From: Diaminobutyricimonas aerilata
GTDB lineage: Bacteria > Actinomycetota > Actinomycetes > Actinomycetales > Microbacteriaceae
DNA length: 64,000 nt
Direction of reading: 5' to 3'
Assembly: GCF_002797715.1 (NCBI RefSeq)
Contig: NZ_PGFF01000001.1
Coordinates: forward strand, 558,001-622,000
The notes under the pieces are model-generated. The model ran no database searches and was not told the DNA's origin. It saw nothing but the letters and a program-made list of their open reading frames with translations. Made by a program: the position numbers and the translations under genes. Shown one piece after another: positions 1-64,000 of this stretch (within the stretch, counting starts at the first letter, position 1; the number at the start of each line of letters is the position of its first letter).

Positions 1-975
<975 letters not shown>

Positions 976-1076
976 CAACATGTTTTCTGTTGCTGCTCGC
1001 GTCCACTTTGTGGTTCTCGATTTACGGTCGGGAACCGCTGCACTCAATCGAGTGCCGCAGACTATAAATCAATAGT

Positions 1077-1194
1077 GTTTCGGCGGCCATAGCGAAGGGG
1101 AAACGCCCGGTCACATTCCGAACCCGGAAGCTAAGACCTTCTGCGCCGATGGTACTGCAAGGGTGACCTTGTGGGAGAGTAGGACACCGCCGGA
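1077..1194 (+). rRNA. rrf: 5S ribosomal RNA
   Basis: A ~118-nt sequence starts GTTTCGGCGGCCATAGCG and ends GGACACCGCCGGAC. The terminal helix closes (CGGCGG with CCGCCG), and the conserved CCCGGTCACATTCCGAACCCG and GATGGTACTGC segments are present. It lies about 100 nt downstream of 23S. The spacer contains a small hairpin (GCACTC-AATC-GAGTGC near 1040-1056), probably a processing element, and no tRNA gene. Ends are uncertain by a few nucleotides. Confidence 0.96.
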
Positions 1195-1200
1195 CTTCTT

Positions 1201-1240
1201 CGAGAAATGGCCACCCATAGCTGGGTGGCCATTTTCTCGT
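1201..1240 (+). terminator. Intrinsic terminator of the rRNA operon
   Basis: Near-perfect hairpin: GAGAAATGGCCACCCA pairs with TGGGTGGCCATTTTCTC around a short loop, directly after 5S and ending in TTTTCTCGTTT. Position and strength fit the end of the rRNA operon. Confidence 0.85.
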
Positions 1241-1283
1241 TTAAGGACTTACGCTGCGCAGGCAGCCGATCGAGGAGAGCACC

Positions 1284-3164
1284 GTGTCGGATACCTCTGA
1301 GCCCGGGCGCACGCCCGGCGGCAAGCCGCGCAGCAACAAGCCGCGCTCGTCGACGCCGGACAACCGCGCCCCGCGTCGTGGCGCACCGAACGACCGAGGC
1401 GCCGGCCCGTTCCGTCCGGGCGCCGGCGATGCCGATCGCTCCGCCGCTCGTGGCGACCGCGATGATCGGCCCCGTCGTGATCGGGACGACCGTCCCCGCC
1501 GTGACCGGGACGACAAGTCGGCCGAACGTGGCGGCGCCGCCCGTCCGCGTCGCGATGGTGACGCGCGCCCGCGCCGGGAGGGAGACGCACGTCCGCGTCG
1601 AGATGGTGACGCCCGTCCGCGTCGCGATGGAGAAGCGCGTCCGCGTCGTGATGGAGAAGCGCGTCCGCGTCGTGATGGTGACGCGCGTCCGCGTCGAGAT
1701 GGTGACGCCCGCCCGCAACGCGGCGGTGACGCGCGTCCGCGCCGCGAAGGTGACGACCGTCCGCGCAGCCAGGGCGGCGACCGTGCACGATCCGGCGATC
1801 AGCGTCATCCCAAGACCGGTGGCGATCGGCCGTACCGCGAGGGAGACCGCCGCGGAAGCGACGACCGTCGGGGCGGAGCGTCCCGCCGCGAGGGCGAGTC
1901 ATACCGTGGGCGTCCGTCCGGTCCCCGTGACGGCGCCGGCTCGTACCGCGATCGCAACTCTGCTCCGCGGGAGGGTGGTTCGTACCGGGACCGCAACTCT
2001 GCTCCGCGGGAGGGTGGCTCGTACCGGGACCGCTCCTCCGCTCCTCGGGGAGACGGCGAACGCCGTCCGTTCCGCGACGGGCCCCGCTCCGGTGAGGGCC
2101 GCGGAGGCTTCCGGGCGCCCGAACGCGGTCGACCCGACCGCGGTGGAGTGGAACGCGAGCGCCCCGAATTCGATACGCGATCGGTGCGTCCGCGTCATGA
2201 CGATCCGGAGCTGCCCGAGGATGTGAAGCCGAACCAGCTCGAGCGCGCCGCGCGCGCGGAGCTGAAGACCCTCAGCAAGGAGAACGCGGACGACGTCGCC
2301 CGCCACCTCGTGATGGTCGCCCGGCTCATCGAGGACGACCCGGAGCTCGCGCACCGCCACGCGGTCTCGGCCGCGCGGCGGGCCGGACGCATCGGCGTCG
2401 TGCGCGAGACGCTCGCGATCACCGCCTACGGGCTCGGGGACTTCGCCCTCGCCCTCCGCGAGTTGCGCACCTACCGCCGGATCTCGGGCAGCAACGACCA
2501 GCTGCCGATGATGGTGGACAGCGAACGCGGTCTCGGACGACCGGACCGTGCCCTCGAACTCGGACGTTCGGTCGACCGCTCGACACTGCCGCCGGCCGTG
2601 CAGGTGGAACTCGCGATCGCCATGTCCGGCGCGAGACTCGACCTGGGCCAGCCCGAGGCGGCTCTCGCGGAACTCGAGATCCCGCAGCTCGACCCCACCA
2701 CCGCCTACCCGTACAGTCCCGCGCTGTTCGACTCGTACGCGACGGTGCTCGACGAGCTCGGACGCACGGAGGACGCCGAGCGCTGGGGTCGCCTCGCCGA
2801 CCGCGCCGCCCAGGCGCTCGCGGAGCTCGACCCCGACGGCGACGTCATCGAGGTCGTGGAGGAGGACGTCGAGCTCGACGACTCCGATCTGGACGGCATC
2901 CCGCTCGACGCCGCGGATGACGACGCCGCGGATGACGACGCCGCGGACGACGACGACGAAGACGACGGCGACGGGGATGACGACGACCCCATCGACGAAG
3001 CGCACGGCGAAGAGGACTGGCCCGGCTCGCCCATCACCGACGACGAAGAGGACGGACCCGAGTTGATGCGGTCCGATGACGCCTCGCCCGGGCACGCCGA
3101 GCCGCAGACCGCTGAAGCCGCAGACGACGAGGAGGACGGCTCGCGTGGCCCTGTTCAGGCGTAG
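1284..3164 (+). CDS. Hypothetical protein with Arg-rich octapeptide repeats, helical middle and acidic tail
   Basis: This 626-aa protein has no recognised catalytic motif. Residues 1-308 are extremely rich in Arg, Gly and Asp. They include nine consecutive copies of an 8-residue unit (DGDARPRR and variants, residues 91-162, a 24-bp DNA repeat at 1554-1769) and a second repeat of GGSYRDRNSAPRE type near residues 225-265. Residues ~309-510 are an ordinary Ala/Leu-rich, TPR-like helical region and probably the conserved folded part. Residues ~519-626 are strongly acidic (runs of D and DDAADD). The basic head and acidic tail make a polyampholyte. The GTG start at 1284 is preceded by GAGGAG at 1271-1276. 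The 3' end overlaps the next gene by 20 bp, suggesting co-transcription with the HAD phosphatase. Similar proteins are, to my knowledge, common in Microbacteriaceae next to the HAD/tlyA block, but their function is unknown. Nucleic-acid or ribosome association is only a guess from the Arg/Gly repeats. Confidence 0.85.
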   Translation: MSDTSEPGRTPGGKPRSNKPRSSTPDNRAPRRGAPNDRGAGPFRPGAGDADRSAARGDRDDRPRRDRDDRPRRDRDDKSAERGGAARPRRDGDARPRREGDARPRRDGDARPRRDGEARPRRDGEARPRRDGDARPRRDGDARPQRGGDARPRREGDDRPRSQGGDRARSGDQRHPKTGGDRPYREGDRRGSDDRRGGASRREGESYRGRPSGPRDGAGSYRDRNSAPREGGSYRDRNSAPREGGSYRDRSSAPRGDGERRPFRDGPRSGEGRGGFRAPERGRPDRGGVERERPEFDTRSVRPRHDDPELPEDVKPNQLERAARAELKTLSKENADDVARHLVMVARLIEDDPELAHRHAVSAARRAGRIGVVRETLAITAYGLGDFALALRELRTYRRISGSNDQLPMMVDSERGLGRPDRALELGRSVDRSTLPPAVQVELAIAMSGARLDLGQPEAALAELEIPQLDPTTAYPYSPALFDSYATVLDELGRTEDAERWGRLADRAAQALAELDPDGDVIEVVEEDVELDDSDLDGIPLDAADDDAADDDAADDDDEDDGDGDDDDPIDEAHGEEDWPGSPITDDEEDGPELMRSDDASPGHAEPQTAEAADDEEDGSRGPVQA

Positions 3165-4161
3165 GAACGGGTCGACCCCGCTCGACGGCGTCGACGTGGT
3201 GCTCGCCGACCTCGACGGCGTCGTCTACAAGGGACCGAACGCGATCCCGCACGCGGTCGACAGCCTCAACCGGGTCGCCCGCGACCGCCGCGTCGGGTAC
3301 ATCACCAACAACGCCTCGCGCACCGACGCCTCCGTGGCCGAGCACCTCACCGAGCTCGGCCTGCGCGTCGCGCCCGACGAGGTCGTCACCTCGCCGCAGG
3401 CGGCCATGCGTCTGCTCCAGCAGCTCGTCGAGCCCGGGTCCCTCGTGCTCGTCGTGGGCGGCGACGGCCTGACGCACGAGCTCGACCGCGCCGGATTCCG
3501 GGTGACCCGATCCGCCGACGACCGACCCGATGCCGTCGTGCAGGGTTTCGCCCCCGAGGTCGGATGGACGCAGCTCGCCGAAGCGGCGTTCGCGCTGCAG
3601 AAGCGCGAACCCGAGATCCCCTGGGTCGCGACCAACACCGACTGGACGATCCCCGTCGCCCGCGGCACCGCGCCCGGCAACGGCACCCTCGTGTCCGCCG
3701 TGCATACGGCGGTCGGTCGACTGCCCACCGTCGCCGGTAAGCCGGAGGTCGCCATCTTCGAGGAGGCCCGCGCTCGGTTCGGCGCCGAGCATCCGCTGTT
3801 CATCGGCGACCGGCTCGACACCGACATCCTCGGCGCGAACCGGGCCGGCATCGACTCGGTGCTCGTGCTGACCGGGATCGACCAGGCGAAGCAGGTGCTC
3901 GCCGCCAACGCCGATTCGCGTCCCACGTACCTGCTCGAGGACCTGCGCCAACTGCACGAGCCGTATCCCACGGTCGAGCATCAGGAGACCCCGGATGGGG
4001 CGGTCACCACGGTCGGAAAGGCCGTCGTGCGCCGCACCGCCAACGTGCTCGAGGTCGAACGCGGTACCGGGATCGACCTGTTGCGCGCCGGGTCCGCGGC
4101 GATCTGGCGTTCCGGACTCGCGATCTACGGGCTCGTCGTGCCGCCGGAGCTATATTCGTGA
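3145..4161 (+). CDS. HAD-IIA family sugar-phosphatase-like hydrolase
   Basis: A 338-aa haloacid-dehalogenase-superfamily phosphatase of the NagD-like IIA subclass. The N-terminal motif I reads ADLDGVVYKG, with nucleophile Asp22 and acid/base Asp24. TNNASRT fits motif II, and FIGDRLDTDI near residue 220 is the metal-binding motif IV. Substrate cannot be told; family members dephosphorylate small phosphometabolites such as glycerol phosphate or p-nitrophenyl phosphate in vitro. I choose the GTG at 3145 because GGAGGA lies at 3131-3136. An upstream in-frame ATG at 3076 would add 23 low-complexity residues inside the previous gene. The gene is the first member of the HAD / small protein / tlyA / nadK / recN block known from Mycobacterium (Rv1692-Rv1696). 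Confidence 0.92.
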   Translation: MALFRRRNGSTPLDGVDVVLADLDGVVYKGPNAIPHAVDSLNRVARDRRVGYITNNASRTDASVAEHLTELGLRVAPDEVVTSPQAAMRLLQQLVEPGSLVLVVGGDGLTHELDRAGFRVTRSADDRPDAVVQGFAPEVGWTQLAEAAFALQKREPEIPWVATNTDWTIPVARGTAPGNGTLVSAVHTAVGRLPTVAGKPEVAIFEEARARFGAEHPLFIGDRLDTDILGANRAGIDSVLVLTGIDQAKQVLAANADSRPTYLLEDLRQLHEPYPTVEHQETPDGAVTTVGKAVVRRTANVLEVERGTGIDLLRAGSAAIWRSGLAIYGLVVPPELYS

Positions 4162-4163
4162 GC

Positions 4164-4331
4164 ATGTCCGACGAGCACGAGCCGCGAAGCGATGAGTCCG
4201 ACCACGACGGTCTCGTCTCGCGCCTGCGCGTGATCGAGGACCAGCCCCTCGAGACCCGGGCGGAGGCGTTCGGCCAGCTCTATGCGGAGCTGCGCGCCGA
4301 GCTCGACGGGCCGGACCAGCCCGCCCGCTGA
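4164..4331 (+). CDS. Small conserved acidic protein (55 aa) of the tlyA locus
   Basis: The reading frame starts ATG at 4164 (or GTG at 4158, overlapping the HAD stop) and encodes MSDEHEPRSDES... ending GPDQPAR. It is acidic and predicted mostly helical, with a core of type LVSRLRVIEDQPLETRAEAF. It is too short for most gene callers. It sits exactly where actinobacteria carry a ~55-60-aa hypothetical between the HAD phosphatase and tlyA (Rv1693 in M. tuberculosis). That position and the continuous amphipathic pattern are the reasons to accept it. Function is unknown. Its end lies 13 bp from the convergent end of the siderophore ATPase gene. Confidence 0.75.
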   Translation: MSDEHEPRSDESDHDGLVSRLRVIEDQPLETRAEAFGQLYAELRAELDGPDQPAR

Positions 4332-4344
4332 GCTCCGAGCCCCT

Positions 4345-5154
4345 TCAGCGCTCGTCGGCGTGGTGCCGGCCGATCGGCAGCACGAGCGGAGTGCCCGCGA
4401 CCGGGTCGACGATGACCCGCGAGCGCATCCCGAACACCTCGAGCACCATCTGCTCGGTCACGACGTCCTGCGGTGCGCCGTGCGAGTGCAGTCGCCCGTC
4501 GCGCATCGCCACGAGGTGCGTCGCATAGCGCGCCGCGAGGTTGAGGTCATGCAGCACCATGACGATCGTCGTGCCGCGCTCCCGGTTGAGGTCGGTGAGC
4601 AGGTCGAGCACCTCGATCTGGTGGGTCACGTCGAGGAAGGTCGTGGGCTCGTCGAGCAGCAGCACATCCGTCTGCTGCGCGAGCGCCATCGCGATCCACA
4701 CCCGCTGCCGCTGACCGCCGGACAACTCGTCGACCGGCCGATCGGCGAGTTCGAGCGTGTCCGTCGCCGCGAGCGCGCTCGCGACCGCGGCGTCGTCCTC
4801 CGCGCTCCAGCGGCGGAACCATCCCTGATGCGGATATCGTCCGCGGCCCACGAGATCGGCGACCGCGATGCCGTCGGGCGCCACCGGCGTCTGCGGCAGG
4901 AGTCCGAGCATCCGGGCGACATCGCGCGTCGACAGCTCGGCGATCGCCCGGCCGTCGAGCAGCACCGTGCCCTCGCGGGGGGCGAGCAGGCGGGCCATGG
5001 CGCGCAGCAGCGTCGACTTGCCGCACGCGTTCGCGCCGACGACCACGCTCACCCCGCCGCGGGGCAGGGCGAGGCTGAGCTCGTGCACGACGGTGCGATC
5101 GTCGTAGGCGAGCGTGACGTCGCTCAGTTCGAGGGCATGCGCGGGGACGGTCAC
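4345..5154 (-). CDS. Iron-siderophore ABC transporter, ATP-binding protein (FepC-like)
   Basis: A 269-aa cytoplasmic ATPase that energises siderophore uptake. Walker A is GANACGKST (residues 40-48), with Asn-Ala replacing the more usual Asn-Gly but the Lys intact. The signature is ELSGGQRQRVWIAMAL, Walker B is VLLLDEPTTFLD, and the H-loop is VLHDLNLAARYA. The TTFLD Walker B and DLNLAARY switch are typical of the FecE/FepC/BtuD group. The ATG overlaps the stop of the upstream permease gene by 4 bp (ATGA), so it is the last gene of a four-gene operon transcribed from about 8260. The exact siderophore cannot be predicted. Confidence 0.95.
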   Translation of the reverse strand: MTVPAHALELSDVTLAYDDRTVVHELSLALPRGGVSVVVGANACGKSTLLRAMARLLAPREGTVLLDGRAIAELSTRDVARMLGLLPQTPVAPDGIAVADLVGRGRYPHQGWFRRWSAEDDAAVASALAATDTLELADRPVDELSGGQRQRVWIAMALAQQTDVLLLDEPTTFLDVTHQIEVLDLLTDLNRERGTTIVMVLHDLNLAARYATHLVAMRDGRLHSHGAPQDVVTEQMVLEVFGMRSRVIVDPVAGTPLVLPIGRHHADER

Positions 5155-6167
5155 AACCGCCCTCCTTTCCGATTCGAGCGGGCCAGCAGCCAGAGCAGAT
5201 AGGGCGCACCGACCGCGCCGGTGATCACGCCGACCGGCAGCGAGATCGGCAGCAGCCGGTCCCCGACGAAGTCAGCGGCGAGCACGAGCGCCGCCCCCAC
5301 GAGGGCGGCGGGCACGAGAGGCAGCCGTCCGGGCACGAGCCGGGCCGCGATGGGGCCGCTGAGGAATGCGACGAACGCGACCGGCCCCGCGGCCGCCGTG
5401 GCGACCGAGGTGAGGCCCACCGCGACGATCAGGATGAACAACCGCGTGCCGTCCGCAGGCACGCCCAGCGCGGTGGAGCTGTCGTCGCCGAGCTGCAGCA
5501 CCTCGAGCCGGCGCCCGAGCACCAGCGCGGCGGGGACCAGCACGGCGACCGCGACCGCGAGCGGATACACGTCGTCCCAGAATGAGCTGTTGAGGCTGCC
5601 GGTGAGCCAGCGCAGCGCCTCGTTCGCCTTGTACACGTCGGCGCGGGTGAGCACCCAGTCGATGACGGCGAGCAGCATCATGCCGACGGCGATCCCGATG
5701 AGCACGAGCCGCGAGCCGAGGATGCCGCCCCGGTACGACAGCAGGTACACCGCGAACGCGACGGCGAGTCCGCTCACGACGGCGATGACCGACACGATCG
5801 GTCCGCCCAGGCCGAGCAGCGCGATCGCGACCACCGCGGCGGCGCTCGACCCGTAGCTGATGCCGATGATGTCGGGGCTCGCGAGCGGGTTGCGCAGCAT
5901 CGTCTGGAACAGGGACCCCGACAGCCCGAGCGCGAGTCCGACGAGCACCGCGGTCACCGCGCGCGGCAACCGCAGCCGGCCGACGGTGAACGACGCACCG
6001 GGCACGTCCTGACCCGTGATGACGGCGAGAACCTCGCCGAGCGGCGTGATCGACCTGCCGACGCTCAAGGTGAGCAGGAACAGCGCGACGATGACGACGG
6101 CGAGCGCGACGGCGACGACGAGCGAGCGGCGGCGCCGCCGCACCCGACCGGCCGCGATCACGCTCAC
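5151..6167 (-). CDS. Iron-siderophore ABC transporter permease (FecCD family)
   Basis: A 338-aa integral membrane protein with about nine to ten hydrophobic segments and the FecCD hallmarks: GLALGLSGSLFQTMLRNPLASPDIIGISYGSS near residues 75-105 and the C-terminal VAFVAFLSGPIAARLVPG. It forms the membrane channel with the permease encoded just upstream. I start it at the GTG whose first base is 6167, overlapping the upstream stop as GTGA. A longer in-frame reading reaching 6428 would run inside the neighbouring gene with shadow-frame composition. Confidence 0.94.
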   Translation of the reverse strand: MSVIAAGRVRRRRRSLVVAVALAVVIVALFLLTLSVGRSITPLGEVLAVITGQDVPGASFTVGRLRLPRAVTAVLVGLALGLSGSLFQTMLRNPLASPDIIGISYGSSAAAVVAIALLGLGGPIVSVIAVVSGLAVAFAVYLLSYRGGILGSRLVLIGIAVGMMLLAVIDWVLTRADVYKANEALRWLTGSLNSSFWDDVYPLAVAVAVLVPAALVLGRRLEVLQLGDDSSTALGVPADGTRLFILIVAVGLTSVATAAAGPVAFVAFLSGPIAARLVPGRLPLVPAALVGAALVLAADFVGDRLLPISLPVGVITGAVGAPYLLWLLARSNRKGGRL

Positions 6168-7216
6168 AGCTCCCGCACCTTCGAACGCCGGATGAGCCAG
6201 ATGAAGACGGGCGCGCCGATCACGGCGGTCATGATGCCGACCTGGATGTCGCTGGGGCGGCTGATGACGCGACCCACCACATCCGCCGCGACGAGCAGCA
6301 CGGCGCCGAACAGGGCCGAATACGGCAACAGCCAGCGGTGTGCGGGCCCGGTGAAGAACCGTGCCGCGTGCGGCACGACGAGGCCGACGAACCCGATGGG
6401 CCCGGCGATGGCCGTCGCCGCCCCGCACAACAGCACGATCGCGAGCCCGGACCCGGCGCGGGCGAGCCCGACCCGTCCGCCGAGTCCGCGAGCGAGGTCG
6501 TCGCCGAGCGAGAGCAGATCCAGGCTGCGAATGCTCAGCACGGCGAGCACCGCGCCGGCGCCGACGAACGGCAGCACGTGCGTCATCTCGCCGAAGTCGG
6601 CGCCGCCGACGCCGCCCACCTGCCAGAACCGGAACACGTCGAACACGTCGGTGCGGGTGAGCAGCACGGCGCTCACGAACGACGACAGCGCGGCGGAGAT
6701 GGCCGCCCCGGCGAGGGCGAGCTTGAGCGGGGTGGCGCCCTCACGCCCGATCGACCCGATCGCGTAGACGAGCACGGATGCGGCGGCGGCGCCGGCGAAG
6801 GCGAACCAGACGTACTCCTGCACCGATGCGATGCCGAACACCGCGATCCCGATGACGACCGCGAGGGCACTGCCCAGGTTGACGCCGAGGATGCCCGGGT
6901 CGGCCAGCGGGTTGCGGGTGAGACCCTGCATGATGGCGCCGGCGAGACCGAGTGCCGCGCCGACGAGCACGGCGAGCACCGTGCGGGGCACGCGGGTCGC
7001 GACGGCCGCCTCACCGAACCCGGTCGCATCCGGGTCCGTGAGCCCGCCGAGCACCTCGTCGAGGCTGACAGTGCGCGAGCCCAAGACGAGCGAGAGCGCG
7101 CACGCGACGACGAGCAGTCCCGCACCCACGGCGACGCCGGCGAGCAGGCGCCGTCGACGCGACGCCGGCCGCCCCGTGACGGGGGCGGCCGGCGTGGTCG
7201 ACGGAGTGGGTGTCAC
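6164..7216 (-). CDS. Iron-siderophore ABC transporter permease (FecCD family)
   Basis: The second 350-aa FecCD permease of the pair. After a short Arg-rich cytoplasmic head come about nine transmembrane stretches, the conserved GAALGLAGAIMQGLTRNPLADPGILGVNLGSA-type segment near residues 85-115, and GFVGLVVPHAARFFTGPAHR near residue 285. It starts at a GTG (7216) overlapping the stop of the binding-protein gene by 4 bp and ends overlapping the next permease gene. Two different FecCD permeases per transporter, rather than one homodimer, is usual in actinobacterial siderophore systems. Confidence 0.94.
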   Translation of the reverse strand: MTPTPSTTPAAPVTGRPASRRRRLLAGVAVGAGLLVVACALSLVLGSRTVSLDEVLGGLTDPDATGFGEAAVATRVPRTVLAVLVGAALGLAGAIMQGLTRNPLADPGILGVNLGSALAVVIGIAVFGIASVQEYVWFAFAGAAAASVLVYAIGSIGREGATPLKLALAGAAISAALSSFVSAVLLTRTDVFDVFRFWQVGGVGGADFGEMTHVLPFVGAGAVLAVLSIRSLDLLSLGDDLARGLGGRVGLARAGSGLAIVLLCGAATAIAGPIGFVGLVVPHAARFFTGPAHRWLLPYSALFGAVLLVAADVVGRVISRPSDIQVGIMTAVIGAPVFIWLIRRSKVREL

Positions 7217-8259
7217 TGCACCTTCGCGGCCGCGTCGCCGAACGCCGCGGCGTAGTCCTCGATCGCCCAGGGGATCGAGAGCACGGTGGGCGACGAGGTG
7301 GCAGAGGCGAGCGAGGTGCTGTCGTCGATCATCACGACGGAGCCGCGCTGGATGGCCGGGATGGCGCCGATGAGCGGGTCGGCCTGCAGCGTCGTGAGGG
7401 TGTCGGCGTCGCCGTAGCTCACGATGATGTCGGCGTCGGCCAGCACGTCGGCGTTCTCGGCGCTCAGCGTCACGAAGAACGCGGACTCGTCCTCGGAGCC
7501 GAGCTCCACGACGCTCGGGGCGTGCTCCATGCCGAGGTCGGTCATGAAGGCCGCCCGCGAATCGAGCGGCGTGTACACGTAGAACTGGCTCGTGTCGCTC
7601 GGGTCCATCCAGGTGTAGGCGACGGTCTTGCCGACGACGTCCGGGTACTGCGCCATCGTGTCGTCGATGAGCGCGTCGACCTCATCGATCTTCGCCTGCG
7701 CCTCGTCCTCGAGTCCGAGGGCCTCCGCATCGATGAGGGTCGTCTCCCGCCAATCGGTGCCGAACGGAGCGGTCGGCCACGACACGGTCGGCGCGATCTC
7801 GCTGAGCGTGTCGTAGTCCTCCTCGGTGAGACCGGAGAACGCGCCGAGCACCAGGTCGGGCTCGGTCTCGGCCACCGCCTCGAAGTCGATGCCGTCGACC
7901 TCGTCGAAGAGCACGGGCAGGTCGTCGCCGACCGCGCCGAGCTCCTCGAGCGCGTCGTACGTCCACGGAAGCACGCCGTCGCCGTTGTCGTCCGCGTAGG
8001 TCGAGAAGGCCATGCCGACCGGCACGACGCCGAGGGCGATCGCGACATCGTGATTGCCCCACGCGATGCTCGCGACGCGTTCCGGCTTCGCCGGGATCTC
8101 GGTCGTGCCGAAGCTGTTCTCGATCCGGACGGGGAATCCCTCGCCCGCGGAGGCCGCGTCGTCGGCCCCGCCGGTGGGGCCGCTCGCACAGCCGGCGAGC
8201 AGGGCGGCGGCGCCGAGCAGGGCGGCGGTGGACAGGATGGCGCGGCGGGCGGATCTCAC
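7213..8259 (-). CDS. Iron-siderophore ABC transporter substrate-binding lipoprotein
   Basis: A 348-aa secreted lipoprotein, first gene of the operon. The signal peptide is RSARRAILSTAALLGAAALL with lipobox LAGC (Cys24), followed by the helical-backbone fold of type III binding proteins (FepB/FhuD/BtuF-like). Visible family features are IPAKPERVASIAWGNHDVAIALG near residue 60 and an E-P-D-L-V-LGAFSGL segment in mid-protein. The GTG start at 8259 follows a GAGAGG element. A much longer in-frame opening extends upstream to 9978 but runs antisense through tlyA and nadK and is not real. A DtxR/IdeR-type box lies 41 bp upstream, so expression should be repressed when iron is plentiful. Confidence 0.94.
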   Translation of the reverse strand: MRSARRAILSTAALLGAAALLAGCASGPTGGADDAASAGEGFPVRIENSFGTTEIPAKPERVASIAWGNHDVAIALGVVPVGMAFSTYADDNGDGVLPWTYDALEELGAVGDDLPVLFDEVDGIDFEAVAETEPDLVLGAFSGLTEEDYDTLSEIAPTVSWPTAPFGTDWRETTLIDAEALGLEDEAQAKIDEVDALIDDTMAQYPDVVGKTVAYTWMDPSDTSQFYVYTPLDSRAAFMTDLGMEHAPSVVELGSEDESAFFVTLSAENADVLADADIIVSYGDADTLTTLQADPLIGAIPAIQRGSVVMIDDSTSLASATSSPTVLSIPWAIEDYAAAFGDAAAKVQ

Positions 8260-8299
8260 GGGGGCCTCTCGTTCGATCGGACCCGGTCGGTCCGATTCG

Positions 8300-8318
8300 C
8301 TAGGTAAGGCTAACCTAA
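8300..8318 (-). promoter_or_regulatory. DtxR/IdeR-type iron box upstream of the siderophore operon
   Basis: Read on the minus strand this is TTAGGTTAGCCTTACCTAG, matching the classical DtxR/IdeR consensus TTAGGTTAGCCTAACCTAA at 17 of 19 positions. It is 41-59 bp upstream of the GTG start of the binding-protein gene, where it can block the promoter. It also lies 53 bp before tlyA on the other strand, so an effect on tlyA-nadK-recN transcription cannot be excluded. Confidence 0.88.
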
Positions 8319-8370
8319 CCGCGCCGATGCGCGCCATTCGAGGCGGTCGTCGCACAGGTACCGTGAACGG

Positions 8371-9180
8371 ATGGCCCCGGATGACGCGTCGCTCGTGCGA
8401 CTCGACGCCCTGCTCGCGGAACTCGGATCGGCGCGGAGCCGCACCCACGCCGCCCGCCTCATCGCCGACGGCCTCGTCTCGGTCGACGGGCGGCCCGCCC
8501 TCAAGCCCTCCCTGCGGGTCGCGCGATCCGCCGCCGTCGAGGTCGCCGCATCCGACCACTACGTCAGCCGCGCCGCGCACAAGCTCATCGCCGCACTCGA
8601 CGGCTTCGGGGTCGACCCTCGCGGGAGCCGTGCTCTCGACGTCGGCGCCTCGACCGGCGGGTTCACGCAAGTGCTGCTCGAACGCGGTGCCCGGCACGTC
8701 GTCGCCCTCGACGTCGGTCACGGCCAGCTCCATCCGAGCATCGCGGGCGACGACCGGGTGCTCGTACTCGAAGGGGTGAACGCACGCCACCTCACCGCCG
8801 AGCAGTTGCGCGGATTCGCGGGGGAGGACGCAGAGGTCGACCTCGTCGTCGGCGACCTCTCCTTCATCTCGCTCACCCAGGTGCTCCCCGCGCTCGCGGC
8901 GACGGTCGGCACCGACGCGGAGTACGTCATGTTGATCAAGCCGCAGTTCGAGGTCGGCCGCGGCAACGTGCGCGAGGGGATCGTGCGCGACCGCGATCTG
9001 CGACTGGATGCGGTGCGCGACGTCGTCTGGGCCGCCTTCGATCTGGGGCTGCCCACCGCGGGCCTCATGTCCTCCCCACTCCCGGGCGGAGCGGGCAATC
9101 ACGAGTACCTCGTGCGGCTCTCGGCGACTCACGGCATCGATCCGACAGAATGGGAGTCGCAGATCGCTGCGCTCGACTGA
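8371..9180 (+). CDS. tlyA: TlyA family rRNA (cytidine-2'-O)-methyltransferase
   Basis: A 269-aa protein with an N-terminal S4 RNA-binding domain (about residues 8-65, VRLDALLAELGSARSRTHAARLI) and an FtsJ/RrmJ-like SAM methyltransferase domain with motif I LDVGASTGGFT near residue 89. TlyA enzymes methylate 16S C1409 and/or 23S C1920, which confers capreomycin sensitivity in mycobacteria. The ATG at 8371 has no strong Shine-Dalgarno sequence, so a leaderless or weakly initiated mRNA is possible. tlyA-nadK-recN is the standard actinobacterial order. Here the block has been split from its HAD/small-protein partners by the siderophore operon. Confidence 0.95.
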   Translation: MAPDDASLVRLDALLAELGSARSRTHAARLIADGLVSVDGRPALKPSLRVARSAAVEVAASDHYVSRAAHKLIAALDGFGVDPRGSRALDVGASTGGFTQVLLERGARHVVALDVGHGQLHPSIAGDDRVLVLEGVNARHLTAEQLRGFAGEDAEVDLVVGDLSFISLTQVLPALAATVGTDAEYVMLIKPQFEVGRGNVREGIVRDRDLRLDAVRDVVWAAFDLGLPTAGLMSSPLPGGAGNHEYLVRLSATHGIDPTEWESQIAALD

Positions 9181-9210
9181 CGACGAAGCTCGACCGACGA
9201 AGGAGTGCCG

Positions 9211-10140
9211 ATGGGTTCGGACGACCGGCGCATCCTCGTCGTCGCGCACACCGGCCGGGAGGACTCCCTGCGCGCGGGCGCCGAGACGTGCCGCCGGCTG
9301 CTCGACGCGGGCGTCGGGGTCGTGGTGCCCGAGTCCGACCGCGACGACCTCGTCGCCGCCGACCCGGCGCTGTCGGCGACCGCCGTCTTCGGTCGCGACG
9401 CGTCCGCGGGTGACCTCGAACTCGCGATCGTGCTCGGCGGCGACGGCACGATCCTGCGCGCCGCGGAACTGACCCGCGGCTCGTCCGTGCCGCTTCTCGG
9501 CGTCAACCTCGGTCACGTCGGCTTCCTCGCCGAGAGCGAGCGCGACGACCTCGAGGCGACGCTCGCCCGCGCGCTCGACCGCGACTACCTCGTCGAGGAG
9601 CGCATGACACTCTGGGTGCGGGTCAAGGTCGACGCCGAGGTCGTCTACGAGACCTGGGCCCTCAACGAGGCGACCGTCGAGAAGGCGAGCCGCGAGCGGA
9701 TGCTCGAGGTCGTCATCGAGGTCGACGGGCGACCGCTCTCGAGCTTCGGCTGCGACGGCGTCGTCATGGCGACCCCCACCGGGTCGACCGCCTACTCGTT
9801 CTCCGCCGGCGGACCGGTCGTCTGGCCGAGTCTCGAGGCCATGGTGCTCGTGCCGCTCTCCGCGCACGCCCTCTTCGCGCGGCCCCTCGTCGTCGGTCCC
9901 GACTCGTCGCTCGCCGTCGAGGTCGTGCACCGCAATCAGGGCACCGGCGTGCTCTGGTGCGACGGTCGGCGCACCCACGACCTCCCGCCGGGCGCTCGCG
10001 TCGTCGTGCGACGCTCACCCACCCCGGTGCGCCTCGCCCGATTGCGGCCCGGCCCCTTCACCGACCGGCTGGTCGGCAAGTTCTCCCTCCCGGTCGCCGG
10101 GTGGCGCGGTCCCGTCGGCGACGAGGGGATGCGTCCGTGA
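9211..10140 (+). CDS. nadK: NAD kinase
   Basis: A 309-aa ATP/polyphosphate-NAD kinase making NADP. Motifs in order: GGDGTILRA (nucleotide-binding GGDGT), VNLGHVGFLAE, and ATPTGSTAYSFSAGGP (NE/D-type substrate loop). The ATG at 9211 is preferred over the GTG at 9205 because the ribosome-binding site AAGGAG occupies 9200-9205. The final codons overlap recN (GTGA). Length is normal for actinobacterial NadK. Confidence 0.96.
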   Translation: MGSDDRRILVVAHTGREDSLRAGAETCRRLLDAGVGVVVPESDRDDLVAADPALSATAVFGRDASAGDLELAIVLGGDGTILRAAELTRGSSVPLLGVNLGHVGFLAESERDDLEATLARALDRDYLVEERMTLWVRVKVDAEVVYETWALNEATVEKASRERMLEVVIEVDGRPLSSFGCDGVVMATPTGSTAYSFSAGGPVVWPSLEAMVLVPLSAHALFARPLVVGPDSSLAVEVVHRNQGTGVLWCDGRRTHDLPPGARVVVRRSPTPVRLARLRPGPFTDRLVGKFSLPVAGWRGPVGDEGMRP

Positions 10141-11849
10141 TCGAGGAGATCGACATCCGCGATCTCGGCGTCATCGGTCGTGCGACCCTGCCGCTCGGTC
10201 CCGGATTCACCGCCCTCACCGGCGAGACCGGTGCGGGCAAGACGATGGTCGTGACCGCGCTCGGCCTGCTGCTCGGCGCGCGCGCCGACGCCGCATCCGT
10301 GCGTTCGGGCAGCGACGGCGCCGTCGTCGAGGGGCGCTGGATCGTCCCCCCGGACGGTCCGGTCGCCGAACGCGTGCGCGACGCCGGCGGGCAGCTCGAC
10401 GACGCCGGGAACGCGGGCGCCGAGCTCATCCTCGCGCGCTCCGTCTCGAGCGAGGGACGCAGCCGCGCCACGGTCGGCGGACGCACGAGCCCCGTCGGCG
10501 TGCTCGCCGAACTCGGGGAACGCCTCGTGGTCGTGCACGGGCAGTCGGATCAGGTGCGCCTGCGCTCCTCGACCGCTCAGCGCGAGGCCCTCGACCGGTT
10601 CGGGGGCGCCGAGCTGGCGGCGGCGCTCGCCGCGTACCGCGATGCGTTCACGCGCTGGCAGTCGCTGCGCGGCGAACTCGACGTGCTCGAGGCGGAGCGA
10701 GACGACCGGGCCCGCGAAGCGGAGGAGCTGCGCGCCGCCCTCGAGGAGATCGAACGCGTGGCGCCTCAGCGCGGCGAGGACGACGAGCTCGCCGCCCGCG
10801 CCGAACGGCTCAGCAACCTCGAGGACCTCCGGCTCGCCGCCGCGCAGGCGCACGAGTACCTGTCGTCGCAGGCTCTCGACGACACCCCCGACGTGTCGAC
10901 GCTCATCGACGCCGCGCGGCGCGCGGTCGACCGGGTGAGCGCACACGACGCGCAACTGCAGCCGCTCGCCGAGGCGCTCGCCGCGGTGTCGTTCCAGGTG
11001 GCTGAGATCTCCACCGATCTCGCCGGCTACCTCGCGGGGCTCGACACGGACTCCGGGCGCGAACTCGAGATCGTGCAGGAGCGGCGGGCAGAGCTCGCCT
11101 CCCTCGTGCGCAAGTACGGCGACTCCCTCGACGACGTCATCGACCGACTCGACAGCGGGAGCGGCCGGCTGCTCGAGCTCGACACCGACGAGGAGCGCAT
11201 CGAGACGCTGCGCACCGGGGTCGAGGCGGAGCACGCCCGCGTGATCGAGCTCGGCGAACGGGTGAGCGCGCTGCGGCGGGATGCCGCGGAGCGCTTGGCG
11301 GAACGCGTCACCGCCGAACTCGGGGCGCTCGCGATGCCGGATGCCCGGCTGAGCGTGACCGTCACCGATCGCGCCGACCACGGCGCAACGGGCAAGGACG
11401 ACGTCGCGATCCTGCTGCAGCCGCATCCGGGCGCCGAACCTCGGCCGCTCGGGCGGGGCGCGTCGGGCGGGGAGCTGTCGCGCGTCATGCTCGCGATCGA
11501 GGTGGTCGTCGCGGCCGACGACCCCGTGCCGACCTTCGTGTTCGACGAGGTCGACGCCGGCGTCGGCGGAGCGAGCGCGATCGAGATCGGCCGACGGCTC
11601 GCCCGCCTCGCCGCGAACGCGCAGGTGATCGTCGTCACCCACCTCGCGCAGGTCGCCGCGTTCGCGACGAACCACCTGCGTGTGGTGAAGGACGGCGACG
11701 GGAGCGTGACCACCTCGAGCGTGCAGCAGCTCACCGGCGACGAACGCGCCGCCGAGATGGCGCGCCTGCTGAGCGGGTTGCCCGACTCGGAGAGCGGCCT
11801 CGCCCACGCCCGCGAGCTGCTGGACCTCGCGCGGTCCACCGCCGCCTGA
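10137..11849 (+). CDS. recN: DNA repair ATPase RecN
   Basis: A 570-aa SMC-like protein of double-strand-break repair. Walker A GETGAGKT is at residues 29-36. A long coiled-coil middle (Glu/Arg/Ala-rich, about residues 155-360) follows, then the signature GRGASGGELSRVMLAIEVV and Walker B FVFDEVDAGVGG. It starts with GTG (10137) overlapping the nadK stop by 4 bp, so it is translationally coupled. No LexA box is visible in front, consistent with co-transcription from tlyA. Confidence 0.96.
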   Translation: MIEEIDIRDLGVIGRATLPLGPGFTALTGETGAGKTMVVTALGLLLGARADAASVRSGSDGAVVEGRWIVPPDGPVAERVRDAGGQLDDAGNAGAELILARSVSSEGRSRATVGGRTSPVGVLAELGERLVVVHGQSDQVRLRSSTAQREALDRFGGAELAAALAAYRDAFTRWQSLRGELDVLEAERDDRAREAEELRAALEEIERVAPQRGEDDELAARAERLSNLEDLRLAAAQAHEYLSSQALDDTPDVSTLIDAARRAVDRVSAHDAQLQPLAEALAAVSFQVAEISTDLAGYLAGLDTDSGRELEIVQERRAELASLVRKYGDSLDDVIDRLDSGSGRLLELDTDEERIETLRTGVEAEHARVIELGERVSALRRDAAERLAERVTAELGALAMPDARLSVTVTDRADHGATGKDDVAILLQPHPGAEPRPLGRGASGGELSRVMLAIEVVVAADDPVPTFVFDEVDAGVGGASAIEIGRRLARLAANAQVIVVTHLAQVAAFATNHLRVVKDGDGSVTTSSVQQLTGDERAAEMARLLSGLPDSESGLAHARELLDLARSTAA

Positions 11850-11911
11850 CGCGTCGCCGCTTCTGCGCGCCCGGCGAACGGGGTACACCACGGCGCACTT
11901 CCGCGCACCAT

Positions 11912-11959
11912 TTGCCGAAACGCGGATCCAGCCCTAGGGTCATAGTTTGTAAGTACAAA
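11912..11959 (+). promoter_or_regulatory. Promoter and inverted-repeat operator of the iol operon
   Basis: A sigma-A-like promoter reads TTGCCG (11912-11917), a 17-nt spacer, then TAGGGT (11935-11940). Directly downstream, at the expected transcription start, is a perfect inverted repeat TTTGTA-AG-TACAAA (11946-11959). Its core TGTAAGTACA fits TGTnAGkACA, also found twice in front of the CUT1 transporter at 20157-20203. The GntR regulator encoded at 19352-20116 is the obvious candidate to bind it (inference). The position suggests repression by blocking initiation. Confidence 0.7.
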
Positions 11960-11993
11960 GCCCTCCACCGCCGATCGAAGAGGATCGTCCGCC

Positions 11994-12965
11994 TTGAGTT
12001 CACCGCCCGTCGTCGACCACCTCGACGTCCTCGCCATCGGTCGTCTCGGCGTCGACCTCTACCCGCTGCAAGACGGAGTGGGTCTCGAAGACGTCTCCTC
12101 CTTCGGCAAGTACCTCGGCGGGTCCGCCGCCAACGTGTCGGTCGCCGCGGCCCGCTACGGCCGCTCGGTGGCGCTCATCTCGCGCACGGGCGACGACCCC
12201 TTCGGCAGGTACCTGCGGCGCGAACTGACGCGGCTCCGCGTCTCCGACCGCTACCTCGGCGTCGAGCCCTCGCTCAACACGCCCATCACGTTCTGCGAGA
12301 TCTTCCCGCCCGACGACTTCCCGCTCTACTTCTACCGCGACCCGATCGCGCCCGACCTCACGGTGCCGGCGGAGGATCTCGATCTCGACGCCGTGCGCGA
12401 GGCGGGCCTCTACTGGTCGACCGTCACCGGGCTCAGCCGGGAACCCAGCCGTTCCACGCACTTCGCGGCGTGGGAGGCGAGGGGACGACGCCGTCACACG
12501 GTGCTCGATCTCGACTACCGGCCCATGTTCTGGGCGAGCGCCGACGAGGCGCGCGCGCAGGTGGGCCTCGCGCTCGAGCACGTCACCGTCGCCGTGGGCA
12601 ATCGCGAGGAATGCGAGATCGCGGTGGGGGAGACCGATCCCGAGCGGGCCGCCGACGCGCTCCTCGAGCGCGGGGTCGAGCTCGCCGTCGTGAAGCAGGG
12701 CCCCAAGGGCGTGCTCGCGAAGACCCGCGACGAACGTGTCGAGGTCGCTCCGTTCGCGGTCGACGTCGTCAACGGCCTCGGCGCCGGTGACGCCTTCGGC
12801 GGCGCGCTGTGTCACGGGCTGCTGGCCGGAGAGGGACTCGAGCGCATCATGCGCCGAGCGAATGCGGCCGGCGCGATCGTCGCCGGACGGCGCGAGTGCT
12901 CCACGGCGATGCCGGACCCGGCCGAGGTCGACGGGCTTCTCGCACGGGCGGCCGCAGATGTCTGA
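11994..12965 (+). CDS. iolC: 5-dehydro-2-deoxygluconokinase (IolC)
   Basis: A 323-aa PfkB/ribokinase-family kinase that phosphorylates 2-deoxy-5-keto-D-gluconate (DKG) in myo-inositol catabolism. It shows the N-terminal ribokinase signature with YLGGSAANVSVAAARYG near residue 38 and the C-terminal anion-hole/catalytic motif NGLGAGDAFGGAL near residue 258. The length matches IolC. The start is the TTG at 11994, preceded by AAGAGGA (11978-11984). The sequence matches the family from the second residue, so no later start fits as well. First gene of the iol operon; its end overlaps the next gene by 8 bp. Confidence 0.93.
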   Translation: MSSPPVVDHLDVLAIGRLGVDLYPLQDGVGLEDVSSFGKYLGGSAANVSVAAARYGRSVALISRTGDDPFGRYLRRELTRLRVSDRYLGVEPSLNTPITFCEIFPPDDFPLYFYRDPIAPDLTVPAEDLDLDAVREAGLYWSTVTGLSREPSRSTHFAAWEARGRRRHTVLDLDYRPMFWASADEARAQVGLALEHVTVAVGNREECEIAVGETDPERAADALLERGVELAVVKQGPKGVLAKTRDERVEVAPFAVDVVNGLGAGDAFGGALCHGLLAGEGLERIMRRANAAGAIVAGRRECSTAMPDPAEVDGLLARAAADV

Positions 12966-13860
12966 CGTCGACGACCTGCGGAGGATCCGCGCGGAGGAGC
13001 CGGAACGCATCGCCGAGGCGCTGCGCGCCCGCCGGCGGCGCCCGCTGCTGACCGGCGACGGGCGGCTCTTCATCGTGGCGGCCGACCATCCCGCGCGCGG
13101 GGCTCTCGGAGTCGGGCGGCGCCCCGCCGCCATGGCGGACCGGGTCGACCTGCTCGAGCGGCTCGCGGTCGCGCTCGAGCGACCGGGCGTCGACGGCGTG
13201 CTCGGCACGCCCGACATCATCGACGACCTCGCGCTGCTCGGGGTGCTCTCCGACAAGATCGTCGTGGGCTCGATGAACCGCGGCGGACTGCAGGGCGCCT
13301 CCTTCGAGATGGACGACCGCTTCACCGCCTACGACGTGCCGGCGATGACCCGGGACGGCATCGACGCCGCGAAGCTCCTGCTGCGCATCAACCTCGACGA
13401 CTCCGGCACCGCGACCACGCTCGAGTCGGCTGCGGCCGCGGTGAGCCGGGCCGCCGACGCGGGGTTGCCGATCATCCTCGAACCGTTCATGAGCCGGTGG
13501 GAGGACGGACGCATCTGCAACGACCTGACGACCGAGGCGGTCGTCAAGTCCATCGCGATCGCCGCGGGACTCGGCAACTCGTCGGCGTACACCTGGCTGA
13601 AGGTGCCGGTCGTGCCCGGCATGGAACGCGTGGCCGAGGCCTCGACCATGCCGACGCTCCTGCTCGGCGGCGACCCCGTATCCGGCCAGGATGAGACCTT
13701 CGCGTCGTGGGAGCAGGCCCTCGCGCTTCCCGGCGTGCGCGGACTCGTCGTCGGTCGCACCCTGCTCTACCCCGAAGACGACGACGTCGTCGGAGCCGTC
13801 GACACCGCCGCCGCACTGGTGCATGCCGGTGCGGTCGTGCCGCATCCTCGAAGAAGTTGA
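12958..13860 (+). CDS. Class I (DeoC/LacD-like) aldolase, probable DKGP aldolase of the iol operon
   Basis: A 300-aa beta-barrel aldolase. The segment RLFIVAADHPARGALGVG near residue 36 and the Lys in AYTWLKVPVVPGM near residue 216 fit Schiff-base aldolases of the DeoC/LacD/Fba-I group. Squeezed between iolC (8-bp overlap) and iolA, it most likely cleaves DKG-6-phosphate to dihydroxyacetone phosphate and malonic semialdehyde, the job of IolJ in Bacillus. It is not a close copy of the class II B. subtilis IolJ fold, so I leave the symbol blank. The ATG at 12958 lies inside the end of iolC. Confidence 0.8.
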   Translation: MSDVDDLRRIRAEEPERIAEALRARRRRPLLTGDGRLFIVAADHPARGALGVGRRPAAMADRVDLLERLAVALERPGVDGVLGTPDIIDDLALLGVLSDKIVVGSMNRGGLQGASFEMDDRFTAYDVPAMTRDGIDAAKLLLRINLDDSGTATTLESAAAAVSRAADAGLPIILEPFMSRWEDGRICNDLTTEAVVKSIAIAAGLGNSSAYTWLKVPVVPGMERVAEASTMPTLLLGGDPVSGQDETFASWEQALALPGVRGLVVGRTLLYPEDDDVVGAVDTAAALVHAGAVVPHPRRS

Positions 13861-13870
13861 AGGAGAGAAC

Positions 13871-15403
13871 ATGACCACGACATCGGCCGAGGCCGAAGCC
13901 CCCGCCGCCGACGGGCTCCCCTCGGTACCGCACTGGATCGCGGGCGCCGTGACCGCAGGATCGGGCGAGCGCAGCGGCGAGGTCTACGACCCCGCCCTCG
14001 GCGTCGTGACCAAGCGCGTGGCCTTCGCCGAGCAGGCGGACATCGATGCGGCCGTCGCCGCGGCGTCGGCGGCGTATCCCGCATGGCGCGACCTGTCGCT
14101 CGCCCGTCGCCAGTCCATCATGTTCCGCTTCCGCGAACTGCTCGACGCCCGCAAGGGCGAACTCGCCGAGATCATCACGAGCGAGCACGGCAAGGTGCTC
14201 TCCGACGCGCTCGGCGAGATCACCCGCGGACAGGAGGTCGTCGAGTTCGCCACCGGACTCGCCCACCACTTGAAGGGGGAGTTCTCGGAGCAGGTCTCCA
14301 CCGGCGTCGACGTCTACTCGATCCGGCAGCCGCTCGGCGTCGTCGGCATCATCTCGCCGTTCAACTTCCCCGCCATGGTGCCGATGTGGTTCTTCCCGAT
14401 CGCGATCGCCGCGGGCAACACGGTCATCCTCAAGCCGAGCGAGAAGGACCCGTCGGCGGCGATCTGGATCGGGCGTCTGCTGCAGGAGGCCGGTCTGCCG
14501 GACGGTGTCTTCAACGTGCTGCACGGCGACAAGACCGCCGTGGACGGTCTGCTCACGCACCCCGACGTGCGCTCGATCTCGTTCGTCGGATCGACGCCGA
14601 TCGCCCAGTACATCTACGAGACCGCCGCGAAGCACGGCAAGCGCGTCCAGGCGCTCGGTGGGGCGAAGAACCACATGCTCGTGCTCCCCGACGCCGACCT
14701 CGACCTCGTCGCCGACTCCGCGGTGAACGCGGGCTTCGGCTCCGCGGGCGAGCGCTGCATGGCGATCTCGGTCGTCGTCGCGGTCGAGCCGGTGGCCGAC
14801 GAGCTCGTCGCGAAGGTGCGCGAGCGCATGGCCGGGTTGCGCACCGGCGACGGTCGCCGCTCGTGCGACATGGGACCGCTCGTCACGAAGCAGCACCGCG
14901 ACAAGGTCGCGTCCTACATCGACATCGCGATCGCCGATGGAGCCGAGGTCGTCGTCGACGGTCGCGACGTGCAGCCCGACGGCGACCCGAACGGCTTCTG
15001 GCTCGGCCCGACGCTCATCGACCGGGTGTCGACGTCGTCGCGGGTGTACAGCGAGGAGATCTTCGGCCCCGTGCTCGCGATCGTCCGGGTGTCCTCGTAC
15101 GAGGAGGGCGTCGCCCTCATCAACTCGGGGGCCTTCGGCAACGGCACCGCGATCTTCACGAACGACGGCGGCGCCGCCCGGCGCTTCCAGCACGAGGTCG
15201 AGGTCGGCATGATCGGCGTCAACGTGCCGATCCCGGTGCCGGTGGCGACCTTCTCGTTCGGCGGATGGCGTCAGTCGCTCTTCGGGGACACGAAGGCGCA
15301 CGGCGCAGAGGGCGTCAAGTTCTTCACCCAGCAGAAGGCGGTCACCGCCCGATGGCTCGACCCGTCGCACGGCGGCGTCGACCTCGGCTTCCCGCAGAAC
15401 TGA
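13871..15403 (+). CDS. iolA: Methylmalonate-semialdehyde dehydrogenase, CoA-acylating (IolA/MmsA)
   Basis: A 510-aa aldehyde dehydrogenase converting malonate semialdehyde (from inositol) or methylmalonate semialdehyde to acetyl-/propionyl-CoA with NAD+. Family features: ISPFNFPAMVPMWFFPIA, the NAD-binding SFVGSTPIAQYIYE, the catalytic Cys in GSAGERCMAISVVV, and EIFGPVLAIVRV. ATG at 13871 with AGGAG at 13861-13865. The C-terminus KFFTQQKAVTARW is typical of the MMSDH group. It is the third gene of the iol operon, 10 bp after the aldolase. Confidence 0.95.
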   Translation: MTTTSAEAEAPAADGLPSVPHWIAGAVTAGSGERSGEVYDPALGVVTKRVAFAEQADIDAAVAAASAAYPAWRDLSLARRQSIMFRFRELLDARKGELAEIITSEHGKVLSDALGEITRGQEVVEFATGLAHHLKGEFSEQVSTGVDVYSIRQPLGVVGIISPFNFPAMVPMWFFPIAIAAGNTVILKPSEKDPSAAIWIGRLLQEAGLPDGVFNVLHGDKTAVDGLLTHPDVRSISFVGSTPIAQYIYETAAKHGKRVQALGGAKNHMLVLPDADLDLVADSAVNAGFGSAGERCMAISVVVAVEPVADELVAKVRERMAGLRTGDGRRSCDMGPLVTKQHRDKVASYIDIAIADGAEVVVDGRDVQPDGDPNGFWLGPTLIDRVSTSSRVYSEEIFGPVLAIVRVSSYEEGVALINSGAFGNGTAIFTNDGGAARRFQHEVEVGMIGVNVPIPVPVATFSFGGWRQSLFGDTKAHGAEGVKFFTQQKAVTARWLDPSHGGVDLGFPQN

Positions 15404-15449
15404 CCCGCGGCGCACGCCGGTGACGGCGGCGCCTTCCCGTGAGGACGAC

Positions 15450-16334
15450 ATGACCAACGAATGGCTGTACCCCCGCGGCACGCTCACGAGCGGCCCGTGG
15501 GAGAGCGTCGTGGACGACCGGATCCCGGGATGGGCGCACACCGGTCTGCGCATCGCCGAGCTGCGGGGTGGCGTCGACCTCCCCTCCGCGCCGGTGGAGC
15601 GGATGATCGTGCCGCTCTCCGGCGCGGTGTCGGTGATCGGCGACGACGAGCGGTGGGACCTGGGCGGCCGCGAGTCCGTGTTCGACGGACCGACCGACGT
15701 GCTCTACCTCGGGCTCGGCACCGCGGCACGTCTCGAGGGTGAGGGCCGGGTGGCGATCGCCGAGGCGCTCGCGACGGTCGCGCTTCCGCCCGCCCTGATC
15801 GTGCGCGACGACGTGCCCGTCGAGATCCGCGGTGCCGGTCGGTCGACGCGCCAGGTGCACAACTTCGGGGTTCCGGGAGCGCTCGAGGCGCAGAAGCTCA
15901 TCGTGTGCGAGGTCGTCACCCCGGCCGAGAACTGGTCCTCGTACCCGGCCCATCGCCACGACCGCGCCGGCGCGACCGAGTCCGAGCTCGAGGAGATCTA
16001 CTACTTCGAGGCCGCGGTCTCCCGCGGCGTGGCGGCCCCGGCGCATCCGTCGCCCTTCGGCATGTTCGCCACCTACGCCTCCGACGACCGCGCGATCGAC
16101 ACGAGCGCACGGGTCGGCACCGGCGACATCGCCCTCGTGCCCTACGGCTATCACGGTCCCGCCGTCGCAGCGCCCGGGTACGACCTCTACTACCTCAACG
16201 TGATGGCGGGCCCCGGTGCCGAGCGCGCCTGGCGTATCACCGACGATCCCGCCCACGGCTGGATCCGGGACACCTGGGCCGGCCAGGAGCCCGACCCCCG
16301 ACTGCCGTATCTCGCGAAGGAGCGCACACGATGA
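15450..16334 (+). CDS. iolB: 5-deoxy-glucuronate isomerase (IolB)
   Basis: A 294-aa bicupin isomerase converting 5-deoxy-D-glucuronate to DKG. Conserved pieces are the middle VVTPAENWSSYPAHRHD with the metal-binding His pair, ELEEIYYFE, GDIALVPYGYHGP and the C-terminal YYLNVMAGP. The ATG at 15450 follows GAGGA at 15441-15445. An earlier in-frame GTG (15420) would add ten non-conserved residues. Its stop overlaps the iolD start (ATGA). Confidence 0.94.
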   Translation: MTNEWLYPRGTLTSGPWESVVDDRIPGWAHTGLRIAELRGGVDLPSAPVERMIVPLSGAVSVIGDDERWDLGGRESVFDGPTDVLYLGLGTAARLEGEGRVAIAEALATVALPPALIVRDDVPVEIRGAGRSTRQVHNFGVPGALEAQKLIVCEVVTPAENWSSYPAHRHDRAGATESELEEIYYFEAAVSRGVAAPAHPSPFGMFATYASDDRAIDTSARVGTGDIALVPYGYHGPAVAAPGYDLYYLNVMAGPGAERAWRITDDPAHGWIRDTWAGQEPDPRLPYLAKERTR

Positions 16335-18250
16335 CAGCCGACGAGCGGATGCCGCAGACCCGCACCATGACCGTCGCGCAGGCGCTCATGACGTTCCTCG
16401 CCAACCAGTGGACCGTCGACGGCGACGTGCGGGAACGCACCATCGCCGGCACGTTCGGGATCTTCGGCCACGGCAACGTCGCCGGGCTCGGACAGGCGCT
16501 CCTGCAGCTGCACGTCGAGCAGCCCGGGCTGATGCCCTATCACCAGGCGCGCAACGAGCAGGCGATGGTGCACCAGGCGGTCGGCTACGCCCGCATGCGG
16601 CGGCGGCGGGCGACCTTCGCCGCCGCGGCCTCCGTCGGACCCGGCGCGGCGAACATGCTGACGGGAGCGGCGCTCGCCACCGCCAACCGGCTGCCGGTGC
16701 TGCTGTTGCCGTCCGACACCTTCGCGACCCGCGTCGCCGACCCCGTGCTGCAGCAGCTCGAGCACCCCCACGACCCCGGCATCCAGGTGACCGACGCGTT
16801 CCGTCCGGTGTCGCGGTTCTTCGACCGCGTGCAGCGCCCCGAGCAGCTCTTCTCGATCGCGCTCTCGGCGATGCGCGTGCTCACCGACCCGGCCGAGACC
16901 GGTGCGGTTACCATCGCGCTGCCGGAGGACGTGCAGGCGGAGTCGATCGAGGTGCCCGTCGAGTTCCTCGCGCCGCGGGAGTGGCACATCCGCCGGCCCG
17001 TGCCGGAGCCGGGCGAGCTCGCGCGGGCGGTCGCGGCGATCCGCGGCGCCGAGGCTCCGTTCATCGTCGCCGGCGGGGGCGTGCTCTACTCGGGCGCGGA
17101 GGACGCGCTGCGCTCGTTCGTCGAGGCCACGGGCATCCCCGTGGGAGCCACGCAGGCGGGCGTCGGCTCGCTGTCCTCCGCCCATCCGCAGTACCTCGGC
17201 GGTGTCGGGGCGACCGGAAGCACCGCGTCGAACCGCATCGCGGCGGACGCCGACGTCGTCATCGGCATCGGAACCCGGTACAGCGACTTCACGACGGCCA
17301 GCCGCAGCGCATTCCAGAAGCCGGGGGTGCGCTTCGTGAACGTCAACGTCGGCTCGTTCGACGCCTACAAGCACGGGACGCAACTCCCCGTGGTGGCCGA
17401 CGCGCGCCGCACCCTCGAGGCCCTCGCCGCGGAGCTGCGGGGCTGGAACGTCGCACCCGGGTACGCGCGCCGCATCGCCGAGGAGAAGGCGGCGTGGGAC
17501 GCCGTCGTCGACCGCGCGCTCGCACCGACCGGAGCCGAGCTGCCCGGACAGCCCGAGATCATCGGCGCCGTGAACGCCGCGAGCGACCCGACCGACGTGC
17601 TCGTGCAGGCGGCGGGCTCGCTGCCCGGCGACCTGCACAAGCTGTGGCGGGTGCGCGATCCGCTCGGCTACCACGTCGAGTACGCCTTCTCGACCATGGG
17701 CTACGAGATCGCCGGAGGGCTCGGCGTGCGGCGTGCGGCGCCCGATCGGGATGTGCTCGTGCTCGTCGGCGACGGCTCCTACCTCATGCTGCACACCGAG
17801 CTCGTGACCGCGGTCGCCGAGGGGATGAAGATCGTCGTCGTGCTGGTGCAGAATCACGGATTCGCGTCCATCGGTCATCTCTCCGAGACCGTGGGCTCCG
17901 ACCGCTTCGGCACGAAGTACCGCTCGCAGGATCCGGCGACGCTCGACTTCGCCGAGGATCGGTACCTGCCCGTCGATCTCGCCGCGAACGCCCGTTCGTA
18001 CGGCGTGGACGTGATCGAGGTGCGACCGGGTCCCGATGTGGCGCAGCGCCTGCACGACGCGGTGCGCACGGCGAAGGCGTCGTCGACGACGACGCTCATC
18101 CACGTCGACGCGGACCCGCTCGTGTACGGGCCCGACGGCGAGGGGTGGTGGGACGTGCCGGTGGCCGCGCAGTCCACGCTCGAGAGCACGATCGAGGCCC
18201 GGGCCGTCTACGAGCGCGAGCGCACGAAGCAGCGTCCGCTACTCGGCTGA
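16331..18250 (+). CDS. iolD: 3D-(3,5/4)-trihydroxycyclohexane-1,2-dione acylhydrolase (IolD)
   Basis: A 639-aa thiamine-diphosphate enzyme that hydrolytically opens the diketo-inositol ring to 5-deoxyglucuronate. It has the acetolactate-synthase-like three-domain layout: N-terminal PYR domain with the activating Glu in YHQARNEQAMVHQAVGYARM, central domain, and C-terminal PP domain with GDGSYLMLHTEL...QNHGFASIG. Last gene of the operon, followed by a hairpin. The upstream steps (inositol dehydrogenase IolG, dehydratase IolE) are not in this cluster; the only dehydrogenase of the right family is at 23446. Confidence 0.95.
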   Translation: MTADERMPQTRTMTVAQALMTFLANQWTVDGDVRERTIAGTFGIFGHGNVAGLGQALLQLHVEQPGLMPYHQARNEQAMVHQAVGYARMRRRRATFAAAASVGPGAANMLTGAALATANRLPVLLLPSDTFATRVADPVLQQLEHPHDPGIQVTDAFRPVSRFFDRVQRPEQLFSIALSAMRVLTDPAETGAVTIALPEDVQAESIEVPVEFLAPREWHIRRPVPEPGELARAVAAIRGAEAPFIVAGGGVLYSGAEDALRSFVEATGIPVGATQAGVGSLSSAHPQYLGGVGATGSTASNRIAADADVVIGIGTRYSDFTTASRSAFQKPGVRFVNVNVGSFDAYKHGTQLPVVADARRTLEALAAELRGWNVAPGYARRIAEEKAAWDAVVDRALAPTGAELPGQPEIIGAVNAASDPTDVLVQAAGSLPGDLHKLWRVRDPLGYHVEYAFSTMGYEIAGGLGVRRAAPDRDVLVLVGDGSYLMLHTELVTAVAEGMKIVVVLVQNHGFASIGHLSETVGSDRFGTKYRSQDPATLDFAEDRYLPVDLAANARSYGVDVIEVRPGPDVAQRLHDAVRTAKASSTTTLIHVDADPLVYGPDGEGWWDVPVAAQSTLESTIEARAVYERERTKQRPLLG

Positions 18251-18258
18251 ACGGCGAT

Positions 18259-18288
18259 GGCGGTGGCCCGAGGGGCCGCCGCCTTCAC
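18259..18288. terminator. Hairpin between convergent iolD and lacI-type gene
   Basis: GGCGGTGGCCC (18259-18269) pairs with GGGCCGCCGCC (18273-18283) around a GAG loop, with one G.T wobble. The plus-strand sequence continues TTCACC. It lies 9 bp after the iolD stop and 50 bp from the convergent regulator end, so it could terminate either. There is no long T tract, as is usual in high-GC actinobacteria. Confidence 0.6.
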
Positions 18289-18338
18289 CGTGCCGATCTT
18301 CCACGCGGACCCCGCGACTTGGTTTCCAGCGCTGCAAA

Positions 18339-19355
18339 TCAGCTCGCCGTACTGCCGCGCACCACCAGGTCGAATCCGACGAGTTCGTGACGCCCGGGTC
18401 CGCTCGCGCCGTCCATGCGCTCGCGCAGCATGCGGAACGTGGTCCGCACGAGCGCCGCCTTGTCGGGCCGGATGGTCGTGAGCCCGGGATTCGTGAACTG
18501 CGCCATGAGGATGTCGTCCCATCCGACGACCCCCACGTCGTCGGGCACGATCCGTCCCGTGCGTGCGAGCGCCTTCATGGCCCCGATCGCGGAGAGGTCG
18601 TCGAAGCACACGAGCCCGTCGAAGCGCACGCCCGCCTCGATCGCGTCGACGACCGCGGCCTCGGCGGAGAACGCCCCGAACCGGGTCATCGGGATCAGGA
18701 GATCGTCGTCGCGAAAGGCGCCGAACTCCTCCAGCGCCGAGCGGTATCCGCCCATGCGCAACCTCGTGGTGGCGTGCTCGGTCCAGGCGGACTGTCCGAG
18801 GAACGCGACCCGCGTGCGCCCGGACTGGAGCAGGTGGAGGGTCGCCGCGCGCGCGGCGGCCGTGTTGTCGACCATCACGTGGTCGACCGTCGGAGGCGCC
18901 GCGATCTCCCCGAGCAGCACGAGCGGGGTGGACCCGCGGAACTCCTCGATCGCCGCGGCGTCGAGCACCGTCGGCTGGAAGATCAGGCCGTCGATGAGGC
19001 CCCGTTCGCGACCCCGGAGGACGGCGCGTTCGTCCTCCAGGCTGCCGGCGGTCTGCTCGATCAGCAGGCGGTAGTCGAAGCCGTCGGCCTCGGTCGAGAC
19101 GAGCGCCGCGAGCTCGGCGAAGTAGGGGGCCTCGATCGCGGGCAGCGCGAACGCGATCATGCCCGTCCTCCCGGTCGCGAGGCGACGGGCGATGCTGTGG
19201 GGCACGTAACCGAGCCGATCGATGGCGTCCTGCACCCTCGCCCGGGTGGACGGGCGCACGTGCTGGTACTCGCGCACCACGTTCGACACCGTCTTGATGG
19301 ACACGCCGGCGAGCGCCGCGACATCTTGGAGTGTGACCGAGGCGGGCCGCGTCAT
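18339..19355 (-). CDS. LacI family transcriptional regulator
   Basis: A 338-aa repressor-type regulator. The N-terminal helix-turn-helix reads TLQDVAALAGVSIKTVSNVV (residues 8-27), with the hinge helix near YVPHSIARRLATGRTG, followed by a periplasmic-binding-protein-like sugar domain ending with the VGWDDILMAQFTNPGLTTIRPD motif. It is translated from an ATG overlapping the stop of the upstream GntR gene by 4 bp, so the two regulators are co-transcribed. Context (iol operon and CUT1 transporter) suggests it responds to an inositol- or glycoside-related ligand. The ligand cannot be deduced. Confidence 0.92.
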   Translation of the reverse strand: MTRPASVTLQDVAALAGVSIKTVSNVVREYQHVRPSTRARVQDAIDRLGYVPHSIARRLATGRTGMIAFALPAIEAPYFAELAALVSTEADGFDYRLLIEQTAGSLEDERAVLRGRERGLIDGLIFQPTVLDAAAIEEFRGSTPLVLLGEIAAPPTVDHVMVDNTAAARAATLHLLQSGRTRVAFLGQSAWTEHATTRLRMGGYRSALEEFGAFRDDDLLIPMTRFGAFSAEAAVVDAIEAGVRFDGLVCFDDLSAIGAMKALARTGRIVPDDVGVVGWDDILMAQFTNPGLTTIRPDKAALVRTTFRMLRERMDGASGPGRHELVGFDLVVRGSTAS

Positions 19356-20116
19356 CGGTCGACGAGGGTCATCTCGAAGCCGTAGAGGTCGGGCCGGTAG
19401 CAGTGATGCCCGTACTCGACGGCGACACCGTCGGCGTCGTACGCCGTCCGGTCCATGGTCAGCACGGGCGCGCCGCGTCCGATGTCGAGCAGGAGGCCCT
19501 CGTCGACGCTCGCGCGCCGTGCGCCGATGCGCTGGCGCGCGACCCGCAGCGTCACCCCCCGGGCGCGCAGCTCGTGATAGAGACCGACCTCCTTGAGCGT
19601 CTCCGCGGTGATGTCGGCGAACGTCTCGGGCAGGTAGTTCTCGAGGATCGCGATGGGCACCGCGTCGGCGAACCTGACCCGGCGGATCTTGAGCACCCGT
19701 GCGTCGGGGGCGAGTCCCAGCTGTTCGATGATGTCGGATGACGCGTGGGCGAGCGTGACGTCGAGGACGCGCGTCGACGGCACCCGCCCCGAGCGTTCGA
19801 GATCGTCGTGGAGGCTCGTCAGGTCGATCTGCCGGGCGACGGATCCGTGGACGACCTGCGTCCCGATGCCGCGGCGGCGCACGAGGAGCCCCTTGTCGAC
19901 GAGTTCCTGGATCGCCCGACGGACGGTCGGGCGGGACAGGGAGAGGCGCTCGCTCATCGACACCTCGTTCTCGAGGCGCGCACCCGGCGGGAGCGCCCCC
20001 GACGAGATCGCGTTCTCGAGTCCGGCGGCCAACCGCACCCAGAGCGGGGATCCTTGCGTCGTAGGCTGGAGCAACTGCTCGACGGGCAGGACGACGGCTT
20101 GCGCGACATCGAGCAT
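19352..20116 (-). CDS. GntR family (HutC/UTRA) regulator, candidate IolR-type repressor
   Basis: A 254-aa regulator. The winged helix is at about residues 20-85 (ENEVSMSERLSLSRPTVRRAIQELVDKGLLVRRRGIGTQVV), followed by a UTRA effector domain (FADAVPIAILENYLPETFADI; GVAVEYGHHCYRPDLYGFEMTL). I prefer the ATG whose first base is 20116, because AGGGGGG stands just upstream; an in-frame ATG at 20143 has no ribosome site. It is divergent from the CUT1 transporter. Operator-like sequences in the shared promoter and at iolC resemble the Corynebacterium glutamicum IolR motif, which I recall as KGWCHTRACA (TGTCCTAACA at 20192-20201 fits all ten positions). Control of both loci is inferred. Confidence 0.9.
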   Translation of the reverse strand: MLDVAQAVVLPVEQLLQPTTQGSPLWVRLAAGLENAISSGALPPGARLENEVSMSERLSLSRPTVRRAIQELVDKGLLVRRRGIGTQVVHGSVARQIDLTSLHDDLERSGRVPSTRVLDVTLAHASSDIIEQLGLAPDARVLKIRRVRFADAVPIAILENYLPETFADITAETLKEVGLYHELRARGVTLRVARQRIGARRASVDEGLLLDIGRGAPVLTMDRTAYDADGVAVEYGHHCYRPDLYGFEMTLVDR

Positions 20117-20156
20117 GCGACCCCCCTCATTCTGAACTGACATGATGGTCGTATGT

Positions 20157-20203
20157 CATGTTAGTACAAATGTTGACGGCCTCGCCTCGAATGTCCTAAC
20201 ATG
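20157..20203 (+). promoter_or_regulatory. Promoter of the CUT1 transporter operon flanked by two inverted operator copies
   Basis: The promoter reads TTGACG (20173-20178), 18 nt, TAACAT (20197-20202). Two related sites face each other: CATGTTAGTACAAA at 20157-20170, just upstream of the -35, and its inverted copy CATGTTAGGACATT on the minus strand from 20203 to 20190, covering the -10. The first 12 bases match at 11 positions, and CATGTTAG/CTAACATG is a perfect 8-bp pair with centres 39 bp apart. This arrangement fits a dimeric GntR repressor blocking the promoter. The site also lies 41 bp before the divergent GntR gene, so autoregulation is likely. Confidence 0.72.
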
Positions 20204-20269
20204 CGGAACGGGACAGGCCCGACGGATCGGCGAAGCAGCCGACGGGGTGAGCCCAGGAGAGGCATCGCA

Positions 20270-21616
20270 ATGAAGCGCACTCATGTCATCGCTGCGTTCA
20301 CGGCAACCGTGGTCGCCGCGGCGGGACTCGCCGGCTGCTCCGCAGGGGGCGGCGAGGGAAGCGACGGCCCCGTGACGATCACCATCATGGAGACGAAGCA
20401 GACGAACATCGACGCCATCGGGAAAGAGATCCCGGGCTTCGAGGCCGAGATGAAGAAGCAGGGCAAAGACATCAAGGTCGAGCTCATCGCCGACATCCTG
20501 ACCGACGAGCAGTTCAAGACCAAGATGACGCAGCAGCTCATCGCCGGTCAGGCGCCGGACGTGCTCGACATCGGCGAGAACATGGCCATCGCCTGGTCTT
20601 CGGCCGGCTACCTCGAGCCCCTCGACGACCACCTCGAGGAGTGGGACGGCTGGGACCACTACTACCCGGCCGTCAAGGAGGCGATGACCCGCCAGGACGG
20701 TTCGATCTACAGCCTGCCCTCGGGCGCGGGCGTGCTGAACCTGTTCTACCGCCAGGACATCCTGACTGAGCTCGGCGTGGACACCTCCCAGCCCGAGACC
20801 TGGGACGACCTGATCGCTCGCCTGGTCGAGGTCAAGGAGAAGACCGGAGGCACCCCGATCGTGATCCCGGCGGGTACGGCCTGGGGCGGCGGCACCTGGG
20901 GCGAGGGGTTCCAGCCTCTGCTCGGCGGCACCGACACGGAGTACTACGACCCCGAGACCGACACCTGGGATCTCGAGAGCCCCGGCTGGCGCGCCGTCTT
21001 CGACCTCTACGCCGACCTGGTGAGCGAAGGCCTCCTGCCGGTCGCGGACCTGCAGAACCCGAACCCGTGGGAGCCGACGAAGTACGAGAAGTTCCCCGCC
21101 GGCGAGATCCAGGTCGCGGCGCAGGGCACCTGGGGCTGGAAGTTCGACTGGGGCCCCGAGGGCGCGACGCCCATCGAGGGACTCACCGAGAAGGTTTCCA
21201 CCTGGCAGTGGCCCGGGCTCCGCGACGGCGACGAGCCCTACGGCTGGAGCAGCACCGGCGGCGGTTACGCCATCTCGGCCGACTCCGAGCACAAGGAGGC
21301 GGCGTTCGAGTTCATCAAGTACCTCTCGAGCGGCAAGCCCCTCGCGGAGCAGCTCGTCGCCTCGGGTGCGGCGTCCGCCCGCGACGACCTCGACGACGTG
21401 GCGCCCTACTCGGAGGAGCCGCAGCTGCTGCAGGCCGGTGAGGATCTCGCCGACAGCGTGTACGTCGTGACCGGAGACGGCGCCGACCAGATCGCCCAGG
21501 CCGTCGCGACCGCGACCGAGATGATCCTCAGCGGACAGGCCGACGGCGAGCAGGCCTACGAGGCGTTCGTGAAGGACGCCACGGAGCTGCTCGGCCCCAC
21601 TCTGGTGAAGGAGTGA
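20270..21616 (+). CDS. CUT1 sugar ABC transporter, substrate-binding lipoprotein
   Basis: A 448-aa extracellular solute-binding protein of family 1. Signal peptide MKRTHVIAAFTATVVAAAGL with lipobox AGC (Cys23). The mature protein has the typical VTITIMETKQTN start and a G-x-A-P-D-V-L motif (LIAGQAPDVLDIGENMAIAW). ATG at 20270 is preceded by AGGAGAGG (20255-20262). An in-frame ATG at 20201 overlaps the -10 region and is unlikely. With the two permeases it imports an oligosaccharide or glycoside. No ATPase gene follows, so a shared MsiK-like ATPase elsewhere must be used, as is common in actinobacteria. Position equivalent to thuE of rhizobial trehalose operons. Confidence 0.92.
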   Translation: MKRTHVIAAFTATVVAAAGLAGCSAGGGEGSDGPVTITIMETKQTNIDAIGKEIPGFEAEMKKQGKDIKVELIADILTDEQFKTKMTQQLIAGQAPDVLDIGENMAIAWSSAGYLEPLDDHLEEWDGWDHYYPAVKEAMTRQDGSIYSLPSGAGVLNLFYRQDILTELGVDTSQPETWDDLIARLVEVKEKTGGTPIVIPAGTAWGGGTWGEGFQPLLGGTDTEYYDPETDTWDLESPGWRAVFDLYADLVSEGLLPVADLQNPNPWEPTKYEKFPAGEIQVAAQGTWGWKFDWGPEGATPIEGLTEKVSTWQWPGLRDGDEPYGWSSTGGGYAISADSEHKEAAFEFIKYLSSGKPLAEQLVASGAASARDDLDDVAPYSEEPQLLQAGEDLADSVYVVTGDGADQIAQAVATATEMILSGQADGEQAYEAFVKDATELLGPTLVKE

Positions 21617-22557
21617 CGTCGATCGTCGACGCACCCGCCGCGGTGCAGACGGCCGTGAGGCCGCCTGCGCCGCGGCGCCGCCGCGTCCAGAAGACCTGGC
21701 CGCTCGTGCTCCTCCTGCTGGGGCCGTCGGCGGTGCTCATCGTCCTCTTCATCGTGCTGCCCGCCGTCTACGGGATCTGGCTCAGCCTGACGAACACCCA
21801 GCTGACCGGGTTCGCGGCGAGGAACCCGCAGTTCATCGGCATCGACAACTACACCTATCTGCTCGCGAGCGCCGACTTCCTCAACTCGCTCGGGCAGACC
21901 GGCACGTTCCTGCTCTTCTCGGCGATCATCGGCCAGACCGTGTGCGGCATGATCGCCGCCGTCCTGCTCAGCCGCCCGTGGATCCGCGGCAAGGGCTTTT
22001 TCGGCGCCGCCCTGCTCATGCCGATGGTCGTGCCGGAGGTCGTCGCGTCGCTCACGTGGGCGAGCGTGCTGGCGACGAGCCCGGAGGGCACGCTGAACCG
22101 TCTCACCGGCGTGTTCGGCGGGGAACCGACCGCGTGGCTCCAGACGGCGCCGATGCTCGCGATCATCCTCGTGAACATCTGGCGCGGGCTCGCGTTCGCC
22201 ATGATCATGTTCCAGGCCGCGCTCGAGGACGTCCCCGCAGAACTGATCGAGGCGGCCCGGGTCGACGGGGCGAGCGCGGTGCAGGTGTTCCGTCACGTCA
22301 CCCTCCCCCTCATCCGCGGCCCGGTGTTCCTCTACCTGCTCCTCACGACGATCAGCACGGTCGGCGTGTTCGGGCTCGTGTACTTCCTCACCCGCGGTGG
22401 GCCCGGCGGGCAGACGCGCATCGCCGCCATCTACATCTACGAGCGGGCCCTGCAGTTCTCGCAGATCGGCATCGGCAGCGCCGCGTCGATCATCCTGCTC
22501 GTCATCGTCATCGTGCTCGGAGTCGTCTACGTGCGCCTCGCGAAAGTGGAGGTGTGA
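21613..22557 (+). CDS. CUT1 sugar ABC transporter permease (MalF/ThuF type)
   Basis: A 314-aa membrane protein with about six transmembrane segments after a basic N-terminus. The cytoplasmic ATPase-contact (EAA) loop is EDVPAELIEAARVDGASAVQVFRHVTLPLI near residues 205-235. The GTG start overlaps the binding-protein stop by 4 bp, so translation is coupled. FGLVYFLTRGGPGGQT near the C-terminus is standard for the MalF side of the pair. Confidence 0.94.
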   Translation: MTSIVDAPAAVQTAVRPPAPRRRRVQKTWPLVLLLLGPSAVLIVLFIVLPAVYGIWLSLTNTQLTGFAARNPQFIGIDNYTYLLASADFLNSLGQTGTFLLFSAIIGQTVCGMIAAVLLSRPWIRGKGFFGAALLMPMVVPEVVASLTWASVLATSPEGTLNRLTGVFGGEPTAWLQTAPMLAIILVNIWRGLAFAMIMFQAALEDVPAELIEAARVDGASAVQVFRHVTLPLIRGPVFLYLLLTTISTVGVFGLVYFLTRGGPGGQTRIAAIYIYERALQFSQIGIGSAASIILLVIVIVLGVVYVRLAKVEV

Positions 22558-22558
22558 C

Positions 22559-23443
22559 ATGACCGCCGTCGAGAGCCGCTCCGCGGCATCCCTCCAGGCA
22601 TTGCGCCGCGGTCGCCGTTCGCTCCGCCCGATCGACGTCGTGCAGCGGTCCATCGGCTACGCGCTGATCGTGTTGCTCGCGCTGTTCTGCCTCGTGCCGT
22701 TCGCGTGGGTCGTGTTCAGCGCGGTCGACGCGGACGCGGGGGCGACGGTGCAGTGGCCGGAGTTCTCGTTCGACAACTTCGTGCGGTTCTTCACCGCCTC
22801 GGGCACGCCGCTGCTGCTCGTCAACAGCCTCGTGATCGCCATCGCCTCGACCGCGCTCAACCTCGGGCTCGGGATCGCGGGCGGATACGCGCTGTCGCGA
22901 TTCGTCTTCCCCGGTCGCCGGTTCTTCATGTTCGCGATCCTGCTCATCCGCGTCATCCCGGCGCCCGCCACGATCGTCGCGCTGTACCTCATCATGGTGA
23001 ACCTCGGGCTCGCAAACACGCTGCACGGGCTGATCCTCGTGCAGGCCGTCAGCGGCCTGCCGGTCACCCTGTGGCTCATGAAGGGCACCATCGACGCCGT
23101 GCCCGTCGAGCTCGAGGAGGCGGCCTGGACCGACGGCAACACGCGACTGCAGGCGGCGCGCCGCATCGTGCTCCCGCTCATCGGCCCGGGACTCGGCGCC
23201 GCGGCGATGCTCATGTTCATGGGCTCGTGGGGTGACTTCCTCACGCCGCTCGTGATGCTGCAGAACCAGGACCTGTACCCGCTCGCCATCGGGTTGTTCC
23301 GCGCGTTCAGCGAGCGCAACGTCGTCGACTGGGGTCTGCTCGCCGCGAGCGCGGTCGTCTACGTGCTGCCGCCGGCGGTGCTGTACATGCTCGTGCGCAA
23401 GCATCTGCTCAAGTCGAGCCTCGGTGGAGCGTTGAAGGGATGA
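22559..23443 (+). CDS. CUT1 sugar ABC transporter permease (MalG/ThuG type)
   Basis: A 294-aa partner permease with six predicted transmembrane segments and the EAA loop DAVPVELEEAAWTDGNTRLQAARRIVLPLI near residue 185. It starts at ATG 22559, 1 bp after the previous stop, and its own stop overlaps the next start. The protein begins with a short basic cytoplasmic tail, normal for MalG-like proteins. Confidence 0.94.
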   Translation: MTAVESRSAASLQALRRGRRSLRPIDVVQRSIGYALIVLLALFCLVPFAWVVFSAVDADAGATVQWPEFSFDNFVRFFTASGTPLLLVNSLVIAIASTALNLGLGIAGGYALSRFVFPGRRFFMFAILLIRVIPAPATIVALYLIMVNLGLANTLHGLILVQAVSGLPVTLWLMKGTIDAVPVELEEAAWTDGNTRLQAARRIVLPLIGPGLGAAAMLMFMGSWGDFLTPLVMLQNQDLYPLAIGLFRAFSERNVVDWGLLAASAVVYVLPPAVLYMLVRKHLLKSSLGGALKG

Positions 23444-23445
23444 CG

Positions 23446-24582
23446 ATGAACGAATCCGCGCGACTCCCCGTTGTCGTGGTGGGTGCGGGGGCGATGGGTG
23501 GCGAGTGGATCCGCATGCTCGCCCGGTCGCCGCACGCCGAACCGGTCGGCGTCGTCGACCTCAACGTCGACCTCGCCCGCGAGACCGTCGCCTCGGCCGG
23601 TCTCGACGTCGCTGTCGGCGCCTCGCTCGTCGGGGTGGCCGAGGCGTCCGGTGCTCGCGCGGTCGTCAACGTGACCGTGCCGCAAGCGCACCGCGTGGTG
23701 AACGAGCAGGCTCTGCGCGCGGGCCTGCCCGTGCTGTGCGAGAAGCCGCTCGCTCCGACGGTGGCGGAGGCGCTGCGCCAGGTCGCGCTGGCCGACCTCA
23801 CCGGCGGTCTGCTCATGGTCAGCCAGTCCCGGCGGTACTTCAACCACCTGGCGGCGTTCCGTCAGGCGGTCGCCGCGCTCGGTCCGCTCGGGGCCGTGCA
23901 CGCCCAGTTCTTCCACGAGGACCACGAACCCGGATTCCGCGAGCAGATGGCGCATCCGCTGCTCGTCGACATGTCGGTGCACCACTTCGACATGCTGCGC
24001 TACCTCAGCGACGATGAGCCGGTGAGCGTGCGCTGCGACTCGTGGAACCCGTCGTGGAGCTGGTTCGCCGGCCACGCCGCGGCGACCGCGACGTTCGAGC
24101 TCGCGTCCGGCGCCCGCTTCATCTACTCGGGCAGCCGGGCGACCCCCGGGCTGCAGACCTCGTGGAACGCGGACTGGCACGTGTACGCCGAGAAGGGCGC
24201 CGCGCACTGGGACGGCGACTTCGTCGTCGAGACGGATGCCGAAGGCGTCGAGTTCGAGGTGCCGGACCGCAGCGAGAGCATCGAGGGGTCGCTCGAGGAG
24301 TTCGTCGGTGCATTGCGCACGGGCACGACCCCGCAGAACGAGGTGCGCGCCAACGTGCTCACCCTGGCCATGATCGAGGGGGCGATCCGCAGCAGCGACC
24401 GCGGTGGCGAGAAGGTCGTCATCGCGGACCTCCTCGAGGAGTCGCTCGCCCAGGCCATCGCCGACGAGCAGCGCGACGACGTCGCGGGCCTCCTGCGCTC
24501 ATGGACCAGTGCCGCCGACGGCATCGCCACACCGGCCTGGGGATCGATCCCGGCCCCGATCGCGTCAGGAGGCGCCCATTGA
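23446..24582 (+). CDS. Gfo/Idh/MocA family NAD(P)-dependent sugar dehydrogenase
   Basis: A 378-aa oxidoreductase. The Rossmann motif VVVVGAGAMGGEWIRML is at the N-terminus, followed by the conserved CEKPLAPT (catalytic Lys) near residue 97 and the active-site segment MSVHHFDMLRYL near residue 175. Such enzymes oxidise inositols, sugars or glycosides; the family contains both IolG and ThuB. Lying between a CUT1 transporter and a ThuA protein it looks like ThuB, which forms 3-keto-disaccharides, but an inositol dehydrogenase role is also reasonable next to iol genes. I take ATG 23446 because GAAGGG (23434-23439) directly abuts the alternative ATG 23440. Confidence 0.9.
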   Translation: MNESARLPVVVVGAGAMGGEWIRMLARSPHAEPVGVVDLNVDLARETVASAGLDVAVGASLVGVAEASGARAVVNVTVPQAHRVVNEQALRAGLPVLCEKPLAPTVAEALRQVALADLTGGLLMVSQSRRYFNHLAAFRQAVAALGPLGAVHAQFFHEDHEPGFREQMAHPLLVDMSVHHFDMLRYLSDDEPVSVRCDSWNPSWSWFAGHAAATATFELASGARFIYSGSRATPGLQTSWNADWHVYAEKGAAHWDGDFVVETDAEGVEFEVPDRSESIEGSLEEFVGALRTGTTPQNEVRANVLTLAMIEGAIRSSDRGGEKVVIADLLEESLAQAIADEQRDDVAGLLRSWTSAADGIATPAWGSIPAPIASGGAH

Positions 24583-25412
24583 CCACCTCAACCACCGAGA
24601 AGAAGGCCATCCGGGTCGTCGTCTGGGGCGAGAACCGGCACGAGCAGGTCAACGCGGTCGTGCGCGGCATCTACCCGGACGGCATGCACAGCACCATCGC
24701 GGAGGGCATCACCCGCCTGCTCGGCGACGACGTCACCGTCACGACGCGGGTGCTCGACGACCCGGAGCACGGCATGACCGAGGAGCTGCTCGCGCAGACC
24801 GACGTGCTGCTGTGGTGGGGGCACACCGCCCATGAAGAGGTGTCGGACGAGGTCGTGGACCGCATCCAGAAGCACGTGCTCGAAGGCATGGGCATCATCG
24901 TGCTGCACTCGGGGCACCACTCGAAGATCTTCCGGCGCCTCATGGGCACCACCTGCAGCCTGCGCTGGCGCAACGACAACGACGGCGAGCTCATCTGGAC
25001 CGTCTCGCCGCGTCATCCCATCGCCGAGGGGGTGCCGCAGCCGCTCGTCATCCCCGGACAGGAGATGTACGGCGAGTTCTTCGACATCCCCGAACCCGAC
25101 GAGCTCATCTTCATCAGCAGCTTCTCGGGCGGTGAGGTGTTCCGCAGCGGCATCACCTACCGCCGCGGCTACGGCAAGGTGTTCTACTTCAGCCCGGGCG
25201 ACGAGATCTTCCCCGTCTACCACCACCCCGACGTGCAGCGCGTTATCGCGAACGGCGTGAAGTGGGCCCACTCCGAGCGGGCGCGCGAGTCGTACCTGAT
25301 CACGCCGATGTACGTCTCCGGCGAGTTCGACCGCCCCGTGCTCACCTCGCCCGAGGGCCTCGTCGACTACTACACCCGTGAGCTCATCGCGCCGCGGGAG
25401 ACCGCCGACTGA
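24579..25412 (+). CDS. ThuA-like trehalose utilisation family protein
   Basis: A 277-aa class I glutamine-amidotransferase-like fold of the ThuA family. Characteristic pieces are RVVVWGENRHEQ at the N-terminus, TDVLLWWGHTAHEEV, IIVLHSGHHSKIFRRLMGT and GRVFYFSPGDE-type sequence (YGKVFYFSPGDEIFPVYHHP). It starts with TTG 24579, overlapping the dehydrogenase stop, with a strong AGGAGG at 24568-24573. ThuA works with ThuB in 3-keto-sugar metabolism in rhizobia; its exact reaction is poorly defined. It is the last gene of the transporter operon. Confidence 0.9.
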   Translation: MTTSTTEKKAIRVVVWGENRHEQVNAVVRGIYPDGMHSTIAEGITRLLGDDVTVTTRVLDDPEHGMTEELLAQTDVLLWWGHTAHEEVSDEVVDRIQKHVLEGMGIIVLHSGHHSKIFRRLMGTTCSLRWRNDNDGELIWTVSPRHPIAEGVPQPLVIPGQEMYGEFFDIPEPDELIFISSFSGGEVFRSGITYRRGYGKVFYFSPGDEIFPVYHHPDVQRVIANGVKWAHSERARESYLITPMYVSGEFDRPVLTSPEGLVDYYTRELIAPRETAD

Positions 25413-25430
25413 CGCGCTGGGCGCGCAGAT

Positions 25431-25585
25431 CACGTCGAGCGTGCCCGTTCCGGACGCCTCGGCGCCGGAATCGCACCGTTCACGTCCGGAACGGGCACGC
25501 CGGGCGTGCCGACCACGTCGAGCGTGCCCGTTCGCGACACTTTTCCGCTGTTTCGGTGCAATTTCTGTCGCCAACGGGCACGCTC
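25431..25585. repeat. Two adjacent long palindromes (family A) between convergent genes
   Basis: Two homologous hairpins stand in tandem. The first has perfect 16-bp arms GCGTGCCCGTTCCGGA (25439-25454) and TCCGGAACGGGCACGC (25485-25500). The second has AGCGTGCCCGTT (25521-25532) and AACGGGCACGCT (25573-25584), plus GCGAC/GTCGC inside. Both begin with the same 20-nt direct repeat (25431-25450 and 25514-25533). Loops are about 30 nt and unrelated. They fill the 244-bp gap between the ends of thuA-like and soxR genes and could terminate both, but they are larger than ordinary terminators and lack T tracts. Confidence 0.85.
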
Positions 25586-25656
25586 GGCGGTGGGACGACA
25601 CGGGACGCGACGCACGCACGCCGCGGGGCCCGCGGGCGGACGACCGGCGTGCGGCG

Positions 25657-26118
25657 TCAGTCCTCCCAGAACCGCGGGCCGGGGCCCTCGCGGCCGTGCT
25701 CGTCGCGCGGGTTCTGCAGCGCGCACACGCCGAGGCTGAGGCACCCGCATCCGATGCAGTCGGTCAGGTCGCTGCGCAAGTGCTCGAGCTGGCGGATGCG
25801 CCGGTCGAGGTCGTCGCGCCACACCGCACTCAGCCGCTCCCAGTCGTGCCGGGTCGGGGTGCGCGCCGCGGGCAGGGTGCCGAGCGCGTCCCGGATCTCG
25901 GCGAGCGAGATGCCGATGCGCTGCGCGGTGCGGATGAACGCGATCCGTCGCAGCACCTCGCGCTTGTACCGCCGCTGGTTGCCCGCCGTGCGGGTGGAGT
26001 GGATGAGGCCCTCGCGTTCGTAGAAGTGCAGCGTCGAGACGGTGACCCCGCTGCGCCGGGCGACGTCGCCGACCGTCAGGATCGCGCGCGGGCCGCCCTC
26101 GATGTGCACGTCGCCCAT
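25657..26118 (-). CDS. soxR: Redox-sensitive MerR-type regulator SoxR
   Basis: A 153-aa protein. The MerR winged helix reads LTVGDVARRSGVTVSTLHFYEREGL (residues 14-38), followed by a dimerisation helix and the SoxR [2Fe-2S] cluster C-I-G-C-G-C-L-S-L-G-V-C (Cys 121, 124, 126, 132). In actinobacteria SoxR senses redox-active compounds such as phenazines or actinorhodin-like quinones, rather than superoxide. It is divergent from an MFS pump with a SoxR-box-like palindrome in between. Confidence 0.96.
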   Translation of the reverse strand: MGDVHIEGGPRAILTVGDVARRSGVTVSTLHFYEREGLIHSTRTAGNQRRYKREVLRRIAFIRTAQRIGISLAEIRDALGTLPAARTPTRHDWERLSAVWRDDLDRRIRQLEHLRSDLTDCIGCGCLSLGVCALQNPRDEHGREGPGPRFWED

Positions 26119-26130
26119 CCGGCCTCCTTG

Positions 26131-26150
26131 ACCTCAACCATAGTCGAGGT
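26131..26150 (+). promoter_or_regulatory. SoxR-box-like operator in the soxR/MFS divergent promoter
   Basis: The 20-nt imperfect palindrome ACCTCAACCATAGTCGAGGT pairs at 8 of 10 positions and resembles known SoxR boxes (CCTCAAGTTAACTTGAGG in E. coli). It sits between TTGACC (26128-26133) and a possible -10 TAGCGT (26153-26158), a 19-bp spacer of the kind that MerR-family activators untwist. The start codon of the MFS gene is only 8 bp after that -10, so the mRNA would be leaderless. Confidence 0.72.
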
Positions 26151-26165
26151 TCTAGCGTGGACGGC

Positions 26166-27581
26166 ATGTCCTCTCCGCCGACCTCCCCGCTCACGCCCGG
26201 TTACCGCCTGCTCACCGTCGGCATGATCGCCCTCGTCGCGCTCGGCGCCTTCGAGGCGCTCGCCGTGACGACCGCGATGCCGACGATCGTGCACGAACTC
26301 GACGGACTCGCGCTCTTCGCCTTCGCGTTCGCCGGGCCGCTCGCGAGCGGGGTCGTCGGCATGGTGGTCGCCGCGAACTGGTCCGACCGGTCCGGACCGC
26401 GTACGCCGCTGCTGGTCATGGTCGCGCTGTTCCTCATCGGGGTGCTCGTCGCCGGATGGGCGGGCGACATGCCGACGGTGGTGGCCGGGCGGCTCGTGCA
26501 CGGCGCCGGCGGCGGCGGTCTCATCGTGGCCCTCTACGTCGTGGTCGGCCGCGCGTACCCGCAGCCGATGCATCCGCGGGTGTTCGCGGCCTTCGCCGCG
26601 GCCTGGGTGGTGCCCTCGCTCATCGGTCCGCTCATCGCGGGGCTCGTGACCGAGCACCTCGGTTGGCGCTGGGTGTTCCTCGGGGTCGCCGCGCTCGTCG
26701 TGCTCGCCCTCGCGGCCGTGCTGCCGGCACTGCGCCGGCCCGAACTGCGCACTCCGCCCTCCGGCGAACCCGAACGCTGGCGCTGGGGCCGCATCCTCGT
26801 CGGCTGCGCCCTCGCCCTCGTCGTGCTCGCGCTGCACCTCGTCTCCGGCGCGGCCGAGCGGCTCGACTGGCCCGTCGTGGCTGGCGCGATCGCCGTGGGC
26901 GTCGTCGGCGTGGCGTTCACCCTCCGCCCGCTCGTGCCCGCCGGCACCTTCACCGTCCGCCGCGGACTGCCCGGGGCGGTCGCGTTGCGCGGGCTCTCCG
27001 CATCCGCCTACCTTGCGACCGAGGCGTACGTGCCGCTCCTGCTCACCGAGCGCTTCGGTTTCACGCCCTCCCTCGCCGGCCTCGCGCTCACCGCCGGGGC
27101 GGTGACGTGGTCGCTCGCGTCGTGGGTGCAGACGAAGGTGCCTGCCGACCGGGGCGACGGCGCCATCGTGCGGGTCGCCTCGGTGCTGCTCGCGGGGGCG
27201 ATCGCGCTCGTGCTGTTCGTGTCGGTGACGGATGCCCTGCCCTGGCTCGCCCTCGGCGGATGGGCGCTCGCCGGCGCCGGCATGGGGCTCATGACTCCGC
27301 GGTTCTCGGTGCTCGTGCTGCGGCACTCCCCGGAGCGGGAACAGGGGTTCAACTCCGCCGCGGGCACCATCGCGGAGTACACCGGCATGGCGGTGCTGCT
27401 CGCCTTCACCGGGGCCCTCCACCTCGCCCTGCTCGCCGTCGGCGGGGTCGCGCCGTTCGTCGGAGTGTTCGTCGCCGGGCTCGTCGTCGCCGTCGTGCTC
27501 GTCGCCCTCGCCGGGAGAGTGGATGCGGTCGCGCCGACCGGAGCCGAGGAGGTGGCGGATGCGCGCCGTCAGACAGCGTGA
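26166..27581 (+). CDS. MFS transporter, probable SoxR-controlled efflux pump
   Basis: A 471-aa membrane protein with roughly 12-14 hydrophobic segments. It shows MFS features: motif A-like AANWSDRSGPRTPLL near residue 75, RLVHGAGGGGLIVALYVVVGRAYP near residue 110, and EHLGWRWVFLGVAALVVLALA. This resembles drug-efflux (DHA-type) transporters. The ATG at 26166 is chosen; a GTG three codons earlier is possible. No ribosome-binding site precedes it, fitting a leaderless transcript from the SoxR-type promoter. Its end overlaps the next gene by 23 bp, so the pump and a quinone-reductase-like enzyme are probably induced together by redox-active toxins. Confidence 0.9.
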   Translation: MSSPPTSPLTPGYRLLTVGMIALVALGAFEALAVTTAMPTIVHELDGLALFAFAFAGPLASGVVGMVVAANWSDRSGPRTPLLVMVALFLIGVLVAGWAGDMPTVVAGRLVHGAGGGGLIVALYVVVGRAYPQPMHPRVFAAFAAAWVVPSLIGPLIAGLVTEHLGWRWVFLGVAALVVLALAAVLPALRRPELRTPPSGEPERWRWGRILVGCALALVVLALHLVSGAAERLDWPVVAGAIAVGVVGVAFTLRPLVPAGTFTVRRGLPGAVALRGLSASAYLATEAYVPLLLTERFGFTPSLAGLALTAGAVTWSLASWVQTKVPADRGDGAIVRVASVLLAGAIALVLFVSVTDALPWLALGGWALAGAGMGLMTPRFSVLVLRHSPEREQGFNSAAGTIAEYTGMAVLLAFTGALHLALLAVGGVAPFVGVFVAGLVVAVVLVALAGRVDAVAPTGAEEVADARRQTA

Positions 27582-28536
27582 GTTCGGCGGACCCGAGGTG
27601 CTCGTCGTCGAGACCGTCGACGACCCCGCGCCCGGCTCCGACGAGGTCGTCATCGCGGTGGAGGCCGCCGGGGTGCACGCCCTCGACACGACGCTGCGCG
27701 CCGGAGCCGCCGGACCGGCGGGCGCGGCGACGCTCCCGATGACACCCGGGCGCGAGGTCGCGGGTCGTGTCGTCGCCCTGGGGGCCGACGTCGATGCCGC
27801 CTGGTCGGGGGCGCGCGTCGTCGCGCACCTCGGATGGCGCAGCGGCGGCTACGCGGAGCGGGCGGTGGTCGCGGCGTCGGCGCTGCACCGCCTGCCCGAC
27901 CGGCTCGACGCCGCCTCCGCGGTCGCGCTCATCGGCACCGGCCGCACGGCCCACGCCGCGATCGACGCGGCCGCGCTGTCACGCCGGGATCTCGTGCTCG
28001 TCCCCGGCGCCACCGGTGGCCTCGGTTCGCAGATCGTGCAACTCGCCGTCGACGTCGGCTGCACCGTCGTCGCCCTCGTCGGGGGCGAGCGCAAGGCGGA
28101 GATCGCCCGCGCGTCCCTCGCCCACTCCGTGGTCGACTACGCGGAAGAGGACTGGCCGGACGCCCTCCGGCGGGTGCTGGGCGACCGACGCGCCGACGTG
28201 CTCTTCGACGGAGTCGGGGGAGCGGTCGCATCGACCCTGTTCGACGCGCTCGGCACACGCGGCCGGACGGTCGTGATCGGCTGGTCCTCCGGTACGCCGC
28301 TCACCGTCGACGGGGCGGCGCTCGCCTCGCGCGGGCTCACCGTGACGGCGGCGATCGGTCCCGCGGTCCTGGCGCGCCCCGGCTACCTGCGCGAACTCGA
28401 GACGCGCGCCCTCGCGAGCGGCGCCGACGGCACCGTCGTGCCGGCCGTGCACCGCTTCACCCTCGACGAGGCCGCCGACGCCCACCGCGCGATCGAGCAG
28501 CGTCGGGCCCTCGGCAAGGTCGTGCTGCTGCCTTGA
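27559..28536 (+). CDS. Zinc-less MDR-family quinone oxidoreductase-like dehydrogenase
   Basis: A 325-aa medium-chain dehydrogenase/reductase. GroES-like N-terminal half (MRAVRQREFGGPEVL) and a Rossmann half with VPGATGGLGSQIVQLAVDVGC near residue 150. The structural and catalytic zinc cysteines of alcohol dehydrogenases are absent, as in NADPH:quinone reductases (QOR). ATG at 27559 with GAGGAGG at 27546-27552, inside the MFS gene. SoxR regulons in actinobacteria often contain oxidoreductases of this kind, which supports co-regulation. Confidence 0.9.
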   Translation: MRAVRQREFGGPEVLVVETVDDPAPGSDEVVIAVEAAGVHALDTTLRAGAAGPAGAATLPMTPGREVAGRVVALGADVDAAWSGARVVAHLGWRSGGYAERAVVAASALHRLPDRLDAASAVALIGTGRTAHAAIDAAALSRRDLVLVPGATGGLGSQIVQLAVDVGCTVVALVGGERKAEIARASLAHSVVDYAEEDWPDALRRVLGDRRADVLFDGVGGAVASTLFDALGTRGRTVVIGWSSGTPLTVDGAALASRGLTVTAAIGPAVLARPGYLRELETRALASGADGTVVPAVHRFTLDEAADAHRAIEQRRALGKVVLLP

Positions 28537-28545
28537 CCGAGCTCG

Positions 28546-30021
28546 TCAGCGCGCCTCGAGCCCGCGACCCACGCGGGAGTGGCGTCGACCGTAGGCGAGG
28601 TAGATCACCATCCCGATGAGCAGCCACACCAGGAAGCGCACCCAGGTGAGCGTCGTCAGGTTGAGCATGAGCCAGACGCACAGAGCCGCGGAGACGAGCG
28701 GCAGCACCGGGGAGAACGGCACCCGGAAGGCGCGCGGCAGGTCGGGCCGGGTGCGACGCAGCACGATGATGCCGACGCTCACGAGCACGAACGCCGAGAG
28801 CGTGCCGATGTTGATCATCTCCTCGAGCAGCCCCACGTCGGTGAAGGCCGCGACCACGGCGACGAGCGCTCCGGCGATGATCTGAACGCGCGCCGGCGTC
28901 TTGCGGGTGGCCGAGGTCTTCGACAGCCAGCGCGGCAGCAGACCGTCGCGGCTCATCGAGAACACGATCCGCGACAACCCCAGCAGCAGCACCATGATGA
29001 CGGTCGTGAGTCCGGCGAGCGCGCCGATCGAGATGATCGCGGCGGCCCAGTCGGCACCGACGAGCGTGAACGCGGTGGCGAGCGAGGGCTCCTCCGAACT
29101 GGCGAGATCGCGGTACGACACCATGCCGGTGAGCACGATCGAGACGAGCACGTAGAGCAGCGTCACGATCGCGAGGCCCAGGAACACGCCGCGCACGAGC
29201 GTCTTCTGCGGGTTGCGCACCTCCTCGGCGCTCGTCACGACGACGTCGAAACCGATGAACGCGAAGAACACCAGGGCCGCCGCCGCGAGCACCCCGAAGG
29301 CGCCGTACTGCGCCGGCGCGGCACCCGAGAGCCACGAGAAGAGCGACTGGCTCCACACATCCGAGGCTCCGCCCTCGGTCGGCTCCGACGCGGGCACGAA
29401 CGGCGTGTAGTTCTCGACGCGGATGAAGAAGAAGCCGGCGACGATCACGAACAGCACGATGCCGACCTTGATGATCGTGAACACGCTGCCGACGCGCGCG
29501 GTGAGCTTGGTTCCGGCGACGAGCAGCGCGGTGAAGACGGCGACGACGAGGAACGCCGGCCAGCTGACGTCGATGCCCGCGATCTGCACCGTGGCCGGGA
29601 TCGGCACGTTCCACACCTGGAACACCTCCGCGAGGTAGACGCCCCAGTACTTGGCGAGCACGGCGGATCCGGTGAACATCTCGAGGATGAGGTCCCAGCC
29701 GATGATCCAGGCGAGGAACTCGCCCATCGTCGCGTAGGTGAACGTGTACGCACTCCCGGCGACGGGGATCGTCGAGGCGAACTCCGCGTAACACATGATC
29801 GCGAGCGCACAGGTGAGGGCTGCGAGCACGAACGAGAGGGTGACCGCGGGGCCGGCGAAGCTCGCCGCCGCGTTCGCTCCGACCGAGAAGATGCCCGCGC
29901 CGACGGCGACGGCGACGCCCATGAGCGTGAGGTCCCAGGTGCCGAGGGTGCGCGTGAGACTGCGCTCCGCATCGGTGGTGTCGGCGATGGAGGCTTCGAC
30001 GGACTTCGTTCGCCAGTTCAT
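28546..30021 (-). CDS. APC family amino-acid permease (cationic amino-acid transporter-like)
   Basis: A 491-aa membrane protein with about 12-13 transmembrane segments. The first shows the APC substrate motif VGAGIFSVGANAAASFAGPAVTLSF (near residue 42), followed by CYAEFASTIPVAGSAYTFTYATMGEFLAWIIGWDLILE, typical of the CAT/YfnA subgroup. The ATG at 30021 is preceded by GGAAAGGG. It is a single gene convergent with the quinone reductase gene (9-bp gap). The substrate is probably a cationic or branched amino acid but is not deducible. Confidence 0.93.
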   Translation of the reverse strand: MNWRTKSVEASIADTTDAERSLTRTLGTWDLTLMGVAVAVGAGIFSVGANAAASFAGPAVTLSFVLAALTCALAIMCYAEFASTIPVAGSAYTFTYATMGEFLAWIIGWDLILEMFTGSAVLAKYWGVYLAEVFQVWNVPIPATVQIAGIDVSWPAFLVVAVFTALLVAGTKLTARVGSVFTIIKVGIVLFVIVAGFFFIRVENYTPFVPASEPTEGGASDVWSQSLFSWLSGAAPAQYGAFGVLAAAALVFFAFIGFDVVVTSAEEVRNPQKTLVRGVFLGLAIVTLLYVLVSIVLTGMVSYRDLASSEEPSLATAFTLVGADWAAAIISIGALAGLTTVIMVLLLGLSRIVFSMSRDGLLPRWLSKTSATRKTPARVQIIAGALVAVVAAFTDVGLLEEMINIGTLSAFVLVSVGIIVLRRTRPDLPRAFRVPFSPVLPLVSAALCVWLMLNLTTLTWVRFLVWLLIGMVIYLAYGRRHSRVGRGLEAR

Positions 30022-30138
30022 GCGGCCCTTTCCGGTGGTACGTGGTGCGGCGTCGCCGTCCCGCGGCCGACGCGGCACCCATGGTGGCATCCGGAGCGGC
30101 GTCGCGCGACCCGGGGGGCCGTCTTCCGGGGCGTGCGC

Positions 30139-30762
30139 TCAGCGTCGCGTTCGGCGCCGCAGCAGGTGACGCAGGCGCCCCCGCAGCACGGCGAGCGGCC
30201 GGCGCCGCCGTTCGCGGTGCAGCCGCTCCACGTCGCGGCGGACGGCGGCCATCCGCTCGCGTCGTCCATGCTCGTCGTCGTCGACGGGCGCGACGGCGGG
30301 CAGCTTCGAGCGCAGGATGTCGTCGAGTGCCGCGCGCCGGGCGACCGTGAGCTGCGCGTCGAGGTACTCGTCGTCGTCGGCGCACTGCCGGAGCCGGCGC
30401 GCCATCAGGCGATTCACCTCGGCGCGCAGGATGAGTGTGGGCGCGTCCTCTTCGCGGTAGTCGTCCTGGCTGCGCGCGGGCCCGCGTCGTCCGCGTGCCC
30501 CCTCGCGAGCGCGCTCGAGCCGCGCGGCCTCGACCTGGCGCTCGCGCGCGAGCTCGAGCAGCCGGTCGCGCACGGCCAGTCGCAGCACCGGAGCGCTCGC
30601 GGCGTCGCCCTCGCGGAATGCGGCCACGATGATGAGGTTCTTGATCGCGAGCCGCAGCGCCGACCCGGCGATCAGCATGCCCTCCTCGACGAGCACCTCG
30701 ACCGGCGGAGGCTCCGGGCGGGGCCGCGCAGCACGCCGCGGCTTGTCGGTGCCGTCGGTCAT
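30139..30762 (-). CDS. Hypothetical charged helical protein
   Basis: This 207-aa protein is soluble, with no family I recognise. A Pro-rich start (RPEPPPVEVLVEEGMLIAGSALRLAIKNLIIVAAFREGD) is followed by long Arg/Glu/Ala helices with heptad-like spacing and a very basic C-terminus (RRRPLAVLRGRLRHLLRRRTRR). ATG at 30762 with GAGGAGG just upstream. A longer in-frame opening on this strand continues to 31890 but is antisense to the lacI-type gene. It is upstream of, and transcribed in the same direction as, the amino-acid permease, 117 bp apart. Function unknown. Confidence 0.72.
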   Translation of the reverse strand: MTDGTDKPRRAARPRPEPPPVEVLVEEGMLIAGSALRLAIKNLIIVAAFREGDAASAPVLRLAVRDRLLELARERQVEAARLERAREGARGRRGPARSQDDYREEDAPTLILRAEVNRLMARRLRQCADDDEYLDAQLTVARRAALDDILRSKLPAVAPVDDDEHGRRERMAAVRRDVERLHRERRRRPLAVLRGRLRHLLRRRTRR

Positions 30763-30822
30763 CCGCCGCCTCCTCGCCCGCTCCTTCCGAACGTACCAGC
30801 GGGCACCGCGACGGCGCCCGTG

Positions 30823-30856
30823 CATAATGGTGGCGACCGGATGTGACCGTACACAT
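30823..30856 (+). promoter_or_regulatory. -10 element and operator of the lacI-type gene at 30880
   Basis: CATAAT (30823-30828) is a good -10. Downstream, ATGTGACCGTACACAT (30841-30856) matches 14 of 16 positions of the perfect palindrome in front of the neighbouring ABC operon (31946-31961). It lies across the expected transcript start, suggesting autoregulation. Confidence 0.65.
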
Positions 30857-30879
30857 TCGCCGACGACGCCGGGGGTTCC

Positions 30880-31899
30880 GTGACAGCCGAAGGGCAGAAG
30901 CCGGCGCGATCCCTCAACATCCGTGACATCGCCAAGCTCGCCGGAGTGTCGTACCAGACCGTCTCGCGCGTGCTCAACGACTCCCCGAGCATCCGGCCCG
31001 AGACGCGTCAGCGCGTGCTCGACGTCATCGAGCAGACGGGGTTCCGGCCCAATCAGGCGGCGCGCGCCCTCGTCACGAGCAAGACCGGCACGATCGGCGT
31101 GCTCGTCGCCTCGCAGGATGCGTCGTACGGCATCCAGACGATGACGTACGCGGTCGAGGCGGCCGCGCGCGAGGCGGGCTATCGCGTGAGCATCACGAGT
31201 TGCGCGAGCGACGACGCGTCGGTGCACGAGGCGCTGGACCGGCTCGTGCAGCAGGCCGTCGAGGCGGTCGTGGTCGTCGCGCCTCAGGTGCGCGTCTTCC
31301 GGGCGATGTTCGCGGCGTCGCTGCGCGTGCCGTTCGTGACGCTCGACTCGACCCGCCGCGACATCGGCCACAGCATCTCGGTGGACCAGTTCGCGGGCGC
31401 GCGACTCGCGACCTCGCACCTCATCGAGCTCGGACACGAGCGGATCATCCACCTCGCCGGCCCGCAGGACTGGATCGAGGCGGAGGCCCGGATGCAGGGC
31501 TACCTCTTCGAACTGACCGAGCGCGACCTGCCCGTCACCCCGCCGATCCTCGGCGACTGGACCGCCGACTTCGGCTACCGCGCGGGGGTGGAGCTGCTCT
31601 GGCGGCGCGACTTCACCGCGGTCTTCGCCGCGAGCGACCTCATGGCGCTCGGCCTGCTGCACGCGTTCCGCGAGGCGGGCGTCGACGTGCCCGGCGAGGT
31701 GAGCATCGTCGGCTTCGACGACATCCCCGAATCCGCGCACTTCTGGCCGCCGCTCACGACGATCCGGCAGAACTTCGCCGAGACGGGGCGCCGCGCGGTC
31801 GGGCTGCTCGTGGCCGAACTCCGCTCGGAGCGCGTCGCCCAGCCGTCCCCGATCCAACCGGAACTCGTGGTGCGTGACACCACGGCGCACGCACCCTGA
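30880..31899 (+). CDS. LacI family regulator of the adjacent pentose/hexose ABC operon
   Basis: A 339-aa repressor. The helix-turn-helix is NIRDIAKLAGVSYQTVSRVLND (residues 13-34) and the hinge FRPNQAARALVTSKTG. The sugar-binding core has typical FVTLDS, FAASDLMALG and VGFDDIPESAHFWPPLTTIRQNF motifs. GTG start at 30880. The protein is a clear paralogue of the regulators at 36759 and 53076 (shared RPNQAARALVTS and PPLTT-RQ-F segments). It probably binds ATGTGACC-type operators at its own promoter and at 31946. Ligand likely arabinose, xylose or a related sugar, from context. Confidence 0.93.
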   Translation: MTAEGQKPARSLNIRDIAKLAGVSYQTVSRVLNDSPSIRPETRQRVLDVIEQTGFRPNQAARALVTSKTGTIGVLVASQDASYGIQTMTYAVEAAAREAGYRVSITSCASDDASVHEALDRLVQQAVEAVVVVAPQVRVFRAMFAASLRVPFVTLDSTRRDIGHSISVDQFAGARLATSHLIELGHERIIHLAGPQDWIEAEARMQGYLFELTERDLPVTPPILGDWTADFGYRAGVELLWRRDFTAVFAASDLMALGLLHAFREAGVDVPGEVSIVGFDDIPESAHFWPPLTTIRQNFAETGRRAVGLLVAELRSERVAQPSPIQPELVVRDTTAHAP

Positions 31900-31907
31900 C
31901 GCGGGGT

Positions 31908-31961
31908 TTGACAGCGCGCAGATGGCGCATTACCGTTGCTCCATCATGTGACCGGTCACAT
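31908..31961 (+). promoter_or_regulatory. Promoter and perfect LacI-type operator of the first ChvE-type operon
   Basis: Consensus-like promoter TTGACA (31908-31913), 17 nt, TACCGT (31931-31936). It is followed at the start point by the perfect 16-bp palindrome ATGTGACC-GGTCACAT (31946-31961). This is a textbook repressor layout. The leader to the ATPase start codon is about 125 nt. Confidence 0.82.
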
Positions 31962-32068
31962 GGAACGGGATGCGGATCGCGCATCCGGCCGACATCGGCG
32001 TCGAACGCAGGAGGAAACGGTGCGAACCACGACTGGGCCGACCGTGCATCGCAACGGGGGTGACCCGG

Positions 32069-33615
<1,547 letters not shown>

Positions 33616-33619
<4 letters not shown>

Positions 33620-34935
33620 GCGACACCACCGCGAAGACCAAGTCCGGAGGCATCCGCGACCTCCGCAAGATGTTCGGCGGCTCCCAGTCGTCGGGACGCC
33701 AGTTCGGCATCCTCGGCGCCCTCGTCGCGATCATCGTGCTCTTCCAGATCCTCACCGGCGGCAAGACGCTCGAGCCGGGCAACCTGATCAACCTCGTCAA
33801 CGGCAACGCCTACGTGCTCGTGCTCGCGATCGGCATGGTGATGGTGATCATCGCCGGCCACATCGACCTGTCGGTCGGATCGGTCGCGGCCTTCGTCGGC
33901 ATCGTCGTCGCGAAGGCGATGACCGAATGGGGGATCGCCTGGCCGCTCGCGATCATCCTCGGACTCGTGCTCGGCGCGCTCGTCGGAGCGTGGCAGGGGT
34001 TCTGGGTCGCCTACGTCGGCATCCCCGCGTTCATCGTGACGCTCGCCGGCATGCTCCTCTTCCGCGGAGCGAACCAGGCGATCGGCGACTCGACGGCCGT
34101 CGCGGTGCCGCGTGACTTCACCTTCATCGGCGGCGGCTTCCTGCCGGAGGTCGGCCCGAACACCGGCTACAACAACCTCACGCTGCTGCTCGGTCTGCTC
34201 GTTGCGGCCGCGATCGTCTGGCAGGAGTGGCGACTGCGTCGCACCCAGACCCGCATGGCGGCGGACAAGGCTCCGCTGTGGGTCAGCGTCACCAAGGTCG
34301 TGCTGCTGCTCGCCGTCGTGGTCTTCGCGACCCTGCTCTTCGCCGGTGGCCGTGTCGGCACGAGCTACCCGATCGCGGGCATCATCCTCGCCGTGCTCGT
34401 GCTCGGCTACTCGTTCCTCACCAACAGCACCACGATCGGCCGCCACATCTACGCGGTCGGCGGCAACTGGCGTGCGGCCGAGCTCTCCGGCGTCAAGATC
34501 CGTCGCGTCAACTTCTTCGTCATGGCGAACATGTCCGTCATCGCGGCGCTCGCCGGGATGCTCTGGATCGCCCGTTCGGTGGCCTCCGGCCCCGGCGACG
34601 GCACGGGCTGGGAGCTCGACGCGATCGCCGCGGTGTTCATCGGCGGCGCCGCCGTCGCCGGCGGCATCGGCACGATCGTCGGGTCGATCATCGGCGGTCT
34701 CGTCATCGCGGTGCTCAACAACGGCCTGCAGCTGCTCTCCGCGGGTGCCGACGTCGTGCAGATCACGAAGGGACTCGTGCTGCTGCTCGCCGTCGCCATC
34801 GACGTGCTGAGCAAGAGCCAGGGCCGCCCGTCGATCATCGGCCGCCTGCAGCGCTCGCGCTCGAGCGAGACGCCGGCCGGACCGCAGCCCCCGGCGCCCA
34901 CCGCGACCTCGGGTGCCACCACCCCGAACGCTTGA
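33616..34935 (+). CDS. CUT2 sugar ABC transporter permease (GguB/XylH type)
   Basis: A 439-aa membrane protein of the branched-chain/monosaccharide permease family. It has about ten transmembrane segments, the conserved [23 protein letters not shown] near residue 73, [28 protein letters not shown], and [31 protein letters not shown] near the end. The length (over 400) matches GguB/XylH rather than the shorter RbsC. It ends in a Pro/Ala/Thr-rich cytoplasmic tail. ATG at 33616 overlaps the ATPase stop. Confidence 0.94.
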
Positions 34936-34982
34936 TCTTCTCCTCGCACCACCAACCCCAACCACACAAGAAAGAGATGCAC

Positions 34983-36080
34983 ATGCGAAAGATCGCATTG
35001 GCGACGGTCGCCGTCGCCGCCACCGCAGCACTGGCGCTCGGCGGATGCTCGTCGCGCACCGACGAGGGAACCTCCGGCGGAACCGAAGAGGGTTTCGCCG
35101 CTGACTCCTCGATCGGCGTCGCGCTGCCCGACAAGACCTCGGAGAACTGGGTGCTCGCGGGCGACCTGTTCACGGAGGGCCTCGAAGAGGCCGGGTTCAA
35201 GGCGGACGTGCAGTACGCGCCGGCCAACAACACCGTGCCCGAGCAGCAGAACCAGATCAGCTCGATGGTCACCAACGGCGCGAAGGTCATCATCATCGGC
35301 GCGAAGGACAGCGCCCAGCTCTCCGCTCAGGTCGAGCAGGCCAAGCAGTCCGGCGCCGTCGTCATCGCCTACGACCGTCTGATCACGAACACCGAGGCCG
35401 TCGACTACTACCTCGCGTTCGACAACTTCAAGGTCGGCCAGCTGCAGGGCCAGGCGCTCCTCGACGGTCTCGCCGAGAAGTACCCGGACGCCGACACTTA
35501 CAACATCGAGCTGTTCGCCGGTTCTCCCGACGACAACAACGCCAAGGTGTTCTTCGACGGCGCCATGGAGGTGCTCCAGCCGAAGATCGACGACGGCACC
35601 CTCAATGTCGTGTCGGGCCAGACCGGCTTCGAGCAGGTCGTGACCCAGGGCTGGCTCGCGCAGAACGCGCAGAGCCGCATGGACACCGTCCTCGCCGGCA
35701 ACTACACCGGCACCGAGCTGCACGGTGTGCTCTCGCCGAACGACACCCTCGCCCGCGCGATCATCGAGTCGACCCGCGCCGCCGGCAAGCCGCTGCCCGT
35801 CGTGACCGGTCAGGACTCCGAGGTCGAGTCGGTCAAGTCGATCGTCGCCGGTGAGCAGTACATGACCATCTACAAGGACACCCGCGCCCTCGTGCAGGCG
35901 GCCATCGACATGGTCAAGACCCTGCAGGCCGGCGACGAGCCCGAGGTCAACGACACCGAGACGTACGACAACGGCGTGAAGGTCGTGCCGTCGTTCCTGC
36001 TCGACCCGGTGGTCGTCACCAAGGAGAACGCCGCCGACGCGTACGCCGACAACGACACGCTCTCCGCGCTCACCAAGTAA
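34983..36080 (+). CDS. ChvE-type sugar-binding lipoprotein
   Basis: A 365-aa type I periplasmic-binding-fold lipoprotein: signal MRKIALATVAVAATAALALG with lipobox GGC (Cys22). ChvE-family features are IGVALPDKTSENW, AYDRLITNTEAVDYYLAFDNF, and [20 protein letters not shown], shared almost word for word with the paralogue at 42663. ChvE proteins bind arabinose, xylose, glucose or galactose. ATG 34983 follows AAAGAG (34970-34975); an in-frame ATG two codons earlier is possible. Last gene of its operon, followed by a strong terminator. Binding-protein-last order is the reverse of the second system. Confidence 0.93.
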   Translation: MRKIALATVAVAATAALALGGCSSRTDEGTSGGTEEGFAADSSIGVALPDKTSENWVLAGDLFTEGLEEAGFKADVQYAPANNTVPEQQNQISSMVTNGAKVIIIGAKDSAQLSAQVEQAKQSGAVVIAYDRLITNTEAVDYYLAFDNFKVGQLQGQALLDGLAEKYPDADTYNIELFAGSPDDNNAKVFFDGAMEVLQPKIDDGTLNVVSGQTGFEQVVTQGWLAQNAQSRMDTVLAGNYTGTELHGVLSPNDTLARAIIESTRAAGKPLPVVTGQDSEVESVKSIVAGEQYMTIYKDTRALVQAAIDMVKTLQAGDEPEVNDTETYDNGVKVVPSFLLDPVVVTKENAADAYADNDTLSALTK

Positions 36081-36110
36081 GCCCGCGCTGCCTCCGGGCA
36101 GCAGCATGAC

Positions 36111-36147
36111 GGACGCCCCGGCCGCACGGCCGGGGCGTCCGTTCTTT
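36111..36147 (+). terminator. Intrinsic terminator of the first ChvE-type operon
   Basis: Perfect 13-bp stem GGACGCCCCGGCC (36111-36123) with GGCCGGGGCGTCC (36128-36140), loop GCAC, followed by GTTCTTTG. It is placed 30 bp after the binding-protein stop. Confidence 0.88.
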
Positions 36148-36197
36148 GCCTCGACCGAGGGGTGGCGGGGCGCCCGGAGTGCTCCTAGGTTGGGCGG

Positions 36198-36662
36198 ATG
36201 ACGCCGGATGACGCCGCCCTCGATCCGTCGACTCTCGCGCTCGCTCTCGTGACCGAAAACTCCTTCCTCACCCTCGCCACCGCGGGGTCCGACGGTGCGC
36301 CGTGGGCGTCTCCCGTCTGGTTCGCGGCGCGCGGGCTCGACGAGTTCGTGTGGGCGTCGAAACCGGGGGCGCGCCACTCCCGCAACATCGCCGAGAACCC
36401 GCGGGTGTCGCTCGTCGTCTTCGACTCCTCGGCCGCGCCGGGGGCGGGGAGCGCGCTCTACGTCACCGCCCACGCCGCCCTCGTCGATGAGGCGGTGTTC
36501 GCCGATGCGCTCGCGGTCTACAACGCCCGGTCCGTCGAGCGGGGGCTCGGCGAATGGGATGCGGAGAAGCTGCGGGCACCGGCGCGACATCGGCTGTACC
36601 GCGCCGTCGTCCGCGAGGCGTTCGTGCTCGACGACCACGACGAGAGGATCCCGCTTCCCTGA
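36198..36662 (+). CDS. Pyridoxamine-5'-phosphate-oxidase-like FMN-binding protein
   Basis: A 154-aa split-barrel flavin-binding protein. The conserved start is TENSFLTLATAGSDGAPWASPVWFA, followed by WASKPGARHSRNIAENPRVSLVVFD, the usual FMN-phosphate-binding pattern of the PPOX superfamily. Function and substrate are unknown; members include F420- or FMN-dependent reductases and heme-degrading enzymes. Single gene between a terminator and a lacI-type gene, unrelated in role to the sugar genes as far as can be seen. Confidence 0.88.
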   Translation: MTPDDAALDPSTLALALVTENSFLTLATAGSDGAPWASPVWFAARGLDEFVWASKPGARHSRNIAENPRVSLVVFDSSAAPGAGSALYVTAHAALVDEAVFADALAVYNARSVERGLGEWDAEKLRAPARHRLYRAVVREAFVLDDHDERIPLP

Positions 36663-36758
36663 CGGAGGCCGCCCCCGCGCCCAGTGCGCATCCGCTGCCG
36701 TGACGCACCGCATCCGCAGCGGCCCATAATGGGCAGTCACAGCGGAAGGACGCGCGGG

Positions 36759-37766
36759 GTGACGATCGAGGTGCGGCGGCGGCCGAACATGCACGACGTC
36801 GCCGCGCGCGCCGGGGTGTCGCACCAGACCGTGTCGCGGGTGCTGAACGGCTTCGCCGGCATCCGCCCCGACACGCGTGCCCGGGTGCTCGCCGCGATCG
36901 ACGAGCTCGGCTACCGCCCGAACCAGGCGGCGCGCGCCCTCGTCACGAGCCGGTCGCGCACGATCGGCGTGTTGAGCGAGTCGTCGGCGCAGTACGGACC
37001 GGCGACCGCGCTGCACGCGCTCGAGGTCGCGGCACGCAGCGCCGGATACCGCGCGCTCGTCACGAGCAGCACGGGCGACGACGAATCCGTGCGGGCCGGG
37101 CTCGAGTTCCTGCTCGGGCAGTCCGTCGAGGCGCTCGTCGTGATCGCCTCCCAGCGGTCCATCCGTGACGCGCTCGCGGGAACCGCGGTGCCCGTGCCCA
37201 TGGTCACCCTCGACTCGCTCGACGACGACGACCACGACGCGCTCTACGTCGACCAGTACGAAGGCGCGCTGTTGGCGACCCGCCACCTCGTCGAGCTCGG
37301 ACACTCGCGCATCCTGCACCTCGGCGGTCCGCCGGAATGGGGCGACGCCCGCGCGCGGCGTCAGGCGTACACCGACGTGCTGCGCGAGGCCGGGCTCGAG
37401 CCGCTCCCGGTGCTGCTGGGCGACTGGATGCCCGGAGCCGGGTACGCCGCGGGGGAGCAGTTCGCGCGCCGCCGGCCGGCGACGGCGGTGTTCTGCGCGA
37501 ACGACCAGATGGCGCTCGGGTTCGTGCACGCCGTCACGGCGGCCGGACTCAGTGTGCCCGGCGACGTCAGCGTCGTCGGGTTCGACGACATCCCGGAGGC
37601 CGCGCACTTCCTGCCGCCGCTGACGACCGTGCGGCAGGACTTCGCCGAACTCGGCCGCCGCGCGATCGACGTGCTGCTCGCCGAGCTCTCGGGCGACCGC
37701 GAGGCCGTGCACGCCCCGGTGCCCGCCCGCTTCGTCGAACGCGCCTCCACCGCCCCGCCCGCCTGA
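36759..37766 (+). CDS. LacI family regulator, candidate regulator of the arabinose genes
   Basis: A 335-aa protein. The HTH is NMHDVAARAGVSHQTVSRVLNGF (residues 9-31) and the hinge YRPNQAARALVTSRSRT. The sugar domain has PMVTLDSLDDDDHDALYVDQYEGALLATRHLVELGHSRILHLGG and VVGFDDIPEAAHFLPPLTTVRQDFAELG. GTG 36759 has GGAAGGA at 36744-36750; an ATG 25 codons upstream lies at the -10 (CATAAT, 36725-36730) and is unlikely. The closest downstream targets are araBDA, separated by the repeat region. An operator-like palindrome at 38564 resembles the one used by the paralogue at 30880, so the two may share sites. Confidence 0.92.
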   Translation: MTIEVRRRPNMHDVAARAGVSHQTVSRVLNGFAGIRPDTRARVLAAIDELGYRPNQAARALVTSRSRTIGVLSESSAQYGPATALHALEVAARSAGYRALVTSSTGDDESVRAGLEFLLGQSVEALVVIASQRSIRDALAGTAVPVPMVTLDSLDDDDHDALYVDQYEGALLATRHLVELGHSRILHLGGPPEWGDARARRQAYTDVLREAGLEPLPVLLGDWMPGAGYAAGEQFARRRPATAVFCANDQMALGFVHAVTAAGLSVPGDVSVVGFDDIPEAAHFLPPLTTVRQDFAELGRRAIDVLLAELSGDREAVHAPVPARFVERASTAPPA

Positions 37767-37814
37767 GCGGCACCCTCTGGGGGGCGGCGGCGGCGGCCGC
37801 TGCGCGCGCGGTCC

Positions 37815-38386
37815 GGTGCGCCGTCGTCCGGAGCGCGCCGGTCTGGTGCGCCGCCATCCGGAGCGCGGCGGTCTGGTGCGCCGCCATCCGTGCAGCGAGA
37901 GCGGAGGATCGCGGCGACGCGCCGTGCGGCGGTGCTGTCCCCCGGCGTGGCGGCTCTGCCATCCGCTCTCGCTGTCGGTCGCTGCCGGTCGACGGCAACC
38001 GCCCGAGCGGCCGGGTGCCGCTGTCTCCCGCTGGCGGCCGACCCCTTCTGGCGGGAAGTGAGTCGGCCGCCGCCATCCGTGCAGCGAGAGCGGATGATCG
38101 CGGCGGCGCGCCGTGCGGAGGTGCTGTTGCCCGGCGTGGCGGCTCTCCGATCCGCTCTTGCTGCCGGTCGTTGCCGGTCGACGGCAACCGCCCGACCGCC
38201 CCGATGCCGCTGTTCCCCGCCGGCGGTCGGCCCCTTCTGGCGGGGAGAGCGAGCCGGCCGCCGCCGTCCGCTGCAGTGAGAGCGGATGACCGCGGCGGCG
38301 CGCCGTGCGGCCGTGCTGTTCTCCGGCGTGGCGGCTTCCGGATCCGCTGTCGCTGCCGGTCGGCGGTGGGCGCCCGACCGCCCCGA
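37815..38386. repeat. Tandem repeat region: 30-bp units followed by three ~190-bp units
   Basis: The 854-bp gap between the lacI-type gene and araB contains no convincing gene. From 37815 there are two and a half copies of a 30-bp unit (37815-37844, 37845-37874, 37875-37890). Then come three copies of a longer unit starting at 37891, 38080 and 38272 (spacings 189 and 192 bp), recognisable by TGCAGCGAGAGCGGA and by ATCGCGGCGGCGCGCCGTGC. The third is cut short near 38386. By eye copies 1 and 2 are about four-fifths identical. Frames on both strands stay open through the region, as expected at this GC content, but encode only Arg/Ala/Pro/Gly-rich sequence without a ribosome site. The rest (38387-38520) holds nothing I can identify. 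Confidence 0.8.
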
Positions 38387-38521
38387 GAGGTCACGATCGC
38401 CCGAGTGTTGGGGAGAAGCGGTGACACGGATGCGGCTCGGGGAGCAGGATGACCCGGGCGCGCTCCGGCGTGCCGCACACCGGTGTGCGGCGGCACCCGC
38501 AACGCCCGGATGGTGGACGGA

Positions 38522-38579
38522 TTGGGTGAAACGGCGCCGAGCAGGCACAATGGTCCGGCACTGATGTGAACGTGAACAT
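38522..38579 (+). promoter_or_regulatory. Promoter and LacI-type operator of araBDA
   Basis: Possible promoter TTGGGT (38522-38527), 18 nt, CACAAT (38546-38551). The imperfect palindrome ATGTGAACGTGAACAT follows at 38564-38579, just past the expected start site. It shares ATGTGAnCGnnnACAT with the sites at 30841 and 31946 (12 of 16 positions to the latter). Confidence 0.62.
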
Positions 38580-38620
38580 CGCGGACGCGGCGCGAGCCGG
38601 AGAGCGACGAAGGAGTCGGA

Positions 38621-40336
38621 GTGGTCGACGAGGAGGTCGGGGTGGCTGAAGCCGCGCGGCGGGTCGGAGCGGGAAGCTCCGACGGTGAGAAGTACGTGAT
38701 CGGCATCGACTACGGCACCCTGTCGGGTCGTGCCCTCGTCGTGCGGGTGTCGGATGGGGCGGAGCTCGCGAGCGCCGTGCACGAGTACCCGCACGCGGTC
38801 ATCGAGGACGCCCTGCCGGCGACCGGACGCAAGCTGCCCCCGGAGTGGGCGCTGCAGGTGCCGGCCGATTACATCGAGGTGCTCAAGACCGCCGTGCCCG
38901 AGGCGGTCCGCGCCGCCGGCATCGACCCGGCCGACGTGATCGGTGTCGGGACGGACTTCACCGCATCCACCCCGCTGCCGGTGCTCGAGGACGGCACGCC
39001 GCTGTGCGAGCTCGACGAGTTCCGTGAGAACCCGCACGCCTACGTGAAGCTGTGGAAGCACCACGCCGCATCCGGCCAGTCCGAGCGCATCAACACCCTC
39101 GCGGCCGAGCGCGGGGAGTCGTGGCTGCCCCGCTACGGCGGATTCATCTCGAGCGAGTGGGAGTTCGCGAAGGGCCTGCAGGTGCTCGAAGAGGCACCCG
39201 AGGTCTACGAGCGGATGGACCACTGGGTCGAAGCGGCCGACTGGATCGTCTGGCAGCTGAGCGGCCGCTACGTGCGCAACGCCTGCACCGCCGGCTACAA
39301 GGCGATCCTGCAGGACGGCGAGTACCCGAGCGAGGAGTTCCTCGGCGCACTCAACCCCGACTTCTCCCGCTTCGCGATCGACAAGGTCGCCCACGAGATC
39401 GGGCAGCTCGGCGACGCCGCCGGCACCCTCACCGCCCAGGCCGCCGAGTGGACGGGACTGCCGGAAGGCATCGCGGTCGCCGTCGGCAACGTCGACGCGC
39501 ACGTCACCGCACCCGCCGCGCAGTCGGTCGACCCTGGGCAGATGGTCGCGATCATGGGCACCTCGACCTGCCACGTGATGAACGCCGAGTCGCGCGTCGA
39601 CGTGCAGGGCATGTGCGGCGTCGTCGACGGCGGCATCGTGAAGGGCCTCTACGGATACGAGGCCGGCCAGTCCGGTGTCGGCGACATCTTCGCCTGGTAC
39701 GTCAAGAACCAGGTGCCCGCCCGCTACGCCGAGCAGGCCGCCGAGCGCGGCATGAGCGTGCACGAGCTGCTCACCGAGCTGTCGCAGGACCAGCCGGTCG
39801 GCGGCCACGGACTCATCGCGCTCGACTGGCACAGCGGCAACCGCTCCGTGCTCGTCGACCACCAGCTCTCCGGACTGCTCGTCGGCGCGACCCTCACCAC
39901 GCGCGCCGAAGAGGTCTACCGCGCGCTGCTCGAGGCCACCGCGTTCGGCACGCGCCGCATCGTCGAGGCGTTCGCGGAGGCCGGCGTGCCGGTGACCGAG
40001 TTCGTCGCCGCCGGCGGCCTCATCCGCAACCCGTTCCTCATGCAGACCTACAGCAACGTGTTGCGGATGCCGATCTCGGTCATCGGGAGCGAGCAGGGCC
40101 CCGCGCTCGGCTCCGCCATCCACGCGGCCGTCGCCGCCGGCGCCTATGCGGATGTGCGCGAGGCCGGACAGGCGATGGGTCGCGTCGAGCGGGCGAAGTA
40201 CACGCCCGACGAGGCCGCGTCCGACGCGTACGACGAGCTGTACTCGCACTACCTGCAGCTGCACGACCACTTCGGCCGTGGCGGCCACCCGGTCATGCGC
40301 GAACTCAAGCGCATCAAGAGGGAGGCCCTCGCGTGA
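38621..40336 (+). CDS. araB: L-ribulokinase
   Basis: A 571-aa FGGY carbohydrate kinase. The N-terminal phosphate-binding motif is [16 protein letters not shown] (near residue 25, GTLSGRA typical of AraB), with [12 protein letters not shown], and the C-terminal FGGY region [23 protein letters not shown]. It phosphorylates L-ribulose made by AraA. GTG start at 38621 with AGGAGTCGGA just upstream. First gene of araB-araD-araA, each overlapping by 4 bp, and co-directional with a sugar ABC operon. Confidence 0.95.
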
Positions 40337-41073
40337 GCGACTTCACCCCCGAGGTGCAGGAGGCGATCGACCGCGTACGTGCGGACGTCGCGCGCCTGCA
40401 CGCCGAACTCGTGCGCTACAACCTCGTCGTCTGGACCGGCGGCAACATCTCCGGCCGGGTGCCCGGTGCGGACCTGTTCGTCATCAAGCCGTCGGGCGTC
40501 GGCTACGACGACCTGACGCCGGAGAACCAGATCCTCTGCGACCTCGACGGCAACGTCATCCCGGGCACTCCCGGCAGCGACCGCAGCCCGTCGAGCGACA
40601 CCGCCGCGCACGCCTACGTGTATCGGAACATGCCGGACGTCGGCGGCGTCGTGCACACCCACTCCACCTACGCCACGGCGTGGGCCGCGCGCGGCGAGGC
40701 CGTGCCGTGCGTCATCACCGGGCAAGCCGACGAGTTCGGCGGCGAGATCCCGGTCGGACCGTTCGCGATCATCGGCGACGACTCGATCGGCCGCGGCATC
40801 GTCGCGACCCTCACCGGTCACCGCTCGCGCGCCGTGCTCATGCAGAACCACGGGGTGTTCACGATCGGCAAGGATGCGAAGGATGCGGTGAAGGCCGCGG
40901 TCATGGCGGAGGACTCCGCACGCACCGTGCACATCTCCCGCCAGCTCGGCGAGCCGATCCCCATTCCCCCGGAGAGCATCGACCGGCTCTTCGACCGCTA
41001 CCAGAACGTGTACGGGCAGACCCCGCAAGGCGCCCTCGGCGCATCCGGAACCGACGAAGGAGACCGACAGTGA
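40333..41073 (+). CDS. araD: L-ribulose-5-phosphate 4-epimerase
   Basis: A 246-aa class II aldolase/epimerase: [28 protein letters not shown] at the N-terminus, zinc-binding [13 protein letters not shown] (His pair) and a third His in [11 protein letters not shown]. Converts L-ribulose-5-P to D-xylulose-5-P. GTG start overlaps the araB stop; its stop overlaps the araA start. Confidence 0.95.
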
Positions 41074-42587
41074 CCAGCATCGTCCCCGACCTCAAGCGCT
41101 ACGAGGTCTGGTTCGTCACCGGCAGCCAGAACCTCTACGGCGAGGAGACGCTGCGCCAGGTCGCCGAGCAGTCGCAGGAGGTCGTGCGCGGACTGCAGCA
41201 CACCACGGACATCCCTGTCACGGTCGTCTGGAAGCCGGTGCTCAAGGATGCGGACTCGATCCGCCGCCTCGCCCTCGAGGTCAACGCAGCCGACAACGTG
41301 ATCGGCGTCATCGCCTGGATGCACACCTTCAGCCCGGCGAAGATGTGGATCGGCGGACTGGATGCGCTGCGCAAGCCCCTGCTGCACCTGCACACCCAGG
41401 CGAACGTCGACCTGCCGTGGGGCGAGATCGACTTCGACTTCATGAACCTCAACCAGGCCGCGCACGGCGACCGCGAGTTCGGCTACATCCAGGCCCGCCT
41501 CGGCGTCGCCCGCACGACGGTCGTCGGCCACGTCTCGAACCCCGCCGTCACCGCCCGCATCGGCACCTGGAGCCGCGCCGCCGCCGGCTGGGCGGCCACG
41601 CACGCGCTCAAGCTCGCACGGTTCGGCGACAACATGCGCTACGTCGCCGTCACCGAGGGTGACAAGACCGAGGCCGAGCTGCGCTTCGGCGTGCAGGTCA
41701 ACACGTGGGGCGTGAACGAGCTCGCGGATGCGGTGCACGCGACCACGGATGCCGACATCGACGAGTTGGTCGGCGTCTACCTCGACTCCTACGACGTCGC
41801 ACCCGAGCTGCTGCCCGGTGCCGACCGGCACGAGTCGCTGCGCTACGGCGCGCGCATCGAGCTCGGACTGCGCTCGTTCCTCACGGCGGGCGACTTCTCG
41901 GCGTTCACGACGAGCTTCGAAGACCTCGGCGCCCTCCGTCAGCTGCCCGGACTCGCCGTGCAGCGCCTCATGGCCGACGGCTACGGCTTCGGCGCCGAGG
42001 GCGACTGGAAGACCGCCATCCTCGTGCGCGCCGCCGCGGTCATGGGCGCCGGTCTGCCCGGTGGGGCGAGCCTCATGGAGGACTACACCTACCACCTCGA
42101 GCCCGGCAACGAGCTCATCCTCGGTGCCCACATGCTCGAGGTGAACCCCGCCCTCTCGAGCGAGCGGGCGCGCCTCGAAGTGCATCCGCTCGGCATCGGA
42201 GGCAAGGAGGACCCGGTTCGTCTGGTCTTCACCGCCGACGCCGGTCCGGCCGTCGTCGTCGCGATGAGCGACATGCGCGACCGATTCCGCCTCGTCGCCA
42301 ACGTCGTCGAGAACGTCGCGCTGCCGGAGCCCATGCCGAAGCTCCCCGTCGGGCACGCGGTCTGGAAGCCCGCACCCGACTTCGCGACCTCCGCCGCCGC
42401 GTGGCTCACCGCGGGTGCCGCCCATCACACGGTGATGAGCACGCAGATCGGTGTCGACGTGTTCCGCGACTTCGCCGAGATCGCCCGCACCGAACTGCTC
42501 GTCATCGACGAGACGACGACCCTGCGCGAGTTCGCCAAGGAGGTGCGCTGGAACGCGGCGTACTACCGGCTCGCGCAGGGGCTCTGA
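41070..42587 (+). CDS. araA: L-arabinose isomerase
   Basis: A 505-aa isomerase converting L-arabinose to L-ribulose. Starts [22 protein letters not shown], as in nearly all AraA proteins. It keeps the segments [37 protein letters not shown] and [27 protein letters not shown], which contain the metal-ligand Glu and His residues. GTG start coupled to araD. The next gene, a sugar-binding protein, follows after 75 nt without a clear promoter, so one long operon is likely. Confidence 0.96.
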
Positions 42588-42662
42588 CTTGCCGGCAACC
42601 GCCGGAAAGGATCCGTCCCCCGACGGATCGCACCACCAAGAGGAATCACGAAAGGAACCACA

Positions 42663-43793
42663 GTGAAGAAGAGGAAGCTCCTCGCCGGCATCGCTGCCAC
42701 GGGTGCTCTGGCCTTCGCTCTCGCCGGCTGCTCCGGCGGACGTGGCGGCGGCGGAGAGGCCGCAGAGGGATCGAACGAAGGCGCCCTCATCGGCGTCGCG
42801 ATGCCCACCCAGACCTCCGAGCGCTGGATCGACGACGGCGACAACGTCAAGGCGAAGCTCGAGGATCTCGGCTACAAGGTCGACCTGCAGTACGCGGACG
42901 ACAAGGTCGAAGACCAGATCTCGCAGATCGAGGCCATGCTCAACAAGGGCGCGAAGGCGCTCATCATCGCGTCGATCGACGGCACCGCGCTGACGCAGGT
43001 GCTCGAGACCGCCGCCGAGGACGACGTCAAGGTCATCGCCTACGACCGCCTCATCAACGGGTCGCCGAACGTGGACTACTACGTCACGTTCGACAACTTC
43101 GAGGTCGGCGTGCAGCAGGGCACGTCGCTCCTCACCGGCCTCGGTCTCGTGGACGAGAGCGGCGAGCCGACCGGCGACACCACCCCGAAGACGATCGAGC
43201 TGTTCGCCGGAAGCCCCGACGACAACAACGCCCGCTTCTTCTTCGACGGCGCCATGTCGGTCATCCAGCCCTTCATCGACTCCGGCCAGATCACGGTCGG
43301 CTCGGGTCAGACCGCCTTCGAGCAGGTCGCCATCCAGCAGTGGAAGCTCGAGGGCGCGCAGGCCCGCATGGAGAACCTGCTCGGCCTCGCCTACGGCGGC
43401 GGCGAGCAGCTCGACGGCGTCCTCGCGCCGTACGACGGTCTCTCGCGCGGCATCATCAACGCGCTGAAGGGCAACGGCTACTCGGCCGACGAGCTGCCGA
43501 TCATCACGGGTCAGGATGCCGAGAAGGCCTCCGACCGCCTCATCCTCGAGGGCGAGCAGTACTCGACCATCTTCAAGGACACGCGACTGCTCGGCGACAC
43601 CGCCGCCGAGTTCGTCGACGCCCTGCTGAACGGCGAGGAGCCCGAGGTCAACGACACCGAGACGTACGACAACGGCGAGAAGATCGTGCCGGCGTTCCTG
43701 CACGAATCGGTGATCATCACGAAGGACAACCTCATCGAGGAAGTGGTCGACAGCGGCTACTACACCCAGGAGGAAGTCGAGTCCGGGGAGTAA
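42663..43793 (+). CDS. ChvE-type sugar-binding lipoprotein (arabinose operon)
   Basis: A 376-aa lipoprotein. Signal [20 protein letters not shown] with lipobox AGC (Cys23), then a Gly-rich linker and the ChvE-type domain ([58 protein letters not shown]). Probably the L-arabinose receptor, given that it follows araBDA. GTG start with GAAAGGA upstream. A small hairpin, GATCCGTC/GACGGATC (42610-42629), stands in the leader. Paralogue of the protein at 34983. Confidence 0.93.
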
Positions 43794-43808
43794 TCCCCGC
43801 TCCACTCC

Positions 43809-43838
43809 GGCCGGCGGGAGCGCGAGCTCCCGCCGGCC
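43809..43838 (+). promoter_or_regulatory. Intra-operon RNA hairpin after the binding-protein gene
   Basis: Perfect 13-bp stem GGCCGGCGGGAGC (43809-43821) with GCTCCCGCCGGCC (43826-43838), tetraloop GCGA. It is 15 bp after the binding-protein stop and 38 bp before the ATPase start, without a T tract. Such GNRA-looped stems between binding-protein and ATPase genes commonly stabilise the upstream mRNA or cause partial termination, giving excess binding protein (known for malE and other systems; here inferred). Confidence 0.7.
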
Positions 43839-43876
43839 GCCCCCACCCCACACCCGAGCTCCAGAAAGGCACGCCC

Positions 43877-45411
<1,535 letters not shown>

Positions 45412-45412
<1 letters not shown>

Positions 45413-46599
45413 TGCCCGCCCTCACCGAGGCCGTCGGCTTCCTCACCAGCCGACTGAGGCAGATCGGCATCTTCATCGCCCTCGTGCTGATCGTCGTGCT
45501 GTTCCAGATCCTCACCGACGGTGCGCTGCTGCAGTCGCGCAACGTCACGAGCATCGTCGTGCAGAACAGCTACATCCTGATCCTCGCGATCGGCATGGTC
45601 ATGATCATCATCGCCGGCCACATCGACCTGTCGGTCGGTTCGGTCGTCGCCCTCGTCGGCGCCATATCCGGTGTCTTCATCGTCACGTGGGGCTGGCCCT
45701 GGTGGGCCGGCATCCTCGGCGCCATCGTGGTCGGTGGTCTCGTCGGCGCGTGGCAGGGCTTCTGGGTCGCGTACGTCGGGATCCCCGCGTTCATCGTGAC
45801 GCTCGCGGGCATGCTCACCTTCCGCGGGCTCGCCCAGATGGTGCTGCAGAACCGTCCGATCACGCCGTTCCCCGACGAGTACGTCGCGGTCGGCGCCGGA
45901 TACCTGCCCGACCCGTCGAACGGCGAGTCGTACCTGGAGTGGGTCACCGTCGCGATCGGCGTCTTCGCGACCGTGTTCCTCGTGCTGCAGCAGCTGCGCG
46001 AGCGTCGCGCCCGGGTGAAGCTCAACCTCGAAGACGAGCCGTTCGCGTGGTTCGTCACGAAGATCTCGTTCATCGCGGTGCTCGTGCTCGGCGTCACGTA
46101 TCTGCTCGCCGGATACCGCGGCACGCCGATCGTGCTCATCATCCTGGCCGTGCTCGTGTTCGTGTACACGGTCGTGATGAACCGCAGCGTGTTCGGCCGC
46201 CATATCTACGCGCGCGGCGGCAACCTCAACGCGGCGCAGCTGTCGGGCGTCAACACGAAGCGGGTCGACTTCTGGCTCTTCGTCAACATGGGCGTGCTGA
46301 GCGCCATCGCGGGTATCGCGTTCACCGCGCGCAGCAACTCGGCGCTGCCGGGTGCGGGCAACGGATTCGAGCTCGACGCGATCGCCGCGGCCTTCATCGG
46401 TGGCGCGGCGGTCACCGGCGGCATCGGCACCGTGACCGGCGCCATGATCGGTGGTCTGATCATGGGCGTGCTCAACAACGGCATGTCGCTGCTCGGCCTC
46501 GGAACCGACGTGCAGTCGTTCATCAAGGGCCTCGTGCTGCTGCTCGCCGTCGCGTTCGACGTGTTCAACAAGCGTCGCGCGGCCACCGCGAGCAAGTAG
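45412..46599 (+). CDS. CUT2 sugar ABC transporter permease (arabinose operon)
   Basis: A 395-aa permease with ~10 transmembrane segments: [51 protein letters not shown], and GGAAVTGGIGTVTGAMIGGLIMGVLNNGMSLL. Lacks the Pro/Thr-rich tail of its paralogue at 33616. ATG overlaps the ATPase stop by one base. Last gene of the presumed araBDA-transporter operon. Confidence 0.94.
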
Positions 46600-46671
46600 C
46601 GGTCGCTCATCCGTCGGGCCCCGGTCGCATCAGCGGCCGGGGCCCTCGGCGTTCCGGCGCCGTCGGCAAGT

Positions 46672-46734
46672 CGGTTTCCCGTCAGTAGATGCCCCCATCC
46701 GGCGGTCGTAAGGGCGCCTACTGACGGGAAACCG
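46672..46734. repeat. Palindromic element family B, copy 1
   Basis: A 63-nt element. Perfect 17-bp arms CGGTTTCCCGTCAGTAG (46672-46688) and CTACTGACGGGAAACCG (46718-46734), with further pairing inside (GCCC/GGGC) around a loop containing ATCCGGCGGTCGTAA. It lies 73 bp after the permease gene. The 486-bp gap 46600-47085 otherwise holds only very GC-rich sequence and copy 2. Confidence 0.88.
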
Positions 46735-46905
46735 GGGCTGCGGGCGCGGGGTGACGCGGGCGCGGCGCGGGGTGGCGGGCGCGGCGCGGGCGGGCGGCGG
46801 CGATCCCGTCGCATTCTGCGGGTGGCGGGCGCCCGCACCCGCACTTCGGGACGGCAAACCGGCCCGACGCGGCCCAGTGGGCGCAGCGCGGCGCCGGCGG
46901 CAGGT

Positions 46906-46968
46906 CGGTTTCCCGTCAGTAGTCGCCCTCATCCGGCGGTCGTAAGGGCGTCTACTGACGGAAAACAG
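46906..46968. repeat. Palindromic element family B, copy 2
   Basis: Same 63-nt length and orientation as copy 1, 234 bp downstream, identical at 57 of 63 positions. The left arm is identical; the right arm (46952-46968) has two changes that break pairing, so this copy appears to be decaying. No gene lies between the copies. Confidence 0.87.
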
Positions 46969-47085
46969 ACCGACGCCGGCCAGCGGGCGCTGCGCCGCCG
47001 ACCGACAGCGGCCAGCGGGGCCGGATGCGCGACGCGGGGTGACGCGGATGCGCGGCGGCGGGCATCCGTTCGCCAGAATGGCGGG

Positions 47086-48063
47086 ATGGGGTTCTTCGAC
47101 ATGCCGCTCGAGCAGCTGCGCGACTACCGTCCGGACATCGCGGCACCGGATGACCTCGAGTCGTTCTGGCGCGACACTCTCGGGCAGGCCCGGGCGCTCC
47201 CCATCGACGCGCGGTTCGAGCGGGTGGAGACGGCGCTCACGCTCGTCGACACCTACGACGTGACCTTCACCGGGTTCGGCGGCACGCGCGTGAAGGGCTG
47301 GCTGCACGTGCCGGCGGGCACCGACACGGCGCTTCCCGGGGTGGTCGAGTACATCGGGTACGGCGGGGCACGTGGACTCGCCCACCAGAACGTGACGTAC
47401 GCGCTCGCCGGGTACGCGCACCTCATCATGGACACCCGCGGCCACGGCTGGTGGGCCGCCGGCGACACCCCCGACGACAGCGGCGAGCTCGGCACCCCCG
47501 GGGTGCCGGGACTCATGACGCGCGGCATCTCGGATCCGAGCAGCTACTACTACCGGCGGCTGTACACCGACGCGGCGCGCGCCGTCGACGCGGCCCGCTC
47601 GGTACCGCTGATCGATCCCGAGCGCGTCGTGGTGACCGGCGGCAGCCAGGGCGGCGCGCTCGCGCTCGTCGCGGCATCGCTCGTTCCGGATGTCGCCGGC
47701 GTGATGTCGGACGTGCCGTTCCTCAGCCACTTCGACCGGGCCATCGGGCTGACCGGTCGCGACCCGTACAACGAGATCGTGCGCTACCTCTCGCGGTACC
47801 GCGACCAGGTCGCGACGGTGCGTCGCACCCTCTCGTACTTCGACTGTGCGACCCTCGTCGGCTGGGCGACCGCCCCCGCCCTCTTCTCGACGGCGCTCAT
47901 GGATGAGACGTGCGCCCCGTCGACGGTGTTCGCCGCGTTCAACCGGTACGCCGGCGACGACAAGCGCATCGAGGTGTACGAGTTCAACGACCACGAGGGC
48001 GGCGCCGAGCACCACCAGCTCGTGAAGTTCGCCTGGCTGCGGGAGCTGCTCGGGCGCCTCTGA
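47086..48063 (+). CDS. Acetylxylan esterase / cephalosporin-C deacetylase family (CE7)
   Basis: A 325-aa alpha/beta-hydrolase. Nucleophile elbow VVTGGSQGGALAL (Ser near residue 186), the CE7 hallmark RGHGWWAAGDTPD and the oxyanion YIGYGGARG region, GLMTRGISDPSSYYYRRLYTDAARAVDAA, and a C-terminal catalytic His in FNDHEGGAEHHQ. The family removes acetyl groups from short xylo-oligosaccharides in the cytoplasm; no signal peptide is seen here, in agreement. ATG at 47086; no clear ribosome site, and an in-frame reading extends upstream through the family B repeats without conservation. Fits the arabinoxylan setting. Confidence 0.9.
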   Translation: MGFFDMPLEQLRDYRPDIAAPDDLESFWRDTLGQARALPIDARFERVETALTLVDTYDVTFTGFGGTRVKGWLHVPAGTDTALPGVVEYIGYGGARGLAHQNVTYALAGYAHLIMDTRGHGWWAAGDTPDDSGELGTPGVPGLMTRGISDPSSYYYRRLYTDAARAVDAARSVPLIDPERVVVTGGSQGGALALVAASLVPDVAGVMSDVPFLSHFDRAIGLTGRDPYNEIVRYLSRYRDQVATVRRTLSYFDCATLVGWATAPALFSTALMDETCAPSTVFAAFNRYAGDDKRIEVYEFNDHEGGAEHHQLVKFAWLRELLGRL

Positions 48064-48128
48064 CGCTCGGCGCTGCAGAGCCGCGCGGCGCCTCTGACGC
48101 TCGCGGGCCCTGCCGGACGCCGGGTCGA

Positions 48129-48194
48129 CCGGTGAGTTGCGGACTTCTGCGGCTATGCGGGCCGGGATTCCGGCGGAAGTCCGCAACTCACCGG
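48129..48194. repeat. Palindromic element family C, copy 1
   Basis: Perfect 19-bp arms CCGGTGAGTTGCGGACTTC (48129-48147) and GAAGTCCGCAACTCACCGG (48176-48194) around a 28-nt loop. It lies 65 bp after the esterase gene. A second copy is at 54185-54244. The 346-bp gap 48064-48409 also contains the operator at 48323 and nothing else evident. Confidence 0.88.
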
Positions 48195-48307
48195 TGGGCC
48201 GATGTGAGCCCTCACATCGGCCGCGCGAGCCCGCTCGTGCTCGGGAGACCGCGGTTGCTCCCGCCCGAGCAGCCGTGTGCCGTTATGCAACCGTGACCAC
48301 GGGAGCA

Positions 48308-48338
48308 TTGCGGGGCGCGTGGTTGTGAGCGCTAACAT
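48308..48338 (+). promoter_or_regulatory. Promoter and LacI-type operator of the YtfQ-like operon
   Basis: TTGCGG (48308-48313) and TAACAT (48333-48338) are possible -35/-10 elements (19-nt spacer, wider than ideal). The lac-type palindrome TTGTGAGC-GCTAACAT (48323-48338, 6 of 8 pairs) covers the -10. A repressor bound here would block the promoter. The lacI-type gene at 53076 closing this operon is the nearest candidate. Confidence 0.6.
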
Positions 48339-48409
48339 TCGAGGGCCAGGACGGACTGGCTGCCCGAGTGGCTCGCCCCGGGAACGTACTGAACAAGGAG
48401 GTTTGGTCC

Positions 48410-49381
48410 ATGAAGAGATTCGCGCCGATCGCGGCAGCTGGAGCTCTGCTCGTCGCCCTGGCCGGTTGCGCCGGGGGAGACGCCGGTCCCGGTGCGGGAG
48501 GTGACGACGACATCGTCGTCGGCTTCGCCCAGGTGGGCGCCGAGAGCGGCTGGCGCACGGCCAACACCAAGTCGATCCAAGGCGCCTTCGAGGAGGCGGG
48601 GATCGAACTCAAGTTCTCCGACGCGCAGCAGAAGCAGGAGAACCAGATCAAGGCGATCCGCAGCTACATCCAGCAGCAGGTCGACGTGATCGCGTTCTCG
48701 CCCGTCGTCGAGTCGGGTTGGGACACCGTGCTCAAGGAGGCGAAAGACGCCGGTATCCCCGTCGTGCTCACCGACCGTGCGGTCGACTCGAAGGACGACT
48801 CGCTCTACGTCAGCTTCCTCGGCTCCGACTTCATCGAAGAGGGCAAGAAGGCCGGCGAATGGGTCGTGCAGGAGTTCGCCGACGCCGACAGCGTGAAGAT
48901 CGTGCAGCTCGAGGGCACGACCGGAGCGGCCCCGGCGAACGACCGCGCCGAGGGTTTCGCCGACGTGATCGGCGCCGACCCGAAGTTCGAGATCGTCGCG
49001 TCGCAGACCGGTGACTTCACCCGTTCCGGCGGCAAGCAGGTCATGGAGGCGCTGCTGAAGTCGAACCCCGACGTCGACCTGGTCTACGCCCACAACGACG
49101 ACATGGGGCTCGGGGCGATCGAGGCCATCGAGGCCGCCGGTCTGGTGCCCGGTCAGGACATCAAGATCGTCACGGTGGATGCGGTCAAGGACGGCATGCA
49201 GGCACTCGCCGACGGCAAGATCAACTTCATCGTGGAGTGCTCGCCCCTGCTCGGTGAGCAGCTCGTCGACATCGTCCGCAAGGTCGTCGCCGGCGAAGAG
49301 GTCGAGAAGCGCATCGTGACCGAGGAGACCACCTTCACCCAGGAGCAGGCCGTCGAGGCCCTGCCCGACCGGCAATACTGA
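48410..49381 (+). CDS. YtfQ-like (galactofuranose-type) sugar-binding lipoprotein
   Basis: A 323-aa type I binding protein: signal MKRFAPIAAAGALLVAL, lipobox AGC (Cys20), then IVVGFAQVGAESGWRTANTKSIQGAFEEAGIELKFSDAQQKQENQIKAIR, typical of E. coli YtfQ-like proteins. ATG at 48410 with AAGGAGG at 48395-48401. The gene order binding protein - ATPase - permease - permease equals ytfQ-ytfR-ytfT-yjfF, whose substrate in E. coli is galactofuranose. In an arabinoxylan island arabinofuranose or free pentose is equally plausible. Confidence 0.92.
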   Translation: MKRFAPIAAAGALLVALAGCAGGDAGPGAGGDDDIVVGFAQVGAESGWRTANTKSIQGAFEEAGIELKFSDAQQKQENQIKAIRSYIQQQVDVIAFSPVVESGWDTVLKEAKDAGIPVVLTDRAVDSKDDSLYVSFLGSDFIEEGKKAGEWVVQEFADADSVKIVQLEGTTGAAPANDRAEGFADVIGADPKFEIVASQTGDFTRSGGKQVMEALLKSNPDVDLVYAHNDDMGLGAIEAIEAAGLVPGQDIKIVTVDAVKDGMQALADGKINFIVECSPLLGEQLVDIVRKVVAGEEVEKRIVTEETTFTQEQAVEALPDRQY

Positions 49382-49474
49382 TCCCGCTCGCGGGTGCGTT
49401 CCCTCCGGGGAGCGCACCCGCGCCCATCCGCACTCAATGACGAGCTGCACGCGATGCAGAGAAAGGCGTGGGCC

Positions 49475-50992
49475 ATGGCATCCGCCCCCGTCGTCGAGAT
49501 GACCGGCATCTCGATCGAGTTCCCCGGCGTCAAGGCGCTCGACGGCGTCGACTTCCGCATGTTCCCCGGAGAGGTGCACTCGCTCATGGGCGAGAACGGC
49601 GCCGGCAAGTCGACGCTCATCAAGGCGCTCACCGGCGTGCACCGCATCGACGAGGGCAGCATCACCCTCGACGGCGAGCCTCTCGTCATCCGCTCCACCG
49701 CCGAGGCGCAGGATGCCGGCATCAGCACCGTCTACCAGGAGGTGAACCTCCTGCCCAACCTCTCCGTCGCCGAGAACATCATGCTCGGCCGCGAACCCCG
49801 CCGACTCGGGGTGATCGACTGGCGGGCCACGCGCGCCGCCGCCCGGGAACGGCTCGCGGAACTCAACCTCGACGTCGACCCCGCCTCAATGCTCGGCGCC
49901 CACTCGCTCGCCGTGCAGCAGCTCGTGGCCATCGCCCGGGCGACCGCGGTCAATGCGCGGGTGCTCATCCTCGACGAACCCACCTCGAGCCTCGACGCCG
50001 ACGAGGTCGCGGAGCTCTTCCGCGTGATCGAACGGCTCAAGCTGCGCGGCGTCGCGATCCTCTTCGTCTCGCACTTCCTCGACCAGGTGTACGAGATCGC
50101 CGACCGCCTGACCGTGCTGCGCAACGGCAAGCTCGTGGGGGAGTACCTCACGCAGGAGATCCTGCGCATCGAACTCGTGCACAAGATGATCGGCAAAGAG
50201 CTCGCCGCCCTCGACGACCTGGAGAGCCGCACCCGCTCGAGCGCCGCCGACGACACCGGCACCCCCTTCGTCACCGCGAAGGGGCTCGGCCGCAAGGGCG
50301 CCGTCGAACCGACGGACCTCGTCATCCACGAGGGCGAGGTCGTCGGCCTCGCCGGGCTGCTCGGCTCCGGTCGCACCGAGATCGCGCGCCTCATCAGCGG
50401 CGTCGATCGAGCGGATGCCGGTGAGCTCACCGTCTCGGGACGCACCGGGCGGCTGCGCTCGCCGCGTCAAGCGCTGCGCGCCCGCATCCTCTACTCGTCG
50501 GAGGACCGCAAGAAGGAGGGCATCGTGCCCGACCTCACGGTGCGCGACAACATCGTGCTCGCGCTGCAGGCCGACCGCGGGTGGTTCCGGCGAATCCCGC
50601 GTCGACGGCAGGACGAACTCGTCGCGAGCTACATCGAGGCGCTCGGCATCCGGCCCGGCAACCCCGAGGCGCTCGCCGGCACTCTGAGCGGCGGCAACCA
50701 GCAGAAGGTGCTGCTCGCCCGCTGGCTGGCCGTCGCGCCGCGCCTGCTCATCCTCGACGAACCGACGCGCGGCATCGATGTGGGCGCGAAGGCCGAGATC
50801 CAGCGACTCGTCGCCAACCTCGCCGAAGAGGGGATGAGCGTGCTGTTCATCTCCGCCGAACTCGAAGAGGTGTTGCGGCTCAGCCATCGCGTCGCGGTGA
50901 TGCGCGACCGCCGCAAGGTCGCCGACCTCGAGAACGAAGACCTCACCGTCAGCCAGATCATGACCCTCATCGCGAGCGGAGCCGACGCATGA
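49475..50992 (+). CDS. CUT2 sugar ABC transporter, double ATP-binding protein (YtfR type)
   Basis: A 505-aa tandem ATPase. Domain 1 GENGAGKST and [12 protein letters not shown]; domain 2 GLLGSGRTEIARLISG and [32 protein letters not shown]. The TSSLD Walker B and absence of the extra insert seen in GguA-type ATPases set it apart from the two other systems here. ATG 49475 with GAAAGG (49461-49466); an upstream ATG (49454) has no ribosome site. Stop overlaps the first permease. Confidence 0.93.
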   Translation: MASAPVVEMTGISIEFPGVKALDGVDFRMFPGEVHSLMGENGAGKSTLIKALTGVHRIDEGSITLDGEPLVIRSTAEAQDAGISTVYQEVNLLPNLSVAENIMLGREPRRLGVIDWRATRAAARERLAELNLDVDPASMLGAHSLAVQQLVAIARATAVNARVLILDEPTSSLDADEVAELFRVIERLKLRGVAILFVSHFLDQVYEIADRLTVLRNGKLVGEYLTQEILRIELVHKMIGKELAALDDLESRTRSSAADDTGTPFVTAKGLGRKGAVEPTDLVIHEGEVVGLAGLLGSGRTEIARLISGVDRADAGELTVSGRTGRLRSPRQALRARILYSSEDRKKEGIVPDLTVRDNIVLALQADRGWFRRIPRRRQDELVASYIEALGIRPGNPEALAGTLSGGNQQKVLLARWLAVAPRLLILDEPTRGIDVGAKAEIQRLVANLAEEGMSVLFISAELEEVLRLSHRVAVMRDRRKVADLENEDLTVSQIMTLIASGADA

Positions 50993-52002
50993 CCCCCCTG
51001 TTGCATCGACGCCTGTTCTGGCCGATCGCGGCGCTCGCCGCCCTCCTGCTGCTCAACGTCATCGTCGAACCCACCTTCTTCGCGGTGCGCATCCAAGACG
51101 GACACCTGTTCGGCAACATCATCGACATCCTGCGCAACGGCGCCCCCACCCTGCTCGTCGCGCTCGGCATGACGCTCGTGATCGCCACCCGCGGGATCGA
51201 CCTCTCCGTCGGCGCCACCGTCGCCATCTCGGGAGCCCTCGCCTGCTCGATCATCGCCGGGTCGAGCGATCCGGCCGGCATCGGCACCGTCGCCACCGCA
51301 GTCGGCGTCGCCCTCGGCGTCGCCCTCGTGCTCGGCGCGTGGAACGGCCTGCTCGTCGCGGTCTTCGGCATCCAGCCGATCATCGCGACGCTCATCCTGA
51401 TGACCGCCGGTCGCGGCATCGCGATGCTCATCACCGAGGGCCAGATCATCACCGTGTCGAGCCCGACCTACCGGGTGATCGGCGGCGGATTCTGGTTCCT
51501 GCTGCCCGCATCCATCGTGATCGCGGGCGTCGTCTTCGCGATCACCGCGCTGCTCACCCGCAAGACGGCGCTCGGTCTGCTCATCGAATCGGTCGGCATC
51601 AACCCCGAGGCGAGTCGGCTCGCGGGGGTGCGCAGCCGCAACATCACCTGGACCGTCTACGTCTTCAGCGCCGTCTGCGCGGCGATCGCCGGCCTCATGA
51701 TCAGCTCGAACGTGACCGCGGCGGACGCCAACAGCGCGGGACTGTGGATCGAGCTCGACGCGATCCTCGCCGTCGTGATCGGCGGCACGTCGCTCGCCGG
51801 CGGCCGCTACTCGCTCACCGGAACGCTCGTGGGTGCGTTCGTCATCCAGACCCTGACGACCACGGTCTACTCCGTCGGCATCCCCTCGCAGATCACCCTC
51901 GTGTTCAAAGCGCTCGTGGTCATCGCGGTGTGCCTGCTGCTCTCCCCGGTGTGGCGTCGCCGCCGCGCCGTCCGCCCGTCGCCCCGGAAGGTGATCGCAT
52001 GA
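50989..52002 (+). CDS. CUT2 sugar ABC transporter permease (YtfT type)
   Basis: A 337-aa membrane protein: LLVALGMTLVIATRGIDLSVGATVAISGALA near residue 55, GLLVAVFGIQPIIATLILMTAGRGIAMLITEGQIITV, and GGTSLAGGRYSLTGTLVGAFVIQTLTTTVYSVG. The last two motifs are characteristic of the YtfT subgroup. ATG overlaps the ATPase stop (ATGA); the stop overlaps the next gene. Confidence 0.93.
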   Translation: MTPLLHRRLFWPIAALAALLLLNVIVEPTFFAVRIQDGHLFGNIIDILRNGAPTLLVALGMTLVIATRGIDLSVGATVAISGALACSIIAGSSDPAGIGTVATAVGVALGVALVLGAWNGLLVAVFGIQPIIATLILMTAGRGIAMLITEGQIITVSSPTYRVIGGGFWFLLPASIVIAGVVFAITALLTRKTALGLLIESVGINPEASRLAGVRSRNITWTVYVFSAVCAAIAGLMISSNVTAADANSAGLWIELDAILAVVIGGTSLAGGRYSLTGTLVGAFVIQTLTTTVYSVGIPSQITLVFKALVVIAVCLLLSPVWRRRRAVRPSPRKVIA

Positions 52003-53009
52003 CCGGCACCCTGCTCGCCCCGCCCCCCGGCAAGACGCGGCCGCGCACCTCGCGGCTCGTGCCCTCCGGGCGTTACACCGCCGTGCTCGTCACGCTCGGA
52101 CTGCTCGTCGCCATGTACCTGATCGGCATGACGCGCTACCGCGCGTTCTCGTCGCCGCAGGTGGTGCTCAACCTGCTTGTCGACAACTCGTTCCTCATCG
52201 TGCTCGCGGTCGGCATGACGTTCGTCATCCTCACCGGCGGCATCGACCTGTCGGTCGGTGCGGTCGTCGCCCTGTCGACGATGATCGCCGCCTCCCTCGC
52301 GCAAGCCGGATGGTCGCCGGTCGCGATCATCCTCGTCGTGCTGCTCGCCGGCAGCACCCTCGGACTGCTCGTCGGCCTCGTCATCCACTACTTCGACATC
52401 CAGCCGTTCATCGCCACGCTCGCGGCGATGTTCCTCGCGCGCGGCCTCTGTTATGTGATCAGCCTCAAGTCGATCTCGATCACCGACCCGTTCTTCGTCG
52501 CGATGGCGCAGACGCGCATCCCGCTCGCGCCACGGGTGAACCTCTCGCCGAGCGTGATCATCGCCGTGCTCGTCGTGGTCATCGGCTTCGTGGTGCTGCA
52601 CTACTCGCGCACCGGCCGCACGGTCTACGCGATCGGCGCGGGCGGACAGTCCGCATCCCTCATGGGACTGCCGGTCACGCGCACGAAGATCCTCGTCTAC
52701 GCGATCAGCGGCCTGTGCTCGGCGATCGCCGGCATCCTGTTCAGCTTCTACACCCTCTCGGGCTACAGCCTCACCGCGGTGGGCATGGAACTCGACGCGA
52801 TCGCGGCGGTCGTGATCGGCGGCACGCTGCTCACCGGCGGATCGGGGTTCGTGCTCGGATCGCTGCTCGGCGTGCTCGTGCTCGGCCTGATCCAGACCAT
52901 CATCAGTTTCGAGGGCACCCTGAGCTCGTGGTGGACGAAGATCGTCATCGGCGGTCTGCTGCTCGTCTTCATCCTGCTGCAGCGCGTGTTGACGCTCCGC
53001 CGCCGGTGA
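51999..53009 (+). CDS. CUT2 sugar ABC transporter permease (YjfF type)
   Basis: A 336-aa partner permease: VGMTFVILTGGIDLSVGAVVALSTMIAASLA, FDIQPFIATLAAMFLARGLCYVIS and GGTLLTGGSGFVLGSLLGVLVLGLIQTIISFEG. Two different permeases per system distinguish YtfT/YjfF transporters from one-permease CUT2 systems such as those at 33616 and 45412. It is the last transporter gene, 66 bp before the lacI-type gene. Confidence 0.93.
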   Translation: MTGTLLAPPPGKTRPRTSRLVPSGRYTAVLVTLGLLVAMYLIGMTRYRAFSSPQVVLNLLVDNSFLIVLAVGMTFVILTGGIDLSVGAVVALSTMIAASLAQAGWSPVAIILVVLLAGSTLGLLVGLVIHYFDIQPFIATLAAMFLARGLCYVISLKSISITDPFFVAMAQTRIPLAPRVNLSPSVIIAVLVVVIGFVVLHYSRTGRTVYAIGAGGQSASLMGLPVTRTKILVYAISGLCSAIAGILFSFYTLSGYSLTAVGMELDAIAAVVIGGTLLTGGSGFVLGSLLGVLVLGLIQTIISFEGTLSSWWTKIVIGGLLLVFILLQRVLTLRRR

Positions 53010-53075
53010 CGGCACCGGGGATAATCGAGAACACCCCGTGCAGCCGCACGGCCGACCCGAGGAGCCGATCTGCCG

Positions 53076-54146
53076 GTGAGCAACGGTGATCAGAGGGCCC
53101 GGGTGGCGACGATCTTCGATGTGGCGCGGCTCGCCGGAGTGTCGCACCAGACCGTCTCCCGCGTGGTCAACGGCCTGCCGAACGTGCGGCCGGCGACCCG
53201 GCAGCGGGTGGAGGACGCGATCCGGCAGTTGCGGTATCGACCCAGCGAGACGGCGCGCGCGCTCGTCACGCGCCGGTCGCGCACCCTCGGCGTGATCACG
53301 ACGGGCAGCCCGGACTACGGTCCCTCGAGCACGCTGCTCGGTCTCAACCAGGCGGCGCGCGAGGCGCGCTACAACGTGATCATCTCGAGCATGCTCGAGG
53401 CGGATCGCGTGTCGATGCGCACCTCCGTCGACCAGCTGCTCGCGCAGAGCGTCGAGGCGATCGTGCTCATCGCGGCGCACATCGAGGCGCTCGAGGCGAT
53501 CCAGAGCATCGACCTCGGGGTGCCGCTCGTCGCCGTCGACAGCAGCTCCCGCGCCGGGTTCCACTCGGTCGCGATCGACCAGTTCGAAGGTGCCCGCCTC
53601 GCCACCGAGCACCTGATCGCGCTCGGGCACCGGGCGATCGTGCACGTCGCCGGGCCGACGACCTCGATGGACGCGGCGGAGCGCATCCGCGGCTGGCGAT
53701 CGGCGCTCGGCTCCGCCGGGCTCGTGGTGCGGGAGCCCCTGCAGGGGGACTGGTCGCCGCGGTCCGGTTTCGAGGCGGGGGCCGCTATCGCGGCGGAGGG
53801 ATGGGCGACCGCGGTGTTCTCCGCGAACGACCAGATGGCCCTTGGCCTCATGCGCGCGCTTGCGCTGCGGGGGCTGCGGGTTCCGGATGACCTCGCGATC
53901 GTCGGCTTCGACGACATCCCCGAGGCCGCCTACCTGACCCCGCCGCTCACGACGGTGCGGCAGGACTTCCGCGCGCTCGGCGCCGACGTCATGGCGCGGG
54001 TGCTCGCCCTGCTCGGAGACGACACCCCGGACGGCGCCGCGCACACGCTGCCGGTGCTCGTCGTGCGGGAGTCGTCGGTGCCGTCGAAGTCGACCGACGC
54101 CGACGGCTCACCGGCCGTGGTCGACGTGCCGGCGCCTGCCCCGTAG
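53076..54146 (+). CDS. LacI family regulator of the YtfQ-like operon
   Basis: A 356-aa protein. HTH TIFDVARLAGVSHQTVSRVVNG (residues 12-33), hinge YRPSETARALVTRRSRT, and a sugar-binding core with PLVAVDSSSRAGFHSVAIDQFEGARLATEHLIALGHRAIVHVAGP and IVGFDDIPEAAYLTPPLTTVRQDF. GTG 53076, GAGGAG upstream. A -10-like GATAAT (about 53021-53026) may give it its own promoter. Paralogue of the regulators at 30880 and 36759. The C-terminus has a non-conserved Pro/Ala/Val tail. Confidence 0.92.
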   Translation: MSNGDQRARVATIFDVARLAGVSHQTVSRVVNGLPNVRPATRQRVEDAIRQLRYRPSETARALVTRRSRTLGVITTGSPDYGPSSTLLGLNQAAREARYNVIISSMLEADRVSMRTSVDQLLAQSVEAIVLIAAHIEALEAIQSIDLGVPLVAVDSSSRAGFHSVAIDQFEGARLATEHLIALGHRAIVHVAGPTTSMDAAERIRGWRSALGSAGLVVREPLQGDWSPRSGFEAGAAIAAEGWATAVFSANDQMALGLMRALALRGLRVPDDLAIVGFDDIPEAAYLTPPLTTVRQDFRALGADVMARVLALLGDDTPDGAAHTLPVLVVRESSVPSKSTDADGSPAVVDVPAPAP

Positions 54147-54184
54147 CGCGATCGCGTTCGGGTCGCACGCGCTCGCCACCATTC

Positions 54185-54244
54185 GTGAGTTGCGGACATC
54201 TGTGGCTATTCGCGCCGGGATTCCCGCAGAAGTCCGCGACTCGA
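54185..54244. repeat. Palindromic element family C, copy 2
   Basis: This 60-nt sequence aligns without gaps to 48132-48191, identical at 51 of 60 positions. It starts GTGAGTTGCGGAC and ends GAAGTCCGCGACTC. It is placed between convergent genes (lacI-type at 53076 and xylB), 38 bp after the former and 35 bp before the end of xylB. Arm pairing is weaker than in copy 1. Confidence 0.85.
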
Positions 54245-54279
54245 GGGGCCCACTCGCGCGGTCTCCCGCGACGGTCGGT

Positions 54280-55713
54280 TCAGGCGGCGCGGTGGGCGGC
54301 GTACTGTTCGCGGATCACCGGACGGTGGTCGGGCGCGGGCTCCGCGCTCACCTGCACGTGCCACTCGGGCCGTGAACCGGAGAGCGCCCACGCCGCTTGC
54401 GCCGCGGCACCGAGGGCCACGTACTCCGCGGGCTCGGGCACGACGACGGGCACGTCGAACACCTGCGCGGCGATGCGCGCGACCGCCTCGTTCTGGGCCG
54501 CTCCGCCGACCAGCAGGATGCGCTGGGCGACGACTCCCTGGCCGCGCACCGCATCCAGGCCGTCGGCGAGTCCGCACAGCAGCCCCTCGATCGCGGCGCG
54601 GGCGAGGTTCTCGCGCGTCGTCGACGCGAGGGTCATGCCGAACAGGGTGGCGGTGGCGTCGGGGAGGTTCGGCGTGCGCTCGCCCTCGAAGTAGGGCTGC
54701 AGCACGAGCCCGGCGCTGCCGGGTTCCGCGTCGAGCGCGAGGCGGCCGAGCTCGACGTGGTCGACGCCGAGCAGCGCGCTCACCGAGTCGAGGATGCGGG
54801 CGGCGTTGAGCGTGGCGATGAGCGGCAGGTACCCGCCCGCCGCATCCGCGAAGCCGGCGACCGTGCCGCTCGCGTCGCGCGCCGGGGTGTCGGTGACGGC
54901 GAACACGGTGCCGCTCGTGCCGATCGACACGACGACGTCGCCCGTCGCCGCCCCGAGTCCGAGCGCGGCGCCGGCGTTGTCGCCCGCCCCCACCCCGACG
55001 ACGAGGTGCGTCGGGAAGTCAGGAGTCCCGTGCGCGACGGGGCGCGAATCGCCCGGTGCGAGCACCGCGGGCAGCGCGACTCCTGAATTTCCGACATCGC
55101 CGGCGGCGTCGTCGCGGCGGAGGGCGCGTGCGAGCAGGTCGCGGTCGTACTCGCCGCGCTCGCCGTCGAAGTAGGCGGTGCCGCTCGCATCGGAGCGGTC
55201 GGTGACGAGTTCGGCGAGGTCGGGCCGTTCGGGGCCGAAGCCGCGCAGGCGCCAGGTGAGCCAGTCGTGGGGCAGCGCGACCGCGGCGACGCGGGCCGCG
55301 TTCTCGGGCTCCGCGTCGGCGAGCCAGCGCAGCTTCGTCGCGGTGAACGACGCGACCGGCACGACGCCGGTGCGGCGCGCGTACTCCTCCGCGCCGACCT
55401 CGGCGATGAGGTCCGAGGCGGCGCCCGCCGAGCGGGTGTCGTTCCAGAGCAGCGCGGGACGGATCACCCGCCCCTGCGCGTCGAGCACGACCATGCCGTG
55501 CTGCTGACCCGCCACGGAGACCGCGGCGACGTCGTCGAGACCTCCCGCGTCGTGCACCGCGGCGAGGAGGGCATCCCACCACGCCTGCGGGTCCACCTCC
55601 GTGCCCGTGGGGTGCGACGCGCGCCCCGTGCGCACGATCGCGCCGGTCTCGAGGTCGCGCACGACCACCTTGCAGCTCTGGGTCGACGAGTCGACGCCGG
55701 CGACGAGGGTCAC
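54280..55713 (-). CDS. xylB: Xylulokinase
   Basis: A 477-aa FGGY kinase phosphorylating D-xylulose. Phosphate-1 motif [13 protein letters not shown] (residues 6-18), [14 protein letters not shown], the xylulokinase active-site segment [41 protein letters not shown], and the ADP-binding [23 protein letters not shown] start at 55713 with AAAGGA upstream. It follows xylA on the same strand with a 189-bp gap that contains two hairpins, so expression may be separately tuned. Confidence 0.95.
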
Positions 55714-55760
55714 GTCAGGTCCTTTCCGCGAGCCGGCGGCGTCGCCGGCGGATCCGGGGT

Positions 55761-55841
55761 GGTCGGCGGGGGAGCCGACCGTGTTTCATCATCTCGTTGT
55801 GGACGCACCCGAGGGCGGCGGGGCGGATGCGCATCCGCCCC
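55761..55841 (-). terminator. Two hairpins between xylA and xylB
   Basis: In the xylA-xylB gap are a perfect 22-nt palindrome GGGGCGGATGC/GCATCCGCCCC (55820-55841) and, further along the transcript, a 7-bp stem GGTCGGC/GCCGACC with a 6-nt loop (55761-55780). No T-run follows either on the minus strand. They may partially terminate or process the xylA message, making xylB less abundant; read-through is needed for xylB unless it has its own promoter, which I cannot see. Confidence 0.5.
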
Positions 55842-55902
55842 GCCCGTCCCGGCCCGGGTGGGCGAGGAGGAGCGGGGCGGATGCGGTGGAGCGGGGGCCG
55901 GG

Positions 55903-57090
55903 TCAGCGCGCGCCGAGCAGGTGCTCGGTCGCGAGCTGCTGCAGGCGCACGAAGCCGAAGCCGTGGCCGCCGAGGTACGCGTCGGCGTCGAAGTCCTCGT
56001 AGGCGCTGCGGTCGCCGAGCAGGTCGTCGTAGCTCTCGCCCTCGCCGAGCGTCGGCTGCGCGAGCTCGAGCACCTTCGCGGCCTGCAGCGCCTCCTGCAC
56101 CTCGGGGTCGGCGCGGAAGGCCGCGGCGCGCTCCTTGAGCAGCAGGTAGGTGCGCATGTTGGCCGCGACGGAGTCCCAGACGCCGTTCTCGTCCTCGGTG
56201 CGCGAGGGCTTGTAGTCGAAGTGGCGCGGGCCGTCGTAGGAGGGGCCGCCGTTGAGGCCGCCGTTCTCGAGCAGGTCGACGAGCGCGAACGAGTTGTGCA
56301 GGTCGCCGTGACCGAACACGAGGTCCTGGTCGTACTTGATGCCGCGCTGACCGTTGAGGTCGATGTGGAACAGCTTGCCGTGGTACAGCGCCTGAGCGAT
56401 GCCGGCGGCGAAGTTGAGCCCGGCCATCTGCTCGTGACCCACCTCGGGGTTCAGGCCGACGAGTTCGGGGCGCTCGAGCGAGTCGATGAACGCGAGGGCG
56501 TGGCCGAGGGTCGGCAGCAGGATGTCGCCGCGCGGCTCGTTCGGCTTCGGCTCGATCGCGAAACGGATGTCGTAGCCCTTGTCGGTCACGTAGTCGCCGA
56601 GCAGGTTGACGGCCTCGCGGTAGCGCTCGAGGGCGGCACGGATGTCCTTGGCCGCGTCGTACTCGGCGCCCTCACGGCCGCCCCACATCACGAACGTCTT
56701 CGCGCCGAGCTCGGCGGCGAGGTCGATGTTGCGCAGCACCTTGCGCAGCGCGAACCGGCGCACCTGGCGGTCGTTGGAGGTGAAGCCGCCGTCCTTGAAG
56801 ACGGGGGCGCTGAAGAGGTTGGTGGTCACCATCGGCACGATGACGCCGGTGTCGGAGAGCACCTGCTTGAGCCGGTCGATCTGCTTCTGGCGCTCGGCGT
56901 CGGTCGATCCGAATGCGAAGAGGTCGTCGTCGTGGAAGGTCAGGCCGTAGGCGCCGAGCTCGGCGAGCTTCTCGACCGCGTGCACCACGTCGAGGGCGGG
57001 CCGCGTCGGTCCGCCGAACGGGTCGGTGCCGTTGTAGCCGATGGTCCAGAGTCCGAATGAGAACTTGTCGGCGGGGGTGGGGGTGGGCAT
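55903..57090 (-). CDS. xylA: Xylose isomerase
   Basis: A 395-aa class I (Streptomyces-type) xylose isomerase converting D-xylose to D-xylulose. Features: [22 protein letters not shown], the active-site His in LTFHDDDL, the WGGREG motif ([17 protein letters not shown]), the metal-binding [13 protein letters not shown], and [10 protein letters not shown] with a later D-x-N-G-Q motif (HIDLNGQRG). The ATG at 57090 follows AGGAG; a longer in-frame ATG at 57120 lies in the operator. Divergent from the lacI-type gene at 57237. Confidence 0.96.
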
Positions 57091-57120
57091 GTCGCTCCTG
57101 TTCAGCGTCGAACCAGTCAA

Positions 57121-57186
57121 TTGTTGCGGGTGCCAACTTATCGCATGGGCGGCCCGACGGGAAGAGGATTCCTCCCGATACTTTCG
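57121..57186. promoter_or_regulatory. xylA / lacI divergent regulatory region with two operator-like motifs
   Basis: TTGTTGCGGGTGCCAA (57121-57136) begins 31 bp before xylA and resembles XylR-type operators (TTGTTnnnnnnCAACAA). A related motif stands in the xylanase promoter at 58346-58361. CGATACTTTCG (57176-57186) is a 10-of-11 match to the CGAAACTTTCG palindrome found exactly at 58301, 58454 and 63710, and lies 51 bp before the lacI-type gene, consistent with autoregulation. Promoters here are not clear. Confidence 0.6.
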
Positions 57187-57236
57187 TGGCGTTGGCGCGA
57201 AACCTGGCTTAGACTCCTCGCGATCGAGGAGGCAGC

Positions 57237-58253
57237 ATGGCGCGCACGGCGAGCGAACGGGTGACCCTGGCGCAAATCGCCGAGGAGGCGGGCGTGTCGC
57301 TCGCCACGATCTCGAAGGTGCTCAACGGGCGCCACGACGTGTCGGCGGCGACCCGCACGCGGGTCGAGGCGCTCCTCGCGGGCCACGGCTACCTGCGACG
57401 GCGCTCGGGACCGGCGCGCAGCGGACTCATCGAGCTCGTCTTCCACGCCCTCGACGCGGCATGGTCGATGGAGATCATCCGCGGCGTCGAGGACATCGCC
57501 ACCCAGAACGGCATGAGCGTCGTGCTCACCGAGAGCGGCAGTCGTCACGCTCCGGGTCCGGAATGGATGGAGGGCGTGCTGCGCCGCCGTCCGGTCGGCG
57601 TCGTGCTCGTGTTCTCCGACCTGCCCACCGAATACCGCGCCATGCTGCGGTCGCGCGGCATCCCGTTCGTCATCATCGACCCGGCCGGCGACCCCTCGCC
57701 GGACGTGCCGTCGGTCGGGTCGGCCAACTGGTCCGGCGGCCTCATGGCGACGCGTCATCTCATCGACCTCGGCCACCGGCGCATCGCCGCGATCACCGGT
57801 CCGGAGGACATGATGTGCTCGCACGCGCGCATCGACGGCTTCCGTTCGGCGATGACCGCCGCCGGGCTTCCGATCGAGAGCGACTGGGTGCGCTACGGCG
57901 ACTTCACGACGACCGGCGGCCAGCGGCACGGGCGTGACCTGCTCGAGCGTGACGACCGCCCGACGGCGATCTTCGCCGGCAGCGACCTCCAGGCCCTCGG
58001 TGTGCTCGAGGCCGTGCGCGGGCTCGGGCTGCGCGTGCCGGAGGACCTCTCGCTCGTCGGCTACGACGACATCCCGCTGACCCAGTGGGTGAGCCCGCGC
58101 CTCACGACCGTGCGGCAGCCGTTGCGGCGGATGGCGGAGGAGGCGACGCGGCTCGTGCTGCGGATGAGTCAGGGTCCGCTCGAATCGGTGCCGCGCATGG
58201 ATCTCGCCACGAGCCTCGTCGTGCGAGAGAGCACGGCCGCGCCCGCGGCCTGA
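57237..58253 (+). CDS. LacI family regulator, candidate xylan/xylose repressor
   Basis: A 338-aa regulator. [30 protein letters not shown] (residues 10-36), then [32 protein letters not shown], sugar-binding core, and [40 protein letters not shown] 57237 with GAGGAGG. It differs clearly from the three LacI paralogues upstream ([11 protein letters not shown] instead of S-QTVSRVLN). Between xylA and the xylanase gene, with CGAAA-C-TTTCG sites around it, it resembles the Streptomyces XlnR/BxlR-type repressors that, as I recall, bind CGAA-N-TTCG-like palindromes. The assignment is inference. Confidence 0.92.
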
Positions 58254-58300
58254 TCCGGCCGCTCGCGTACGCCGGACCCGGGTCGGGGCCGCGCACCGAA

Positions 58301-58396
58301 CGAAACTTTCGTGGAAAGTTTCGGTAACGATCCGGTCACGCAACGTTGTGAGCGGCAACAAATCCCTTGCCGTTTCGGCGCGGAGCCTCTTACGGT
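58301..58396 (+). promoter_or_regulatory. Promoter and operators of the secreted xylanase gene
   Basis: CGAAACTTTCG (58301-58311), a perfect odd palindrome, is followed 1 bp later by an inverted near-copy GGAAAGTTTCG (58313-58323). Together they make a 9-bp GAAACTTTC/GAAAGTTTC repeat. TTGTGAGCGGCAACAA (58346-58361) is a second motif type. The promoter TTGCCG (58367-58372), 18 nt, TACGGT (58391-58396) comes next. A further exact CGAAACTTTCG lies inside the coding sequence at 58454-58464. This suggests control by two regulators, one LacI-type and one perhaps ROK-type. Confidence 0.7.
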
Positions 58397-58433
58397 GGGC
58401 GCCATTCGCACCCCCCGCGCAAAGGAGCGCTCC

Positions 58434-61400
58434 ATGACCACGGCAACTCGCTTCGAAACTTTCGGTTCGGTGCTCGGCATCGCCGCCCTCATCGGCTCAC
58501 TGTGGGCCTTCGCCCCCGCGACCGGCGCGGACGCGGTCGAGCCACCGGGAGAGGAGGGCGCCGCGATCAGCGCCGTGGACTTCGAGGACGGCACGACCGG
58601 CGCGTGGACGCCGAGCGGCGGGGATGGGGACACGCTCTCCGTGATCCAGTTCGACGGAGGATCGGTGCTGCGGGTCGCCGATCGCGACCAGGACTACGTC
58701 GGCATCCAGAGCCCGACCGGCATCCTGCAGCCCGGCGCCGCCTACGACCTCTCGATGCGCGTGCGTCTGGCCGACGGTGTCGCCGGCACCGCGGGGGTGC
58801 GCTTCGTCGTCAAGCCGGGGTACGACTGGGTCGGTGACACCACGATGTCGGCGGATGCCTGGACCACCGTCTCGGGCCGGTACACCGTCCCGGTCGGCGC
58901 GGACGCCGCGACCGTGCAGGCGTACATCGGCACCGGGGGCGAGCCCGGGGTGTACGACTACCTCGTCGACGATGTGTCGATCCGCGCCGTGGTCCCGTCC
59001 GAACCGGACCCCGACGTCGTGCCGGGCGGCGCCGTCGACCCCGTGACCACCCCGGTCGTGCGGGCGCAGGGCAGTGGGGACGTCGCCGCGCTCACCTTCG
59101 ACGACGGCCCCAACGGTGCGGAGACCGTCGCGTTGCTCGACTTCCTGCGCGACAGCGACATCCGTGCGGTGTTCTGCGTCATCGGCCAGAACATCCAGGC
59201 GCCGGGCGGCGCCGAGCTGCTGCGCCGCATGGTCGCCGAAGGCCACGTGCTCTGCAACCACTCGACGTCGTACGACGACATGGGTGCCCTCACCGAGGAC
59301 CAGGCACGCGACCGGATGGCGCAGAACCTCACGATCATCCGCGACGCTCTCGGCGACCCGGACGCCGCGGTGCCCTTCTTCCGCGCGCCCAACGGCACCT
59401 GGGGCGCGACGCCGCAGGCGGCCGTCTCCCTCGGCATGCAGCCCCTCGGCGTCGTGAACACCATCGCGGACTGGGAGGTCGACGACGAAGCCCAGCTCAC
59501 CACGAACCTGCGGGCGGCCATGAAGCCGGGCGAGATCGTGCTCGTGCACGACGGCGGCGGCGACCGCACCGCATCCGTGAACGCCGTGCGCACCGTCGTC
59601 ACCGAACGCCTCGCGGAGGGGTGGAGCTTCACCCTGCCCGTGGGCACCCCGCACGCCGCCGGCGCCGTCGCGATCGACACCGACTTCGAGGACGGACTCG
59701 ACGGATGGGGGCCACGCGACAGCGGCAGCGGCGCCCCGCAGGTGACGCTGACCGACGAGGCGCACGGCGGAGTGCAGGCGGCACTCGTGTCGGAGCGCAC
59801 CTCGCAGGGCAGCGGGATCGCCCGCGACGTCACCGGTGTGCTGCAGCCCGGCACCACCTACCGTGCCTCGGCCTGGTTGCGCTTCGCGGCCGGTGAGCCC
59901 GTGGACGACGTCTGGCTCACGATCGCCCGCACCGTCGACGGCGCCACGGCCTACCAGACCCTCGGGCAGTTCACCGGCATGTCGAACACCGAGTGGGTGC
60001 GCGTGGAGCAGGTCTTCACGATGGGCGAGGCCGACAGTGCGGTGCTCTACTTCGAGACCGACTACAACGGCACCAACACCTCCGATCTGCTCATCGACGA
60101 CATCCTCGTGGACCAGCCCGCGCCGTCCCAGGTGCAGGACCTGACACCCATCCGCGACACCCTCGACGTGCCGGTCGGCGTCGCGATCGACAGCCGTGAG
60201 ATGACCGGGGGTGCGCGCGAACTGCTGACGCGGCACTTCGACCAGGTGACGAGCGAGAACTACATGAAGCCGGAGGCCTGGTACGACGCGGCGGGCGTGT
60301 TCACGCCGCACCCCGAGGCCGACGCGCTCATGAGCTTCGCGCAGGAGGAGGATCTCGGGGTCTACGGGCACACCCTCGTCTGGCACAGCCAGACCCCCGC
60401 CTGGTTCTTCCAGGACGGGGCGGGCCAGCCGCTCACGGACTCGCCGGCCGACCAGGCGGTGCTCGAGCAGCGGATGCGCGACCACATCTTCTCCGTCGCC
60501 GAGTACGTGAGCTCGACCTACGGCGAGTTCGGGTCGGACACCAATCCGCTGTACGCCTTCGACGTCGTGAACGAGGTCGTCTCCGACGCCTCGGACACCG
60601 ACGACGGCCTGCGTCGCAGCGAGTGGTACCGCATCCTCGGCGAGCGGTTCATCGACCTCGCGTTCCAGTTCGCCGACGAGGCGTTCAACGACGAGTTCGC
60701 GGCCGACGGGGCCGACCGCCCGGTGACGCTCTTCATCAACGACTACAACACCGAGCAGAGCGGCAAGCAGCAGCGGCTCCGTGCCCTCGTCGAGCGGATG
60801 CTCGACCGCGGGGTGCCCGTCGACGGCGTGGGTCACCAGTTCCACGTGAGCCTGTCCACCCCGGTCGGCGCGCTCGACACGGCGCTCGCCGCGTTCGGCG
60901 ACCTGGATCTCGTGCAGGCGGTCACCGAGCTCGACGTCACGACCGGCACGCCGGTGACCCAGGCCAACCTCATCGAGCAGGGGTACTACTACCGCGACGC
61001 GTTCCGCATCTTCCGCGATTACGTCGATTCGCTGTTCTCGGTGACGGTGTGGGGTCTCACCGACGGTCGCAGCTGGCGCGTCGGCTCGGGCGCTCCGCTC
61101 GTGTTCGACGACGCCCTGCAGGCGAAGCCCGCCTACTACGGCATCGTCGACGACGAACTGCCCGCCCGGCAGCGCGCCGCGGACGTGTTCGCGGGCGATC
61201 CCTCCATCGGATCGGGAGCGCAGGATGCGGTCGACTGGCGGTTCCTGCCGCTGCACCCCATCGAGGACGTCGGCGCATTCCAGCTGCGCTGGGCGCCGGA
61301 TCACCTGACCGCCTACGTCGAGGTGACGGACGCGACCGCCTCGACCGGCGACGCCATCGAGTTCGACTATCAGGGACGCACCGCGACGATCGACCGCGCC

Positions 61401-62366
61401 GGCGGCGGGGGACTCGCCGGCACGGTGGCCGAGCGCGACGGCGGCTGGGTCGCGGTGGTGCGCCTGCCGCTCGACCCGGGCGTCGCGGTGGGCCAGCAGG
61501 TTCCCTTCGACGTACGCGTCGTCATCGACGGCGGCACGGCGGGGTGGAACACCCCCGGCGAGTCCGGCACCCTCACACTGGTCGAGCCGTTGTCCACCGT
61601 GGATGTGCCGCGAGCCGCGGCCGAACCCGTCATCGACGGCGGCGTCGACCCGATGTGGGCCGGCGCGGCGGTCGTCCGGACGGACACCGAGGTCGAGGGT
61701 GCAGGCGGGGCGTCCGCGGACGTGCACGTGCTGTGGGTCGACGACGTACTGTACGTGCTCGCCGAGGTCGCGGATGCGCAGGTCGATGTGAGCGGCTCCG
61801 ATCCGTGGATCCAGGACTCGGTGGAGTTCTTCGTCGACGCCGGCAACGTCAAGAACGGGCCCTACCGCTACGACGACACGCAGATCCGCATCAGCGCCGC
61901 GAACGTCGTGTCGTTCGGCACCGGCGACGAGGCGTTCCAGCGGGCCCGCGTGCAGTCGGCGACGAGCACGGTCGACGGCGGGTACGTCGTCGAGGCGGCC
62001 ATCTCGCTGCTCGACGCGGGGGGCGCCGGCACCTTCCACGGGTTCGACGCGCAGGTCAACGATGCGGCGTTGGGGGCTCGCACCTCGATCCGCACGTGGG
62101 CCGACCCGACCGGGCTCGGCTACCAGTCGACGGCACGCTGGGGTGTGGCCCGGCTGGTCGAGGCGATCGACGCGCCGGGCGGAGGCGCGGGCCCCGGAGC
62201 CGGGTCCGGCGGTGACGGATCCGGAACGGGCACCGGCGGCGCCGGTCGGGGTGACGGTCTCGCGTCGACCGGCGCGGACGCCGGGGCGCTCGCGCTCGCC
62301 GCAGCGGCCCTGCTGCTCGCCGGGCTCGGGGTGCGCGCGGCGCGGCGACGGGTGGTGCGCGACTAG
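58434..62366 (+). CDS. Secreted modular xylanase: CBM - CE4 deacetylase - CBM - GH10 - CBM9-like modules - LASTG anchor
   Basis: A 1310-aa extracellular enzyme. Signal peptide to about residue 34; CBM4/9/22-like beta-sandwich ~45-185; polysaccharide deacetylase ~215-400 with TFDDGP (221-226), RAPNG (317-321) and VHDGG (371-375); second CBM4/9-like module ~415-560; GH10 xylanase ~570-905 with acid/base Glu714 (DVVNEVV) and nucleophile Glu832 (TELDV); CBM9-like segment ~915-1050 and full CBM9-type module ~1058-1245; Gly/Ser linker; then LASTG (1276-1280), hydrophobic stretch and RRR, a LAxTG class E sortase-type sorting signal. It would cut xylan backbone and remove acetyl groups while attached to the wall. 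In the deacetylase the usual second metal His of H-S/T-x-x-H is Tyr280 (His276-S-T-S-Tyr280). ATG 58434 with AAAGGAG at 58421-58427. Confidence 0.93.
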   Translation: MTTATRFETFGSVLGIAALIGSLWAFAPATGADAVEPPGEEGAAISAVDFEDGTTGAWTPSGGDGDTLSVIQFDGGSVLRVADRDQDYVGIQSPTGILQPGAAYDLSMRVRLADGVAGTAGVRFVVKPGYDWVGDTTMSADAWTTVSGRYTVPVGADAATVQAYIGTGGEPGVYDYLVDDVSIRAVVPSEPDPDVVPGGAVDPVTTPVVRAQGSGDVAALTFDDGPNGAETVALLDFLRDSDIRAVFCVIGQNIQAPGGAELLRRMVAEGHVLCNHSTSYDDMGALTEDQARDRMAQNLTIIRDALGDPDAAVPFFRAPNGTWGATPQAAVSLGMQPLGVVNTIADWEVDDEAQLTTNLRAAMKPGEIVLVHDGGGDRTASVNAVRTVVTERLAEGWSFTLPVGTPHAAGAVAIDTDFEDGLDGWGPRDSGSGAPQVTLTDEAHGGVQAALVSERTSQGSGIARDVTGVLQPGTTYRASAWLRFAAGEPVDDVWLTIARTVDGATAYQTLGQFTGMSNTEWVRVEQVFTMGEADSAVLYFETDYNGTNTSDLLIDDILVDQPAPSQVQDLTPIRDTLDVPVGVAIDSREMTGGARELLTRHFDQVTSENYMKPEAWYDAAGVFTPHPEADALMSFAQEEDLGVYGHTLVWHSQTPAWFFQDGAGQPLTDSPADQAVLEQRMRDHIFSVAEYVSSTYGEFGSDTNPLYAFDVVNEVVSDASDTDDGLRRSEWYRILGERFIDLAFQFADEAFNDEFAADGADRPVTLFINDYNTEQSGKQQRLRALVERMLDRGVPVDGVGHQFHVSLSTPVGALDTALAAFGDLDLVQAVTELDVTTGTPVTQANLIEQGYYYRDAFRIFRDYVDSLFSVTVWGLTDGRSWRVGSGAPLVFDDALQAKPAYYGIVDDELPARQRAADVFAGDPSIGSGAQDAVDWRFLPLHPIEDVGAFQLRWAPDHLTAYVEVTDATASTGDAIEFDYQGRTATIDRAGGGGLAGTVAERDGGWVAVVRLPLDPGVAVGQQVPFDVRVVIDGGTAGWNTPGESGTLTLVEPLSTVDVPRAAAEPVIDGGVDPMWAGAAVVRTDTEVEGAGGASADVHVLWVDDVLYVLAEVADAQVDVSGSDPWIQDSVEFFVDAGNVKNGPYRYDDTQIRISAANVVSFGTGDEAFQRARVQSATSTVDGGYVVEAAISLLDAGGAGTFHGFDAQVNDAALGARTSIRTWADPTGLGYQSTARWGVARLVEAIDAPGGGAGPGAGSGGDGSGTGTGGAGRGDGLASTGADAGALALAAAALLLAGLGVRAARRRVVRD

Positions 62367-63553
62367 AGCGAGGCGGCGGGGTCGCCGAGCACGCCCGCGA
62401 AGGCGAGCTCGGCGGCCCCGATCGACAGGATGTCGCCGCCCAGCTCGGCCCGCGCGATGCGCACGCCCTCACGGGCGGCGGCGAGGGGCTGGCGGGCGAG
62501 CTGGTCGTCGAGCTGCTCCGGGGCGACCGCGTAGAGAGCGGAGAGGAATCCGCCGAGCACGATCAGTCGCGGGTTGAGGGTGTTCACGGCGTTGCGCAGC
62601 GCGACGGCGAGGGCGTCGAGCTGGCGCTCGACCTCGGCGCGCACCGCGGGGTCGTCGGATGCGGCGAGGGCTCCCTCGAGGTCGCCGGCCTCGGCGTCGG
62701 TGAGGCCGGTGAGTTCGAGCAGGGGAGCGCGTCGCACCTCGGTCTCGAGGCAGCCCGAGGCGCCGCAGTGGCAGCGGATGCCCGCGCTGTTGACGAGCGT
62801 GTGGCCGAGTTCGCCGGCGTATCCGGCGGCGCCGAGGAGGGGCGCGCCGCCGGAGATGATGCCGCCGCCGATGCCGCTCGCGCCGCCGTTGAGGTACACG
62901 ACATCGGGTTCGCCGCGTCCCGCGCCGAACGTGCTCTCGGCGAGCACGCCGAGCGTCGCGTCGTTCGCGGCGGCCACGGGCAGTCCGATGCGTTCGGAGA
63001 GCAGGGCGGTGAAGGGTTCGTCGACCCAGCCGAAGTGGGGTGCGAGGCGCACGAGCCCGTCGTCGGCGCGCACGAGGCCGGGCACGGCGACGCCGACTCC
63101 GATGTTGCGGTGCTGCGCGGCGAACGGGCGCCAGATCCGCTCGATCGCCGTCGCGGTGAGCGCGACGGCGTCCTGGGCGGAGGTGGTGGCGCTCGCCGGC
63201 ACCCGCGTGCGGGCGAGCACCCGTGCGCCGAGGCCGACCACCGCAACGGAGATCGCGTCGATCTCCGGGTTGACCGCGATCCCCAGCACGGTGTCGGTCG
63301 TCGTGACGACCGGGCTCGGCCGGCCGACCCGGGTGCGGGACTCCGGTTCGGACTCCGCGACGAGACCGAGGGACGCGAGCTCGCCCACGAGGGCTGCGAT
63401 CGTCGAACGGTTGAGGCCGGTGAGGGCGGTCAACTCCGACCGCGATCGGCCGCTCGTGCGGTTGCGATGCACGAGCCGCAGCACGCTTGCGAGATTCTCG
63501 CGACGCACGGACTCGTTGCCGAGACCGCGGACGGAGGGGCTGGGTGCGGTCAC
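62363..63553 (-). CDS. ROK family transcriptional regulator (XylR/NagC type)
   Basis: A 396-aa protein. N-terminal winged helix ~18-75 (VRRENLASVLRLVHRNRTSGRSRSELTALTGLNRSTIAALVGELASLGLV), then a ROK sugar-kinase-like domain with VAVPGLVRADDGLV, NGGASGIGGGIISGG and the zinc motif CHCGASGCLET. An HTH-fused ROK domain is typical of XylR/Mlc/NagC repressors. It is divergent from a sugar-binding-protein gene, so it probably controls it and other xylan genes. GTG at 63553 is chosen because the conserved HTH region begins near it; no good ribosome site, and TACAGT about 9 nt upstream would allow a leaderless mRNA. Its stop overlaps the xylanase stop within CTAG (62363-62366). Confidence 0.92.
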   Translation of the reverse strand: MTAPSPSVRGLGNESVRRENLASVLRLVHRNRTSGRSRSELTALTGLNRSTIAALVGELASLGLVAESEPESRTRVGRPSPVVTTTDTVLGIAVNPEIDAISVAVVGLGARVLARTRVPASATTSAQDAVALTATAIERIWRPFAAQHRNIGVGVAVPGLVRADDGLVRLAPHFGWVDEPFTALLSERIGLPVAAANDATLGVLAESTFGAGRGEPDVVYLNGGASGIGGGIISGGAPLLGAAGYAGELGHTLVNSAGIRCHCGASGCLETEVRRAPLLELTGLTDAEAGDLEGALAASDDPAVRAEVERQLDALAVALRNAVNTLNPRLIVLGGFLSALYAVAPEQLDDQLARQPLAAAREGVRIARAELGGDILSIGAAELAFAGVLGDPAASL

Positions 63554-63639
63554 GGGGCCACTGTAGCGGCGCGGTCGAGGGCCGGTCGGTCCGGAGCGAA
63601 ACGTTGCGCAGCGCCGGCACACCGTGACGTGCCCGTTAT

Positions 63640-63720
63640 TTGTTGCTCTTGACTGCAAATGCACATTCTGCCTACCATCGCACCACCCAATCACTTTCGA
63701 CTATGACGTCGAAACTTTCG
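63640..63720 (+). promoter_or_regulatory. Promoter and operators of the CUT1 binding-protein gene
   Basis: Promoter TTGACT (63649-63654), 18 nt, TACCAT (63673-63678). Upstream is TTTGTTGC (63640-63647 region), resembling the half-site TTGTTGC at 57121 and 58355-58361. Downstream of the start point are TTTCGAC/GTCGAAA (7-bp inverted arms, about 63695-63714) and the exact CGAAACTTTCG palindrome (63710-63720), 12 bp before the start codon. Confidence 0.68.
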
Positions 63721-63732
63721 GAAGGTTCGAAG

Positions 63733-64000
63733 ATGAACAAACGAGGCATGCGTTCACTCGCGGTGCTCGGGACCGCCGCCGCGCTCGCGGCCGGCGTCCT
63801 CACCGGTTGTGCCGGCGGAAGCGGGGGTGGCAGCGACTCGCAGGATCTGACGTTCTGGCACAACTCCACCACCGGACCCGGCAAGGCGTTCTGGGAGGAG
63901 GCCGCGGCGGCATTCGAGGCCGAGAACGAGGACGTGAAGATCACGGTCCAGTCCATCCAGAACGAGGACATGGACGGAAAGCTCCAGACTGCGCTCAACT
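63733..64000 (+). CDS. CUT1 sugar ABC transporter substrate-binding lipoprotein (5' part; continues beyond window)
   Basis: The first 89 codons are visible. Signal MNKRGMRSLAVLGTAAALAA with lipobox LTGC (Cys26), a Gly/Ser linker, then LTFWHNSTTGPGKAFWEEAAAAFEAENEDVKITVQSIQ, the standard beginning of family 1 extracellular binding proteins for oligosaccharides. The gene runs off the window end, so length and permeases are unseen. The CGAAACTTTCG operator before the start places it in the same circuit as the xylanase, so xylo-oligosaccharides are the likely cargo. Confidence 0.9.
   Translation, partial: MNKRGMRSLAVLGTAAALAAGVLTGCAGGSGGGSDSQDLTFWHNSTTGPGKAFWEEAAAAFEAENEDVKITVQSIQNEDMDGKLQTALN

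Follow-up and report, generated by a model that had tools for sequence, protein, structure and literature searches.

What are the two long palindromes that lie side by side between a pair of convergent genes in Diaminobutyricimonas aerilata, and what could have spread such sequences? Both fall in the window, by which we mean the whole 64,000-nucleotide stretch of the D. aerilata genome that was analyzed (Table 1). The initial annotation described tandem hairpins with arms of 16 and 12 bp, a shared left flank and a position between convergent genes, and likened them to a mobile or REP-like unit. Both hairpins are present, they share the left flank CACGTCGAGCGTGCCCGTT, and they occupy the gap between a ThuA-family gene and a MerR-family gene that face each other; the arms proved longer than described, at ∼18-24 bp with one variable position. 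Copy 1 begins 20 bp past the ThuA stop codon, copy 2 follows after a gap of 9 nt, and 67 bp separate copy 2 from the 3' end of the MerR gene. Each copy has a core of the form GTGCCCGTT-NSS-GAC, 28 nt, GTC-SSN-AACGGGCAC, and the core is flanked in both by CGNCGARC/GYTCGNCG, which is mostly paired. The pattern GTGCCCGTT N{10,40} AACGGGCAC matches twice in the window (100 shuffles give 0.00 matches on average), and the 176-nt region folds with an energy of -113.1 kcal/mol (z = -8.41 relative to 200 shuffles).

Table 1. Palindromes and neighboring genes in the window, and the two bracketed genes elsewhere in the D. aerilata genome (positions prefixed C1).
Feature	Position	Strand	Evidence or remark
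Type-A palindrome, solo copy 1, 74 nt	25433..25506	.	covariance model 65.8 bits, E 4.2e-18 (window)
Type-A palindrome, solo copy 2, 74 nt	25516..25589	.	covariance model 71.3 bits, E 8.1e-20 (window)
Core of type-A copy 1	25441-25498		GTGCCCGTTCCGGAC-N28-GTCCGGAACGGGCAC
Core of type-A copy 2	25524-25581		
ThuA-family gene, left neighbor	24579..25412	+	PF06283, 119.9 bits
MerR-family regulator gene, right neighbor	25657..26118	-	PF13411, PF09278
Type-C palindrome, solo copy 1, 57 nt	46675..46731	.	
Type-C palindrome, solo copy 2, 57 nt	46909..46965	.	
Type-D palindrome, solo copy 1, 62 nt	48131..48192	.	GGTGAGTTGCGGACTTCTGCGG arm
Type-D palindrome, solo copy 2, 62 nt	54184..54245	.	
Type-A family gene	C1:2881656-2882486		one in-frame TAG
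Type-C bracketed family gene	C1:3232362-3232997		

The same palindrome recurs throughout the genome. Searched with a covariance model derived from 23 copies, the D. aerilata genome has it at no fewer than 33 places, which account for 66 of the 68 strand hits and reach E≤1.5e-6; this is a lower bound, with 150 of 7413 first-look candidates scored by the model; a local duplication of a terminator is thereby excluded. The exact core pattern matches 14 places in the 3.49-Mb genome and its reversed form none, as was the case for the reversed-pattern controls in four pattern searches. Sorted by eye, the copies comprise 20 of type A (GTGCCCGTTNSSGAC) and 13 of type B (GTGCCTYCATCCGAC), and their length is nearly constant (74 nt in 30 copies, 75 nt in three). 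Two A/B intermediates, at G000:C1:220690 and 3086102, carry unlike words in their arms. A relaxed fixed-length pattern recovers 30 of the 33 copies and reveals no third type with type A/B flanks in this genome; no partner gene was identified for type B. According to our own simple codon-model gene caller, all 33 copies are intergenic, 17 of them between convergent, 11 between tandem and 5 between divergent genes. Four pairs are spaced 82-84 bp apart and two of these combine A with B, so the close pairs are not merely tandem duplications.

Two further identities for these sequences were rejected. Matches to Rfam all fall below the curated scores and are mostly to microRNA-type hairpins, and of 24 pattern matches in viral contigs none has fully paired 7-nt arms, consistent with chance rather than carriage by phage. 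A short repeat, CCCTTCGACAGGCTCAGGG, adjoins several palindromes of the D. aerilata genome (L022, L029, L035, L036 and L010) and occurs in seven exact copies in a 464-kb sample of that genome.

This sample, which consists of the window plus an even sample of 400 kb, contains seven palindromes that pass a strict threshold, compared with none in two shuffles of 164 kb: three are of type A, two of type D, one of type C and one of another make. The last (L229:5126, at about C1 765126) is a strong palindrome akin to the CCCTGAGCCCGTCGA repeat type. Type C comprises the two solo copies in the window, a third in L225, and the two palindromes with the same word that bracket the gene at 3232362, all 57 nt long; this gene is a weak match to the profile of the protein family described below (E 1.7e-12). 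The two type-C copies of the window share one intergenic region. Type D recurs at L227:6916, L103:3005 and L093:1192, always with a length of 62 nt, and no partner gene was found for it. The genome thus holds at least four dispersed palindrome types of fixed length, two of which have a bracketed gene.

To characterize the arms quantitatively, we aligned 23 type-A-like copies (17 from D. aerilata, 6 from other genomes) out of the 26 known at that stage; L001, L024 and L031 were omitted for a one-base difference in length, and the alignment predates the recognition of type B. Standard pairs make up 84.4% of positions in the named structure and 75.7% after shuffling. The covariation score, which is inflated by relatedness among the copies, is 0.254 compared with 0.117 for shuffled alignments; it exceeds all slid versions and is reached in 0 of 500 shuffles. 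Two of the five covariation measures are less extreme: pairs with two-sided changes number 14 (24 of 500 shuffles as high) and further pair types 29 (60 of 500). Columns 19/56 and 20/55 swap G-C for C-G with no mismatch in any of the 23 sequences, and 20/55 is U-A in two of them. The same behavior is seen between orthologous copies of two genomes, G301 and G261 (L150/L165 and L143/L166), each pair differing at two arm positions that have changed on both sides together, along with some uncompensated arm changes and with indels in the outer flanks. The arms are conserved, with compensatory changes, and the earlier remark that arms are conserved and loops are not holds across copies.

The palindrome is widespread among relatives. 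At E≤0.001, 71 of 299 Microbacteriaceae genomes match, D. aerilata included, representing 39 of 85 genera, in a scan with strict filters and 16 candidates scored per genome, where misses are expected. At the level of the class, 11 of 296 genomes match at E≤1e-4 (D. aerilata, two other members of the family and eight genomes from outside it), some of these matches being weak or of different length. A scan of named genomes found the same 58-nt core in three Cryobacterium species, in Lacisediminihabitans and in two MAGs. In the three Cryobacterium species the element is kept between the same genes, and copies also remain in place across species in G301/G261 and G214/G300. The nearest relative compared, a genome of the same genus that is 85% complete (G001), has no copy at E≤1e-5 and only two weak strand hits (best 3.2e-5), indicating that copy number changes fast. 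The arm word varies among relatives (GTTTCCG, GTTGCC, GTGCACG and others) and is matched in the opposite arm. Over 80 copies it recurs inside the stem, displaced by 19 nt, with an identity of 0.539 compared with 0.303 after shuffling; this recurrence comes from the relatives (0.57-0.77) and is absent from the D. aerilata copies (0.31 and 0.33).

The initial annotation proposed looking for copies at gene ends, and the copies do tend to lie near 3' ends. Convergent genes flank 41 of the 104 copies scored, tandem genes 48 and divergent genes 12; two are unassignable and one sits within a called gene. Flanking 3' ends are at a median distance of 26 nt (131 ends) and 5' ends at one of 79 nt (73 ends). 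These distances and orientations rest on our own gene caller, and the count omits nine loci of odd length or shifted window (L082, L084, L087, L090, L137, L165, L169, L172 and L176), a duplicate and a contig-end copy (L040 and L044), and the loci of the class scan. Such a distribution is what would be expected of bidirectional transcription terminators or stabilizers of mRNA 3' ends, held by selection for an RNA hairpin, and the orthologous copies, which keep their arms paired partly by two-sided changes while their flanks gain indels, speak for the same explanation. We nevertheless consider it rather unlikely. None of the 48 tandem copies is followed by a run of four or more T within 12 nt, 12 of the 104 copies lie between divergent genes, and the conserved primary sequence, the near-constant 74 nt and the word repeated at a 19-nt shift in relatives would all be superfluous for termination. 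The excess of G-U over A-C in the transcribed orientation (60 compared with 46) is a weak bias, too weak to decide for a reading on RNA alone. Termination also leaves unexplained the matched repeats that flank one gene family.

This family emerged from a comparison of neighbors (113 loci, 377 proteins), in which one protein family stands beside the palindrome in several genomes. Its type-A member in D. aerilata is bracketed by type-A copies at C1:2881567-2881640 and 2882709-2882782. The palindrome is present on both sides in six of seven seed loci (D. aerilata, G102, G214, G249, G261 and G303), the far-side copies in the five relatives having E values from 3e-11 to 6e-4 with the model's filters off, and the paired palindromes are 1137-1231 bp apart from start to start; the seed gene of G301 has a palindrome downstream only. 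These seven loci were chosen by adjacency and cannot prove an association. Four more loci that had been found by their palindrome (L071, L084, L180 and L182) have a family gene within the 3 kb examined. The anatomy of the unit is a palindrome, ∼100-350 bp, the gene, and the same palindrome 0 to ∼200 bp past the stop codon, each gene having its own palindrome word.

The proteins are AbiEi-like and seem to have a nuclease-like C-terminus of the DUF559/Vsr or PD-(D/E)XK type. PADLOC AbiEi models match all six seed proteins (best 6.5e-18), and Pfam AbiEi_4 matches one of the six (7.2e-5). DUF559 exceeds its curated cut-off of 20.6 bits in two of four further proteins (22.6 and 21.1 bits; L221 and L219), and REase_MTES_1575 stays below its own cut-off in the four proteins scanned. 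The six seeds, which are nearest to type A, have no Pfam nuclease or DUF559 match; they share a GE-x-DG...K motif with other members in the alignment, and their nuclease nature is putative. No known transposase domain was found in a family protein. A PDB profile search with the protein alignment returned one meaningless match (E 0.69), and NCBIfam profiles gave nothing useful.

To evaluate the association on genes picked by protein similarity, we searched the protein alignment against seven genomes. The 50 hits comprise the six seeds, 31 genes that were examined (L191-L221), 12 that were left aside and one second hit within one gene. For each gene we compared 460 bp upstream with 400 bp downstream and applied a repeat-score cut-off of 19. 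A flank-to-flank repeat at or above this score is found in 25 of 31 family genes (22 of 28 when three congeneric pairs are collapsed) and in none of 88 control genes (highest score 17.5); most controls are D. aerilata genes, and relatives supplied 26 of the 31 family genes. The six genes without a matched pair are L192, L196, L202, L214, L216 and L221, the last of which has a DUF559 match. An earlier cross-locus control (169 pairs; 95% point 13.0, maximum 49.5) was replaced by the control genes; its maximum may stem from orthologues in the two genomes of one genus. The shared repeats are largely palindromes of ∼55-75 nt, and their word is specific to each gene except between orthologues. A separate palindrome threshold is passed on both sides by 14 of the 31 genes, on one side by 13 and on neither by four, the one-sided scores overlapping those of random windows, which have their 95% point at 19 and go up to 23 of 27.

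Whole units can be inherited in place, as in three congeneric pairs (L205/L212, L207/L213 and L215/L217) that are 82-87% identical over ∼4 kb. At one locus shared by two genera, D. aerilata L192 and L223 of G303, both flanks are 75-78% identical and the genes show no DNA alignment; neither gene is among the other's four best matches among the genes compared, a comparison that omits as queries ten genes that are fragmentary or in doubtful frame. Replacement, insertion on more than one occasion and very rapid divergence would each account for such a locus.

How could a family of such genes account for the two hairpins in the window? We infer, from the arrangement of genes and words, that the hairpins may be solo copies of the palindrome found at the ends of a small unit made up of a gene and its palindromes. 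The AbiEi-like N-terminal part would bind the word repeated in the palindrome, much as AbiEi binds the inverted repeats of the abiE promoter, and the nuclease part would nick or cut the palindrome, perhaps in its hairpin form. Repair or capture of the cut DNA could then copy palindromes into new intergenic sites, where solo palindromes would be non-autonomous copies, standing to the gene as REPs stand to RAYT genes. We give an even chance to the core of this proposal, namely that the solo palindromes are REP-like ends which a cognate AbiEi-nuclease recognizes and which have spread in non-autonomous form. Because the type-A gene of D. aerilata has an in-frame TAG, type A may no longer be mobilized there, and its remaining copies would simply persist near gene ends. 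The wider generalization is one toward which we lean less: that small mobile units of this kind are common in Microbacteriaceae, with an AbiEi-like DNA-binding domain, fused to a DUF559-type nuclease, in place of a transposase, each protein recognizing a private word in the long palindromes at both ends of its unit, seeding non-autonomous palindromes and diverging together with its word. In appearance, the gene-plus-palindrome units of the relatives resemble spreading elements of a little-known kind.

Several observations count against movement. We searched 83 copies for target-site duplications at offsets from -6 to +6 and lengths of 2-9, and none is clear; the largest excess, at offset -5, is small (13 dinucleotides compared with 7.6 expected, and 2 near-identical 8-mers compared with 0.1). 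Old copies may have lost their duplication. Solo half-ends and a proven empty site are likewise wanting, the search for type A/B half-ends in the D. aerilata genome having returned one perfect match outside the known copies (2718869), which is chance-like. Several copies and whole units, moreover, stay put between species. What stands of the mobile, REP-like unit proposed initially is a dispersed, REP-like intergenic palindrome, while its mobility is putative and the REP-type (Y1) transposase that had been predicted is absent, with no match to PF01797 in the D. aerilata genome.

The palindromes might instead be operators of AbiEi-type repressors, the upstream copy being autoregulatory and the scattered copies forming a regulon, with no mobility at all. 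AbiEi does bind inverted repeats upstream of abiE and represses it, according to the available text of PMC3985639, and each unit has matching words at its two ends, which vary from one unit to the next. This is distinctly improbable in our judgment, given that a like palindrome also lies downstream of the gene at six of the seven seed loci and of many among the 31 other genes, that solo copies favor 3' ends over promoters, and that the type-A gene of D. aerilata is interrupted, yet ∼18 further type-A copies remain. Terminator and operator functions could, however, coexist with a mobile unit.

Less probable still is that the palindromes are MITEs belonging to a classical DDE insertion sequence, with the transposase lost or encoded elsewhere. 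Transposon ends can carry two transposase sites, and the two repeated words on each side in relatives resemble such ends; the terminal repeats are also common to gene-bearing elements, the putatively mobile type-A and type-C units of Table 1. Against this, the 83 copies have no clear target-site duplication, the genome has, among perfect matches, no type A/B solo half-ends beyond the one chance-like match, and no gene other than the AbiEi-like one was seen to be enclosed by matched palindromes.

Ordinary REP or REPIN elements moved by a RAYT (Y1 HUH) transposase would explain the size class, the 3'-end bias and the four pairs at 82-84 bp spacing, and are nonetheless very improbable, since PF01797, which a diverged RAYT could escape, has no match in D. 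aerilata (5 of 14 control genomes match), neither half of the palindrome forms a hairpin by eye, the stems of ∼20 bp or more exceed the 8-9-bp stems given for CGTC families in the accessible part of PMC3733652, and there is no unpaired GTAG or CGTC tag, both ends being paired. Many D. aerilata copies do start with CGTC on one side, inside the paired flank.

It is instructive to compare the proposed gene-palindrome unit with known systems. REP/RAYT systems (REPtrons with GTAG REPs), as far as the account in PMC3733652 extends, similarly have short, dispersed, intergenic palindromes at 3' ends, several types and a flanked gene. Unlike them, as that account presents them, the palindromes described here have no Y1 HUH enzyme, a near-constant length of 57-75 nt, long arms and no unpaired tag, and the gene they flank encodes an AbiEi-like protein whose C-terminus resembles DUF559. 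The TIRtrons of the same source likewise have terminal repeats that bound a gene, are in some cases self-complementary and also occur solo, whereas their TIRYT is a tyrosine (HUH) transposase (PMC3733652, same portion). With the AbiE type IV toxin-antitoxin system, in the part of PMC3985639 available to us, the units share an AbiEi-like N-terminal region and inverted repeats as the expected target; AbiEi of Streptococcus agalactiae is there a winged-helix protein whose own promoter has the inverted repeats to which it binds, the target being TGTTGCTTTTA-N27-TAAAAGCAACA. The units differ from AbiE in the nuclease-like C-terminal domain and in repeats that flank both sides and disperse. In the literature, covered mostly at the level of titles and abstracts, we found no description of palindrome-bounded AbiEi/DUF559 genes.

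REP-like palindromes without a known mobilizing enzyme are a standing puzzle, and according to PMC3733652 the CGTC REPs have no dedicated transposase. Here a concrete partner gene is identified by its position and its matching words, and PADLOC models group its family with AbiEi. If the pairing is true, many orphan actinobacterial AbiEi/DUF559 genes would be selfish elements or site-specific nucleases, not antitoxins, and would provide a collection of DNA-binding proteins whose respective targets can be read directly from the two ends of the gene that encodes each of them.

Other actinobacterial families of nearly the same length as type A are on record. Myt-1 is a stem-loop family of M. tuberculosis (72 nt, 75 copies) and Cod-5 an intergenic family of C. 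diphtheriae (74 nt, 35 copies), as described in the available part of PMC2267715, and by comparison of descriptions only they may be kin of the type A/B palindromes. Like long palindromes, for example with CGAGTGTGCAATTTCCGACG arms, also occur in other actinobacterial families (L182 in G476, L183 and L190 in G331, L184, L185 and L187), and a distant relative of the AbiEi-like protein lies near the palindrome of L182.
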